Source of the DNA: Alphaproteobacteria bacterium
GTDB lineage: Bacteria > Pseudomonadota > Alphaproteobacteria > UBA9219
Assembly (NCBI GenBank): GCA_009779135.1
Contig: WREW01000011.1
Location: 1-38,858, forward strand
Reading direction: 5' to 3'
DNA length: 38,858 nt
In this document: positions 1 to 38,858 of the stretch, piece by piece
How positions within the stretch are numbered: the stretch's first letter is position 1
Layout of the letters: each line of letters opens with the position of its first letter
The notes under the pieces: model-generated
What the model was told of the DNA's origin: nothing
The model's input: only the letters and a program-made list of their open reading frames with translations
The model's database searches: none
Translations under genes and position numbers: made by a program

Positions 1-90
1 CTGTCCTAGGATAGGGACATGTTTTTTTCACGTAGCCATAACGCAATCAACCTCACCATTTAATTCGTAAGGTCGTTTGCTTCAAATCAG

Positions 91-124
91 AACCCAGACA
101 CATTGTGGCTTGGGTTTTTCTTTT
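91..124 (+). terminator. Possible rho-independent terminator upstream of the MobC-like gene
   Basis: AACCCA at 91-96 pairs with TGGGTT at 111-116, and an inner CAC/GTG extends the hairpin across a small bulge. A T-rich tail follows (TTTTTCTTTTCTC). It would end a transcript arriving from left of the window. The stem is interrupted, so this is tentative. Confidence 0.4.
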
Positions 125-141
125 CTCAAAAGGAAACTTTG

Positions 142-699
142 ATGACTGACTCCCTTCAACTCCATTTTCGCAAAACAGCCCGTAATATGTGCCGCCCTGC
201 GCAGGCCTATGAAAGCCTGAAAGCCACACCCCATACGTCTGAAACATTGTCAGACAATTTGTCTGACAAAACATTTAAAAGCTCCGCGCAAGTTGAGAGT
301 TATGTGAAACGCGGTGCTGTTTCACATAACTCCAGCGGGCTAAAGCCCGATAAGACGAGAACCGTTCACCTTGGTATAAGGCTGTCAACGGCGGAACGAG
401 ATATTCTCGCCGGACATGCCGAAAGGAACAACTTAACCATAAGCCAATATGCCCGACTTGTTCTTTTAAAGAGTCCGGCGCTTGATCCGCACAGGCATAA
501 ACTGCTTCTTAGGGCCGTCTATCAGCTTACGCGCCAAGGCGTGAATCTCAATCAAATTGCTAAGCAGTTAAATAGCTATCCGGAATCATCCGAAGCCGCC
601 GAGGCCATCCTTGAAATCCGACAAGCCTATTCAGAAACATCCGTCACTGTTCACCATGCCCTTGTCGAAGGAAGGGCTGGTAACTGGACGATGGAATAA
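142..699 (+). CDS. MobC-like plasmid mobilisation protein
   Basis: The 185-residue protein resembles MobC relaxosome accessory proteins, which bind oriT beside a relaxase and help nick or melt it. The central part (RTVHLGIRLSTAERDIL, then a NNLTISQYAR helix) has the look of a ribbon-helix-helix DNA-binding fold. The C-terminal half carries GVNLNQIAKQLN, the most recognisable MobC signature (family GNNLNQIA). The first 60 or so residues are low-complexity and unassigned. The start at 142 is chosen because AGGAA lies 5 bases upstream; an in-frame ATG at 103 has no such site. It is followed by a 70-residue ORF and the serine recombinase in the same direction. No relaxase gene is visible, so the element is either cut by the window edge or degraded. 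Confidence 0.7.
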   Translation: MTDSLQLHFRKTARNMCRPAQAYESLKATPHTSETLSDNLSDKTFKSSAQVESYVKRGAVSHNSSGLKPDKTRTVHLGIRLSTAERDILAGHAERNNLTISQYARLVLLKSPALDPHRHKLLLRAVYQLTRQGVNLNQIAKQLNSYPESSEAAEAILEIRQAYSETSVTVHHALVEGRAGNWTME

Positions 700-730
700 A
701 AACTTTATTACCAACACAAAGGAGGAAATA

Positions 731-943
731 ATGGAAACACTATCAAACACACACACCACAGAAAAAACACCTGATACAGCCAATACAGTACAAATCTTTG
801 ATTGCAATTCTTCTTACACTGTCCCTAACCTGAACGATCAGCCCGAAAGCATGATGGTGCCGGAAATGCTCACACTCATCGACATTTTGGCACGACAAGC
901 TGCGCGAGAGATTTGCAATCCTGAAAAAGGAGGCCTCATATGA
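731..943 (+). CDS. Small hypothetical protein of the tRNA-Met element
   Basis: A 70-residue acidic, Thr/Asn-rich protein that I do not recognise. The start is supported by a strong GGAGGAAA site directly upstream (721-728). Its stop overlaps the recombinase start (ATGA at 940-943), so the two are probably translationally coupled. The middle (residues 40-60) could form one amphipathic helix (PEMLTLIDILARQAAREI). Position and coupling suggest a small accessory to the recombinase, for example a directionality factor, but nothing in the sequence proves this. Confidence 0.55.
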   Translation: METLSNTHTTEKTPDTANTVQIFDCNSSYTVPNLNDQPESMMVPEMLTLIDILARQAAREICNPEKGGLI

Positions 944-2571
944 TATATGCGATCTATGCCCGTTACAGCTCCGATCTTCAAAGTGAACATTCCATTGAAG
1001 ATCAAGTCCGCCTTTGCCGCGAACGCATAGAGCAAAGCGGCGGCCATGTTGGGGAAATCTATACAGACGCCGCGATCAGCGGCGCGTTCGTTATCAACCG
1101 CCCGGGCATTCGAACTTTGCTTGAAGACGCCCGTCGTGGAAAGTTTGACCGTGTTATGGCCGAAGCACTTGACCGTATCAGCCGCGATCAAGAAGATGTG
1201 GCCGCTATTTTCAAACGGCTTTCACACCTCGACATTAAAATACACACGCTTTCCGAAGGTGAAATCTCAGAGCTTCATATCGGTTTGAAAGGCACGATGA
1301 ACGCTCTGTTCTTGAAGGATATTGCCGCAAAAGTCCGGCGTGGCCAGCGCGGGCGTTTGGAAGATGGATTGGCTCCTGCCGGCATTTGTTACGGCTATCG
1401 CCCTGTCCACGAGATGAACGCGCGAGGCGAAGTCAGCCGCGGCAAGCGTGAAATTATTGAAGATCAAGCCGACATCATCCGCCGCATTTTCAAAGAATAT
1501 GTGGCAGGCGTAAGCCCGCGAGCCATTGCCAAAACTCTTAATATAGAAGGAATCCCTAGCCCGCGCGGCGGCCAATGGGTGGCTTCGGCTATCAATGGCA
1601 GCCGTTCACGTAAAAGCGGCATTTTGCATAACGAGCTTTACGTTGGGCGTATGACTTACAACCGCCAAACTTTCCGCAAAGACCCTGACACAGGCAAACG
1701 TATTCCCCGCATTAACCCGCAAAGCGAGTGGAAAACAGCCGAAGTTCCCGATCTTCGCATTATACCGGACGAGCTATGGAACCGCGTTCATGCCATCAAA
1801 TACCAAAAAAGCAAAAATATGCCCATTCATAGAACACGCCGCCCTAAGCACCTCTTTTCCGGCCTTGTACATTGCGGAACTTGTGGCGGAAGCTATACCA
1901 TCAATGGCGGCTCGCAACTAAGATGTAGCAAAAGGCGTGAAAGCGGCATATGTACCAACAACCGCGTTGTTTCCGTTGAAACGCTGGAAACCAAAATCCT
2001 GCAAGGGTTAGAACGCCGTCTGCTTTCCGAGGAAGCCTTTGCGCGTTTTGTAAAAACCTATAACGAAGAACGCGCCGCAATTCGGGCCGAACTCAACAAA
2101 CGCCATAATACCCGTGAAAAAGAACTGGCCGCAGCCAGCAAGCGTATCAAGCAAATCATTGACGCCGTTTGCGAGGGCTTTAAATCCAACGCCATGCGCG
2201 AAGAACTAATGGCCCTTGAGAAAAGGGTTGAGGAACTTAATCTGGAAACCAAACTCGAAAGAGATGTGCCGTCCAATGTCATTGAAATCCATCCTCAACT
2301 TCCGGTTATTTACGAAAAAAAGGTCAAGACCCTGCGCCAAGCCCTGAACCAAGGCCACACAGCCCGTGCCGAGGCCATAGAAGCCCTACGGGCCATGATA
2401 ACGGACATTACGGTAAAAGCGGGCGCGAAGAAGGGAGAGGTCATCCTTGAGCTTCACGGCTCAATCCCTGCCGTTTTGGCCTTTGCCGCAGGCAAGGAGG
2501 GTTCAAATCACGATCATACTGCATTAGTGGTAGCAGCGGAGGGATTTGAACCCCCGACCAAGGGATTATGA
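940..2571 (+). CDS. Large serine recombinase (resolvase/recombinase family)
   Basis: The 543-residue protein is a site-specific DNA integrase/excisionase of the large serine recombinase class. The N-terminal resolvase domain (about 1-150) has the YARYSSDLQS motif with predicted nucleophile Ser10, preceded by Arg8, and the DRISRD arginines near residue 80. A Recombinase domain follows (about 160-290), then a zinc ribbon with HCGTCGG and two later cysteines (about 308-338), then a long charged coiled-coil-like segment (about 370-450). The start has AAAGGAGG upstream and overlaps the previous stop. The last residues (AEGFEPPTKGL) are antisense translation of tRNA-Met, so the natural C-terminus has been set by the insertion target. 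Family assignment is secure; the tRNA as attB is inference. Confidence 0.92.
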   Translation: MIYAIYARYSSDLQSEHSIEDQVRLCRERIEQSGGHVGEIYTDAAISGAFVINRPGIRTLLEDARRGKFDRVMAEALDRISRDQEDVAAIFKRLSHLDIKIHTLSEGEISELHIGLKGTMNALFLKDIAAKVRRGQRGRLEDGLAPAGICYGYRPVHEMNARGEVSRGKREIIEDQADIIRRIFKEYVAGVSPRAIAKTLNIEGIPSPRGGQWVASAINGSRSRKSGILHNELYVGRMTYNRQTFRKDPDTGKRIPRINPQSEWKTAEVPDLRIIPDELWNRVHAIKYQKSKNMPIHRTRRPKHLFSGLVHCGTCGGSYTINGGSQLRCSKRRESGICTNNRVVSVETLETKILQGLERRLLSEEAFARFVKTYNEERAAIRAELNKRHNTREKELAAASKRIKQIIDAVCEGFKSNAMREELMALEKRVEELNLETKLERDVPSNVIEIHPQLPVIYEKKVKTLRQALNQGHTARAEAIEALRAMITDITVKAGAKKGEVILELHGSIPAVLAFAAGKEGSNHDHTALVVAAEGFEPPTKGL

Positions 2572-2602
2572 TTCCCCTGCTCTACCGCTGAGCTACGCTG
2601 CC
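2528..2602 (-). tRNA. tRNA-Met (CAU), elongator type
   Basis: The minus strand folds as a cloverleaf of 75 nt including encoded CCA. The acceptor stem is GGCAGCG/CGCTGCT, the anticodon stem GGGGA/TCCCT and the anticodon loop ATCATAA, giving CAT. The GAATCATAATCC anticodon arm is typical of alphaproteobacterial elongator tRNA-Met; tRNA-Ile2(CAU) is the less likely alternative. Its 3' half is overlapped on the opposite strand by the end of the serine recombinase gene. Confidence 0.93.
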
Positions 2603-2621
2603 ACACCATAAATGCGAAGCG

Positions 2622-2652
2622 AGTATAATATATAGTTTCTCTAAAAAATCAA
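2622..2652 (-). promoter_or_regulatory. Candidate promoter of tRNA-Met
   Basis: On the minus strand TTGATT (2647-2652) and TATACT (2622-2627) are 19 bases apart, about 20 bases ahead of the mature tRNA end. A GAAACTAT sequence, which recurs upstream of other genes in this window, lies between them (2632-2639). Confidence 0.35.
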
Positions 2653-2658
2653 GGCGGC

Positions 2659-2733
2659 TGGTGGGCAGTGAGAGTTTCGAACTCCCGACCCTCTCGGTGT
2701 AAACGAGATGCTCTACCACTGAGCTAACTGCCC
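2659..2733 (-). tRNA. tRNA-Val (UAC)
   Basis: Minus-strand cloverleaf, 75 nt with encoded CCA. The acceptor stem is GGGCAGT/ACTGCCC, the anticodon stem TCTCG/CGAGA and the loop TTTACAC, giving TAC. It follows the HU gene by only a few bases, the arrangement commonly seen in alphaproteobacteria (lon, HU gene, tRNA-Val), so it may be processed from the HU transcript. Confidence 0.95.
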
Positions 2734-2739
2734 GGTTAT

Positions 2740-3039
2740 TTAGCTTTTCACGCTATTGACGATTTCCTTGAGCTGCTTGCCGGCGCGAAACTTGGGCATG
2801 CGGGAAGATTCAATATCAATCTCCTCCCCCGTGCGCGGGTTGCGACCCTTGGAAGCCTCGCGCTTGGAGACATAAAAATTACCAAAACCCACAAGCCTAA
2901 CTTCATCGCCTTTTTTAAGGGCGCTTTCAATCGTCTCAAGCACGGCATCAATAATAATGGACACAGAAGCTTTCGACAAATCCAGCTTGGTCAGACTTTT
3001 GTTGTCAGCAACAGCGGCGACAAACTCATTTTTATTCAC
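2740..3039 (-). CDS. hupB: HU family DNA-binding protein
   Basis: The 99-residue protein is a nucleoid-associated HU protein, which binds and bends DNA as a dimer. The family signature is visible: GFGNFYVSKREASKGRNPRTG in the DNA-binding arm, with the arm-tip NP proline, and a C-terminal KFRAGKQLKEIVN helix. The length is usual for HU. The start codon is GTG (3037-3039, read on minus), supported by AGGAG eight bases upstream. Its neighbours are lon upstream and tRNA-Val immediately downstream, the usual alphaproteobacterial context. HU rather than IHF is favoured by the length and gene position. Confidence 0.95.
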   Translation of the reverse strand: MNKNEFVAAVADNKSLTKLDLSKASVSIIIDAVLETIESALKKGDEVRLVGFGNFYVSKREASKGRNPRTGEEIDIESSRMPKFRAGKQLKEIVNSVKS

Positions 3040-3108
3040 GATGAAACTCCTTTCGTCATTGCAATTTGAAGGGCGAGTTTAATTTAGCTTATCAATGCGT
3101 GCAAGGCC

Positions 3109-5553
3109 CTAATGGCGCATGTCGCCTTCATTTTCGCGCTTTCCGCGTGAAGAGCCCTTGCTTACGGAAGCCATCTTTTTGTCGTCCGGAACGCGAGGAT
3201 CATCCGCATCATCCCATATAATGGGAGTCAGCGGTTTGGTTAACGCAACCTTTAGAACCTCGTCCACCGTGTTGGTAAAGATGATCTTCAGCCCCTTTTT
3301 CACATTGTCCGGTATCTCGGCCAGATCTTTTTCGTTTTCTTTGGGGATGCAGACGGTGGTAAGCCCTCCACGCAAGGCGGCCAGAAGCTTCTCTTTCAGC
3401 CCGCCGATCGGCAGAACGCGGCCCCGCAAGGTGATCTCCCCCGTCATGGCCACGTCCTTATGAATAGGAATGCCCGTCAGTACCGAGACAATCGAGGTCA
3501 CCATCCCCACCCCCGCGCTCGGCCCATCTTTGGGCGTAGCGCCCTCGGGCACATGAACATGGATGTCGCGTTTTTCAAGCACATCACGCTTGATCCCGAA
3601 TTGAGCCGCGCGCGCCTTAACGTAACTTTCTGCCGCCTGAACGGATTCCCGCATCACATCGCCAAGCTTGCCGGTGATCGTGATCTTGCCTTTGCCGGGG
3701 AGCGATGCCGCTTCAATGGAAAGCAACTCGCCACCGACTTCAGTCCAAGCAAGGCCAGTTGTCACGCCGATTAAATCATCAGTTTCAATCTCGCCGAAGC
3801 GGAACTTTTTCACGCCGAGATATTTTTCAAGATTCCGCCTTGTGATATGAATGGTTTTCAGGCTGCTTTTCAGCAGAATCTCCTTGATTGCCTTGCGCGA
3901 GAGTTTTGCGATTTCACGCTCAAGATTACGAACGCCGGCTTCGCGCGTGTAATAGCGAATAATATCCCGCAAAGCATCTTCCGAGATTGAGAACTCGGAT
4001 TTTTTAAGCCCGTGCTCCTTCATCATCTTGGAGATCAAATGGCGCTGCGCGATCTGAACTTTTTCATCCTCAGTGTAACCGGCAAGGCGAATAATCTCCA
4101 TACGATCCAGCAAAGGCTGAGGCATTTTAAAAGTGTTGGCCGTACAAACGAACATCACGTCCGAGAGATCATAATCTACCTCAAGATAATGATCGTTGAA
4201 AGTGTTGTTCTGCTCGGGATCCAAAACTTCAAGCAGCGCCGAAGACGGATCACCCCGCCAGTCCGAACCAAGCTTATCCACCTCATCCAAAAGGAACAGA
4301 GGATTTGACGCTTTGGCCTTCTTCATACCCTGAACGATTTTTCCGGGCATGGAGCCGATATAAGTGCGCCGGTGACCGCGTATTTCCGATTCATCCCGCA
4401 CGCCGCCCAAAGACATGCGCACAAAATTGCGCCCTGTCGCGCGCGCAATGGACTTGCCGAGCGAAGTTTTCCCAACGCCCGGAGGCCCCACAAGACAAAG
4501 AATAGGCCCCTTGATTTTCCCTTGCCGTTGTTGAACAGCCAGATATTCCAAAATCCGCTCCTTGACTTTTTCAAGCCCATAATGATCGACATCCAAAATC
4601 TTTTGCGCTTCCTTGATATTGCGTCGCGTTTTTGAACGCTTGTTCCATGGAATGCATGTCATCCAGTCAAGATAATTACGCACAACCGTAGCCTCGGCGG
4701 ACATCGGACTCATGGCGCGGAGTTTTTTAAGTTCGCTCAAGCATTTCTCTGTCGCTTCCTTGGACATTTTAAGGGCTTTGATCTTGCCCTCAAGCTCCGA
4801 AACTTCATCCTTGCCGTCCTCGGTTTCGCCAAGCTCCTTTTGAATGGCCTTCATTTGTTCGTTGAGATAATATTCGCGCTGCGTTTTTTCCATCTGCTTT
4901 TTAACGCGCGTGCGGATGCGTTTTTCAACTTGAAGAACGCCGATCTCGCCTTCCATATGGCCGAAGATGCGCTCCAGACGGTCATTGACGGAAACAATCT
5001 CAAGCAGCTCCTGCTTTTCGGGAATCTTGAGCGCCAGATGCGAAGCAATCGTATCCGCAAGCCGCGAAGCATTATCAATCTGCCCGACCGAGACCATCAC
5101 CTCAGGCGGTATTTTTTTGTTGAGTTTGATATATTGCTCAAACTGATCCACAACAGCGCGGGAAAGAGCATCAAGCTCCGACTTATCGCCCGTATATTCA
5201 TCAATCGGCTCGGCAAAGGCCTGAAAGAAATCCTGATTGTCCGTGAAACGCTCCACGCGCGCGCGGGAACTTCCTTCGACCAGCACCTTGACCGTGCCGT
5301 CCGGCAATTTCAAAAGTTGAAGAACCGTCCCCACGGTGCCTTGCAGATAAAGATCATCTTTTTGGGGATCGTCTTGTGATGCGTCTTTCTGGGTCAGCAA
5401 AAGGATCTGCTTATCCTCTTTCATAACATCTTCAAGCGCGCGGACGGAACGCTCCCGTCCCACGAAAAGAGGCACAATCATATGGGGAAAAACAACGATA
5501 TCCCGCAAAGGCAAGACGGGGTAAAGCGCGCCGGCAGGCGATTCAATAACCAT
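3109..5553 (-). CDS. lon: ATP-dependent protease La (Lon)
   Basis: The 814-residue protein is the cytoplasmic AAA+ serine protease that degrades damaged and regulatory proteins. Order of parts: N-terminal substrate domain (about 10-205), helical linker, AAA+ module with Walker A GPPGVGKT near 356-363 and Walker B FLLDEVDK, then the protease domain. The catalytic Ser lies in PKDGPSAG (about Ser679) and the catalytic Lys in GGLKEKLL (about Lys720). The length is normal. The C-terminal 30 residues are a charged tail. The start ATG has AAAGGG 11 bases upstream. It stands upstream of the HU gene on the same strand, with 69 bases between. Caulobacter-type cells use Lon on cell-cycle regulators such as CcrM and DnaA, which would suit the divK/pleD genes here. 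Confidence 0.98.
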
Positions 5554-5810
5554 GGAAAAACAACCCTTTCAGGAAAAAAGACCAGAAAAATCCGAACCCA
5601 AGGCACCCATCATGCCTGAAACAGCCTCAAGAAACAGTAAAAATTGGCTTCTCAATCTTAAATAAGCCCCCTCTGCGCCGCTTTCAAGGGATAGGGGAAA
5701 TATTAAGTAAGATATTGAAAAGATATGAAACTATTAGAATCCTATGGTTTCGGCAGCGTTTTTATGGTAGAAAAAATAAACATCTTTATACCTTATTGCA
5801 GGGGGACGGC

Positions 5811-6500
5811 ATGGGATACCATGATTATCGCGGGGTAGATTCCAACGGGAACGAGACCAACAACAAAGCTTGGAACTATCGCTTTTGGGACTATCTCACA
5901 TCAAAATCCCATTACCTTAAACCGCACCACAACACTTTTCTCAACACTATGAAAAAGGCGGCCAAAGAAGTCCTCACGCCTTCGGAGCAAAAAACATTCA
6001 ATAAAGCGCTCGAAAAGACCCTCGCCTGCAACATGGGGGAAAGAAATGACAAAATCTTTTTTGCCCGCCTTCCGGGGAAGGTTCAGCATATGGCGATGAA
6101 AGTCATGTGGGGATGCAATCCGGCGCAAGGCGTTATTAAGAACAAAAGGGATTATTGGAATATTCAAAACCCAAAGAATGTCAAAACCGGCTACGAAGGT
6201 GTGCCTACAGTTGTAGCTGGATCTTTCGCGCTCGCGGCCACCAGTATCTTTAATAGCCGTCCCGTTACAGCCGCGCTCTTGTTAGGCGCAGGCATGGCTC
6301 TTACCTACTTCACAGACAAGATTCTTGAAAAAAGAAAAACAGATTTAAGCCAACGTTTCAGCCGGATCGGTATTCCCTACTGCAATATTATAAAAGAAGC
6401 CGAAGAGGATTTTACAGACAGCATTGACATTCCCGGACGTCTTAGAACCGTGCGTAGAAAAGAAGCTCGGGCAAAAAACTATCATGTACTGTTTACCTAA
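5811..6500 (+). CDS. Hypothetical protein with two possible membrane segments
   Basis: I do not recognise this 229-residue protein. The N-terminal 130 residues are polar, basic and rich in aromatic residues (for example WNYRFWDYL). Two hydrophobic stretches follow at about 131-147 and 151-167, separated by a short NSRP turn, so a membrane hairpin is possible. The C-terminal 60 residues are charged. The start at 5811 is preferred over an upstream in-frame ATG at 5724 because AGGGGGA lies four bases upstream. The gene is the only plus-strand gene inside the lon-clpX-clpP-tig block and converges on clpX with a 4-base overlap of stop codons. A GAAACTATTA sequence upstream (5727-5736) recurs elsewhere as a candidate regulatory motif. 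Confidence 0.65.
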
Positions 6501-7756
6501 CCCGCCGCCTCGTTCCCCTTAGGCTCGCCATGCACGATGATGGGTTGAGCCTTGCCCTCCACCACATCGCGGTTGACGACAACGCGCTCAATCCCCGGCG
6601 TTCCGGGGAGGTCAAACATACAATTCAGCAGCGCCGCCTCGATAATCGAGCGCAAACCGCGCGCGCCGGTTTTACGCGCAATAGCCTTTTGCGCAATCCC
6701 GCGAAGACCATCATCCGTCACGTCCAGCAGAACATTTTCCATCTCGAACAACCGCTGGAACTGTTTGACGATCGCGTTTTTGGGACGGGTCAGAATATCA
6801 ATCAAAGCATCTTCATCCAGATCCGACAAAGTCGCAATAACGGGAAGGCGTCCGATAAACTCAGGGATCAAGCCGAACTTCATCAGATCGTCCGGCTCAA
6901 CATCGCGCAAAACATCGCCCATGCGGCGGTCATCCGGCGCGCGCACATCAGCGCCGAACCCGATTGAAGAGCCCCGCCCGCGCGCCGAAATAATTTTGTC
7001 GAGGCCCGCAAAAGCGCCACCGCAGATAAAAAGAATGTTGGTCGTATCGACCTGCAAAAACTCCTGCTGCGGATGCTTGCGCCCGCCTTGAGGCGGAACT
7101 GCAGCCACCGTCCCTTCCATAATCTTGAGCAGCGCCTGCTGCACGCCCTCGCCTGAAACATCGCGCGTGATGGAAGGATTATCCGACTTGCGGCTGATCT
7201 TGTCGATCTCATCAATATAAACAATGCCGCGCTGCGCGCGCTCCACATTATAATCCGAAGCTTGAAGAAGTTTCAGAATGATATTCTCGACATCCTCACC
7301 GACATAACCGGCTTCGGTCAGCGTTGTGGCATCGGCCATGGTAAAAGGCACATCAATGATGCGCGCCAGAGTCTGCGCCAAAAGCGTCTTACCGCAACCC
7401 GTAGGCCCGACAAGCAGGATATTGGACTTTGACAGCTCCACCTCTGCGCTGCGCGCGCCCGAGGCCAGTCTTTTATAATGGTTGTGCACCGCCACGGACA
7501 AAACCCGCTTGGCATGCTCCTGCCCGATGACATAATCATCCAAAACGGCCTTAATATCACGGGGAACCGGCACACCGTCACCGCGCGACTTGACAAGGCT
7601 GCTTTTGCTTTCTTCGCGTATAATGTCGGTGCAAAGCTCAACACATTCATCACAGATAAACACCGTGGGGCCGGCAATAAGCTTACGCACTTCGTGCTGG
7701 CTTTTGCCGCAGAAGGAGCAATACAAGGTGCTTTTCGTATCGCTGCTTTTTGTCAT
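6497..7756 (-). CDS. clpX: ClpX, ATPase subunit of the ClpXP protease
   Basis: The 419-residue protein is the AAA+ unfoldase that recognises substrates and feeds them to ClpP. The N-terminal zinc-binding domain has Cys13, Cys16, Cys35 and Cys38 (CSFCGK and CDECVE). Walker A GPTGCGKT is at 117-124 and Walker B VYIDEIDK near 179-186. An IGF loop needed for ClpP docking is present (SSIGFGAD). The length is standard. The start has AAGGGG about eight bases upstream. clpP lies 63 bases upstream on the same strand. In alphaproteobacteria ClpXP removes cell-cycle regulators such as CtrA, which links it to divK and pleD in this window. Confidence 0.98.
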
Positions 7757-7819
7757 CCCGTTATCCCCTTTAAGTTTTTTCTACCTTAAAGCCGCTTGGT
7801 TACCCGTTTATTAACATGC

Positions 7820-8455
7820 CTACGCTTCTTTCGGCTCAGGCCGCTTGACGACAACTTCATCAATCAGGCCGAACTTTTGAGCCTCCGCTGCCGACATAAA
7901 ATTATCACGCTCCACATTGGTGGCAATAGTATCAAGAGGCTGCCCTGTATGCTTGACGTAGATTTCGTTAAGCCTTTGGCGGAGCTTGAGGATTTCACGC
8001 GCTTGGATTTCAATATCCGTAGCCTGCCCCTGCGCGCCGCCGGACGGCTGGTGAATCATGATCCTGCTGTTGGGCAGGGCGTAGCGCAGGCCCTTCTCGC
8101 CCGCTGTCAGCAAAAGAGACCCCATCGAGCAAGCCTGCCCCATGCACATGGTAGCCACGGGACAGCGAATATATTGCATCGTGTCATACATGGCCAAACC
8201 CGAAGTCACCACTCCGCCCGGGGAGTTGATATAAAGAGAAATCTCTTTCTTAGGGTTTTCAGATTCAAGAAACAGAAGCTGCGCGCAAATCAGGCTGGAG
8301 ATATGGTCATGCACCTCACCCACGAGAAAGATAATGCGCTCCTTCAAAAGCCTTGAGAAAATGTCGAAAGAGCGTTCCCCGCGCGAAGTCTGCTCGATCA
8401 CCATAGGAACCAGATTCGCAAGCGTTTCAGCAGGATGACGATCGAGAGCAGGCAT
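7820..8455 (-). CDS. clpP: ClpP, proteolytic subunit of ClpXP/ClpAP
   Basis: The 211-residue serine protease forms the tetradecameric degradation chamber. The triad is visible: Ser110 in MGQACSMGS, His135 in MIHQPSGG and Asp184 in ERDNFMSA. The N-terminal stretch [15 protein letters not shown] is typical of the family. The start has AAAGGGG nine bases upstream. It lies directly upstream of clpX. tig is upstream on the same strand but separated by a terminator-like hairpin and a palindromic repeat, so clpPX likely has its own promoter in 8456-8750. Confidence 0.98.
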
Positions 8456-8477
8456 ATCCGAAAACCCCTTTCAAGTC

Positions 8478-8515
8478 TTAAAAAGAAAATAACCGCAAGA
8501 AAGGACTCCTTGCGG
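8478..8515 (-). terminator. Rho-independent terminator between tig and clpP
   Basis: Read on the minus strand, CCGCAAG (8509-8515) pairs with CTTGCGG (8493-8499) around a 9-base loop, followed by the T-rich run TTATTTTCTTTTT. It would end the tig transcript before clpP. Confidence 0.7.
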
Positions 8516-8581
8516 CCCTTAGCATAAACACAAAGGATGACACTCGCAACCCCATTGTCATCGGTAGGAACGGCTGCCCCA

Positions 8582-8740
8582 CTTGTCATTGCAAGGAAAG
8601 CCGCCGCAGACGGATTGACGCAGCAATCTCAGTGCCCCCACTTGTCATTGGCAGGCGGGCCGTAAGGCCCAACGGGCGCCATCTCTGCAATATCGTAGCG
8701 ATTGCCGCGTCAGGCCTAAAGGCCTTCCTCGCAATGACAT
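8582..8740. repeat. Dispersed palindromic repeat, copy 1 (compound)
   Basis: The left arm (8582-8630) starts CTTGTCATTGCAAGGAA and carries an inner GCCGCCGCAGACGG hairpin. The right arm (8700-8740) ends CCTTCCTCGCAATGACAT and carries AGGCCTAAAGGCCT. Between them a second, diverged left arm begins (CTTGTCATTGGCAGG at 8641), so this is a nested or tandem copy. The arms share the outer TGTCATTGC-AGGAA and inner GACGC-GCAAT parts with copies at 27883-27988 and 37339-37441. It fills most of the 294-base gap between clpP and tig. It looks like a MITE/REP-class element; no transposase is present. Confidence 0.85.
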
Positions 8741-8749
8741 GTTTTTTAA

Positions 8750-10084
8750 TCAAATCTCTTCCGGCAGCTTAATCAGCGTCTCCGCATCAATAGCCTTTTC
8801 CGTAATGCTGGCCTTGTCGAGGATAAAATCGATCACCTTATCCTCCAGAATCGGCGCGCGGAGTTGTTCGATCGCACCTTGCGACTTGGCGAAATACTCG
8901 ATCACCGCTTGCTCCTGCCCGGGATAGCGCCGCGCCTGCTCCATGATGGCCTGACGAAGCTCATTCTGGGACACTTCAATCTTGTTGAGCTCGGCCACAT
9001 GCGCAAGCAAAAGACCGAGTTTCACGCGCCGCGCCGCAATGGCTCGATAATCCTCTTTCAGCACATCAAGGGATTTCTTTGAATCTTCTGCATCCAGCTT
9101 ACCGGCTTCTTTTTCTTTTTCGACCTGCATCCAGATGCCGTTAAACTCCGTATCTACCATGGCTTGCGGCAGCTCAAAATCATGACCGTCCGCCAAAGCA
9201 TCCATCAATTTGCGCTTGAGCAGATCGCGCGAGATTTTCGCGTAATTCTCACCAACATCTTTCCTTATCCGGTCACGAAGTTTTTCAAGGGACGGAAAGC
9301 CGATTTCCTTGGCCAGATCATCATCCATCACCACAGGCTTATGCGCGCGGATCTCTTTAAGCGTAACGGCAAAAACAGCCTCTTTACCCGCAAGATGCGC
9401 AGCGTGATAGGGATCGGGGAAAGTAACTTTAATGTCCTTTTTGTCGCCGCTGTTCATGCCGGCAACCTGCTCCTCAAAACCTTGAATAAAGGAGTTGGAG
9501 CCAAGCTCCAAAGCGTGATCCTCGCCCTTCATGCCCTCATGCGCCACGCCGTCCACGGTTCCGTCATAATCAATCACGGCAACATCGCCCATTTTGACCG
9601 CGCGAGATTCCTCAATCTTCTGCGGCTGGCGCATGGATTTGGAGATACGCTCCACGGCCTCATCAACCGTCTTGTCCTCAACCTGAGCCACCTGCTTTTC
9701 AAAAGCCAGACTCGAAAAATCCATCGGCGTGATGGGCGGGAGAACCTCAAGCTCAAGCGTAAAGCTCATATCCTTGTCTTCGCCATAAATCAGATTATCC
9801 ACCTTCGGCTGCGTTGCGGGCCGCAAATGATGCTCCTCCATGGCCTTCTGAGAGCCTTCCTTCATCAAACGATCCAGCACTTCCGCCTGAGCATCATTCC
9901 CATAGCGCTGGCGGATGATCGTTAAAGGCGCCTTCCCGGGCCGGAAACCCTGTATTTTAGCCCTCTTCCCGATCGCCTCGAGCTGCTTGGTCACCGCCCC
10001 TTCAAAATCAGCCTTAGACATCGTAATGGTAAAGCTGCGGCTAAGCCCCTGAACCTTTTCTTCCTTCACTTGAAACTGCGTCAT
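8750..10084 (-). CDS. tig: Trigger factor
   Basis: The 444-residue protein is the ribosome-associated chaperone and peptidyl-prolyl isomerase that meets nascent chains. The ribosome-binding signature GFRPGKAP is at residues 46-53. The PPIase domain follows (about 160-245; VIDYDGTVDGVAHEGMKG), then the long helical chaperone domain. The ATG at 10084 (MTQFQVKE) is preferred to a TTG three codons upstream because GGGGA sits four bases before it and the family starts near here. It heads the tig-clpP-clpX order common in bacteria. Confidence 0.97.
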   Translation of the reverse strand: MTQFQVKEEKVQGLSRSFTITMSKADFEGAVTKQLEAIGKRAKIQGFRPGKAPLTIIRQRYGNDAQAEVLDRLMKEGSQKAMEEHHLRPATQPKVDNLIYGEDKDMSFTLELEVLPPITPMDFSSLAFEKQVAQVEDKTVDEAVERISKSMRQPQKIEESRAVKMGDVAVIDYDGTVDGVAHEGMKGEDHALELGSNSFIQGFEEQVAGMNSGDKKDIKVTFPDPYHAAHLAGKEAVFAVTLKEIRAHKPVVMDDDLAKEIGFPSLEKLRDRIRKDVGENYAKISRDLLKRKLMDALADGHDFELPQAMVDTEFNGIWMQVEKEKEAGKLDAEDSKKSLDVLKEDYRAIAARRVKLGLLLAHVAELNKIEVSQNELRQAIMEQARRYPGQEQAVIEYFAKSQGAIEQLRAPILEDKVIDFILDKASITEKAIDAETLIKLPEEI

Positions 10085-10195
10085 TGTCCCCAAATCCTTG
10101 CTGTAACTGCCAAGGCGGCAGACTTAGCATGGGGGCCACAGCGGAGCAATCACATTCTCTTGCTTCGAGCCGCAAGCTAAGGCAAAATAGCGCCC

Positions 10196-10579
10196 ATGAA
10201 CTTACGATCATCCACATTCTTTTTAGTGTTACTCTTGGCGCTCACCGGCTGCGCAAGATATGTATGGGTCAAGCCTGTGGGCGATGCCTCGACATTCAGC
10301 GCGGATAATCTGGCCTGCAAAGAAAGATCTCTGGCCGCCGCTCCGCCCGTTTACCAGACCTTTGTAGCGGCAAGACCCTATTATTACGGGCCGGAAATCG
10401 CGCATTCGCAATGCGCGCGCCGAGGCCCGCGAGGCTATAATTGCTACACTTATACGATAGGCGGCCCGGGCCCCTACATGCCGCCGCAAACCGTAGATCT
10501 CAACGCGGCACCGCGAGACGATCTCTATTATGCCTGCATGACAGCGGCAGGCTGGGTTCTTGAAAGACTGGAAGAGTGA
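10196..10579 (+). CDS. Small putative lipoprotein
   Basis: The 127-residue protein has a short charged N-terminus, a hydrophobic segment (residues 7-16) and a lipobox LTGC with Cys19, so it should be lipid-anchored in the cell envelope. The mature part is rich in Tyr, Pro and Gly (AARPYYYGPE, GGPGPYMPPQ) and has several cysteines (about residues 39, 73, 82 and 114) that could pair in the periplasm. The C-terminal YYACMTAAGWVLE resembles the ends of small alphaproteobacterial lipoproteins of unknown role. No family is assigned. It is divergent from tig and lies 26 bases before tRNA-Ser. Confidence 0.75.
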   Translation: MNLRSSTFFLVLLLALTGCARYVWVKPVGDASTFSADNLACKERSLAAAPPVYQTFVAARPYYYGPEIAHSQCARRGPRGYNCYTYTIGGPGPYMPPQTVDLNAAPRDDLYYACMTAAGWVLERLEE

Positions 10580-10605
10580 CGCTATAAGCAACGATCTTGA
10601 CACGC

Positions 10606-10695
10606 GGACGGGTGGTCGAGCGGTTGAAGGCACCGGTCTTGAAAACCGGCGTGGGGGCAACCCCACCGTGGGTTCGAATCCCACCCCGTCCGCCA
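10606..10695 (+). tRNA. tRNA-Ser (UGA)
   Basis: A 90-nt class II tRNA with encoded CCA. The acceptor stem is GGACGGG/CCCGTCC, the anticodon stem CCGGT/ACCGG and the loop CTTGAAA, giving TGA. The long variable arm is GTGGGGGCAACCCCAC. Its last 14 bases plus the next base are duplicated at 17927-17941, so it is the integration target of the genomic island and its 3' end was restored by the insertion. Confidence 0.96.
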
Positions 10696-10696
10696 T
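10682..10696. repeat. attL: 15-bp core repeat in tRNA-Ser
   Basis: CACCCCGTCCGCCAT, identical to 17927-17941. It covers the 3' end of tRNA-Ser including CCA plus one base. The flanking bases differ on both sides. Confidence 0.9.
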
Positions 10697-10763
10697 AGAT
10701 AAGTGAAGTATCTTTTTGATAAATAAAAGGTTTACGCACTTTTCTATGGGTTGAAAAATCGAT

Positions 10764-10788
10764 AGTCCCACAAATAGTCCCACAAATG
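10764..10788. repeat. Left integrase arm-type site (two GTCCCACAAAT units)
   Basis: Two tandem copies of AGTCCCACAAAT, 12 bases apart, ending in G. The 25-base block is identical to 17772-17796 at the other island end. The surrounding 200 bases (10697-10896) contain no gene I can support; reading frames there are antisense to the tRNA and repeats. Confidence 0.8.
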
Positions 10789-10896
10789 AAACCTTGATTG
10801 AGGGTGAACAGCCTGAAACGGGCGGGGACAAAAACAGGGCTTTTGGCCCTGCTTGTTCACCTTTCACGCATGCGGGCAAGCGCTGGAGCGCATCCG

Positions 10897-11967
10897 CTAC
10901 GGCTTAGGTGTCATCCTGCTACTAAGCACGTTTGGAATCTTGATGTTCAGCCGTTTATCAGAGGGCCGCAGTAAATCTTCCGCCTGTAAGCAGCCCCACA
11001 CCATAAAACCAATTTCTGTCATTTTGAATTGGCGTCTGTCCCTGCGGACTTCCGGCGGCGCAAGGTCTGATTTCCTAAGCGGCGGACTCGTGTGTTTGAA
11101 GATGTAAGCTTGCCCTACGCGGAAAGCTTCACGCAATTCCAGAAATAGTGAAGCGGCTTCCATAGCGTTGGGAACAAGAAGTTCCGCTGAAGCTTGATTG
11201 ACAGCCGCGCGGATGGTTTTCGGGTTAATCGTCACCAGATAATCCATCTGTGCCTTGCTGATTTCGCTGACACAAAAGGCTTCGTATGCGGGGCGCAGAT
11301 CGTTAGGCAAGTTAAACCTCTGGAACCACTCAAACGGAAAGCCATTGATGGTTTCAATCATGTAAGGCGGCTTGCGCGGCACAAACAAAGCTTGAATAGT
11401 TGGGTCAACCGTTTGCAGTGGCACAGACAATGGCGCAAATGGGTTGATGATCGAGGATATTTCAACGCTATAGGCTACACGCAGAGGATCAGCACCACAG
11501 AAAAATGTGAGTATATGCCCATGTGCCGCCCATGCAAAGTAACGTGAGGCATGCATCCAAGGGATGTCGGCGTTTTTTTCATTATCTGACATACTTTCAC
11601 GTTCAGGGTGCGCTTCAAAATAAGCGCGAGTTCCTTTGTGCTGGATGAGTGCTTTGCCAAAACCTTGGAAATTCTCAAGAACTTGTCCAACAGGTGTAAA
11701 TTCAATCAGGACAATTCCTGTGCGTTGTGCCGTCTGTAAAATGCGTTCTTGATGGCGGATGAAATCGCTTGCGGCATAGGGGCCGAAAGGGCCAGCCATG
11801 TTTTTAATCACCCTATCCTTGTCCGGCCCTGAATAGAATCCAACACCAAAAAGAGGAACAATCGCGCCATCGCGGGCGAAGGCCATCCGACCATCGCTTT
11901 CAACTAAAGGGTCAATAATAAGCTGGTTGATGTTATAAGAGGTCAACCACTCGTCACGCGGCCACAT
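10897..11967 (-). CDS. Hypothetical protein, island cargo candidate
   Basis: I do not recognise this 356-residue protein. It looks soluble, with no signal peptide or membrane segment. The first 120 residues mix short beta-like runs (AIVPLFGVGFYSG, GIVLIEFTPVG); the middle is rich in aromatic residues (HASRYFAWAAHGHILTFF); the C-terminal half is helical with a basic tail. The start is supported by AAGGAG seven bases upstream. A second unknown gene (11995-12516) lies 27 bases upstream on the same strand, so the two probably form an operon. They occupy the part of the island next to attL, where such islands usually carry cargo. Defence or stress roles are possible but unsupported. Confidence 0.7.
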   Translation of the reverse strand: MWPRDEWLTSYNINQLIIDPLVESDGRMAFARDGAIVPLFGVGFYSGPDKDRVIKNMAGPFGPYAASDFIRHQERILQTAQRTGIVLIEFTPVGQVLENFQGFGKALIQHKGTRAYFEAHPERESMSDNEKNADIPWMHASRYFAWAAHGHILTFFCGADPLRVAYSVEISSIINPFAPLSVPLQTVDPTIQALFVPRKPPYMIETINGFPFEWFQRFNLPNDLRPAYEAFCVSEISKAQMDYLVTINPKTIRAAVNQASAELLVPNAMEAASLFLELREAFRVGQAYIFKHTSPPLRKSDLAPPEVRRDRRQFKMTEIGFMVWGCLQAEDLLRPSDKRLNIKIPNVLSSRMTPKP

Positions 11968-11994
11968 CGTTTTTCTCCTTGTTATGAAAAACGA

Positions 11995-12516
11995 TTAAGC
12001 GAGATTATGAGCGCGTGGCGGCAGACCACATTGTCTTCTTATTTCTTCCAGATAAGGTCTTGTCATAGCCAGACCTCTCTCTAGATCCTCTCCCTCAAGT
12101 GGCTTATAGGGCTTTTCCTCTACCTTCGGATAAGGATGCCAAGCCCATTTAAGAGCTTCTATGATTGTGGTATCAGTGATTGGTTCAGACTCTCGTGAAA
12201 GAGTAACGTCTAAAATCCATCCTTCTCTGGGTTCCCCAAACTTGCCGTTCAGGGCGTCAATCAACGCGGGCGTAAAGTCCTTAGGAAGAATCTCTTCGAC
12301 ACGGTCTTCTTGAAACCCCCATACACCAATGCTGGCGTAAAAAGCCCGCCCATCTTCCCCTTCAAAAACAGCACCAAGCAGACCTTCGTAGCCATTACCT
12401 CGGCCAACCTGTGCCACCAATCTGGCTGTATATTTTTTTGGCGCGTTCACGGTTAACCAACTCCAAAGCCACCCCAGAAGGCGGAAAGGTTTATTCATGA
12501 TTTCTGATTTAAGCAT
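11995..12516 (-). CDS. Hypothetical protein, first gene of the island cargo pair
   Basis: A 173-residue protein that I do not recognise. Residues 7-22 (NKPFRLLGWLWSWLTV) are hydrophobic with tryptophans and could be a weak membrane anchor or amphipathic helix. The rest is acidic and soluble in appearance, with a GYEGLLGAVFEGEDGRAFYAS stretch like a beta hairpin and a Pro/Glu-rich C-terminal third. The start at 12516 has AGGGG about seven bases upstream; MNKPF at 12498 is an alternative. It is the promoter-proximal gene of the pair with 10897-11967. A candidate regulatory region lies upstream (12564-12614). Confidence 0.65.
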   Translation of the reverse strand: MLKSEIMNKPFRLLGWLWSWLTVNAPKKYTARLVAQVGRGNGYEGLLGAVFEGEDGRAFYASIGVWGFQEDRVEEILPKDFTPALIDALNGKFGEPREGWILDVTLSRESEPITDTTIIEALKWAWHPYPKVEEKPYKPLEGEDLERGLAMTRPYLEEIRRQCGLPPRAHNLA

Positions 12517-12563
12517 AGCTTACCCCTGAAAAGTTGTCCATAGAAAGCAGTTTATCACACGAT

Positions 12564-12614
12564 AATACTTTCATGAAGAAAAAAGCGAAAAATGATTGGT
12601 TAAAGCATTGTTAA
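12564..12614 (-). promoter_or_regulatory. Motif cluster upstream of the island cargo pair
   Basis: AATACTTTCATGA (12564-12576) matches AATAGTTTCATGA, the reverse complement of the element at 31487-31499 and 31563-31575, at 12 of 13 positions. TTAAAGCATTGTTAA (12600-12614) fits the CtrA-type TTAA-N7-TTAA pattern. The stretch is AT-rich and lies 48-98 bases ahead of the 12516 start. Confidence 0.35.
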
Positions 12615-12716
12615 TATTGATTATTTTCATGTTAACCGCAAGGCCCAAAGACCATTTACCATATTGTTTTCAATGGATATTTTACGGCTTTCCCATCTTA
12701 GCCATAGCGCAGGTGT

Positions 12717-13043
12717 CATAACCGCATTATCCCTTGCTTTTCTGTGGGTGTGTCCTCTTGAGCCTATGCGGGAGCATAGATGCGCTGGCTCCCATCGGGC
12801 GCGGGCAAGCCTGATACGACTTTTCCAAAGCAATACGCACGCGCGTGGCTCTCTGTCTTCCCCAGCGCTGGATTTTTCTAAGCCAATCACGCGCGGGGAG
12901 TTTTCCGAAGCAATACGCGCGCGCGGTTATCCTATGGGCAATAAACAGTAAATGAAAATGCCAGTTTTTACCCTATTAAGACGCATAACCCCCATTATAC
13001 CGCCCTTTTTCTGGGAGTTTCCCCTTGAACCTATTCTTTCGCG
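12717..13043. repeat. Repeat-rich non-coding segment of the island
   Basis: No convincing gene lies between 12517 and 13164. The segment holds two imperfect copies of a roughly 60-base unit (12717-12775 and 12979-13043; shared parts CATTAT-CC, TTTTCTG-GGG-GT and CTTGARCCTAT) and two copies of a 25-base unit starting TTTTCCRAAGCAATACGC (12821-12845 and 12901-12925). Repeats of this kind beside replication genes are typical of origins or incompatibility regions; that role here is inference. Confidence 0.6.
12940..12958. repeat. 19-bp direct repeat, left copy
   Basis: AATAAACAGTAAATGAAAA, identical to 16232-16250. The two copies bracket the replication and regulation gene block of the island (13165-16182). 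Confidence 0.75.
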
Positions 13044-13164
13044 GGCATACCTTACATAGGCGCGGCTAGGTTGATCCCCGAAACCCGTTCCCGCAACGGC
13101 TCGCCGCGCCTCTTTGAAACCATCAGAGAGAGGCAAACGCGGACACCTAAAGCGGGGGATAGAG

Positions 13165-14082
13165 ATGGAAGAGGAATGGCTAGAAACAAAAAAACATATC
13201 GTTGACTGTAACTCTGAAGATGTTTTTGTGAATTATATTATGACAAGATTGCACGGCTTCTTTTTTCTGTGCTTTAAGGTTCTAAAGCCTAACGTCCTTA
13301 TGGGAGCTACAGCCCAAGAAGAAAGACTTGATGCCTTTGATTGTTGGCTAAGTGAATTAAGGATGTTTTCCGTTTCTTCAAATCCTCAAAAAACAACTTT
13401 CCTACTTAATATAAAAACGCTTGAAGATGCTGGTAAGAAAATAGAGGAACAAATTGGAACAAAGGGTTTTTACAATTCGCCGACACATGCTGCCTGTGCT
13501 GTGTTTAGAAAAATAGCCTCGTTACAAAAGCTTGCCAATCTTTCCACTGAACAACAAGTCAACCCGCCTGATCCATGTATGACTAGAGTGCGTCTTCTTC
13601 ATGAGATGGCGGCTGATTTTGGGAGCTTTGTTGAATGTGCAGCCTTACATGAAAGAACGTATAGAAAAACACAAAAACTTTGTTCCATTGACAGCTCTTC
13701 TTATACTGAGAAAGAGGTGATGGATGACGAGATGCGCTTTGCCTGGCATGAATCTGACGATGATCCAGCGAGGCAAAGCTTAACCAATAATAGCTTTCTG
13801 TTTTTAGAGAATGAGGCCAATAAAGTTTTAGAAAAGAGCATGGCTGGGGAAGTCCCAAAGAAAGCAAGGGCGGGAAGGAGCGCATTGAGCGCGTACGTTG
13901 TCAATCTTGTTGGACAAGAGGCAAGGAGGCTTGGTTTTTGGGGGAAGTTTACGCGCTATAGAGTTGCAGAGGCGCTTCAAAAGCATTCCCCACTATTGAA
14001 AGATTATACTGTTAAAAGAATTGACCAAGCCTTGAAGGTTTTGGGGCATCCGACAAAACGGACTGGCAAGAGAAAAAAATGA
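13165..14082 (+). CDS. Hypothetical island protein, 305 residues
   Basis: I do not recognise this protein. It appears soluble and alpha-helical. The central part is Asp/Glu-rich (MDDEMRFAWHESDDDPA), and the C-terminal 80 residues are basic, ending in TKRTGKRKK, which would suit nucleic-acid binding. The region GRSALSAYVVNLVGQEARRLGFWGKFTRYRVAEALQKH (about 225-262) looks like a helical domain. The ATG at 13165 with GGGGGAT upstream is chosen over an upstream TTG at 13114. The gene appears more AT-rich than its neighbours, which suggests a different origin. It precedes the AlpA-like regulator by 123 bases. It may be island cargo or a replication or regulatory accessory. Confidence 0.65.
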   Translation: MEEEWLETKKHIVDCNSEDVFVNYIMTRLHGFFFLCFKVLKPNVLMGATAQEERLDAFDCWLSELRMFSVSSNPQKTTFLLNIKTLEDAGKKIEEQIGTKGFYNSPTHAACAVFRKIASLQKLANLSTEQQVNPPDPCMTRVRLLHEMAADFGSFVECAALHERTYRKTQKLCSIDSSSYTEKEVMDDEMRFAWHESDDDPARQSLTNNSFLFLENEANKVLEKSMAGEVPKKARAGRSALSAYVVNLVGQEARRLGFWGKFTRYRVAEALQKHSPLLKDYTVKRIDQALKVLGHPTKRTGKRKK

Positions 14083-14205
14083 CGTTGGTTTTCTATAAAG
14101 GACGTGCGTTCTCTATAGAGAGGTAACGTTCTTTTTGTTCCGGCGCACTTCATATTCACCCCATGCAACGCGCATAGTTTTTTGCGCCAACATGGGAGAT
14201 AAAAC

Positions 14206-14436
14206 ATGAACACACAAAGAGCGAACCTTACCAAGGCCGCCTACACACCGAAAGAACTTATTGCCCTGGGCATCGTGGGAAGTCGGACAAGCCTTCATCG
14301 GTTTGTGGACGCTGGCAAGCTGCGCATGGTTAAGCGCGGGAGCAATAGCGTTGTCCTTTTGGAAGACGTGAACGCCTTTCTGGACGGCATGCGGGCTATT
14401 CCAGCCTGTCCGTCATCAGCAACGAAACGAGCTTAA
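14206..14436 (+). CDS. AlpA/excisionase-like helix-turn-helix regulator
   Basis: The 76-residue protein has the size and pattern of MerR-like winged-helix proteins that regulate integrase genes or act as excisionases in P4-type islands. Residues 13-60 carry YTPKELIALGIVGSRTSLHRF (recognition-helix region), then GKLRMVKRGSNSVVLLEDVNAFL (wing and final helix). A GGGAGAT site precedes the start. It lies between the unknown 13165 gene and the replication block. Direct control of the integrase at the right end is plausible but not shown. Confidence 0.75.
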   Translation: MNTQRANLTKAAYTPKELIALGIVGSRTSLHRFVDAGKLRMVKRGSNSVVLLEDVNAFLDGMRAIPACPSSATKRA

Positions 14437-14489
14437 CGAAAAAGACCGGCGATGCAGGGACGCATGATGCCGGTCGGAAAGGATTTGCT

Positions 14490-14795
14490 ATGTTCAGTAG
14501 AACAAAAACCGCCTGCGAAGTCCAGCTTACTTTGAAGGACGGGCGCAAGCAAAAACAATGCCTGTCTGGGCGGGAGCTATGGGCTTTGCGGAACCTTGAC
14601 AAGGCTGGCGCTGTGGGCTGCACGCCGCTTCATAATCCCGCTCCGCGCTGGGCGGCTTATGTGCATGACCTTCGCGGGCGCGGCTTTCACATAGACACGA
14701 TAACAGAACCGCATGGCGGCCTCTATGCAGGCACGCATGCGCGGTATGTCTTGCGCTCGCGGGTTAGGTTTATCGAGGAAGGCGGCGCGTCATGA
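14490..14795 (+). CDS. Small winged-helix-like protein
   Basis: A 101-residue protein with a pattern like the winged helix domains found in phages and islands: GRELWALRNLDKAGAVGCTPLHNPAPRWAAYVHDLRGRGF, then a strand-rich end with HARYVLRSRVRF. The start has AAAGGA upstream. The end overlaps the next start as ATGA (14792-14795), so it is translationally coupled with the PC4-DUF3631 gene. A DNA-binding role in replication control is likely; the family assignment is by pattern only. Confidence 0.65.
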   Translation: MFSRTKTACEVQLTLKDGRKQKQCLSGRELWALRNLDKAGAVGCTPLHNPAPRWAAYVHDLRGRGFHIDTITEPHGGLYAGTHARYVLRSRVRFIEEGGAS

Positions 14796-15649
14796 CACAT
14801 ATTGCCACCATCCCCAAGAACAAGCGCGAGGTTATGGTTGTCGAGCTTTCCGAATGGAACGGCCACAACCTCGCAGCCTTGCGCGTGTGGGTTAAGGACA
14901 ATGACGAGGAGCTGAAACCTACCACCAAGGGCGTGACGTTCAATGTTTCCTTGCTGCCCGAGGTCTTGAGTGACAGGGGGCGGGATAACTGGCGGGCGCT
15001 TATCGCTATTGCTGACCTTGCAGGCGGTGACTGGCCTAAGCTGGCGCGTCAAGCGGCTATGGATTTGTCGGGCAACGGACAGGATGACGCTTCACGCTCA
15101 AATGACCTTCTGGGCGATGCCAGAGATATTTTTGACCGATTGGGCGTTGACCGCATCTTCACGCCTGACTTCATCAGCGCCCTTTTCGAGGTCGAGGAGT
15201 CCAGCTGGGCAGACTATAAATGGGGAAAGCCGATTACATCGGAGCAGGTCGCCAGACTGTTGCGGCCATATAAGATAAAAAGCCACAATGTTCGTATTGG
15301 CTATAGACAGGGCAAGGGGTATGAACGTAAGGACTTCGAGGAAGCATGGGCGCGTTACCTTGACCCCGTTCTCTCTACTATTGCGCTAAACCCCGTTTTA
15401 CCCGTCCCACCGTCCCAAAGTGCTAATTCATCAACAGTATCATGCAGTTATTGTGGGACGGGCAGCGAAGAGGAACAGGGTGAAAAAACAACCGCCGTCC
15501 CAATTAAACTATTGAAAGAAAGTGAAAAAAATGGTTTGGGACGGTGGGACGGCAAAAATACGGAAGTGCGGGTAGAGGGGCATACATCACCCCCTATACC
15601 TGCCAATGGTGACGGTGAAGATGACTCCATAACGGAGTATGCGATATGA
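14792..15649 (+). CDS. PC4-like domain fused to a DUF3631 domain (replication protein remnant)
   Basis: The 285-residue protein joins two parts that I would expect on separate proteins. Residues 1-56 match the bacterial PC4/p15 coactivator-like family (KREVMVVELSEWNGHNLAALRVWV, then TKGVTFNVSLLPEVL), which binds single-stranded DNA. Residues 57-190 match DUF3631, the C-terminal domain of island and phage primase/helicase proteins (SDRGRDNWRALIAIADLAGGDWP, then ISALFEVEESSWADYKWGKPIT). No helicase Walker motif or primase motif lies between. The C-terminal 95 residues are low-complexity, with one CSYCG pair. An in-frame deletion that removed the catalytic middle is the simplest explanation. It is coupled by overlapping stops and starts to genes on both sides. 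Confidence 0.7.
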   Translation: MTHIATIPKNKREVMVVELSEWNGHNLAALRVWVKDNDEELKPTTKGVTFNVSLLPEVLSDRGRDNWRALIAIADLAGGDWPKLARQAAMDLSGNGQDDASRSNDLLGDARDIFDRLGVDRIFTPDFISALFEVEESSWADYKWGKPITSEQVARLLRPYKIKSHNVRIGYRQGKGYERKDFEEAWARYLDPVLSTIALNPVLPVPPSQSANSSTVSCSYCGTGSEEEQGEKTTAVPIKLLKESEKNGLGRWDGKNTEVRVEGHTSPPIPANGDGEDDSITEYAI

Positions 15650-16182
15650 TGAGCGCGGCTCTTGAACTCATCGCGGCTGTTCGTTCTGTTGGTGGTTCGA
15701 TTGAGCTGTTGCCGCCTGACCGGCTGAAGGTGCGTGCGCCCATCAAGATGGCCGATGCCATACGCACCCACAAGCCCGCCATCATCCTTGAGCTGAAGCG
15801 TGGCAGGGCAACGGATAAGGCTGCCCGTGTCCCTCAAGAGTGGGACGAGGGCTTTGCCCAGCTTTGCTCAAGGTCGCGCTCCTGCGCCTATACGAAGCAG
15901 AGGTGGGAGCAAATCATTAACGATGGGAGCCTGTTCCTTGACCAGTGGGGCGGTCTTGCCGCTTCTCTTGGCTGGCGTCTTGAGGCCGTGTTTGGCGTGG
16001 ACGCAACCGCGCCCGTCTGGCGCTATGACCGGATGGGACTGGTGCCTCTGCTTGAAGGGCGTCCCGTTATTGCCTTGACCAGCGTCTCGGCGCGGATTGA
16101 CTGCGGCAGCGACATAGCAACAACCTACTACAGAACCAACAACGCCGATGGGGCGGTTCCCCTGTGGACGATGAAGTGTTAG
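15646..16182 (+). CDS. Island protein with a TubC-N-like N-terminus
   Basis: The 178-residue protein starts with ALELIAAVRSVGGSIELLPPDRLKVRAPI (residues 4-32), a pattern like the TubC N-terminal docking domain seen in many phage and island proteins next to DUF3631 genes. The rest (WDEGFAQLCSRSRSCAYTKQRWE, then FLDQWGGLAASLGWRLEAVFGV) recurs in such proteins but has no known function. The start overlaps the preceding stop (15646-15649). A role tied to the replication protein is inferred from this coupling. Confidence 0.65.
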   Translation: MMSAALELIAAVRSVGGSIELLPPDRLKVRAPIKMADAIRTHKPAIILELKRGRATDKAARVPQEWDEGFAQLCSRSRSCAYTKQRWEQIINDGSLFLDQWGGLAASLGWRLEAVFGVDATAPVWRYDRMGLVPLLEGRPVIALTSVSARIDCGSDIATTYYRTNNADGAVPLWTMKC

Positions 16183-16231
16183 GGCGAAAGCGTGAAGTAA
16201 AAACAATTCTTGGATAGGCAAGGATCCATTG

Positions 16232-16250
16232 AATAAACAGTAAATGAAAA
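16232..16250. repeat. 19-bp direct repeat, right copy
   Basis: AATAAACAGTAAATGAAAA, identical to 12940-12958. It lies 49 bases after the last gene of the replication block. Confidence 0.75.
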
Positions 16251-16267
16251 ATATTGAGGGTTTATGT

Positions 16268-16507
16268 ATGAAAGTTGGAAAAAGGGGCGTTTTTATTGAG
16301 GATCCATGTAAAACCAACAGTTGGAAATTGCCTTGTGCGCGCCGATTAATCTTGAACACAGGCGGGTATTTGCCGGAACTGGCGGGAACCGTGAGATACA
16401 TTTTTGGCGTGAATAAACAATCAAGATTTATTCATGGCTTCAGGCAAAAACAACAGTTGAATAAGGATTTTCTATACTTCCTTGCGCCTTATGGGCGTGA
16501 CGTTTGA
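16268..16507 (+). CDS. Doubtful small ORF at the island's integrase end
   Basis: A possible 79-residue basic protein starting MKVGKRGVF, with GAGGG eight bases upstream. Its end overlaps the integrase 3' end by 36 bases on the opposite strand. It has no recognisable domain, and the region 16183-16471 is otherwise without a gene. It may not be expressed. Confidence 0.25.
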   Translation: MKVGKRGVFIEDPCKTNSWKLPCARRLILNTGGYLPELAGTVRYIFGVNKQSRFIHGFRQKQQLNKDFLYFLAPYGRDV

Positions 16508-17722
16508 ACCTGCCTTGACCGATGGCGTTGAACAGTAACGCGCCCATGCTTCCATCAGCTGCCGGCGTTTGTCGAACAGATCGCTTCGCCTGTAGGCGGC
16601 TTCCACCTTGTCACTAACAGCATGAGCCAGCGCAGCTTCGGCAACCTCACGCGGGAAGTTGGTTTGCTCTGCCGCCCAGTCTCGGAATGTGGAGCGGAAT
16701 CCGTGAACCGTTATATCTGTGCGCTTCATGCGTTTCAGCAAGGCCAGCATCGCCATGTTGGAAAGCGGCTTATCCTTGCGCTGGCTTGTGAAAACATAAC
16801 CGCCCTTCTTGTGTGAACCTTCCTCTTGCATGGACAAGAGCAAGTCAAGCGCGGCTTGTGACAATGGCACCCTATGCTCACGGCCTGCTTTGATGCGGTT
16901 GGCGGGGATAGTCCATATCCTTTTCTTGAGGTCGATTTCATTCCATGTCGCGCCTATCGCTTCGCTGGTGCGTGAGGCTGTGAGGATGACAAAGGTCAGC
17001 GCTTTAGATGCTGTTCCTTCCTGCGCGGCGAGTGCAAGCATGAAGTCGCCAATCTCGCTATAAGGCAAGGCAGGCTGGTGCTGGACGCGCTGAACCTTTG
17101 CTTTGGCGGGCAGCACGTTATCGAGGTTTCCTTTCCAGCGGGCAGGGTTTTCCTTTGCCCTGTAGCCGCGTGTGGCGGCATAATCAAGGATAGCCTCGAT
17201 GCGCCCGCGCAGGCGGTTAGCCGTTTCGGTCTTGATGCTCCAAAGAGGCTCGATGACCTGCAAGACCAGTGCGAGGTCTATTGCCTGCGCGGGCAGGTTC
17301 CCAAGGACAGGATAGGCGAAGCTCTCAAGTGTGCTTGACCATTGCGCGGCGTGCTTTGCGTTTTTCCATCCGGCCTTGTGTGCTTCTATGTAAGCCTCGG
17401 CACAGTCCTTGAAGGTCTTCTCTTTTGCCTTGGCAAGGGCGGCCTGTGCCTTTGCGGTGTCGCGCTCTGCCAGCGGGTCTTTGCCTTCAGCTATCAGCTT
17501 ACGGCACGCCGCAGCCCGCAGCCGCGCGTCTGCAAGGGAGATGGTCTGAAGGGAGCCAAGCCCCATCTCGTGCGCCTTGCCTTGAAACATGAAGCGGAAA
17601 ACCCAAAACTTTCCGCCATTGTTTTTCACGCGCAGGTAAAGACCAGCCCCGTCACGACGAAGGCCTTTTTGCTTCAGATTTGCCACCTTGAGCGCTGTAA
17701 GAAGGTTTGTTCTGTGTGCCAT
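16472..17722 (-). CDS. P4-type tyrosine integrase
   Basis: The 416-residue protein catalyses island integration and excision at tRNA-Ser. The N-terminal DUF4102-type arm-binding domain (1-85; GLRRDGAGLYLRVKNNGGK) is followed by a SAM-like core-binding domain (about 100-200) and the catalytic domain with Arg251 (TASRTSEAIG), His340-x-x-Arg343 (HGFRSTFRDW), His367 (LAHAVS) and nucleophile Tyr377 (AAYRRSD). All expected catalytic residues are present. The start at 17722 has GGAAG five bases upstream; an upstream in-frame start at 17791 would translate the arm-site repeats and is rejected. It is transcribed inward from attR, so its promoter lies among the arm sites, as in P4, where integrase represses itself. 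Confidence 0.95.
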   Translation of the reverse strand: MAHRTNLLTALKVANLKQKGLRRDGAGLYLRVKNNGGKFWVFRFMFQGKAHEMGLGSLQTISLADARLRAAACRKLIAEGKDPLAERDTAKAQAALAKAKEKTFKDCAEAYIEAHKAGWKNAKHAAQWSSTLESFAYPVLGNLPAQAIDLALVLQVIEPLWSIKTETANRLRGRIEAILDYAATRGYRAKENPARWKGNLDNVLPAKAKVQRVQHQPALPYSEIGDFMLALAAQEGTASKALTFVILTASRTSEAIGATWNEIDLKKRIWTIPANRIKAGREHRVPLSQAALDLLLSMQEEGSHKKGGYVFTSQRKDKPLSNMAMLALLKRMKRTDITVHGFRSTFRDWAAEQTNFPREVAEAALAHAVSDKVEAAYRRSDLFDKRRQLMEAWARYCSTPSVKAGSNVTPIRRKEV

Positions 17723-17771
17723 GTGCGCTTCCTTCCGCCGAAATCCAGTCCTACAAACGCCAGTTCCCGCC

Positions 17772-17816
17772 AGTCCCACAAATAGTCCCACAAATGTGAG
17801 CGGGATTTTGTGGGAC
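17772..17816. repeat. Right integrase arm-type sites (two direct units plus one inverted)
   Basis: Positions 17772-17796 repeat the left-end block exactly (two AGTCCCACAAAT units). An inverted TTTGTGGGAC lies at 17807-17816. They sit 50-94 bases upstream of the integrase start, so binding could also control its promoter. The rest of 17723-18042 holds the att site and no gene. Confidence 0.8.
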
Positions 17817-17918
17817 GCCTAGGGGCGGCCTGAAACAAAGGATAGCTTTGGCTGTGTCAAAAACAATAGGCTTTATGGCACGTTATGATACAATGGGGAA
17901 CAGGCTGGAAAACCGAGT

Positions 17919-17941
17919 ATGGCGGACACCCCGTCCGCCAT
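17919..17941. repeat. attR with inverted core sites
   Basis: ATGGCGGAC (17919-17927) and GTCCGCCAT (17933-17941) form a perfect 9-bp inverted repeat around ACCCC. The right half and spacer are the 15-bp core shared with tRNA-Ser; the left half is island DNA. This is the layout expected for two integrase core-binding sites around the crossover. Confidence 0.85.
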
Positions 17942-18042
17942 CACCCTACGCCCCCATGCTGTAATCTTCTTCCTTCCCTAAATCCAAAATCTATCGTAAT
18001 AAGGCTTAAAGCCCCCAACGACCAGACCTGACGGAGAAAGCA

Positions 18043-18549
18043 ATGAAGTCTTATTTCAAGTATCTTATGATCCTCCCCTTATTGTTCACCCTTGCCGCCT
18101 GTGACGAAAACAAGCAGACAAATGATGTGGTTGACGTGATGCCGCCGGAGGCGGAAGTTATCGTTACGGAAACGGAAGCCATGACAGAAGCCACGCAAGA
18201 AGAAGTGATGGCCACAGAGCACAACTCACAAAACGCTCTGGACTGGGCCGGTGCCTATCGCGGCGTTGTTCCCTGCGCGGATTGCGAAGGGATTGAAATG
18301 GTTCTGACGATCGGCAATGACATGAACTTTGTCCTTCTCTCCAACTACCTCGGAAAGTCGGAGGAGCCTTTGCGCGATGAAGGAACTTTTGCGTGGAACG
18401 AAGGCGGCTCTATCATTACCTTTGAAGTGGGCGGTGAAAAGCGTTCCTTCCAAGTGGGTGAAGGCCAGCTCTTCATGCTCGACAACGAAGGAAACCGCGT
18501 TGAGGGCGAGAATGCCGACAAGTACATCCTGAGCAAACAACAGGACTAA
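18043..18549 (+). CDS. nlpE: NlpE-like envelope lipoprotein
   Basis: The 168-residue protein has a signal peptide with lipobox LAAC (Cys20), an acidic Glu/Thr-rich linker (30-65), and an NlpE N-terminal-type domain starting at WAGAYRGVVPCADCEGIEMVL. The CxxC pair (CADC) is the family hallmark. In enterobacteria NlpE is an outer-membrane lipoprotein that senses surface contact, lipoprotein trafficking and copper stress through Cpx. Only the N-terminal domain is present here, so signalling is not implied. The start has GGAG upstream. It is the first chromosomal gene after the island and is closed by a strong terminator. Confidence 0.8.
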   Translation: MKSYFKYLMILPLLFTLAACDENKQTNDVVDVMPPEAEVIVTETEAMTEATQEEVMATEHNSQNALDWAGAYRGVVPCADCEGIEMVLTIGNDMNFVLLSNYLGKSEEPLRDEGTFAWNEGGSIITFEVGGEKRSFQVGEGQLFMLDNEGNRVEGENADKYILSKQQD

Positions 18550-18562
18550 AAAGTAACATGTA

Positions 18563-18595
18563 AAGTGTGGAGTTATTTTAACTCCACACTTCTTA
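18563..18595 (+). terminator. Rho-independent terminator after the nlpE-like gene
   Basis: A 13-bp perfect stem (AAGTGTGGAGTTA with TAACTCCACACTT) around a 3-base loop, followed by a short mixed tail (CTTAC). The stem is strong; the T-run is short. fabD starts 15 bases later. Confidence 0.75.
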
Positions 18596-18609
18596 CAAGG
18601 ACTCCCTCT

Positions 18610-19554
18610 ATGAAAAGAGCCTTTATCTTCCCCGGTCAAGGAAGCCAGCATATCGGCATGGGCCGGTCTCTCTACGACAATTTCACCCCCGCCCGCGATG
18701 TTTTCGAAGCGGTGGATGAAGCCCTAAGCCAGAAACTTTCAACTTTGATGTTTGAAGGCGATCTGGAAACCCTGACCTTGACGGAAAACACGCAACCGGC
18801 CCTTATGGCGGTAAGCATTGCTGTGATCCGAACAATTTTGCAGGAAACAGCCATGCAACTGCCGCAACTGGCAGCTTGCGTTGCAGGCCACAGCCTTGGC
18901 GAATATGCGGCGCTGTGCGCTGCCGGAAGTTTGAGTCTTGAAGACACGGCCCGTCTTTTGCGCCTGCGCGGCCAAGCAATGCAACGCGCCGTACCTGTTG
19001 GCGTCGGCGGCATGGTCGCCTTACTGGGCGCGGGAATCGAGCAAGCGCGTGAGATTGCAACCGCAGCGGCTGAAAAAGACATTTGTGTTGTCGCCAATGA
19101 CAATGCGGACGGTCAGGTTGTTATCAGCGGCCACATAGCCGCGCTTGACCGCGCGATTGCGATTGCTGCGGAAAAAGGATTCAGGCGCAGCGTGCGTCTT
19201 CCCGTCAGCGCGCCTTTCCATTCGCCTTTGATGCAGCCTGCTGCGCATGAAATGACTCTGGCGCTTGAGCAAACAACATTGTCGCCGCCGGATGTGCCGG
19301 TTTATCCCAACATCACGGCCAACCCCACACAAGACCCGCAAGCCATCCGCACGCTTTTGATCGAGCAAGTCACCGGCAGCGTGCGCTGGCGCGAAACCAT
19401 TCTGGCCATGAAAGAGCATGGCATAGAATCCCTGATTGAATGCGGCGCAGGCGCGGTCTTAGGCGGCCTTGCCAAACGCATCGACCGCGCGCTTGCCGCG
19501 CAATCCTTGCAAAATGCGGAAAGTCTCAAAACTTTTCTTGCTACACTTCATTAA
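18610..19554 (+). CDS. fabD: Malonyl-CoA:ACP transacylase
   Basis: The 314-residue enzyme moves malonyl from CoA to acyl carrier protein, the entry step of fatty acid elongation in the cytoplasm. The N-terminal FPGQGSQ, the nucleophile Ser95 in GHSLGEYAAL, Arg120 (LRLRGQAMQ) and catalytic His204 (APFHSPLM) are all present. The length is normal. The ATG at 18610 is chosen because AAGGA lies about seven bases upstream and the family begins MKRAFIFPGQG; an upstream in-frame GTG at 18565 falls inside the terminator. fabG follows after 12 bases in the same operon. Confidence 0.97.
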   Translation: MKRAFIFPGQGSQHIGMGRSLYDNFTPARDVFEAVDEALSQKLSTLMFEGDLETLTLTENTQPALMAVSIAVIRTILQETAMQLPQLAACVAGHSLGEYAALCAAGSLSLEDTARLLRLRGQAMQRAVPVGVGGMVALLGAGIEQAREIATAAAEKDICVVANDNADGQVVISGHIAALDRAIAIAAEKGFRRSVRLPVSAPFHSPLMQPAAHEMTLALEQTTLSPPDVPVYPNITANPTQDPQAIRTLLIEQVTGSVRWRETILAMKEHGIESLIECGAGAVLGGLAKRIDRALAAQSLQNAESLKTFLATLH

Positions 19555-19566
19555 AGGAAAAAGACC

Positions 19567-20307
19567 ATGTTTGATCTTACCGGAAAGACGGCTCTTGTCA
19601 CAGGCGCAACAGGCGGCATTGGCAAGACGATCGTACACACGCTCGCCGCGCAAGGCGCAAGGCTTGTCATCACAGACCGCAACACGGACATGTTAGAGGC
19701 CATGCAAAAAGAGCTCGGCCCTTCATGCGTGGCTGTTACTTGCGATCTTGCGCAGCCTGATGCGCCGCAAGCGCTTATCAAGGAGGCCGAAGAAAAACTG
19801 GGCGGCGGCGTTGATATCCTGATTAACAATGCCGGTCTTACGCGCGACGGCCTTTCTTTGCGCATGAAGGATGACGACTGGGACACCGTGATGAACGTCA
19901 ATCTTTCAGCCGCTTTCCGCCTGAGCCGCGCGGCAATTAAAGGCATGATGGCGCGGCGCTGGGGGCGCATTATCTCCATGGCCTCTGTCGTGGGGACAAT
20001 GGGCAATGCAGGACAAGCCAACTATGCCGCGTCAAAAGGCGGCCTGATGGCCATGAGCAAATCTCTTGCGCAGGAACTGGCCTCACGCGGAATCACAGTC
20101 AACTGCATCGCGCCTGGCTTTATCGTGACGGCCATGACCGACAAATTGACGCAGGCGCAAAAAGACAAAATGCTGCAAACCATCCCCATAGGCGCCCTTG
20201 GCAAGCCTGAAGATGTCGCCGCCTGCGCCGTCTTTCTGGCCAGCGATGAAGCCCATTACATAACCGGCCAAACGATCCACGTTAACGGCGGGATGGTGAT
20301 GGTTTAA
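19567..20307 (+). CDS. fabG: 3-oxoacyl-ACP reductase
   Basis: The 246-residue short-chain dehydrogenase performs the NADPH-dependent first reduction of the fatty acid cycle. The cofactor motif TGATGGIG is at residues 12-19, the NNAG motif at 87-90, and the catalytic Asn112, Ser140, Tyr153 and Lys157 (YAASK) are in place. AAAGGA precedes the start. It lies 12 bases after fabD. acpP and fabF, the usual next genes, are absent; a small unknown gene follows after 15 bases. Confidence 0.96.
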   Translation: MFDLTGKTALVTGATGGIGKTIVHTLAAQGARLVITDRNTDMLEAMQKELGPSCVAVTCDLAQPDAPQALIKEAEEKLGGGVDILINNAGLTRDGLSLRMKDDDWDTVMNVNLSAAFRLSRAAIKGMMARRWGRIISMASVVGTMGNAGQANYAASKGGLMAMSKSLAQELASRGITVNCIAPGFIVTAMTDKLTQAQKDKMLQTIPIGALGKPEDVAACAVFLASDEAHYITGQTIHVNGGMVMV

Positions 20308-20322
20308 AGGAGGTATCTTACG

Positions 20323-20649
20323 ATGGCCAGAATTACAAAGGAAGAATTAGGCCTCACAACGCCTCCGCCGCCCGAGGAAGACCTCTTGCTTAGAACAGCC
20401 AGATTCACAGTAAAAGCGGCAGCGACGGAGCATGAGTTTTATATGCTTGCTAAATCTCTTTTCAGCAGGGCTACAGCTGAAAGTCTTTTATGTACAAATG
20501 AAGTGAACAAAATAGTTTTTGCAAATACGTTTAAAATGCTCAAGACGGAGTCACATGATAAAGATTCGCCCAAGCGTGACCGCACCCGCGCAAAATATCT
20601 TCTAAAAAACCTTCAGAAAATCCTGCTCAAGAACGCAACTCGTAATTGA
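20323..20649 (+). CDS. Hypothetical protein downstream of fabG
   Basis: A 108-residue basic, mostly helical protein that I do not recognise. An acidic/proline N-terminus (EELGLTTPPPPEED) precedes a helix-rich part and a Lys/Arg-rich end (KRDRTRAKYLLKNLQKILLKN). The start has a very good AAAGGAGGT site. The stop overlaps the UbiB-like gene start by one base, so the two are coupled. It sits where acpP is often found but has no DSL phosphopantetheine motif, so it is not an acyl carrier protein. Confidence 0.6.
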   Translation: MARITKEELGLTTPPPPEEDLLLRTARFTVKAAATEHEFYMLAKSLFSRATAESLLCTNEVNKIVFANTFKMLKTESHDKDSPKRDRTRAKYLLKNLQKILLKNATRN

Positions 20650-21974
20650 TGCCTCGCATGGTGGTCGCCAAAAAACACGAACCCAACCGCCTGACGCAAC
20701 GCGCCAAACGCTATGCCAAAGTTTCAACATCCTTTGTGAAAGTCGGCGCCCATGCGTCCGTGCATAGCTCACTCGATCCTGTTTTTCTGCGCAGCATTTT
20801 AGGAAATCTAAAAGGCCCCCTGATGAAGGCGGCCCAATTTCTGGCCACCATACCGGACTTGCTCCCTCCGCCACTTGCGCATGAGCTAGTGCAGCTCCAA
20901 ACGCAGGCGCCACCTATGGACTGGAAACTTGTCCAAAAACGCATGCGCGCGGCGCTTGGGCCTGATTGGCTTTCGCACTTTCAAACTTTCGAAAAAACGC
21001 CGCGTTTCAGCGCTTCACTGGGGCAGGTTCATAAAGCCGTCACCAAAGACGGCCAAACAATCGCCTGCAAGCTTCAATATCCTGAGATGGAATCTCTTGT
21101 CGAGGCGGATCTGCAGCAACTCAAGCTCCTGCTTTCGCTTTTCCAGACTTTTGACCGCGCGGCAGGCGATCTAAGCGGCCCATGGCAGGAAATCGCGGCG
21201 CGGTTTCGTGAAGAACTCGACTACATGCGCGAAGCAAAAAACATAAATCTTTATGCAAAAATGCTTGAAGATATGCCCGATGTTCATACGCCCACGCCTT
21301 TGCCCACCCTCAGCACCGCGCAGCTTCTAAGCATGCGCTGGCTTGAAGGCGTGAATATTATGGAGCATAAAAAAGACTTTTTACAAAGCAAACGTAACGC
21401 CATCGCCACCAGCCTTTTCCGCATATGGTATAAACCGCTTTTCCATTACGGAATCCTCCACGCCGACCCCCACCCGGGCAATTATACGGTCCGCGAGGAA
21501 GGTGCGATCAATCTTTTTGACTTCGGTTGCGTGCGCATTTTCGAAGCCAAACTCATAAACACTATGATTACACTCTACCACGCCCTTTTGCGCGAGGATG
21601 AAAGTCAGGCCTACGAAGCCTTCACCGCATGGGGATTTGAAAATCTAAGCAAAGAACATTTTAAAATCCTGCTGCAATGGGCAAGATTCATCCACGCGCC
21701 ATTCTTAAAGGACAAAACCGGCAAACTCCACGAAACCAGCACAGCCGAAAAAGGCAAAGCCCTCGCTCTCCAGATTCACCGCGACCTACGCCAGCATGGC
21801 GGCCTAAAAATCCCCCCAAGCTTCGTCTTTATCGACCGCGCTTCGCTAAGCTTAGGCGCGGCTTTCCTTCACCTCGACGCACAAGCAAACTGGCACCAAC
21901 TTTTTCAGGAACTCATCGAAGGATTCACCCAAAAATCCGTAGCCGCGCGGCAAAAGAAACTTCTTACCGCTTAA
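20649..21974 (+). CDS. ABC1/UbiB family protein kinase-like protein
   Basis: A 441-residue atypical kinase-like protein. Family motifs: LKGPLMKAAQFLATIPDLLPP (the KxGQ-type region, here KAAQ), ASLGQVHKAV (Ala-rich nucleotide loop region), EELDYMREAKN, ILHADPHPGNYTV (catalytic loop) and INLFDFGCVR (the DFG-like metal site). Members support ubiquinone or other isoprenoid lipid metabolism through ATPase or kinase activity. The KAAQ form is usual for a subgroup with MKVAQ or MKAAQ that is not canonical UbiB, so I give no gene symbol. No C-terminal membrane helices are seen. The start overlaps the previous stop (TGATG). Confidence 0.85.
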   Translation: MPRMVVAKKHEPNRLTQRAKRYAKVSTSFVKVGAHASVHSSLDPVFLRSILGNLKGPLMKAAQFLATIPDLLPPPLAHELVQLQTQAPPMDWKLVQKRMRAALGPDWLSHFQTFEKTPRFSASLGQVHKAVTKDGQTIACKLQYPEMESLVEADLQQLKLLLSLFQTFDRAAGDLSGPWQEIAARFREELDYMREAKNINLYAKMLEDMPDVHTPTPLPTLSTAQLLSMRWLEGVNIMEHKKDFLQSKRNAIATSLFRIWYKPLFHYGILHADPHPGNYTVREEGAINLFDFGCVRIFEAKLINTMITLYHALLREDESQAYEAFTAWGFENLSKEHFKILLQWARFIHAPFLKDKTGKLHETSTAEKGKALALQIHRDLRQHGGLKIPPSFVFIDRASLSLGAAFLHLDAQANWHQLFQELIEGFTQKSVAARQKKLLTA

Positions 21975-22179
21975 CCTTCCCCTGAATCTCCCCCAGCACA
22001 AACAACCGCAAAGCACTCGAAAGATTTCCCTGCCGCGTAGAATCCACCGAAGCAATCAACGCGCTAAGCGAAACGCCTTTTTCCTTTGCAATCTCCCGCA
22101 ACGCATCCCAAAACGCAGACTCAAGCGAAACGCTTGTCCTGTGTTTGGCGATGGTGACGGAGCGTTTGATCTCATTCAT
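21964..22179 (-). CDS. Ribbon-helix-helix domain protein
   Basis: The 71-residue protein fits the alphaproteobacterial ribbon-helix-helix family found after fum[39 protein letters not shown], where residues 4-18 would be the DNA-binding strand and the rest two helices. It overlaps the end of fumC by 8 bases on the same strand and the end of the UbiB-like gene by 11 bases tail to tail. It may be a transcriptional regulator; the target is unknown. No toxin gene is adjacent, so it is not read as an antitoxin. Confidence 0.8.
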
Positions 22180-23566
22180 CCGCAGGCCTTATCATCGTTT
22201 CAAGACGGATCAGGCGATCATATTCTTCACCGCTCAGCAGCCCAAGTTCAACGGCGGCTTCTTTAAGCGTCTTACGTTCAGCATAAGCTTTTTTGGCAAT
22301 TCTGGCCGCATTATCATAACCAACGTGAGGATTGAGCGCCGTGACAAGCATCAAAGATTTTGCAAGATACCCGTCAATCTGATCCTTGTTGGCAAGAATC
22401 CCAACCACGCAATGATCCGTAAAACTATCCGCCGCATCCGCAAGCAGCCTGATGGACTGCAAAAGATTATAGGCAATGACCGGCATAAAAACATTCAATT
22501 CAAAATGCCCGCTGGCGCCCGCAATGCTGATCGTCACATGATTTCCCATCACCTGCGCCGCAACCATCGTCATGGCCTCGGACTGCGTGGGATTGATTTT
22601 GCCGGGCATAATTGAGGAACCAGGCTCATTCTCAGGCAACAAAATCTCACCAATCCCGCAAAAAGGCCCCGAGGCCAACAAGCGAATGTCATTGGCGATT
22701 TTCATAAAGCTCACCGCAATCACATTCATAACGCCCGAAGCTTCAACCATAGAATCCCGCGCCGCCAGAGCTTCAAACTTGTTGGCCGCGCTTGTAAAGG
22801 GCTTGCCTGTAAGGGCAGTCATTTGCGCGGCAAACTCATGCGCAAAGCCTTTAGGCGCGTTAAGCCCCGTCCCGACAGCCGTCCCACCCTGCGCCAGAGG
22901 ATAAAGGCGCGCCAAACAATCACGCGCCCGCGTGGCGGCCAGATCAAGCTGCGTTACATAACCCGAAAACTCCTGCCCGAGCGTCAAAGGCACGGCGTCT
23001 TGCAAATGCGTGCGTCCGATCTTGATAATGGAGTCAAAAACTTTGGCCTTTTTGTCCATCTCATCCTTGAAATATTCCAAAGCGGGAATAAGCCGGTCTT
23101 CAATCATCAACACCGCCGCCACATGCATGGCTGTCGGAAAGCTGTCGTTGGTGCTCTGCGCGTGATTGACGTGATCGTTGGGATGCACGGGCGCCTTGCT
23201 GCCGATCTCGCCGCCTAAAATCTCAATCGCGCGATTGGCAATCACTTCGTTGACATTCATGTTGGTCTGCGAGCCTGATCCCGTCTGCCAGACAACCAAA
23301 GGAAACTCATCATCCCATTTGCCCTGATAAATCTCATCCGCAGCTTGCACAATCGCGCCGCCGATCACGGGATCCAGTGCGCCCAGTTTTATATTGGCAA
23401 GCGCCGCCGCCTTTTTCACAAGCCCGTAAGCGCGCAAAAGGGCCGAAGGCATGGTCTCGCCGCCGATTTTAAAGTTCTTCAAACTCCGCGAAGTCTGCGC
23501 CCCCCAGTAACGCGAAGCAGGAACTTCAACAGGGCCCAGACTATCCTCTTCAACACGCATCGACAT
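22172..23566 (-). CDS. fumC: Class II fumarate hydratase
   Basis: The 464-residue enzyme interconverts fumarate and malate in the TCA cycle. The superfamily signature [10 protein letters not shown] is at 316-325 with the catalytic Ser318. The substrate-binding [10 protein letters not shown] (95-104), the HPNDHVN stretch (128-134) with its catalytic-region histidine, and [10 protein letters not shown] (184-193) are conserved. The length matches class II (about 460). AAAGGA lies eight bases ahead of the start. It is 13 bases after the AsmA-like gene and overlaps the ribbon-helix-helix gene, so the three are likely one operon. Confidence 0.97.
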
Positions 23567-23579
23567 GATGACGTCCTTT

Positions 23580-26500
23580 CTATTCTTCGTCCAAAGGTGT
23601 ATCCACGGGTTTTGTATTATCCGAGAAAAACAAACTGCGCAAAATCCCGGGCGTTAAAAGCGAAACCGGATTCACCGACACGTCAGGGTTGGAGATATTG
23701 CCCTTCACCCTGAAAGTCGCTGAAAGAATGCCCTGCCCCTTTCCGCCTGTAATCACGCGCCCCAGAAGAGGGATCGCGCCGATCACGTTATTGACAAAGG
23801 AAAAGGGAACAATCGTCCCGCTAAGACTGGTCTGGCCTGTTTCAACATTGATGTCGCCGTTAATGTTAATGCCGTAAACCGAACCCTGAGCGCGAACATC
23901 TTTAAGACTAAGCACGCGTCCTTCAAAAATATAATTCCCGCGCAAACGGTCAAAGCTGGCTTCGCCGGTGATGACATCAATAAGACCCAAAGGCGAAACC
24001 GCGCTTAAAATACGCGCCAGCACAGGAAGATCCGTCACGACAAAAGAACCGATCCTGATAGTGCCTTCAAGCCGCCGAGGCGACCCGGGCGGGCTTTTGC
24101 CGCGAATCTCAACCTCGCCATGGCGGATAATTTTGCCCATCCCCATCCCTTCAAGCGCAACGCCGAGATTATCGGCGATAAGTTTGAAGGAAGCCGGTTT
24201 CTCCTCACGCGCCGGCTCAAGGCGGATGGTCAAAGGCGTTTTACCCAGCGCCAAAGCCGTCAAATCAATATCCACCCACCCCACACTGTCGCGCTGCGCG
24301 TAACCTTTGAGCTGATCGAGAAAACCGTTCTTGTTCGTATAAAGCCTGTTAAGACGAAAGACATAACGCCGTGGGCGTTTGCGTTCTTCCATTTTTTCCG
24401 GCTCCTGCGCGGGCATCGGGCCGTCAAAATCCATGCCGTTCATGTCAAATGCATCGCCGGTGATGTGCAAAACCAAAGGCTTTGTAGGATCAACAGGTTT
24501 TTCGTAAAGAAGCTGGGCGCGGCTGCGTCCCAGATGAAAGGGCTTAAAGCGCATCGCCACAAGCTGGCCCGTTTTATCATCAAACTCAAAGTTTCCTTGA
24601 ACAAAAGCGTCCTTCCCTTTGATTTCAAAAACCGGAACACGGAGATTTTTTCTGTCTTCAATCTCTATGCGGAAAGATAAAACGGCCTCAACACCGGCAT
24701 TTTTCTGCCACCCTATATCGTAAAGCGCAACAGCGGCAGGCGTTAATGTGACTTGCCCCTCAAGCGTGGAAAAACCGCTCTGCAAACGCTTGTAGCGCAA
24801 AGTCACAGGCGTAGATCCCGTAACTTTGGCCAGCTGATGAAGATCATAAAACCGGCCCCATTGCGCGCCGTCCACCAAAGCGCGGAGCGTGCCGTCATGG
24901 AAAGGGATCTTTCCTTTTGCGTCCGGCTGAAAATTGCTCCGCCAGTCAAGCTGCGCAGAAACATCGTTAAGAGAGATCTTCCCTTTAAGGTTCAAACCTT
25001 TTTCCGTCAAATCAAGATCAAACGCGCCACGAGAAAGCGCAATGCGCGGAATTAAACTGTCCTCGGGCACGCCGAAGTTTCTTACTTTGGCTTTGGCTTT
25101 AAGTTTGACATGATGAAAAGTCAGGCCGTTGATAAGCGGAAAAGCAAGCGTAACAACGCCGTCAACCACACCACTCGTGATAGAAGGATCAAGCCCGATT
25201 TCTTTCGCAAAACCCAAAGGCGGAGAATCAATAACCTCCAAAACCTGCCGCACCGGCCCTTTCACCGCGATGGGCAGCGTGATGGTTTCAATCTCATCCC
25301 GCAAATTGCCGATAACGATGGTAAAAGGCTGAACCTGAACATCCTTGATGTTCCCTTTCAAAATATGAATATCGATTTTATCAAGCCCGAAAGTCGCGCG
25401 CGCGGCAGCATTTTCAACCGCCGGCATGCCTTCAAGATAACGCACCCGCCCGTTATGAGCTGTTGCATGGCCCGTCAGAGAATCCAGATTTATATTTTCA
25501 AGATCATTCAAACGCGCACGGCCCTTAATCGTCACTTCAGCATGATCGTAAACGCCGCCGCTTAGGCTTTCGGCCATCCATTCCCGCACATCAGGCAGTA
25601 AAGGCTTGGGCCAAAGCGTGGTGAACTCATCCATCAAAAGCCGGTCAAGCGTAAGGTGAAAAGTAAAAGCCCCCCCATCAAGCCTGCGCGAAGAACGCCA
25701 GACAAGATCTTTGGGCGTAGGCATCTTCATCTCAAACTTCATCCCAAGCTGGGGGCCGTCAAAATCAGCCTTGGCCACAGGAACGCTGAGCGTAGCTTTG
25801 CTTTTGTCGTAAAGAGCCTCAAGCTTCAAACTTTTGATCTTGCGCGGCGCTTCCCACAGCGAGGTATCGGCCAAAATCCCCGCCCCGCCATCGATTTTAA
25901 ACGAAGCCGAAGAAACATTGAAAGAGCGGTCTGCATGAATCTTGATCGCGCCCGAAACAGGAAAATCCGCCACTTTCAAAACATCCAGATTAAACTTGTG
26001 CGCGGCAAAAGAGGCCGGACGTATATTCTGAAAATCCAGCCCGATTTTATGGAGCCGCGCGTCAAAATCAAACTGGTAAGACAGCTGCAAACCGGATGTC
26101 TTTTCTTTTTCGACAAGCTCAAACCGCGCCTGACCGGAAGAGTTGCGCTGCTGGTGGTTAAAAGTGATAGAGGGCGCGGCAATAGACCAATCCTGCCCGT
26201 CCTTTTCATCGCGCACAAAAATCTCGACATGGCTGATATTGATATTCTGGCGCAGCCAAGGATGTGCCATTTCGCCCGCAAGCGATCTGAGGAATAAACC
26301 ATCCATAAAAGGCCGGAAAAAACCGCCTGACGCGGAAGAAGACGGACGCTCAGGCGCAATCATTCCCTGCGCATCACGCACAAGCCAGACTTTGATGTCC
26401 TCCGCCGTCAATCTGTAGGGGATCACGCGCCCGCGTATAAGATTGCGCGGCCTCACATGAACGTCCAAAGCGCGCGCCGTCGCCACAGGCCGCCCTTGCA

Positions 26501-26774
26501 TATTGTTCAAGGAAACCCCGCCGACCACGAGCGTTAAAAGCTGGCGCTCCTGATCCCATGCCAAAACAGCGCGATCCACCTGCGTGTGAAGAGACGGCAC
26601 CAAAAACGCCGCCACCGTTTCGATGGTAGAGGAAATCTCAGCCTTGTTCACAGCCCACATAGCAATGCGCCAAGACAAAAACACCAGCAACAAAGCCAGC
26701 ACGGCAAACAAGGCCGCAAGAGCTTTGAAGGTAAGAAAGAAAACGCGCGTAAGCCACAAGTTATAGCGAGCCAT
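23580..26774 (-). CDS. AsmA/YhdP-like envelope protein (DUF3971-type)
   Basis: The 1064-residue protein has one N-terminal membrane helix (about residues 7-38) and a very long periplasmic part rich in beta strands. The pattern matches AsmA-like/YhdP proteins: DUF3971-type central repeats and an AsmA-like C-terminal region ([37 protein letters not shown]). Family members are thought to form bridge-like channels carrying phospholipids to the outer membrane. The ATG at 26774 with AAAAGGAA upstream is chosen; a 49-codon upstream extension overlaps the region divergent to tsaC and has no matching domain. It is the first gene of the unit with fumC. It is named YhdP-like by domain layout, not by detailed similarity. 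Confidence 0.85.
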
Positions 26775-26914
26775 CAAGGCAAAAGTTCCTTTTTCAGGGA
26801 GCGCAGCAGGATACCACGAAACCAAAGCCACGAAAAGCTTCCTAAAAAGACCTTTTAATGATAAAAACACAGGCGGAAAACCCGCTATTGTTTTGATTTC
26901 AAAATAAAAGACCC

Positions 26915-27874
26915 ATGACAATCATAAAACCCGCCACACAAGAGTCTGTAAAAGAAGCCGCCCGCCTGCTTCAGGCGGGCGCGCTTGTCGCCTTCCCGAC
27001 AGAAACCGTTTACGGCCTCGGCGCGGACGCCACGAACGCCCGCGCGGTCGCCTCGATCTACGAGGTCAAAGGGCGCCCTCAATTCAATCCTCTGATTATC
27101 CATATCGCGGACAGCCAAGCGCTAGAAAGGCACGTCCATGTACATGAGCAAGCCTTAAAACTCGCCGCGCTCTTTTGGCCCGGGCCTTTAACGATGGTAT
27201 TGCCGCGCAAGACTGATACGCCAATCGCCCTTTTGGCCGGCGCAGGCCTAAGCACGCTCGCCATGCGTTGCCCCGATCATGAAACAGCGCTGCAACTTCT
27301 GAGTCAAGCAAAGCTCCCCATCGCCGCGCCAAGCGCCAACGCCTCCGGCACATTAAGCCCGACTTGCGCGCAGGATGTCTATGACTCGCTCGGCTCAAAA
27401 CTTGAAATGATTTTGGACGCAGGAAAATGCAAAGTCGGACTTGAATCAACAATTCTGGATCTGACAAGCGCGCAACCCATCCTGCTGCGCCCGGGCGCCA
27501 TCACGCAGGAAGAATTGGAAACCCACCTCGGCCCAATTCAAACAGAACTAAACAGCGAAACCCCCAAAAGCCCGGGCCAGCTCACAAACCACTACGCGCC
27601 AAACCTACCCGTCCGCCTCAACGCAACAAGCGCCGCACAGGATGAGGCCTTCCTGCTTTTCGGCGACGCCCCCCCCTACCAAGGCGGAGCAAAACGCCTA
27701 AACCTCAGCGAAACCGGAGACCTAAAAGAAGCCGCCGCCAACCTCTTTTCTATGCTACGCCTTTTAGACAACCCAACCCTCAAAGCCATCGCCATCACCC
27801 CCATCCCTTCCCAAGGCCTAGGCACCGCCATCAACGACCGCCTAACCCGAGCCGCCGCCCCCCGCAAACCATAA
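26915..27874 (+). CDS. tsaC: L-threonylcarbamoyladenylate synthase (TsaC/Sua5, long form)
   Basis: The 319-residue enzyme makes threonylcarbamoyl-AMP for the t6A modification of ANN-decoding tRNAs. The YrdC domain (about 1-200) shows PTETVYGLG (28-36), KGRPQFNPL (52-60) and SANASG. The extra C-terminal Sua5 domain (about 220-319) and the LTNHYAPNLPV linker mark the long Sua5 form. It is divergent from the AsmA-like gene. The last codons are proline-rich and unusually C-rich. A palindromic repeat begins eight bases after the stop. No strong ribosome-binding site is seen. Confidence 0.95.
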   Translation: MTIIKPATQESVKEAARLLQAGALVAFPTETVYGLGADATNARAVASIYEVKGRPQFNPLIIHIADSQALERHVHVHEQALKLAALFWPGPLTMVLPRKTDTPIALLAGAGLSTLAMRCPDHETALQLLSQAKLPIAAPSANASGTLSPTCAQDVYDSLGSKLEMILDAGKCKVGLESTILDLTSAQPILLRPGAITQEELETHLGPIQTELNSETPKSPGQLTNHYAPNLPVRLNATSAAQDEAFLLFGDAPPYQGGAKRLNLSETGDLKEAAANLFSMLRLLDNPTLKAIAITPIPSQGLGTAINDRLTRAAAPRKP

Positions 27875-27882
27875 CCCCCCAC

Positions 27883-27988
27883 TTGTCATTGCGAGGAAAG
27901 CCGCCGCAGGCGGATTGACGCGGCAATCTCGGCAACGTCGGTACAGAGATTGCCACGTCAGGCCTAAAGGCCTTCCTCGCAATGACAA
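27883..27988. repeat. Dispersed palindromic repeat, copy 2
   Basis: The clearest copy. TTGTCATTGCGAGGAA opens the left arm and TTCCTCGCAATGACAA closes the right arm; inner parts GACGCGGCAATCTC and GAGATTGCCACGTC also pair. Each arm carries its own small hairpin (CCGCC-GCA-GGCGG and AGGCC-TAAA-GGCCT), so a single strand would fold into a branched cloverleaf-like shape. It lies between tsaC and the transglycosylase gene. Confidence 0.9.
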
Positions 27989-27998
27989 ATAGAACAAG

Positions 27999-28021
27999 CC
28001 CTCCCCCCTCGCGGGGGAGGG
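27999..28021. terminator. Strong GC hairpin between converging genes
   Basis: CCCTCCCCC pairs with GGGGGAGGG around a 5-base loop. It sits between the ends of tsaC and the lytic transglycosylase gene. There is no T-run on either side, so termination may be structural or the hairpin may belong to the repeat next to it. Confidence 0.5.
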
Positions 28022-28058
28022 TTGGGTGGGGGGCATCTAAGGAAGACAAGCCCTAAAC

Positions 28059-28997
28059 CTATGAAACCTTCCGCGCCTCAAGCGCAAAATAAGCGGCATC
28101 CATTTGTGCTAGCAGCATAGTCGCAAAAGTTGGGCTGGTGTGGGGCGACAAAGAAATATTATTCACGCCCTGCCCGCTATGCCCCATCCCGACAAGTTGC
28201 GAGGACGCTTTCGTCTCGCGCAACGAAAGCGCACGCCCCCGCCCCATGGACTGCGCCGCCGTCAAATCATTGTGCGAAGCCGCATTCAACGCCGCCAACT
28301 TCACCTGCGTAAGATCCGGTTTCTGTTTTGCATAACGCACCCCGCCTTCCGGCAAAACCGCCGGAGCGTCAAACTTCTGCGCAAACCGCGCATAAACCTC
28401 GGAAACTGTTTTGGCTTCACCCGTCGCCTTGTCAAAAAAGACATTCTTATGGGCCGCCGCCGCCGCAGGCAAAAGATCCGCCGCCGCTGCTTTGGGATTG
28501 TCCTTCATCGCGCACATAAACTTGCACGCCCCTTGCGCGCCGAGGAAATGCGCCAGATACATCTCTGTCGCCCCGATCTTCTGCTTTGTCTGACGCGCCA
28601 GCACCGCCTTGTTGTCCTGCGCCAGTTCCGCTGCCATCAACGAGGCCACTTCCGGATCATAACGCAAGTTCAAAATGGCTTTCTGCGCCGACTGGTCTTT
28701 AACCCGCGCCACGCCATCCTGCCCTATGGTGATTTGATCGGCCACATCTGAAAGCCCATGATCTGCCCCATGCGCTTTCAGCGTGCGCAGCCAAGTCTGG
28801 TCAATAAATTGAAAAAGCCCCGAAGCCGAGCTGGTTTTCGCCTTGGCCGTCGCGTTAAGGCCGCTTTCCTGCTGCGCCTTGTTCAGCAGGTAGGAAAAAT
28901 CGACCCCCGTGCGTTCACTCGCAGACTTGATGGCTTGCAGCGCGCGCAGCCGGCCTGTGTCCTGCTGAGACGTTACTGCATTGATTTGGCTTGGCAT
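28059..28997 (-). CDS. Lytic transglycosylase-like protein (SLT domain)
   Basis: The 312-residue protein has an SLT-type domain at about 20-75: the catalytic Glu44 in QQESGLNATAKAKTSSASGL and the GLFQFIDQTWL strand are clear. Such enzymes cleave peptidoglycan between MurNAc and GlcNAc. No signal peptide is seen with the start at 28997 (MPSQINAV), which would suit export by another route or a role with a secretion or flagellar apparatus; with an upstream start at 29099 the N-terminus would be poorly signal-like. The C-terminal 150 residues are Ala-rich and unassigned. It is divergent from rnhB with about 120 bases between, which likely hold both promoters. Confidence 0.85.
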   Translation of the reverse strand: MPSQINAVTSQQDTGRLRALQAIKSASERTGVDFSYLLNKAQQESGLNATAKAKTSSASGLFQFIDQTWLRTLKAHGADHGLSDVADQITIGQDGVARVKDQSAQKAILNLRYDPEVASLMAAELAQDNKAVLARQTKQKIGATEMYLAHFLGAQGACKFMCAMKDNPKAAAADLLPAAAAAHKNVFFDKATGEAKTVSEVYARFAQKFDAPAVLPEGGVRYAKQKPDLTQVKLAALNAASHNDLTAAQSMGRGRALSLRETKASSQLVGMGHSGQGVNNISLSPHTSPTFATMLLAQMDAAYFALEARKVS

Positions 28998-29117
28998 AAT
29001 ACTCAAAGCACCCTCGCATATGATAAAGAGAACAAGATCATTCACCTTTATCGATGCAAGCCTCGTGCCAAAACAGTTCCCTTTACAGAGCAGGAGCAAG
29101 CCGCCACAATTCGCGCC

Positions 29118-29762
29118 ATGACGACTCCCTCTCTTGCTTATGAAATCATGGCGGGCCGCAAGGAAGGCAAAATAATCTGCGGCGTTGACGAAGTTGGCCG
29201 AGGCCCTCTGGCAGGGCCTGTCGTGGCCGCGGCTTTGATTATCCCCTTGCAGGGCCTGCCGGAATCTCTTGCCGCCCAGATCAATGACAGCAAAAAACTA
29301 TCGCCGCGCCAGCGTGAAAGCCTTTTTCCTCACCTGACCGCCTTGTGTCCTTACGCCGTTGCACAAGCCAGCGTTGAAGAAATCGACAGCCTGAACATCC
29401 TACACGCCTCTCTTTTGGCCATGAGCCGCGCCATCCGCGCCCTACCCCTTGTGCCGGATCATGCGCTGATTGACGGCAATAAACGCCCAAAGGATCTTCC
29501 CTGCAACGCCTCGCCCCTTATCAAAGGCGATGGGCAAAGCCTTTCCATCGCCGCCGCCTCCATCATCGCCAAAGTAACCCGCGACCGCATTATGGCCGAG
29601 CTGGATCAAGATTTTCCGGCCTATGGCTGGGCGCGCAACGCGGGCTACGGCACGGCGCAGCATCTCAAGGCGCTTGAAACGCACGGCCCCACAATCTGGC
29701 ACCGGAAAAGCTTTGCGCCCGTCGCGCGTATGGTCACAAAAACAACAAGAGGCACACCATGA
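29118..29762 (+). CDS. rnhB: Ribonuclease HII
   Basis: The 214-residue enzyme cuts RNA in RNA-DNA hybrids and removes single ribonucleotides from DNA. The metal site is visible: Asp24-Glu25 in CGVDEVGRGPLAGPVVAAA, the third acid in HALIDGNKRP, and the fourth in VTRDRIM. GRGPLAGPV is the family signature. The start at 29118 is chosen because the family begins close to the VDEVGRG motif; longer upstream frames overlap the divergent gene. The stop overlaps the next start (ATGA, 29759-29762), so it is coupled with the hydrolase gene. Confidence 0.96.
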   Translation: MTTPSLAYEIMAGRKEGKIICGVDEVGRGPLAGPVVAAALIIPLQGLPESLAAQINDSKKLSPRQRESLFPHLTALCPYAVAQASVEEIDSLNILHASLLAMSRAIRALPLVPDHALIDGNKRPKDLPCNASPLIKGDGQSLSIAAASIIAKVTRDRIMAELDQDFPAYGWARNAGYGTAQHLKALETHGPTIWHRKSFAPVARMVTKTTRGTP

Positions 29763-31324
29763 ACAAAAAGTTTTTCAACTTCGCTAAATACACTTTGATA
29801 ACTTTTCTCGTTCTGCTTGTGCTGCTGGTGGCGGGCGTTGCCGTGCGCCTGATATATATGCCTGACTTGCGGCCATGGCACCGTTTCGTTCCCGTTGAAT
29901 TGACGGCGGCGGAAATGGATCGCGCAACATGGCAGGACTATATTGAGCGCGAAAACAAAATATTTGCCGATGTTATCCGCGAAGTGGTTTCAAAGACTCC
30001 CGAAAGCGAAAACACGCCGGTCAACCGCTATTTTGAAGGCAGTCTCGTCCATCCGGCAAACTTTAAAGAGGACTGGAACCGCTCTTACCTCCTGATCCCC
30101 AAACATCCGAAAGGCGCCGTTGTTTTGTTGCATGGCCTGACGGACTCGCCCTACAGCCTGCGGCATATCGCGCAAATATATTACCAAAAAGGCTTTGTTG
30201 CGCTGGGACTAAGACTGCCGGCACATGGCACAGTCCCAGGCGCGCTGACGAAAAGCGTCTGGCAGGACTGGATGGCCGCCACAAAAATGGCCGTGAGAGA
30301 AGCAAGAAAAATGACTCCGGCAGACACGCCCTTGCATCTGGTCGGATTTTCACAAGGCGGCACGCTTGCCATCAAATATGCGCTGGACGCGCTTGAAGAC
30401 AGCAGCCTAAGCCGCCCCGACAGACTGGTTTTGATTTCGCCGATGGTCGGCATTACGCGGCTTTCCAAGCTGGCGGAAATTATGGATCTGCCTTCAGTCC
30501 TTCCTGGTTTTGAAAAAGCCGCATGGCTTAGTATTATTCCCGAGTTCAATCCGTTCAAATACAACTCATTCCCCGTCAACGCCGTGAAGCAAGCGCGCCT
30601 GCTGATCGCCGATATGAGGCGGCAAATCATAAGACTGCATAGAAACAGCCTGATAAAAGAGCTTCCGCCCATCATGACGTTTCAGTCTATCGTCGATTAC
30701 ACAGTCAGCACGCCGGCGCTTATAAATGACCTTTACAGCTATTTGTCGAGTCATGGAAACGAACTGGTATTGTTCGATGTCAACCGCGACACGGCCTTCA
30801 CGCCGCTGGTGCGTCCGGTTTTTGTTAATATGGTTTCAAAGATGCTGCCGGATTTACCCCAGCGTTACAAAATAACGATCATCGGCAACGCCGCCACCGG
30901 CGACTCCGGCGCTGCGGAGAAAATTGCCGCGCCCGGCAGCAAGGATTTTATAGCCAGAAAACTGGGGCTTCTCTATCCGCCGAATGTCTTTTCACTCTCC
31001 CACATCTCATTGCCCTTTCCGGAGAGCGACCCTCTATACGGCTCCGCGCCGAACCCTGAAACAAAGAACGAGTTCGGCGTGAATCTGGGCCTTGTCGCCA
31101 ACGCGCAGGGCGAGCGCGGTGTTTTGGAAATAAACACGAACCTGTTTTTCAGAATCTCCTCAAACCCCCTGTTCCCTTATCTGGTAGAGCGCATAAATGA
31201 TGCAATAAACACCACCCCTACGCCGCAAGAGCTCCCCGCCATCACAAACACAAAATCCAAAATCACCGAAGAAGAATACGACGCCCTCATGAAAGAGTCC
31301 GATTACAAAGAAACACCATTTTAG
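29759..31324 (+). CDS. Membrane-anchored alpha/beta hydrolase
   Basis: The 521-residue protein has an N-terminal membrane helix (about 12-32) and a serine hydrolase domain of the S33/Hydrolase_4 type. The nucleophile is Ser198 in GFSQGG and the oxyanion strand motif is LLHGLTDSP (123-131). The long C-terminal half contains a predicted catalytic His candidate in FSLSHISLPFPESDPLYG. The helix suggests the catalytic part faces the periplasm. The substrate is unknown; lipid or peptide ester cleavage are options. It is translationally coupled to rnhB. The C-terminal 45 residues are charged and probably disordered. Confidence 0.8.
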   Translation: MNKKFFNFAKYTLITFLVLLVLLVAGVAVRLIYMPDLRPWHRFVPVELTAAEMDRATWQDYIERENKIFADVIREVVSKTPESENTPVNRYFEGSLVHPANFKEDWNRSYLLIPKHPKGAVVLLHGLTDSPYSLRHIAQIYYQKGFVALGLRLPAHGTVPGALTKSVWQDWMAATKMAVREARKMTPADTPLHLVGFSQGGTLAIKYALDALEDSSLSRPDRLVLISPMVGITRLSKLAEIMDLPSVLPGFEKAAWLSIIPEFNPFKYNSFPVNAVKQARLLIADMRRQIIRLHRNSLIKELPPIMTFQSIVDYTVSTPALINDLYSYLSSHGNELVLFDVNRDTAFTPLVRPVFVNMVSKMLPDLPQRYKITIIGNAATGDSGAAEKIAAPGSKDFIARKLGLLYPPNVFSLSHISLPFPESDPLYGSAPNPETKNEFGVNLGLVANAQGERGVLEINTNLFFRISSNPLFPYLVERINDAINTTPTPQELPAITNTKSKITEEEYDALMKESDYKETPF

Positions 31325-31460
31325 AATGCCGCCCCTATAGCCCTCCTTTTCGTGGGGGAGTGTTGTCTTCTTCAGCCCGCCTCCCGCCGAAAATCCCTTT
31401 TTTGAGAAAAAACGGATGACCTACCCATTTTTGGTCTAAAACTACCCATTATAGGTAACG

Positions 31461-31575
31461 TTAATAGTTTCTTAACCTGTTTTTCCTCATGAAACTATTA
31501 TCCTCATGGTAAAATAGCCTTTATGAGCCACTAAAAAAGCTCATACCGAAATGGTTAATAAATCATGAAACTATT
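31461..31575 (+). promoter_or_regulatory. CtrA-type site and repeated TCATGAAACTATT elements
   Basis: TTAATAGTTTCTTAA (31461-31475) is a full TTAA-N7-TTAA match, followed by C as in the CtrA consensus. Direct copies of TCATGAAACTATT stand at 31487-31499 and 31563-31575, and AATAGTTTCT inside the CtrA-type site is a near copy in the opposite direction. The last copy ends 24 bases before the 31600 start. The rest of 31325-31599 is AT-rich with no gene. Confidence 0.45.
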
Positions 31576-31599
31576 TTGAGAAAGCAAAGGAGAAAGGCT

Positions 31600-32121
31600 A
31601 TGCTAAACACAGGATTGATTGAAATGACTCGTCTGATTCCCTCGCTGTGGGAGTTTGACATCTGGAACTTGGAAATGACTACCCCACCCGCACGCTTAGA
31701 TCCTGTTGCATCAATCGTCGAAGGCGATGGAGCAGGCGTCTATAGAGGCCGTCCTGAATATTTTGTTTTTCCTCTTCCTGATGGTGAAAACTTTGCGATT
31801 TTGCCTCTCTCCGGTGCCAAACCCGATTCTGGTAAGGAAGCCTACTACTATGACAAAGGCAGTTATCTTCGCCACGACCATCGTCTTTATCTCTTGATTA
31901 AACAGGAGCCTGATAAGTTTCATAAAATCACTCTAGGCGACACATACAATATGGACGGTGCTTTTCTGAGTGATGAGCATAAAAAATATCTTAAAGAACC
32001 GCTTGAGGCCAGATGGGAACAATACCAAGCGGAGTTGCGAGATAACAAGGATTGGGAAGAAGCGCAAGCGGCTAAATGGGCAGAATACCGAAGGGGGTTG
32101 CCAAAACCAGGCTTGACTTGA
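31600..32121 (+). CDS. Hypothetical protein, first gene of an unknown pair
   Basis: A 173-residue soluble protein that I do not recognise. The first 110 residues alternate strands and turns (GRPEYFVFPLPDGENFAILPLSG, then YYYDKGSYLRHDHRLYLLIKQ); the last 50 form a charged helix with tryptophans (ARWEQYQAELRDNKDWEEAQAAKWAEYR). AAAGGAGAAAGG precedes the start at 31600; an upstream TTG frame is rejected. The next gene follows after 15 bases. The promoter region is unusually rich in repeats, including a CtrA-type sequence. Confidence 0.7.
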   Translation: MLNTGLIEMTRLIPSLWEFDIWNLEMTTPPARLDPVASIVEGDGAGVYRGRPEYFVFPLPDGENFAILPLSGAKPDSGKEAYYYDKGSYLRHDHRLYLLIKQEPDKFHKITLGDTYNMDGAFLSDEHKKYLKEPLEARWEQYQAELRDNKDWEEAQAAKWAEYRRGLPKPGLT

Positions 32122-32136
32122 TTAAGGAGTCTTGCC

Positions 32137-33081
32137 ATGTCTTCTTTTCGCCATATAGCCAACGGCATTATCGACAGCGTTAAGGCTGTTATCCTCAAAG
32201 ACGGTACGGCAGCGTATCCTTATGATGGTATAGGCGGCCTTTATTCCGGTGCGCGTAAGGAAATCTTCAAGCGCACTCTTGGCCTTGATTCTGCATTTCA
32301 GGGCAATCACCAACTCATCAAACAAGTCGCGCCGCTTTTGGGCATAAAGCTTATTGATGATATGAACATCTACCAGCAGGTTTTAGGTAATGTTTATGGC
32401 TCCGGCTTGCATGTTTATGCTTACCTTCAACAAGCCTTAGCCGCTTATGGCGAAGAAACGGCCAAAGACGAAGCCGATCGCGTCATGCGCCATGCTTCGC
32501 TGTATTTTGTCGATAGTCTTTGGGGTGATGTTTATGCTTTTGTTTGGGGCGCCGGACGTGACCGTGTCTTTTTTGATACTGAGTTTCCGCGCATGGGTAT
32601 TGAAGCGGCCAGCCTTATTACCCATCTGGCCAAGTCGCGCGATATTGAAACCGTTAATGATGGCTCCATTATGGACATTCGCAAGCTTCACAAGCATCAC
32701 GCGATTGAAACGGCGTTTCGTCTTGTTTGTATCAATGGGCTTGATGTGCTTCACCGTTTGGCATGGAACACAAAGCTGGCTGAAATCAAAAGCATTCACG
32801 GCGACGCTCAGGAACTTTACATGCTTGATCTTTCCCTCGCCTTCAAGGATGTTTACAAGGAATTGACGAATCCTAACGTATCCAGACGTGAGATTGAACA
32901 GCTCCACTACAAAATGAACCGCAAAGACTTTGACGCCAGACGCATGCCCCGCCACTGCGGAACGCCGGAGGGCAGGCTTTCACGCAAGGAAGCTTCCATG
33001 CTGCATTTTATCACGATGACAACCCCAAGGCCTACAACCCTAACGATCCAAAACAATACCGGACGGAGTCTCAAGCGTTGA
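32137..33081 (+). CDS. Hypothetical protein, second gene of the unknown pair
   Basis: A 314-residue protein that I do not recognise. It appears soluble and mostly helical, with many His, Tyr and Asp residues (RKLHKHHAIETAFRLV, HASLYFVDSLWGDVYAFVWG). The first 50 residues include a Gly/Tyr-rich stretch (AYPYDGIGGLYSGARKE). The C-terminal 60 residues are basic. TAAGGAG precedes the start. It shares a transcript with the 31600 gene. Its last 42 bases overlap the end of the convergent secreted-protein gene; the protein may have been extended at its end, because the final 20 residues look like out-of-frame antisense sequence. Confidence 0.65.
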   Translation: MSSFRHIANGIIDSVKAVILKDGTAAYPYDGIGGLYSGARKEIFKRTLGLDSAFQGNHQLIKQVAPLLGIKLIDDMNIYQQVLGNVYGSGLHVYAYLQQALAAYGEETAKDEADRVMRHASLYFVDSLWGDVYAFVWGAGRDRVFFDTEFPRMGIEAASLITHLAKSRDIETVNDGSIMDIRKLHKHHAIETAFRLVCINGLDVLHRLAWNTKLAEIKSIHGDAQELYMLDLSLAFKDVYKELTNPNVSRREIEQLHYKMNRKDFDARRMPRHCGTPEGRLSRKEASMLHFITMTTPRPTTLTIQNNTGRSLKR

Positions 33082-34077
33082 AGCCGGAGGCAAAGGCTTA
33101 CTCGTCACAACAGGTTTTTTCTTGACCGGCGCTTTTTGGGGCGCGGGTTTTTTCACGGCGGCCTTTTTCACTTCAGTCTTGACCTCATGCCGCATCGCTT
33201 CAAAACTCGTGCATCCCGTGATGCCTTGGAAAAAGCCGCTGAAGCTTTGGCGCACAGGATCAAAGCTGCCTATGATGATGGTGTTCTGAAAGCCCTCAGG
33301 CTGCTTGATCCACTTCCCGGGATTGATAAGAATGCGCAGCGTATCTTCATCATATTCACCGCTGACCCGATAAGATCCCGCAGGAACATCAGGATTTTTT
33401 TCCGTGGGGAAAAATGAAAAAAGCCCGTCAAACTTGCCATCTTTTACTTTTTCAATATGAAGCGTCGCGCCTGTAAAGCCTTGCTCACAAGCATAACTGC
33501 CTTCCCATTTTCCTACCGGCGAAAAATCGGCATGCGCCAATGCATTTCGCGCATCCCATGACGCAGAGCGCCCGGGCCGCACGCTTTCCGCCATAGCAAG
33601 AGTGTCGGCATCACGGACAGAATCCCTAAGCGGCGCCGAAGTTTCACAAAGCACCATCACAAGCCCGATATCCCCCGCCGACCACAGCATAATAAGATTT
33701 TTGTCCGCGCGGTCTGCCGTAAAAAGCGTGACATCGTCCGAGATTCCGCTGGCCGCCTTGGCCTCGACCGTAAAATCCTGCGTCAAAAGGCGATCCACCG
33801 TGGTGTTGAAAATATTGTCCACGCGGTTTTGTTCCTGCGCGTCCACACGCCAGCCATAAGCTTCCATCCGGCCACAGGTTCGCCCAAGCGCGCTGCTGGA
33901 CGTAAGCATGGCCATTTGAAAATTGCGCTGGATCGGAAGCACAAGCGGCGGATCATCAAAGCTAATGCCGGCGATGGCCGAGCTCACCACGCCAAGCGGC
34001 TGCTGGGCCTGAGACGATGAAGAAAAGCCGAAAAAGATTCCAAAAACCAGAAGTAAAACTCTAAGAGCTGTTTGCAT
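33040..34077 (-). CDS. Secreted hypothetical protein with Lys/Pro-rich tail
   Basis: The 345-residue protein has a signal peptide (hydrophobic residues 5-18, likely cut after SQA at about 24), so it is periplasmic or secreted. A first domain (about 30-170) is unassigned. A second domain (about 190-295) has a repeated strand pattern, SPVGKWEGSYACEQG, ATLHIEKVKDGKFDGLFSF, GSYRVSGEYDEDTLRILI and SFDPVRQSFSGFFQG, resembling small beta-barrel folds. The tail (300-330) is Lys/Pro/Ala-rich and probably disordered. The ATG at 34077 with GGAG upstream is preferred to a TTG at 34092. It converges on the 32137 gene. I cannot name a family. Confidence 0.7.
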   Translation of the reverse strand: MQTALRVLLLVFGIFFGFSSSSQAQQPLGVVSSAIAGISFDDPPLVLPIQRNFQMAMLTSSSALGRTCGRMEAYGWRVDAQEQNRVDNIFNTTVDRLLTQDFTVEAKAASGISDDVTLFTADRADKNLIMLWSAGDIGLVMVLCETSAPLRDSVRDADTLAMAESVRPGRSASWDARNALAHADFSPVGKWEGSYACEQGFTGATLHIEKVKDGKFDGLFSFFPTEKNPDVPAGSYRVSGEYDEDTLRILINPGKWIKQPEGFQNTIIIGSFDPVRQSFSGFFQGITGCTSFEAMRHEVKTEVKKAAVKKPAPQKAPVKKKPVVTSKPLPPASTLETPSGIVLDR

Positions 34078-34126
34078 ATTCACGCTCCACAAAACCGAAT
34101 CAAACGAAGATTAACCCGCTAGGCCC

Positions 34127-35131
34127 CTATTGCACAAGCTCCTTAACCGGCACGAGATATAACCCCTTGGCGGGAAAGGTAGGAAACCATTGTTCCAGCA
34201 TATCTAAAGTCAAAAGATGGGGATGACCGATCAAAATCACCGACCCGCGCGCTGCCGCGATTTTCTCGGCGCGCTTCAGCTCGCTGCGGATGGCCGAAGC
34301 CTCAAGCACATCGTCAATAAACACGTCACGCGAGGCTGCTTTAACCCCATGCATCGCCGCCAGAGCCGCGCCGAGGCTTTTGCCATGTGTGCGCGAATCA
34401 ACAAAAAACAAACCATGTTCTTTCAGAGTCCGCGCAACAATAGCCATGCCGTCCTGATCGAGCGTGAAGCGGCTGCCCATATGATTGTTAATCCCCTCAT
34501 AGCCCTGAAAGCTCGAAAAGGCCTTTTCAAGTTTGGCTTTGAGGCTGGCTGCGTCATCAGCAACCATTAAGGCATCAGACCTTGTTTTTTGGCTGGCAAG
34601 AGGCTCCATCGGCATATGCAAAAGCAGATCATGTCCGGCCTGCCGCGCCGCTTGGGTCTGCGCGGCAAGATTGGGCGCATAAGGCAGGTAGGAAAGCGTC
34701 ACCGCCTCCGGCAGCCGCAGCGCGCGTTGCGAGCCTTGCTGGGAAAGCCCCATATCATCAATAATAACAGCCACAGCCCCCTTTTTCAGCGGCGGCCTGA
34801 CGGCAGGAGGATACAAAGACGCAAGCTTCGCTTGCTCATCAAGCGAATAGGGCGAACCTTGCCAAAGACCGCTCATTTGCTTTGCGATGATGTCAAGAAG
34901 ATGCGAAAGGCTCTGAGAATCAGGCAAAAGTTTCGATATGACAGGCGGCGCTTCGCGTATATCAATTTTGGTGACAAGCGCATGCCAATGTGTCGGCGCG
35001 CGGCTCTTGTGCAGCGCGCCAGCAAAGCGCCACAAAACAAACCCCGCCACAAGGCAAAGCAACAATATAAGCCCCCACAGGCGAAGGCGTTTTTTTGTTT
35101 TTTTCTTCATAGACTTAGAGCTAACGCCCAT
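34127..35131 (-). CDS. Divergent polysaccharide deacetylase family protein (YibQ-like)
   Basis: A 334-residue protein with an N-terminal membrane helix (about 18-36) and a divergent polysaccharide deacetylase domain (about 118-334). The conserved start AVAVIIDDMGLS carries the Asp pair (125-126), followed by LLLHMPMEPL and GINNHMGSRFT, the metal-ligand regions of the family, and HGKSLGAALAAMHGV. Family members act on envelope sugars in the periplasm; the substrate is unclear. In this family the gene often neighbours ctpA and envC, but here it is divergent to divK. AAGGA is directly adjacent to the annotated ATG, which is too close for an ideal site; ATG at 35110 is the alternative. Confidence 0.85.
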   Translation of the reverse strand: MGVSSKSMKKKTKKRLRLWGLILLLCLVAGFVLWRFAGALHKSRAPTHWHALVTKIDIREAPPVISKLLPDSQSLSHLLDIIAKQMSGLWQGSPYSLDEQAKLASLYPPAVRPPLKKGAVAVIIDDMGLSQQGSQRALRLPEAVTLSYLPYAPNLAAQTQAARQAGHDLLLHMPMEPLASQKTRSDALMVADDAASLKAKLEKAFSSFQGYEGINNHMGSRFTLDQDGMAIVARTLKEHGLFFVDSRTHGKSLGAALAAMHGVKAASRDVFIDDVLEASAIRSELKRAEKIAAARGSVILIGHPHLLTLDMLEQWFPTFPAKGLYLVPVKELVQ

Positions 35132-35181
35132 TCCTTAACAGGATGCTAACGCTTTTAGGTTATCATAATAGAGTAAAAAAC

Positions 35182-35191
35182 AATAGTTTCA
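35182..35191. promoter_or_regulatory. AATAGTTTCA element in the yibQ/divK intergenic region
   Basis: The 10-base sequence is the reverse complement of TGAAACTATT found at 5726-5735, 31490-31499 and 31566-31575. It sits 27-36 bases ahead of the divK start in the short gap between two divergent genes. Confidence 0.3.
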
Positions 35192-35217
35192 CAAGCTAGG
35201 TTCTGATGGACGTCCCC

Positions 35218-35592
35218 ATGCAAAAAACCGTTCTGATTGTTGAGGACAATGAGCTTAATCAAAAATTGTTCCATGACCTCCTAGAGGCCAATGGCTTTTT
35301 GACGATCCACACGGCAGACGGGCTTGAGGCGGTCGATCTTGCGCGCGCCCACAAACCTGATCTGATCCTGATGGACATCCAACTCCCTGAGATTTCAGGG
35401 CTTGAAGTCACAGCCCTGCTTAAAAAAGACATGGAATTGTGCCGGATACCGGTCGTAGCGCTGACGGCCTTTGCCATGAAAGGCGATGCCGAGAAAATCC
35501 TAGCCGGCGGGTGCGAGGGTTATTTATCCAAACCCATATCTGTAGCCTCTTTCCTTGAGACGGTACGTCGCTATACTGACGTGCAGGATTAA
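35218..35592 (+). CDS. divK: Single-domain response regulator DivK
   Basis: The 124-residue protein is a receiver domain without an output domain. In Caulobacter, DivK is phosphorylated by DivJ and PleC, and acts on CckA and PleD to control cell-cycle progression. Phospho-acceptor Asp53 (LILMDIQLP), acidic pair Glu9-Asp10, Thr83 (ALTAF) and Lys105 (LSKPIS) are present. The start at 35218 ([11 protein letters not shown]) puts the aspartate at 53, exactly as in Caulobacter DivK (about 125 residues); the in-frame ATG at 35206 is the alternative. pleD follows after 20 bases, the classic arrangement. Confidence 0.94.
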
Positions 35593-35612
35593 AAGGAAGG
35601 ATTCTCACGCTC

Positions 35613-36977
35613 ATGTCTGCGCGCATTCTTGTTGTTGACGATACACCGCTGAATCTCAAAGTGCTCGAAGCCAAGCTTGCGCGTGATTATTATTTCGTCA
35701 CAACAGCCAGCAGCGGACCTCAAGCGCTTGAGATCGCGCAGGCGCAACGTCCGGATCTTATTCTTCTGGATGTCATGATGCCCGACATGGATGGCTTTGA
35801 AGTCTGCGAACGTCTCAAAGCCAACGCCGTGATAAAGCATATTCCCGTGGTGATGGTGACAGCGCTTTCCGATGTCAAGGATCGCGTCCACGGCCTTGAA
35901 AGCGGCGCGGATGATTTTCTGACAAAGCCCATCAATGAAACCGCTTTGCTTGCGCGCGTGCGCTCGCTTTTGCGGCTTAAACTGATGATGGACGAGTGGC
36001 GCATGCGCGAAGAAACCGCCACCCGCTTTGCCCTGCCGTTTGAAGAAGGCACGGATGAAAATGACAAAGGCGGCAAAATCCTCCTTTTGGAAGATGACTC
36101 CTACAGCGCCGAGCATCTGCAAAAAGATCTTACCGCCATGGGCTGCAGCGTCACAGCTGTAGAGTCTATCGACAAGGCTTTGGATCATGTGGCGCAAGAT
36201 GCTTATGATCTTGTGATGATAAGCCTTGATTTGCGCGATGAAGACGGCCTTCGCCTGTGCGCCAATCTCCGCGCTGCGGAAAACACCCGCACCCTGCCGA
36301 TTTTGTTGATGAGTCAGGACACGGACATGGAGCGCGTTGCGCGAGGCCTTGATCTGGGCGCCAATGATTACATCATGCGCCCCATTGAAACGGCGGAGCT
36401 GAGCGCCCGCACGCGCACGCAGCTCAGGCAGAAACGCTATTACGACCGCCTGCACCGTAATTATGAACATCATTTGTCACTTGCCCTTGTGGATCCTCTG
36501 ACGGGCGCTTACAACAGGCGTTATCTCGACATGCATTTCCCCGCCATCTTCGCACGCAGCAAGAATGAAACGCGACCCCTGTCCGTCCTTTCTTTGGATC
36601 TTGACCATTTCAAGTCCGTGAACGACCGCTTCGGCCACGCCGCCGGTGACGTTGTTTTGAAAGAAGTCATCAGCCGCGTGAAGCAAAGCCTGCGCCCCGC
36701 CGACCTTGTGGTGCGCATGGGCGGGGAGGAGTTTGCCATCTTAACCCCCGACACCCCCCTTGCCACAGCCCTGAACGTGGCCGAGCGCCTGCGTCTGGCC
36801 ATAGCCACAAAACCCATTGAAATTGAAGGGCAGGCCGAACCCCTGCCCATCACAGCCAGCTTTGGCGTAGCCTCTTTAAACCATGAAAGTGATAAAGACC
36901 CCGCCCTTTTGCTTGAACGCGCGGACATGGCGGTGTATCATGCTAAACAGGCCGGAAGAAATTGTACGAAGAGTTGA
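35613..36977 (+). CDS. pleD: Diguanylate cyclase PleD (REC-REC-GGDEF)
   Basis: The 454-residue protein makes c-di-GMP when its first receiver is phosphorylated. Receiver 1 (1-125) has Asp53 in LILLDVMMPDMDGF. Receiver 2 (about 150-275) is degenerate, without a clear acceptor (MISLDLRDEDGL). The GGDEF domain (about 290-454) has the active site GGEEF at 370-374 and an intact inhibitory site RPAD at 361-364. Length and layout match Caulobacter PleD, which triggers the motile-to-sessile transition. It lies 20 bases after divK. AAAAGGA precedes the start. Confidence 0.97.
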   Translation: MSARILVVDDTPLNLKVLEAKLARDYYFVTTASSGPQALEIAQAQRPDLILLDVMMPDMDGFEVCERLKANAVIKHIPVVMVTALSDVKDRVHGLESGADDFLTKPINETALLARVRSLLRLKLMMDEWRMREETATRFALPFEEGTDENDKGGKILLLEDDSYSAEHLQKDLTAMGCSVTAVESIDKALDHVAQDAYDLVMISLDLRDEDGLRLCANLRAAENTRTLPILLMSQDTDMERVARGLDLGANDYIMRPIETAELSARTRTQLRQKRYYDRLHRNYEHHLSLALVDPLTGAYNRRYLDMHFPAIFARSKNETRPLSVLSLDLDHFKSVNDRFGHAAGDVVLKEVISRVKQSLRPADLVVRMGGEEFAILTPDTPLATALNVAERLRLAIATKPIEIEGQAEPLPITASFGVASLNHESDKDPALLLERADMAVYHAKQAGRNCTKS

Positions 36978-37013
36978 TTTCTCTGGTCTTTTTTCAAAGA
37001 ACAGGTTTTTACG

Positions 37014-37319
37014 ATGCGTTTGGCTCTTTTCATCCTTATGCTTTTAGTGGCTTCCAGCGCTACGGCGCTGGCAGGAAACAAGAATTTTCCGGGCGATATG
37101 TTCTACGACCGCCACTGGGTTTACGACCGCCCCTATGTTCCAAGCGACAGCGCAAGAGGCGCCGACATGTTCGCCCCCGTGCCCCCCCTGTACAACCGCA
37201 ACGCCGACATGTTCGACGGCCTGACCAAACGCGCCACCAAAGTAAGCACCCGCGAAGACATGTTCCGCACCCGCTGGGTCCACACCGCCCCCAAACGCCC
37301 GCTGGTTATAGACCCCTAA
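37014..37319 (+). CDS. Small secreted protein with four DMF motifs
   Basis: The 101-residue protein has a signal peptide (hydrophobic residues 3-15, likely cut after ATALA at about 20). The mature part is basic and aromatic, with Asp-Met-Phe at 28-30, 51-53, 65-67 and 82-84 at roughly regular spacing, and paired RHWVYD/TRWVHT segments (33-38 and 86-91). I know no named family. It lies 36 bases after pleD on the same strand, so it may be co-transcribed. A palindromic repeat begins 20 bases after the stop. Confidence 0.6.
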   Translation: MRLALFILMLLVASSATALAGNKNFPGDMFYDRHWVYDRPYVPSDSARGADMFAPVPPLYNRNADMFDGLTKRATKVSTREDMFRTRWVHTAPKRPLVIDP

Positions 37320-37338
37320 GCCACGCTCAGCCCTCCCT

Positions 37339-37441
37339 CTTGTCACCCGCGAGGAAGGCCTTTAGGCCTGACGCGGCAATCCCTGCAACATCGCCGAGAT
37401 TGCCGCGTCAATCCGCCTGCGGCGGCTTTCCTGCCAATGAT
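37339..37441. repeat. Dispersed palindromic repeat, copy 3 (inverted orientation)
   Basis: Arms begin TTGTCACCCGCGAGGAAGGCCTTTAGG (broken here: TTGTCACCCGCGAGGAAGG) and end GGCTTTCCTGCCAATGATA. The GGCCTTTAGGCC arm comes first, so it is inverted relative to copy 2. Its right part overlaps the end of plsC and supplies that gene's stop codon. Confidence 0.85.
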
Positions 37442-38157
37442 ATGTGGGGGGAAGCCAACCTCTCACTCTCCCCCTCAACAGCCTTTTCCAGAACCCGCAT
37501 CATCTTCGCGCGCGGCAAACCCGCCTCAATCACAGGAAGAAAAACAATCTCCGCCACGCCGGAACGCAGGATAAAAGATCCTTTGGGCCAGAAAAGTCCC
37601 GTATTAAGCGCCACAGGAACAACAGGTATATTTAAATCCTGATAGAGCACAGCCATCCCGACCTTGTAGGGCTTCTTAACACCCGGCAGCACGCGCGTGC
37701 CTTGGGGAAAAACGACAATCTTACGCCCCTCTTGCGCCGCCTGTCGCGCCGCGCGTTTCATCACGGCCAGAGCCTTCGTCCCGCCCTTGCGGTCAATCGG
37801 AATAAGGCCTGAGGCTTTGGCAAACCATCCCCACAAAGGAACATAAGTCAGTTCCTTTTTCAGCACCACCGCCGGATCATCAAGAAGAAGATGCAAAAGA
37901 CAAGTTTCAAAAGCGGACTGATGCTTGGCCGCGATGATGCAGGCGCCGTCTGGAATATGTTCAAGGCCGCTTACACGAAAGGAAAGCCTTGCGGTAATTT
38001 TTACGCCGAGCACAAAACCGCGCTCCCAGTAACGGATCATAGTCGCCAGCTTGCGGCGCGGCAAAGCAAGAACCCACACGAAAAGAAGAGTCGGAACAAA
38101 AGTCCAAAACAAAAAAAACAGCCAGAATGAAAACGCCCGCAACCGGTTCATAGCCAC
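37408..38157 (-). CDS. plsC: 1-acyl-sn-glycerol-3-phosphate acyltransferase
   Basis: The 249-residue enzyme makes phosphatidic acid from lysophosphatidic acid at the inner membrane. An N-terminal membrane helix (about 8-32) precedes the acyltransferase domain. Motif I is KHQSAFE (His79, Glu84), the HxxxxE form common in alphaproteobacteria. Motif III is FPQGTR (150-155) with Gln in place of the usual Glu. Residues 239-249 (ISLAGKPPQAD) and the stop codon lie inside a dispersed palindromic repeat, so the C-terminus has been replaced or extended by the insertion. The start overlaps the ydcF stop by 10 bases. Confidence 0.94.
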   Translation of the reverse strand: MAMNRLRAFSFWLFFLFWTFVPTLLFVWVLALPRRKLATMIRYWERGFVLGVKITARLSFRVSGLEHIPDGACIIAAKHQSAFETCLLHLLLDDPAVVLKKELTYVPLWGWFAKASGLIPIDRKGGTKALAVMKRAARQAAQEGRKIVVFPQGTRVLPGVKKPYKVGMAVLYQDLNIPVVPVALNTGLFWPKGSFILRSGVAEIVFLPVIEAGLPRAKMMRVLEKAVEGESERLASPHISLAGKPPQAD

Positions 38158-38756
38158 CCTTCCACGATCAAGCGCGCTTTGGCATATAAATATTTGCTGT
38201 ATTCCATGGCAAGAAAGAAGAATGTTTTCGGACTAAGCCACCAGCTTTGCAGTTTGATCGCCTCGGGCACAACAGGATGAGGAATGATACGCATCTCCGG
38301 CATCTGATGGCGCAAAAGCATCACGCTGCGCGGCATATGATAATTCGCCGTTACAAGCCGCATAGAGCTGTAACCTTCCCGCTCCATAAAAGCCTGCGTT
38401 TCAATGGCATTGCCGAGCGTGTTGGTTGCGTTATGGCCAAGCTCGATGCAGCAGGCGCGAAGATCGGGATCAACATTGTTTTCGGGAAAAATCTCTTCCA
38501 TTTTAAGATTGGGATAAACGCCCGAGATAAAGAGCTTGCGGCTAAATCCGGCTTTTAAAAGTTTAAGACCGGCATCCACGCGCTCGCTCCCGCCCGTCAG
38601 GACGATGGCGGCATCCGTAGACGTAAGACCTTCGGTGATGGCAGGCTCCTGATAGGCGCTGATAAAATCCACAAACCGGACAAACCCCGCAGTCCACAGC
38701 AGGGCCGCAAGGATCAAAAGAAGGACACACAGGAAAGTCACATATCGCAACATCAT
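38148..38756 (-). CDS. YdcF/DUF218 family membrane protein
   Basis: The 202-residue protein has an N-terminal membrane helix (about 2-24) and a DUF218 domain: DAAIVLTGGSERVDAGLKLLKAG, KLFISGV, ATNTLGNAIETQAFM and RLVTANYHMPRSVMLL. Family members (YdcF, SanA, ElyC) act in envelope metabolism; ElyC affects peptidoglycan at low temperature. The start at 38756 (MMLRYVTF) is chosen because it overlaps the ftsX stop by one base (TGATG) and places the membrane helix at the N-terminus; longer upstream frames read through ftsX. plsC is coupled downstream. Confidence 0.88.
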   Translation of the reverse strand: MMLRYVTFLCVLLLILAALLWTAGFVRFVDFISAYQEPAITEGLTSTDAAIVLTGGSERVDAGLKLLKAGFSRKLFISGVYPNLKMEEIFPENNVDPDLRACCIELGHNATNTLGNAIETQAFMEREGYSSMRLVTANYHMPRSVMLLRHQMPEMRIIPHPVVPEAIKLQSWWLSPKTFFFLAMEYSKYLYAKARLIVEGWL

Positions 38757-38858
38757 CAGACCATACGCACAAGACATTGCATCACAGAAAAACGCGCTGT
38801 CACGCCGGTAAGAAAAACAGCGCACACAGGAACCAAAATCATCATCACCGACACAATA
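38756..38858 (-). CDS. ftsX: FtsX C-terminal end (partial)
   Basis: The window edge cuts this gene. The 33 readable residues, ending VARFSVMQ-type TARFSVMQCLVRMV, have a hydrophobic segment (VSVMMILVPVCAVFLTGV) followed by the Ala/Arg/Val-rich tail usual at the end of FtsX (ARLTVLRALRRM-like). FtsX is the membrane part of the FtsEX complex that controls cell-wall hydrolases at division. The downstream ydcF and plsC genes are the usual alphaproteobacterial neighbours, which supports the call. Only a short piece is visible, so it remains tentative. Confidence 0.6.
   Translation of the reverse strand, partial: IVSVMMILVPVCAVFLTGVTARFSVMQCLVRMV

What the first reader, a model, noticed from the sequence alone, without database searches (positions are those of the whole stretch)
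31461..31575. CtrA-type site combined with repeated TCATGAAACTATT
The promoter of the unknown pair has a perfect TTAA-N7-TTAA, two direct 13-base repeats 76 bases apart and an overlapping inverted near-copy. Given divK, pleD, lon and clpXP in this window, cell-cycle control is plausible. Simple arithmetic gives about 0.6 chance occurrences of TTAA-N7-TTAA in 39 kb at equal base use, so the site alone is weak; its combination with the repeats is the interesting part.
Basis: partly seen in the sequence, partly recalled or inferred. Interest (0 to 1): 0.55.

Follow-up and report, generated by a model that had tools for sequence, protein, structure and literature searches.

The report
Two-part CtrA-type promoter of orphan genes

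Summary
At 31461-31575 lie a perfect TTAA-N7-TTAA, an overlapping inverted near-copy, and two exact TCATGAAACTATT copies 76 bases apart. The core TGAAACTATT ("T-box", my name) occurs 17 times in the 1.55-Mb genome against 2 for the reversed pattern, all outside likely genes. Gene 2 of the pair has seven copies here and relatives in 10 of 189 other genomes, all in one taxonomic family. In 24 pair promoters read, a T-box stands 33-36 bases before the start codon in 21 (shuffles: at most 2), and another follows a CtrA-type box at 23-25 bases in 13 (shuffles: at most 1). A second, unrelated gene family has the same layout in four places. CtrA is encoded; none of the four OmpR-type regulators is a PmrA equivalog. 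Best reading: a CtrA-dependent promoter gated by an unidentified second factor that binds T-boxes. Neither binding nor gene function is shown; structure models failed and one candidate binder was tested without support.

The parts
31461..31477 (+). CtrA-type box TTAATAGTTTCTTAACC
   Evidence: one of 11 TTAA-N7-TTAACC in the genome
31463..31475 (-). inverted T-box near-copy (2 mismatches to the 13-mer) overlapping the CtrA-type box
31487..31499 (+). upstream T-box (T1), TCATGAAACTATT
31510..31515 (+). candidate -10 TAAAAT, preceded by TGG
   Evidence: by eye; not among the sites, which instead offers TTAACC-18-TATTAT (31472-31501) and TTGAGA-17-TATGCT (31576-31604) on this strand; inference
31553..31558 (-). 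TTAACC, half-site of CtrA type, in the leader
   Evidence: by eye; inference
31563..31575 (+). downstream T-box (T2); its core TGAAACTATT begins 34 bases before the start codon of gene 1
31587..31592 (+). Shine-Dalgarno AAGGAG
   Evidence: by eye
31600..32121 (+). gene 1 of the pair, 173 aa, no Pfam, NCBIfam or PADLOC match
32137..33081 (+). gene 2 of the pair, 314 aa, no family match; seven copies in the genome
12598..12614 (-). CtrA-type box of the second pair in the window
12564..12576 (-). T-box TCATGAAAGTATT of the second pair
12620..12632 (-). further T-like box ACATGAAAATAAT upstream
11995..12516 (-). ORF in the gene-1 place of the second pair, 173 aa; similarity to 31600-32121 not significant (E 2.4)
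10897..11967 (-). gene 2 of the second pair, 356 aa, homologous to 32137-33081 (E 8e-7 in a two-sequence comparison; family profile hit)
35135..35150 (+). CtrA-type box with one mismatch (TTAACAGGATGCTAAC) before the DivK-like gene
35182..35191 (-). T-box before the DivK-like gene 35206-35592
5726..5735 (+). T-box before the 229-aa orphan gene 5811-6500

Best explanation
31461-31599 is the control region of a two-gene operon of unknown function and belongs to a regulon found mainly in one genus of Micavibrio-like alphaproteobacteria. Shown: a CtrA-type box, then a T-box (consensus TGAAA-N-(T/C)-A-(A/T)-T), then a second T-box just before the Shine-Dalgarno sequence, with near-fixed spacing over many paralogues and relatives and in a second, unrelated gene family. 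Inferred: phosphorylated CtrA binds the TTAA-N7-TTAA box and switches the promoter on in the CtrA-active phase; a second DNA-binding protein, not identified, binds T1 next to CtrA and T2 in the leader and sets a second condition, most likely by gating initiation or escape from both sides of the start site. The genes would then be made in one cell type only, plausibly the free-swimming stage before contact with another cell. Not shown: binding by either protein, direction of the effect, timing, and what the genes do.
For: Counts and placement. T2 at 33-36 bases before the start codon in 21 of 24 pair promoters, 16 of 19 after removing near-duplicates, against shuffle means of 0.15 and 0.12 and maxima of 2; CtrA-type box followed by a forward T1 at 23-25 bases in 13 of 24 and 9 of 19, maxima of 1, 300 shuffles each. 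In the 16 representatives with T2, aligned on it, its columns average 1.53 bits against 0.2-0.3 upstream and 0.76 in the Shine-Dalgarno region. All 7 own pairs have a perfect TTAA-N7-TTAA upstream. Composite pattern, matches against reversed pattern: 23 against 1 in the six genomes of the genus, 9 against 1 in 18 others of the family. A membrane-protein family unrelated to the pairs (blastp) has the layout in four of four copies seen here, with T2 reversed at -29, two of the four T2 with one mismatch. T-boxes occur in either orientation and at varied places upstream of other genes, which points to a DNA site. TGAAACTATT in the 33 genomes of the order: 258 against 108 reversed; in 26 outside: 129 against 144 (sums). 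A sugar transferase gene has a T-box upstream both here and in another family of the order (43% identity). CtrA is present.
Against: No binding or expression data. The T-box consensus was made by eye from these promoters, so the score is partly circular, and the promoters are related by descent. Of the own pairs, C2 and C11:12516 lack T2 at the usual place, C4 has a weak one and no T1 near its CtrA box, C3 has T1 reversed. The relative in G007 (L092) shows neither box. The region before ctrA has no strict box. Only 3 of 16 own T-box windows hold a perfect CtrA site (shuffle mean 0.125, maximum 2) and 9 of 16 one with up to a mismatch (mean 2.2, maximum 6), so many T-boxes stand without a CtrA site. 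In the five other genomes of the genus the exact 10-mer is hardly enriched (34 against 24). The composite pattern is also in excess outside the order, 27 against 13 in 26 genomes, and 3 against 0 in the 9 other genomes of the order. Four alike composite hits in relatives (L170, L173, L178, L179) are followed by no convincing gene. Two of the four membrane-protein copies have interrupted reading frames.
Confidence: 0.66

Rival explanations
1. T2 is an RNA element of the leader that controls translation (standby site, small-RNA or protein binding), while T1 is a separate DNA site that only resembles it.
For: In the 21 pair promoters with T2 it is in the sense strand and at a near-fixed distance to the start codon, while its distance to T1 varies from 74 to 107 in the 20 promoters with both.
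Against: In the membrane-protein family T2 is reversed yet also at a fixed place, -29 (4 of 4); T1 and T2 are identical 13-mers in the finding; the leader of the finding folds better than shuffles (z -2.95), but those of three other promoters do not (z 0.58, -0.56, 0.62); no Rfam match in 31300-31700.
Confidence: 0.2
2. T-boxes are only parts of ordinary sigma-70-like promoters (TGAAA standing for TTGACA), kept by recent duplication of gene cassettes.
For: In the finding T1 lies where a -35 would be if TAAAAT at 31510 is the -10, and part of it is the -10 in a site of the consensus scan; the promoters of the pairs descend from duplications.
Against: T-boxes lie upstream, over or downstream of candidate -10 sequences and in both orientations; the stretch upstream of T2 has lost most similarity while T2 is kept (0.2-0.3 against 1.53 bits).
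Confidence: 0.1
3. The TTAA-N7-TTAA box is read by another OmpR-type regulator, in the manner in which PmrA controls type IVB secretion effectors in Legionella and Coxiella, and the pairs are such effectors.
For: The genome has type IVB genes (DotA/TraY over its cut-off; DotG/IcmE and IcmL/DotI below theirs), and a TraQ-like gene of that cluster, just under its cut-off, follows a T-box (C1:153691). That PmrA boxes contain TTAA-N7-TTAA is recalled; a paper search for it gave nothing.
Against: Of the four OmpR-type regulators one is CtrA and none of the other three reaches any equivalog cut-off shown, PmrA included. No CtrA-type box with up to one mismatch within about 130 bases of that type IVB T-box.
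Confidence: 0.06

Closest known systems
CtrA-activated promoters of Caulobacter and other Alphaproteobacteria
   Same: Full TTAA-N7-TTAA site upstream, in an organism that encodes CtrA and PleD
   Different: A second motif with near-fixed spacing on both sides of the start site; by eye the box lies upstream of the -35 in most pairs, whereas the start of the abstract of PMC11264516 (seen in the listing) puts most Caulobacter sites at -35; the targets are orphan lineage-specific genes
CtrA promoters with a co-regulator (SciP, MucR, GcrA or DnaA in Caulobacter; PMC4287350, passages seen)
   Same: CtrA site combined with the site of another factor
   Different: The T-box does not resemble the SciP (GCGAC) or DnaA (CTCCACA-type) motifs quoted there; MucR and GcrA motifs were not compared; no T-box factor is known to me
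Stage-specific genes of Micavibrio aeruginosavorus ARL-13 (PMC3189940, passages seen)
   Same: Related lineage by name, with attack and attachment phases of different transcriptome, including many hypothetical genes
   Different: That genome is reported without type III or IV secretion; the word CtrA does not occur in the held text; I did not test whether it has the pairs

Membership tests
CtrA-dependent promoter | TTAA-N7-TTAA(C) full site | tested here: met
   31461-31477 perfect
CtrA-dependent promoter | CtrA encoded in the genome | tested here: met
   NF045991 423.6 bits, cut-off 350
CtrA-dependent promoter | Site recurs in front of paralogous and related genes | tested here: met
   perfect TTAA-N7-TTAA in 7 of 7 own pairs; a box with up to one mismatch more than 100 bases upstream in 16 of 17 relatives read, L107 being the exception
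CtrA-dependent promoter | CtrA binds and expression depends on it | not testable with these tools
   needs footprinting, ChIP or depletion
CtrA-dependent promoter | Box overlaps the -35 region, as in most Caulobacter cases | tested here: inconclusive
   no mapped start sites; by eye the box lies upstream of the candidate -35 in most pairs
PmrA-controlled type IVB effector | PmrA equivalog in the genome | tested here: not met
   four OmpR-type regulators; against the PmrA model CtrA scores 181.1, L050 121.8, L052 117.7 (cut-off 330) and L053 has no match
PmrA-controlled type IVB effector | Product translocated by the secretion system | not testable with these tools
   -
XRE-type regulator as T-box binder | T-box in front of the regulator genes in general | tested here: not met
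   two recent paralogues have one, but 0 of 20 other copies examined have an exact box and 2 of 20 one with a mismatch, reached by 50 permuted motifs
Known protein families, gene 2 | Match over a curated cut-off | tested here: not met
   none in Pfam, NCBIfam, PADLOC; best PDB profile hit E 0.77

The most novel reading that the evidence does not exclude
A so far undescribed transcription factor of Micavibrio-like bacteria binds T-boxes on both sides of CtrA promoters, forming a CtrA-assisted DNA loop or roadblock that releases amplified, fast-diverging protein pairs only at contact with another cell: a dedicated contact or weapon regulon wired into the cell-cycle master switch.
Probability: 0.15. 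Interest if true: 0.8.

Novelty: new variant of a known kind. Interest (0 to 1): 0.55.

Why it matters
It gives a sequence signature by which genes of unknown function that may serve one life stage of Micavibrio-like bacteria can be listed from genomes alone, and it suggests that the alphaproteobacterial master regulator CtrA has been wired, with an unknown partner, to lineage-specific amplified genes. In the held library I found no description: Micavibrio with CtrA gave no paper; Micavibrio with regulon gave nine papers, eight listed, none on this by title or abstract start; the 10-mer occurs in 43 papers, of which the 10 listed are on other subjects by title.

Tried and rejected
XRE-type proteins as T-box binders: the family is in 33 of 33 genomes of the order and 1 of 26 outside, and two own copies have a T-box, but 20 other copies examined (5 own, 15 of relatives; one own copy and many in relatives not examined) do not; not supported. 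T-box as half of a palindrome: flanks of 17 own and 30 order sites show no clear extension. Helical phasing of T1-T2 distances (76, 86, 96-99 and others): R 0.63 at 10.5 for n = 20, but 0.58 and 0.62 at 10 and 11, and the promoters are related; not conclusive. RNA structure of the leader: strong in the finding only, not in three other promoters. Structure prediction: gene 2 pLDDT 35.5, gene 1 44.6, so no fold search was run. Mobile origin of gene 2: no relative found in viral contigs or plasmids.

Rows dropped: one search lists 34 match rows; 24 promoters went into. Left out: L094 (both boxes present, T2 34 bases before the start; omitted by oversight, checked), L092 and L104 (one gene, no boxes), L108 (same promoter as L099), L110 (a fragment with stops, no boxes), and L090, L100 with a second row of that gene, L102 and L103 (upstream DNA cut by the contig end). 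In one search the two boxes of the finding were one window, giving 16 for 17 sites. For one search only six T-box sites of G029 (18 in all) and one of G030 (21 in all) were at hand; of G031 all 17.

Changed on checking: PmrA is now tested on all four regulators; the third family of genes is demoted because its members are not significantly alike (E 0.058); confidence lowered from 0.68 to 0.66 for that and for the interrupted frames.

Full report
Observation. The TTAA-N7-TTAA box alone is within chance (2 in the window, 0.61 expected). The repeated core TGAAACTATT is not: 4 exact copies in the window, all intergenic, against a maximum of 1 for 300 permuted motifs, and 17 in the genome against 2 for the reversed motif. 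TTAA-N7-TTAACC occurs 11 times against 1. All 17 and all 11 lie outside likely genes. With one mismatch allowed, 4 of 11 T-boxes of the window are inside genes.

What lies downstream. The pair 31600-32121 and 32137-33081 has no match in Pfam, NCBIfam or PADLOC, and a profile of gene 2 has none of note in PDB sequences. Gene 2 has seven copies in this genome: C11:32137, C33, C5, C2, C11:10897, C3 and C4. Each follows an ORF in the gene-1 place, but gene 1 is far less conserved: a genome search with it finds only itself at E up to 1, and blastp links the copies only in part (C5 with C33, C2 with C11:12516, C33 with the finding at E 0.009; C3 and C4 to none). The second copy in the same window (12516 to 10897, minus strand) owns the other TTAA-N7-TTAA of the window. 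Six of the eleven TTAA-N7-TTAACC sites stand before five of the seven pairs; the other two pairs have a perfect TTAA-N7-TTAA. Of 190 genomes examined, own included, 11 have the family, all in one taxonomic family, among them the 6 listed of the genus (the kinship of 159 genomes without a match is not listed). That the window is Micavibrio-like is inferred from this.

The layout. In 24 promoters (seven own, 17 of relatives) a forward T-box begins 33-36 bases before the start codon in 21, and a CtrA-type box (up to one mismatch) is followed after 23-25 bases by a forward T-box in 13; 300 dinucleotide shuffles never gave more than 2 and 1. With near-duplicates removed the counts are 16 and 9 of 19. 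In others T1 is reversed and 29-40 bases from the start of the box (C3, L096, L099, L113), and in the finding it is 29 bases away and forward. In 16 representatives aligned on T2 the box columns average 1.53 bits, the Shine-Dalgarno region 0.76, the upstream stretch 0.2-0.3, a random column 0.15. The consensus came from these same promoters and the 16 were chosen for having T2, so the figures lean in its favour.

Beyond the pairs. The composite pattern gives 23 places against 1 reversed in the six genomes of the genus, 9 against 1 in 18 others of the family, 3 against 0 in nine others of the order, and 27 against 13 in 26 genomes outside. In this genome it includes four copies of a membrane-protein family with no blastp link to the pairs, again with CtrA-type box, T1, candidate -10 and T2, here reversed and 29 bases before the start codon in all four. 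Two of these copies have interrupted frames. In two relatives three small genes that begin MLYT or MFYT have box and T1, one of them a clear T2; they are not significantly alike, so I do not count them as a family. Four alike hits (L170, L173, L178, L179) have no convincing gene behind them. Other T-boxes of this genome precede a DivK-like gene, a TraQ-like gene of a type IVB cluster, an exopolysaccharide-type sugar transferase, two XRE-type genes and small orphan proteins. The sugar transferase of another family in the order also has a T-box upstream. Over the order TGAAACTATT is 2.4 times as common as its reverse; outside it is not enriched; within the genus the own genome stands out.

Mechanism. 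CtrA is encoded and TTAA-N7-TTAA is its full motif in Caulobacter (PMC4287350, passages). I take CtrA binding as likely, not shown. T-boxes occur in both orientations, up- and downstream of candidate -10 sequences, and T1 keeps a narrow distance to the CtrA-type box, which fits a DNA-bound partner; T2 in the leader fits a roadblock or second anchor. Phasing of T1-T2 distances is suggestive only. An RNA role of T2 remains possible because of its near-fixed distance to the start codon in the pairs, but the leader structure of the finding is not shared by three other promoters. The partner is not identified; the XRE candidate failed its test.

Function. The pairs and membrane proteins are lineage-specific, multicopy and diverged, as proteins that face other cells often are; this is inference. 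M. aeruginosavorus has attack and attachment phases with different transcriptomes (PMC3189940, passages), so stage-specific expression is a natural prediction. This genome, unlike the report on that strain, has type IVB secretion genes, so secreted effectors are possible but untested.

Verdict. A real, recurring compound promoter of known general kind (CtrA) with an unknown second input; ordinary in principle, new in its parts.

Noticed in passing
L043 1033-1623 and 1113-1601; L044 1036-1635 and 1116-1613: In two own pair copies the conserved start MLxxRLIETxR and the body of gene 1 lie in different overlapping frames at the same place; frameshift, decay or a leader peptide.
   Followed up: partly
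L022 and L166 (G000:C15 and C23): Two of the four membrane-protein copies with the composite promoter have interrupted reading frames.
   Followed up: no
L012 1566-2207 and relatives: An XRE-type protein family (HTH_3 plus about 150 residues without a Pfam match) is in 33 of 33 genomes of the order, up to 28 copies, and in 1 of 26 outside.
   Followed up: partly
L012 2200-2925: Next to it a protein with a sub-threshold match to cyclodipeptide synthase.
   Followed up: no
L135 (G000:C1:146000-164000): Type IVB secretion genes (DotA/TraY over cut-off; IcmL/DotI twice and DotG/IcmE below theirs) in a Micavibrio-like genome, whereas M. aeruginosavorus ARL-13 is reported without type IV secretion.
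   Followed up: partly
window 940-2571 and 16472-17791: A serine recombinase with sub-threshold CcrB match and an integrase-domain protein on the same contig, signs of integrated elements.
   Followed up: no
window 31522-31578: Two predicted hairpins in the leader, the second holding part of T2 (z -2.95 for 31522-31625), not seen in three other promoters.
   Followed up: yes
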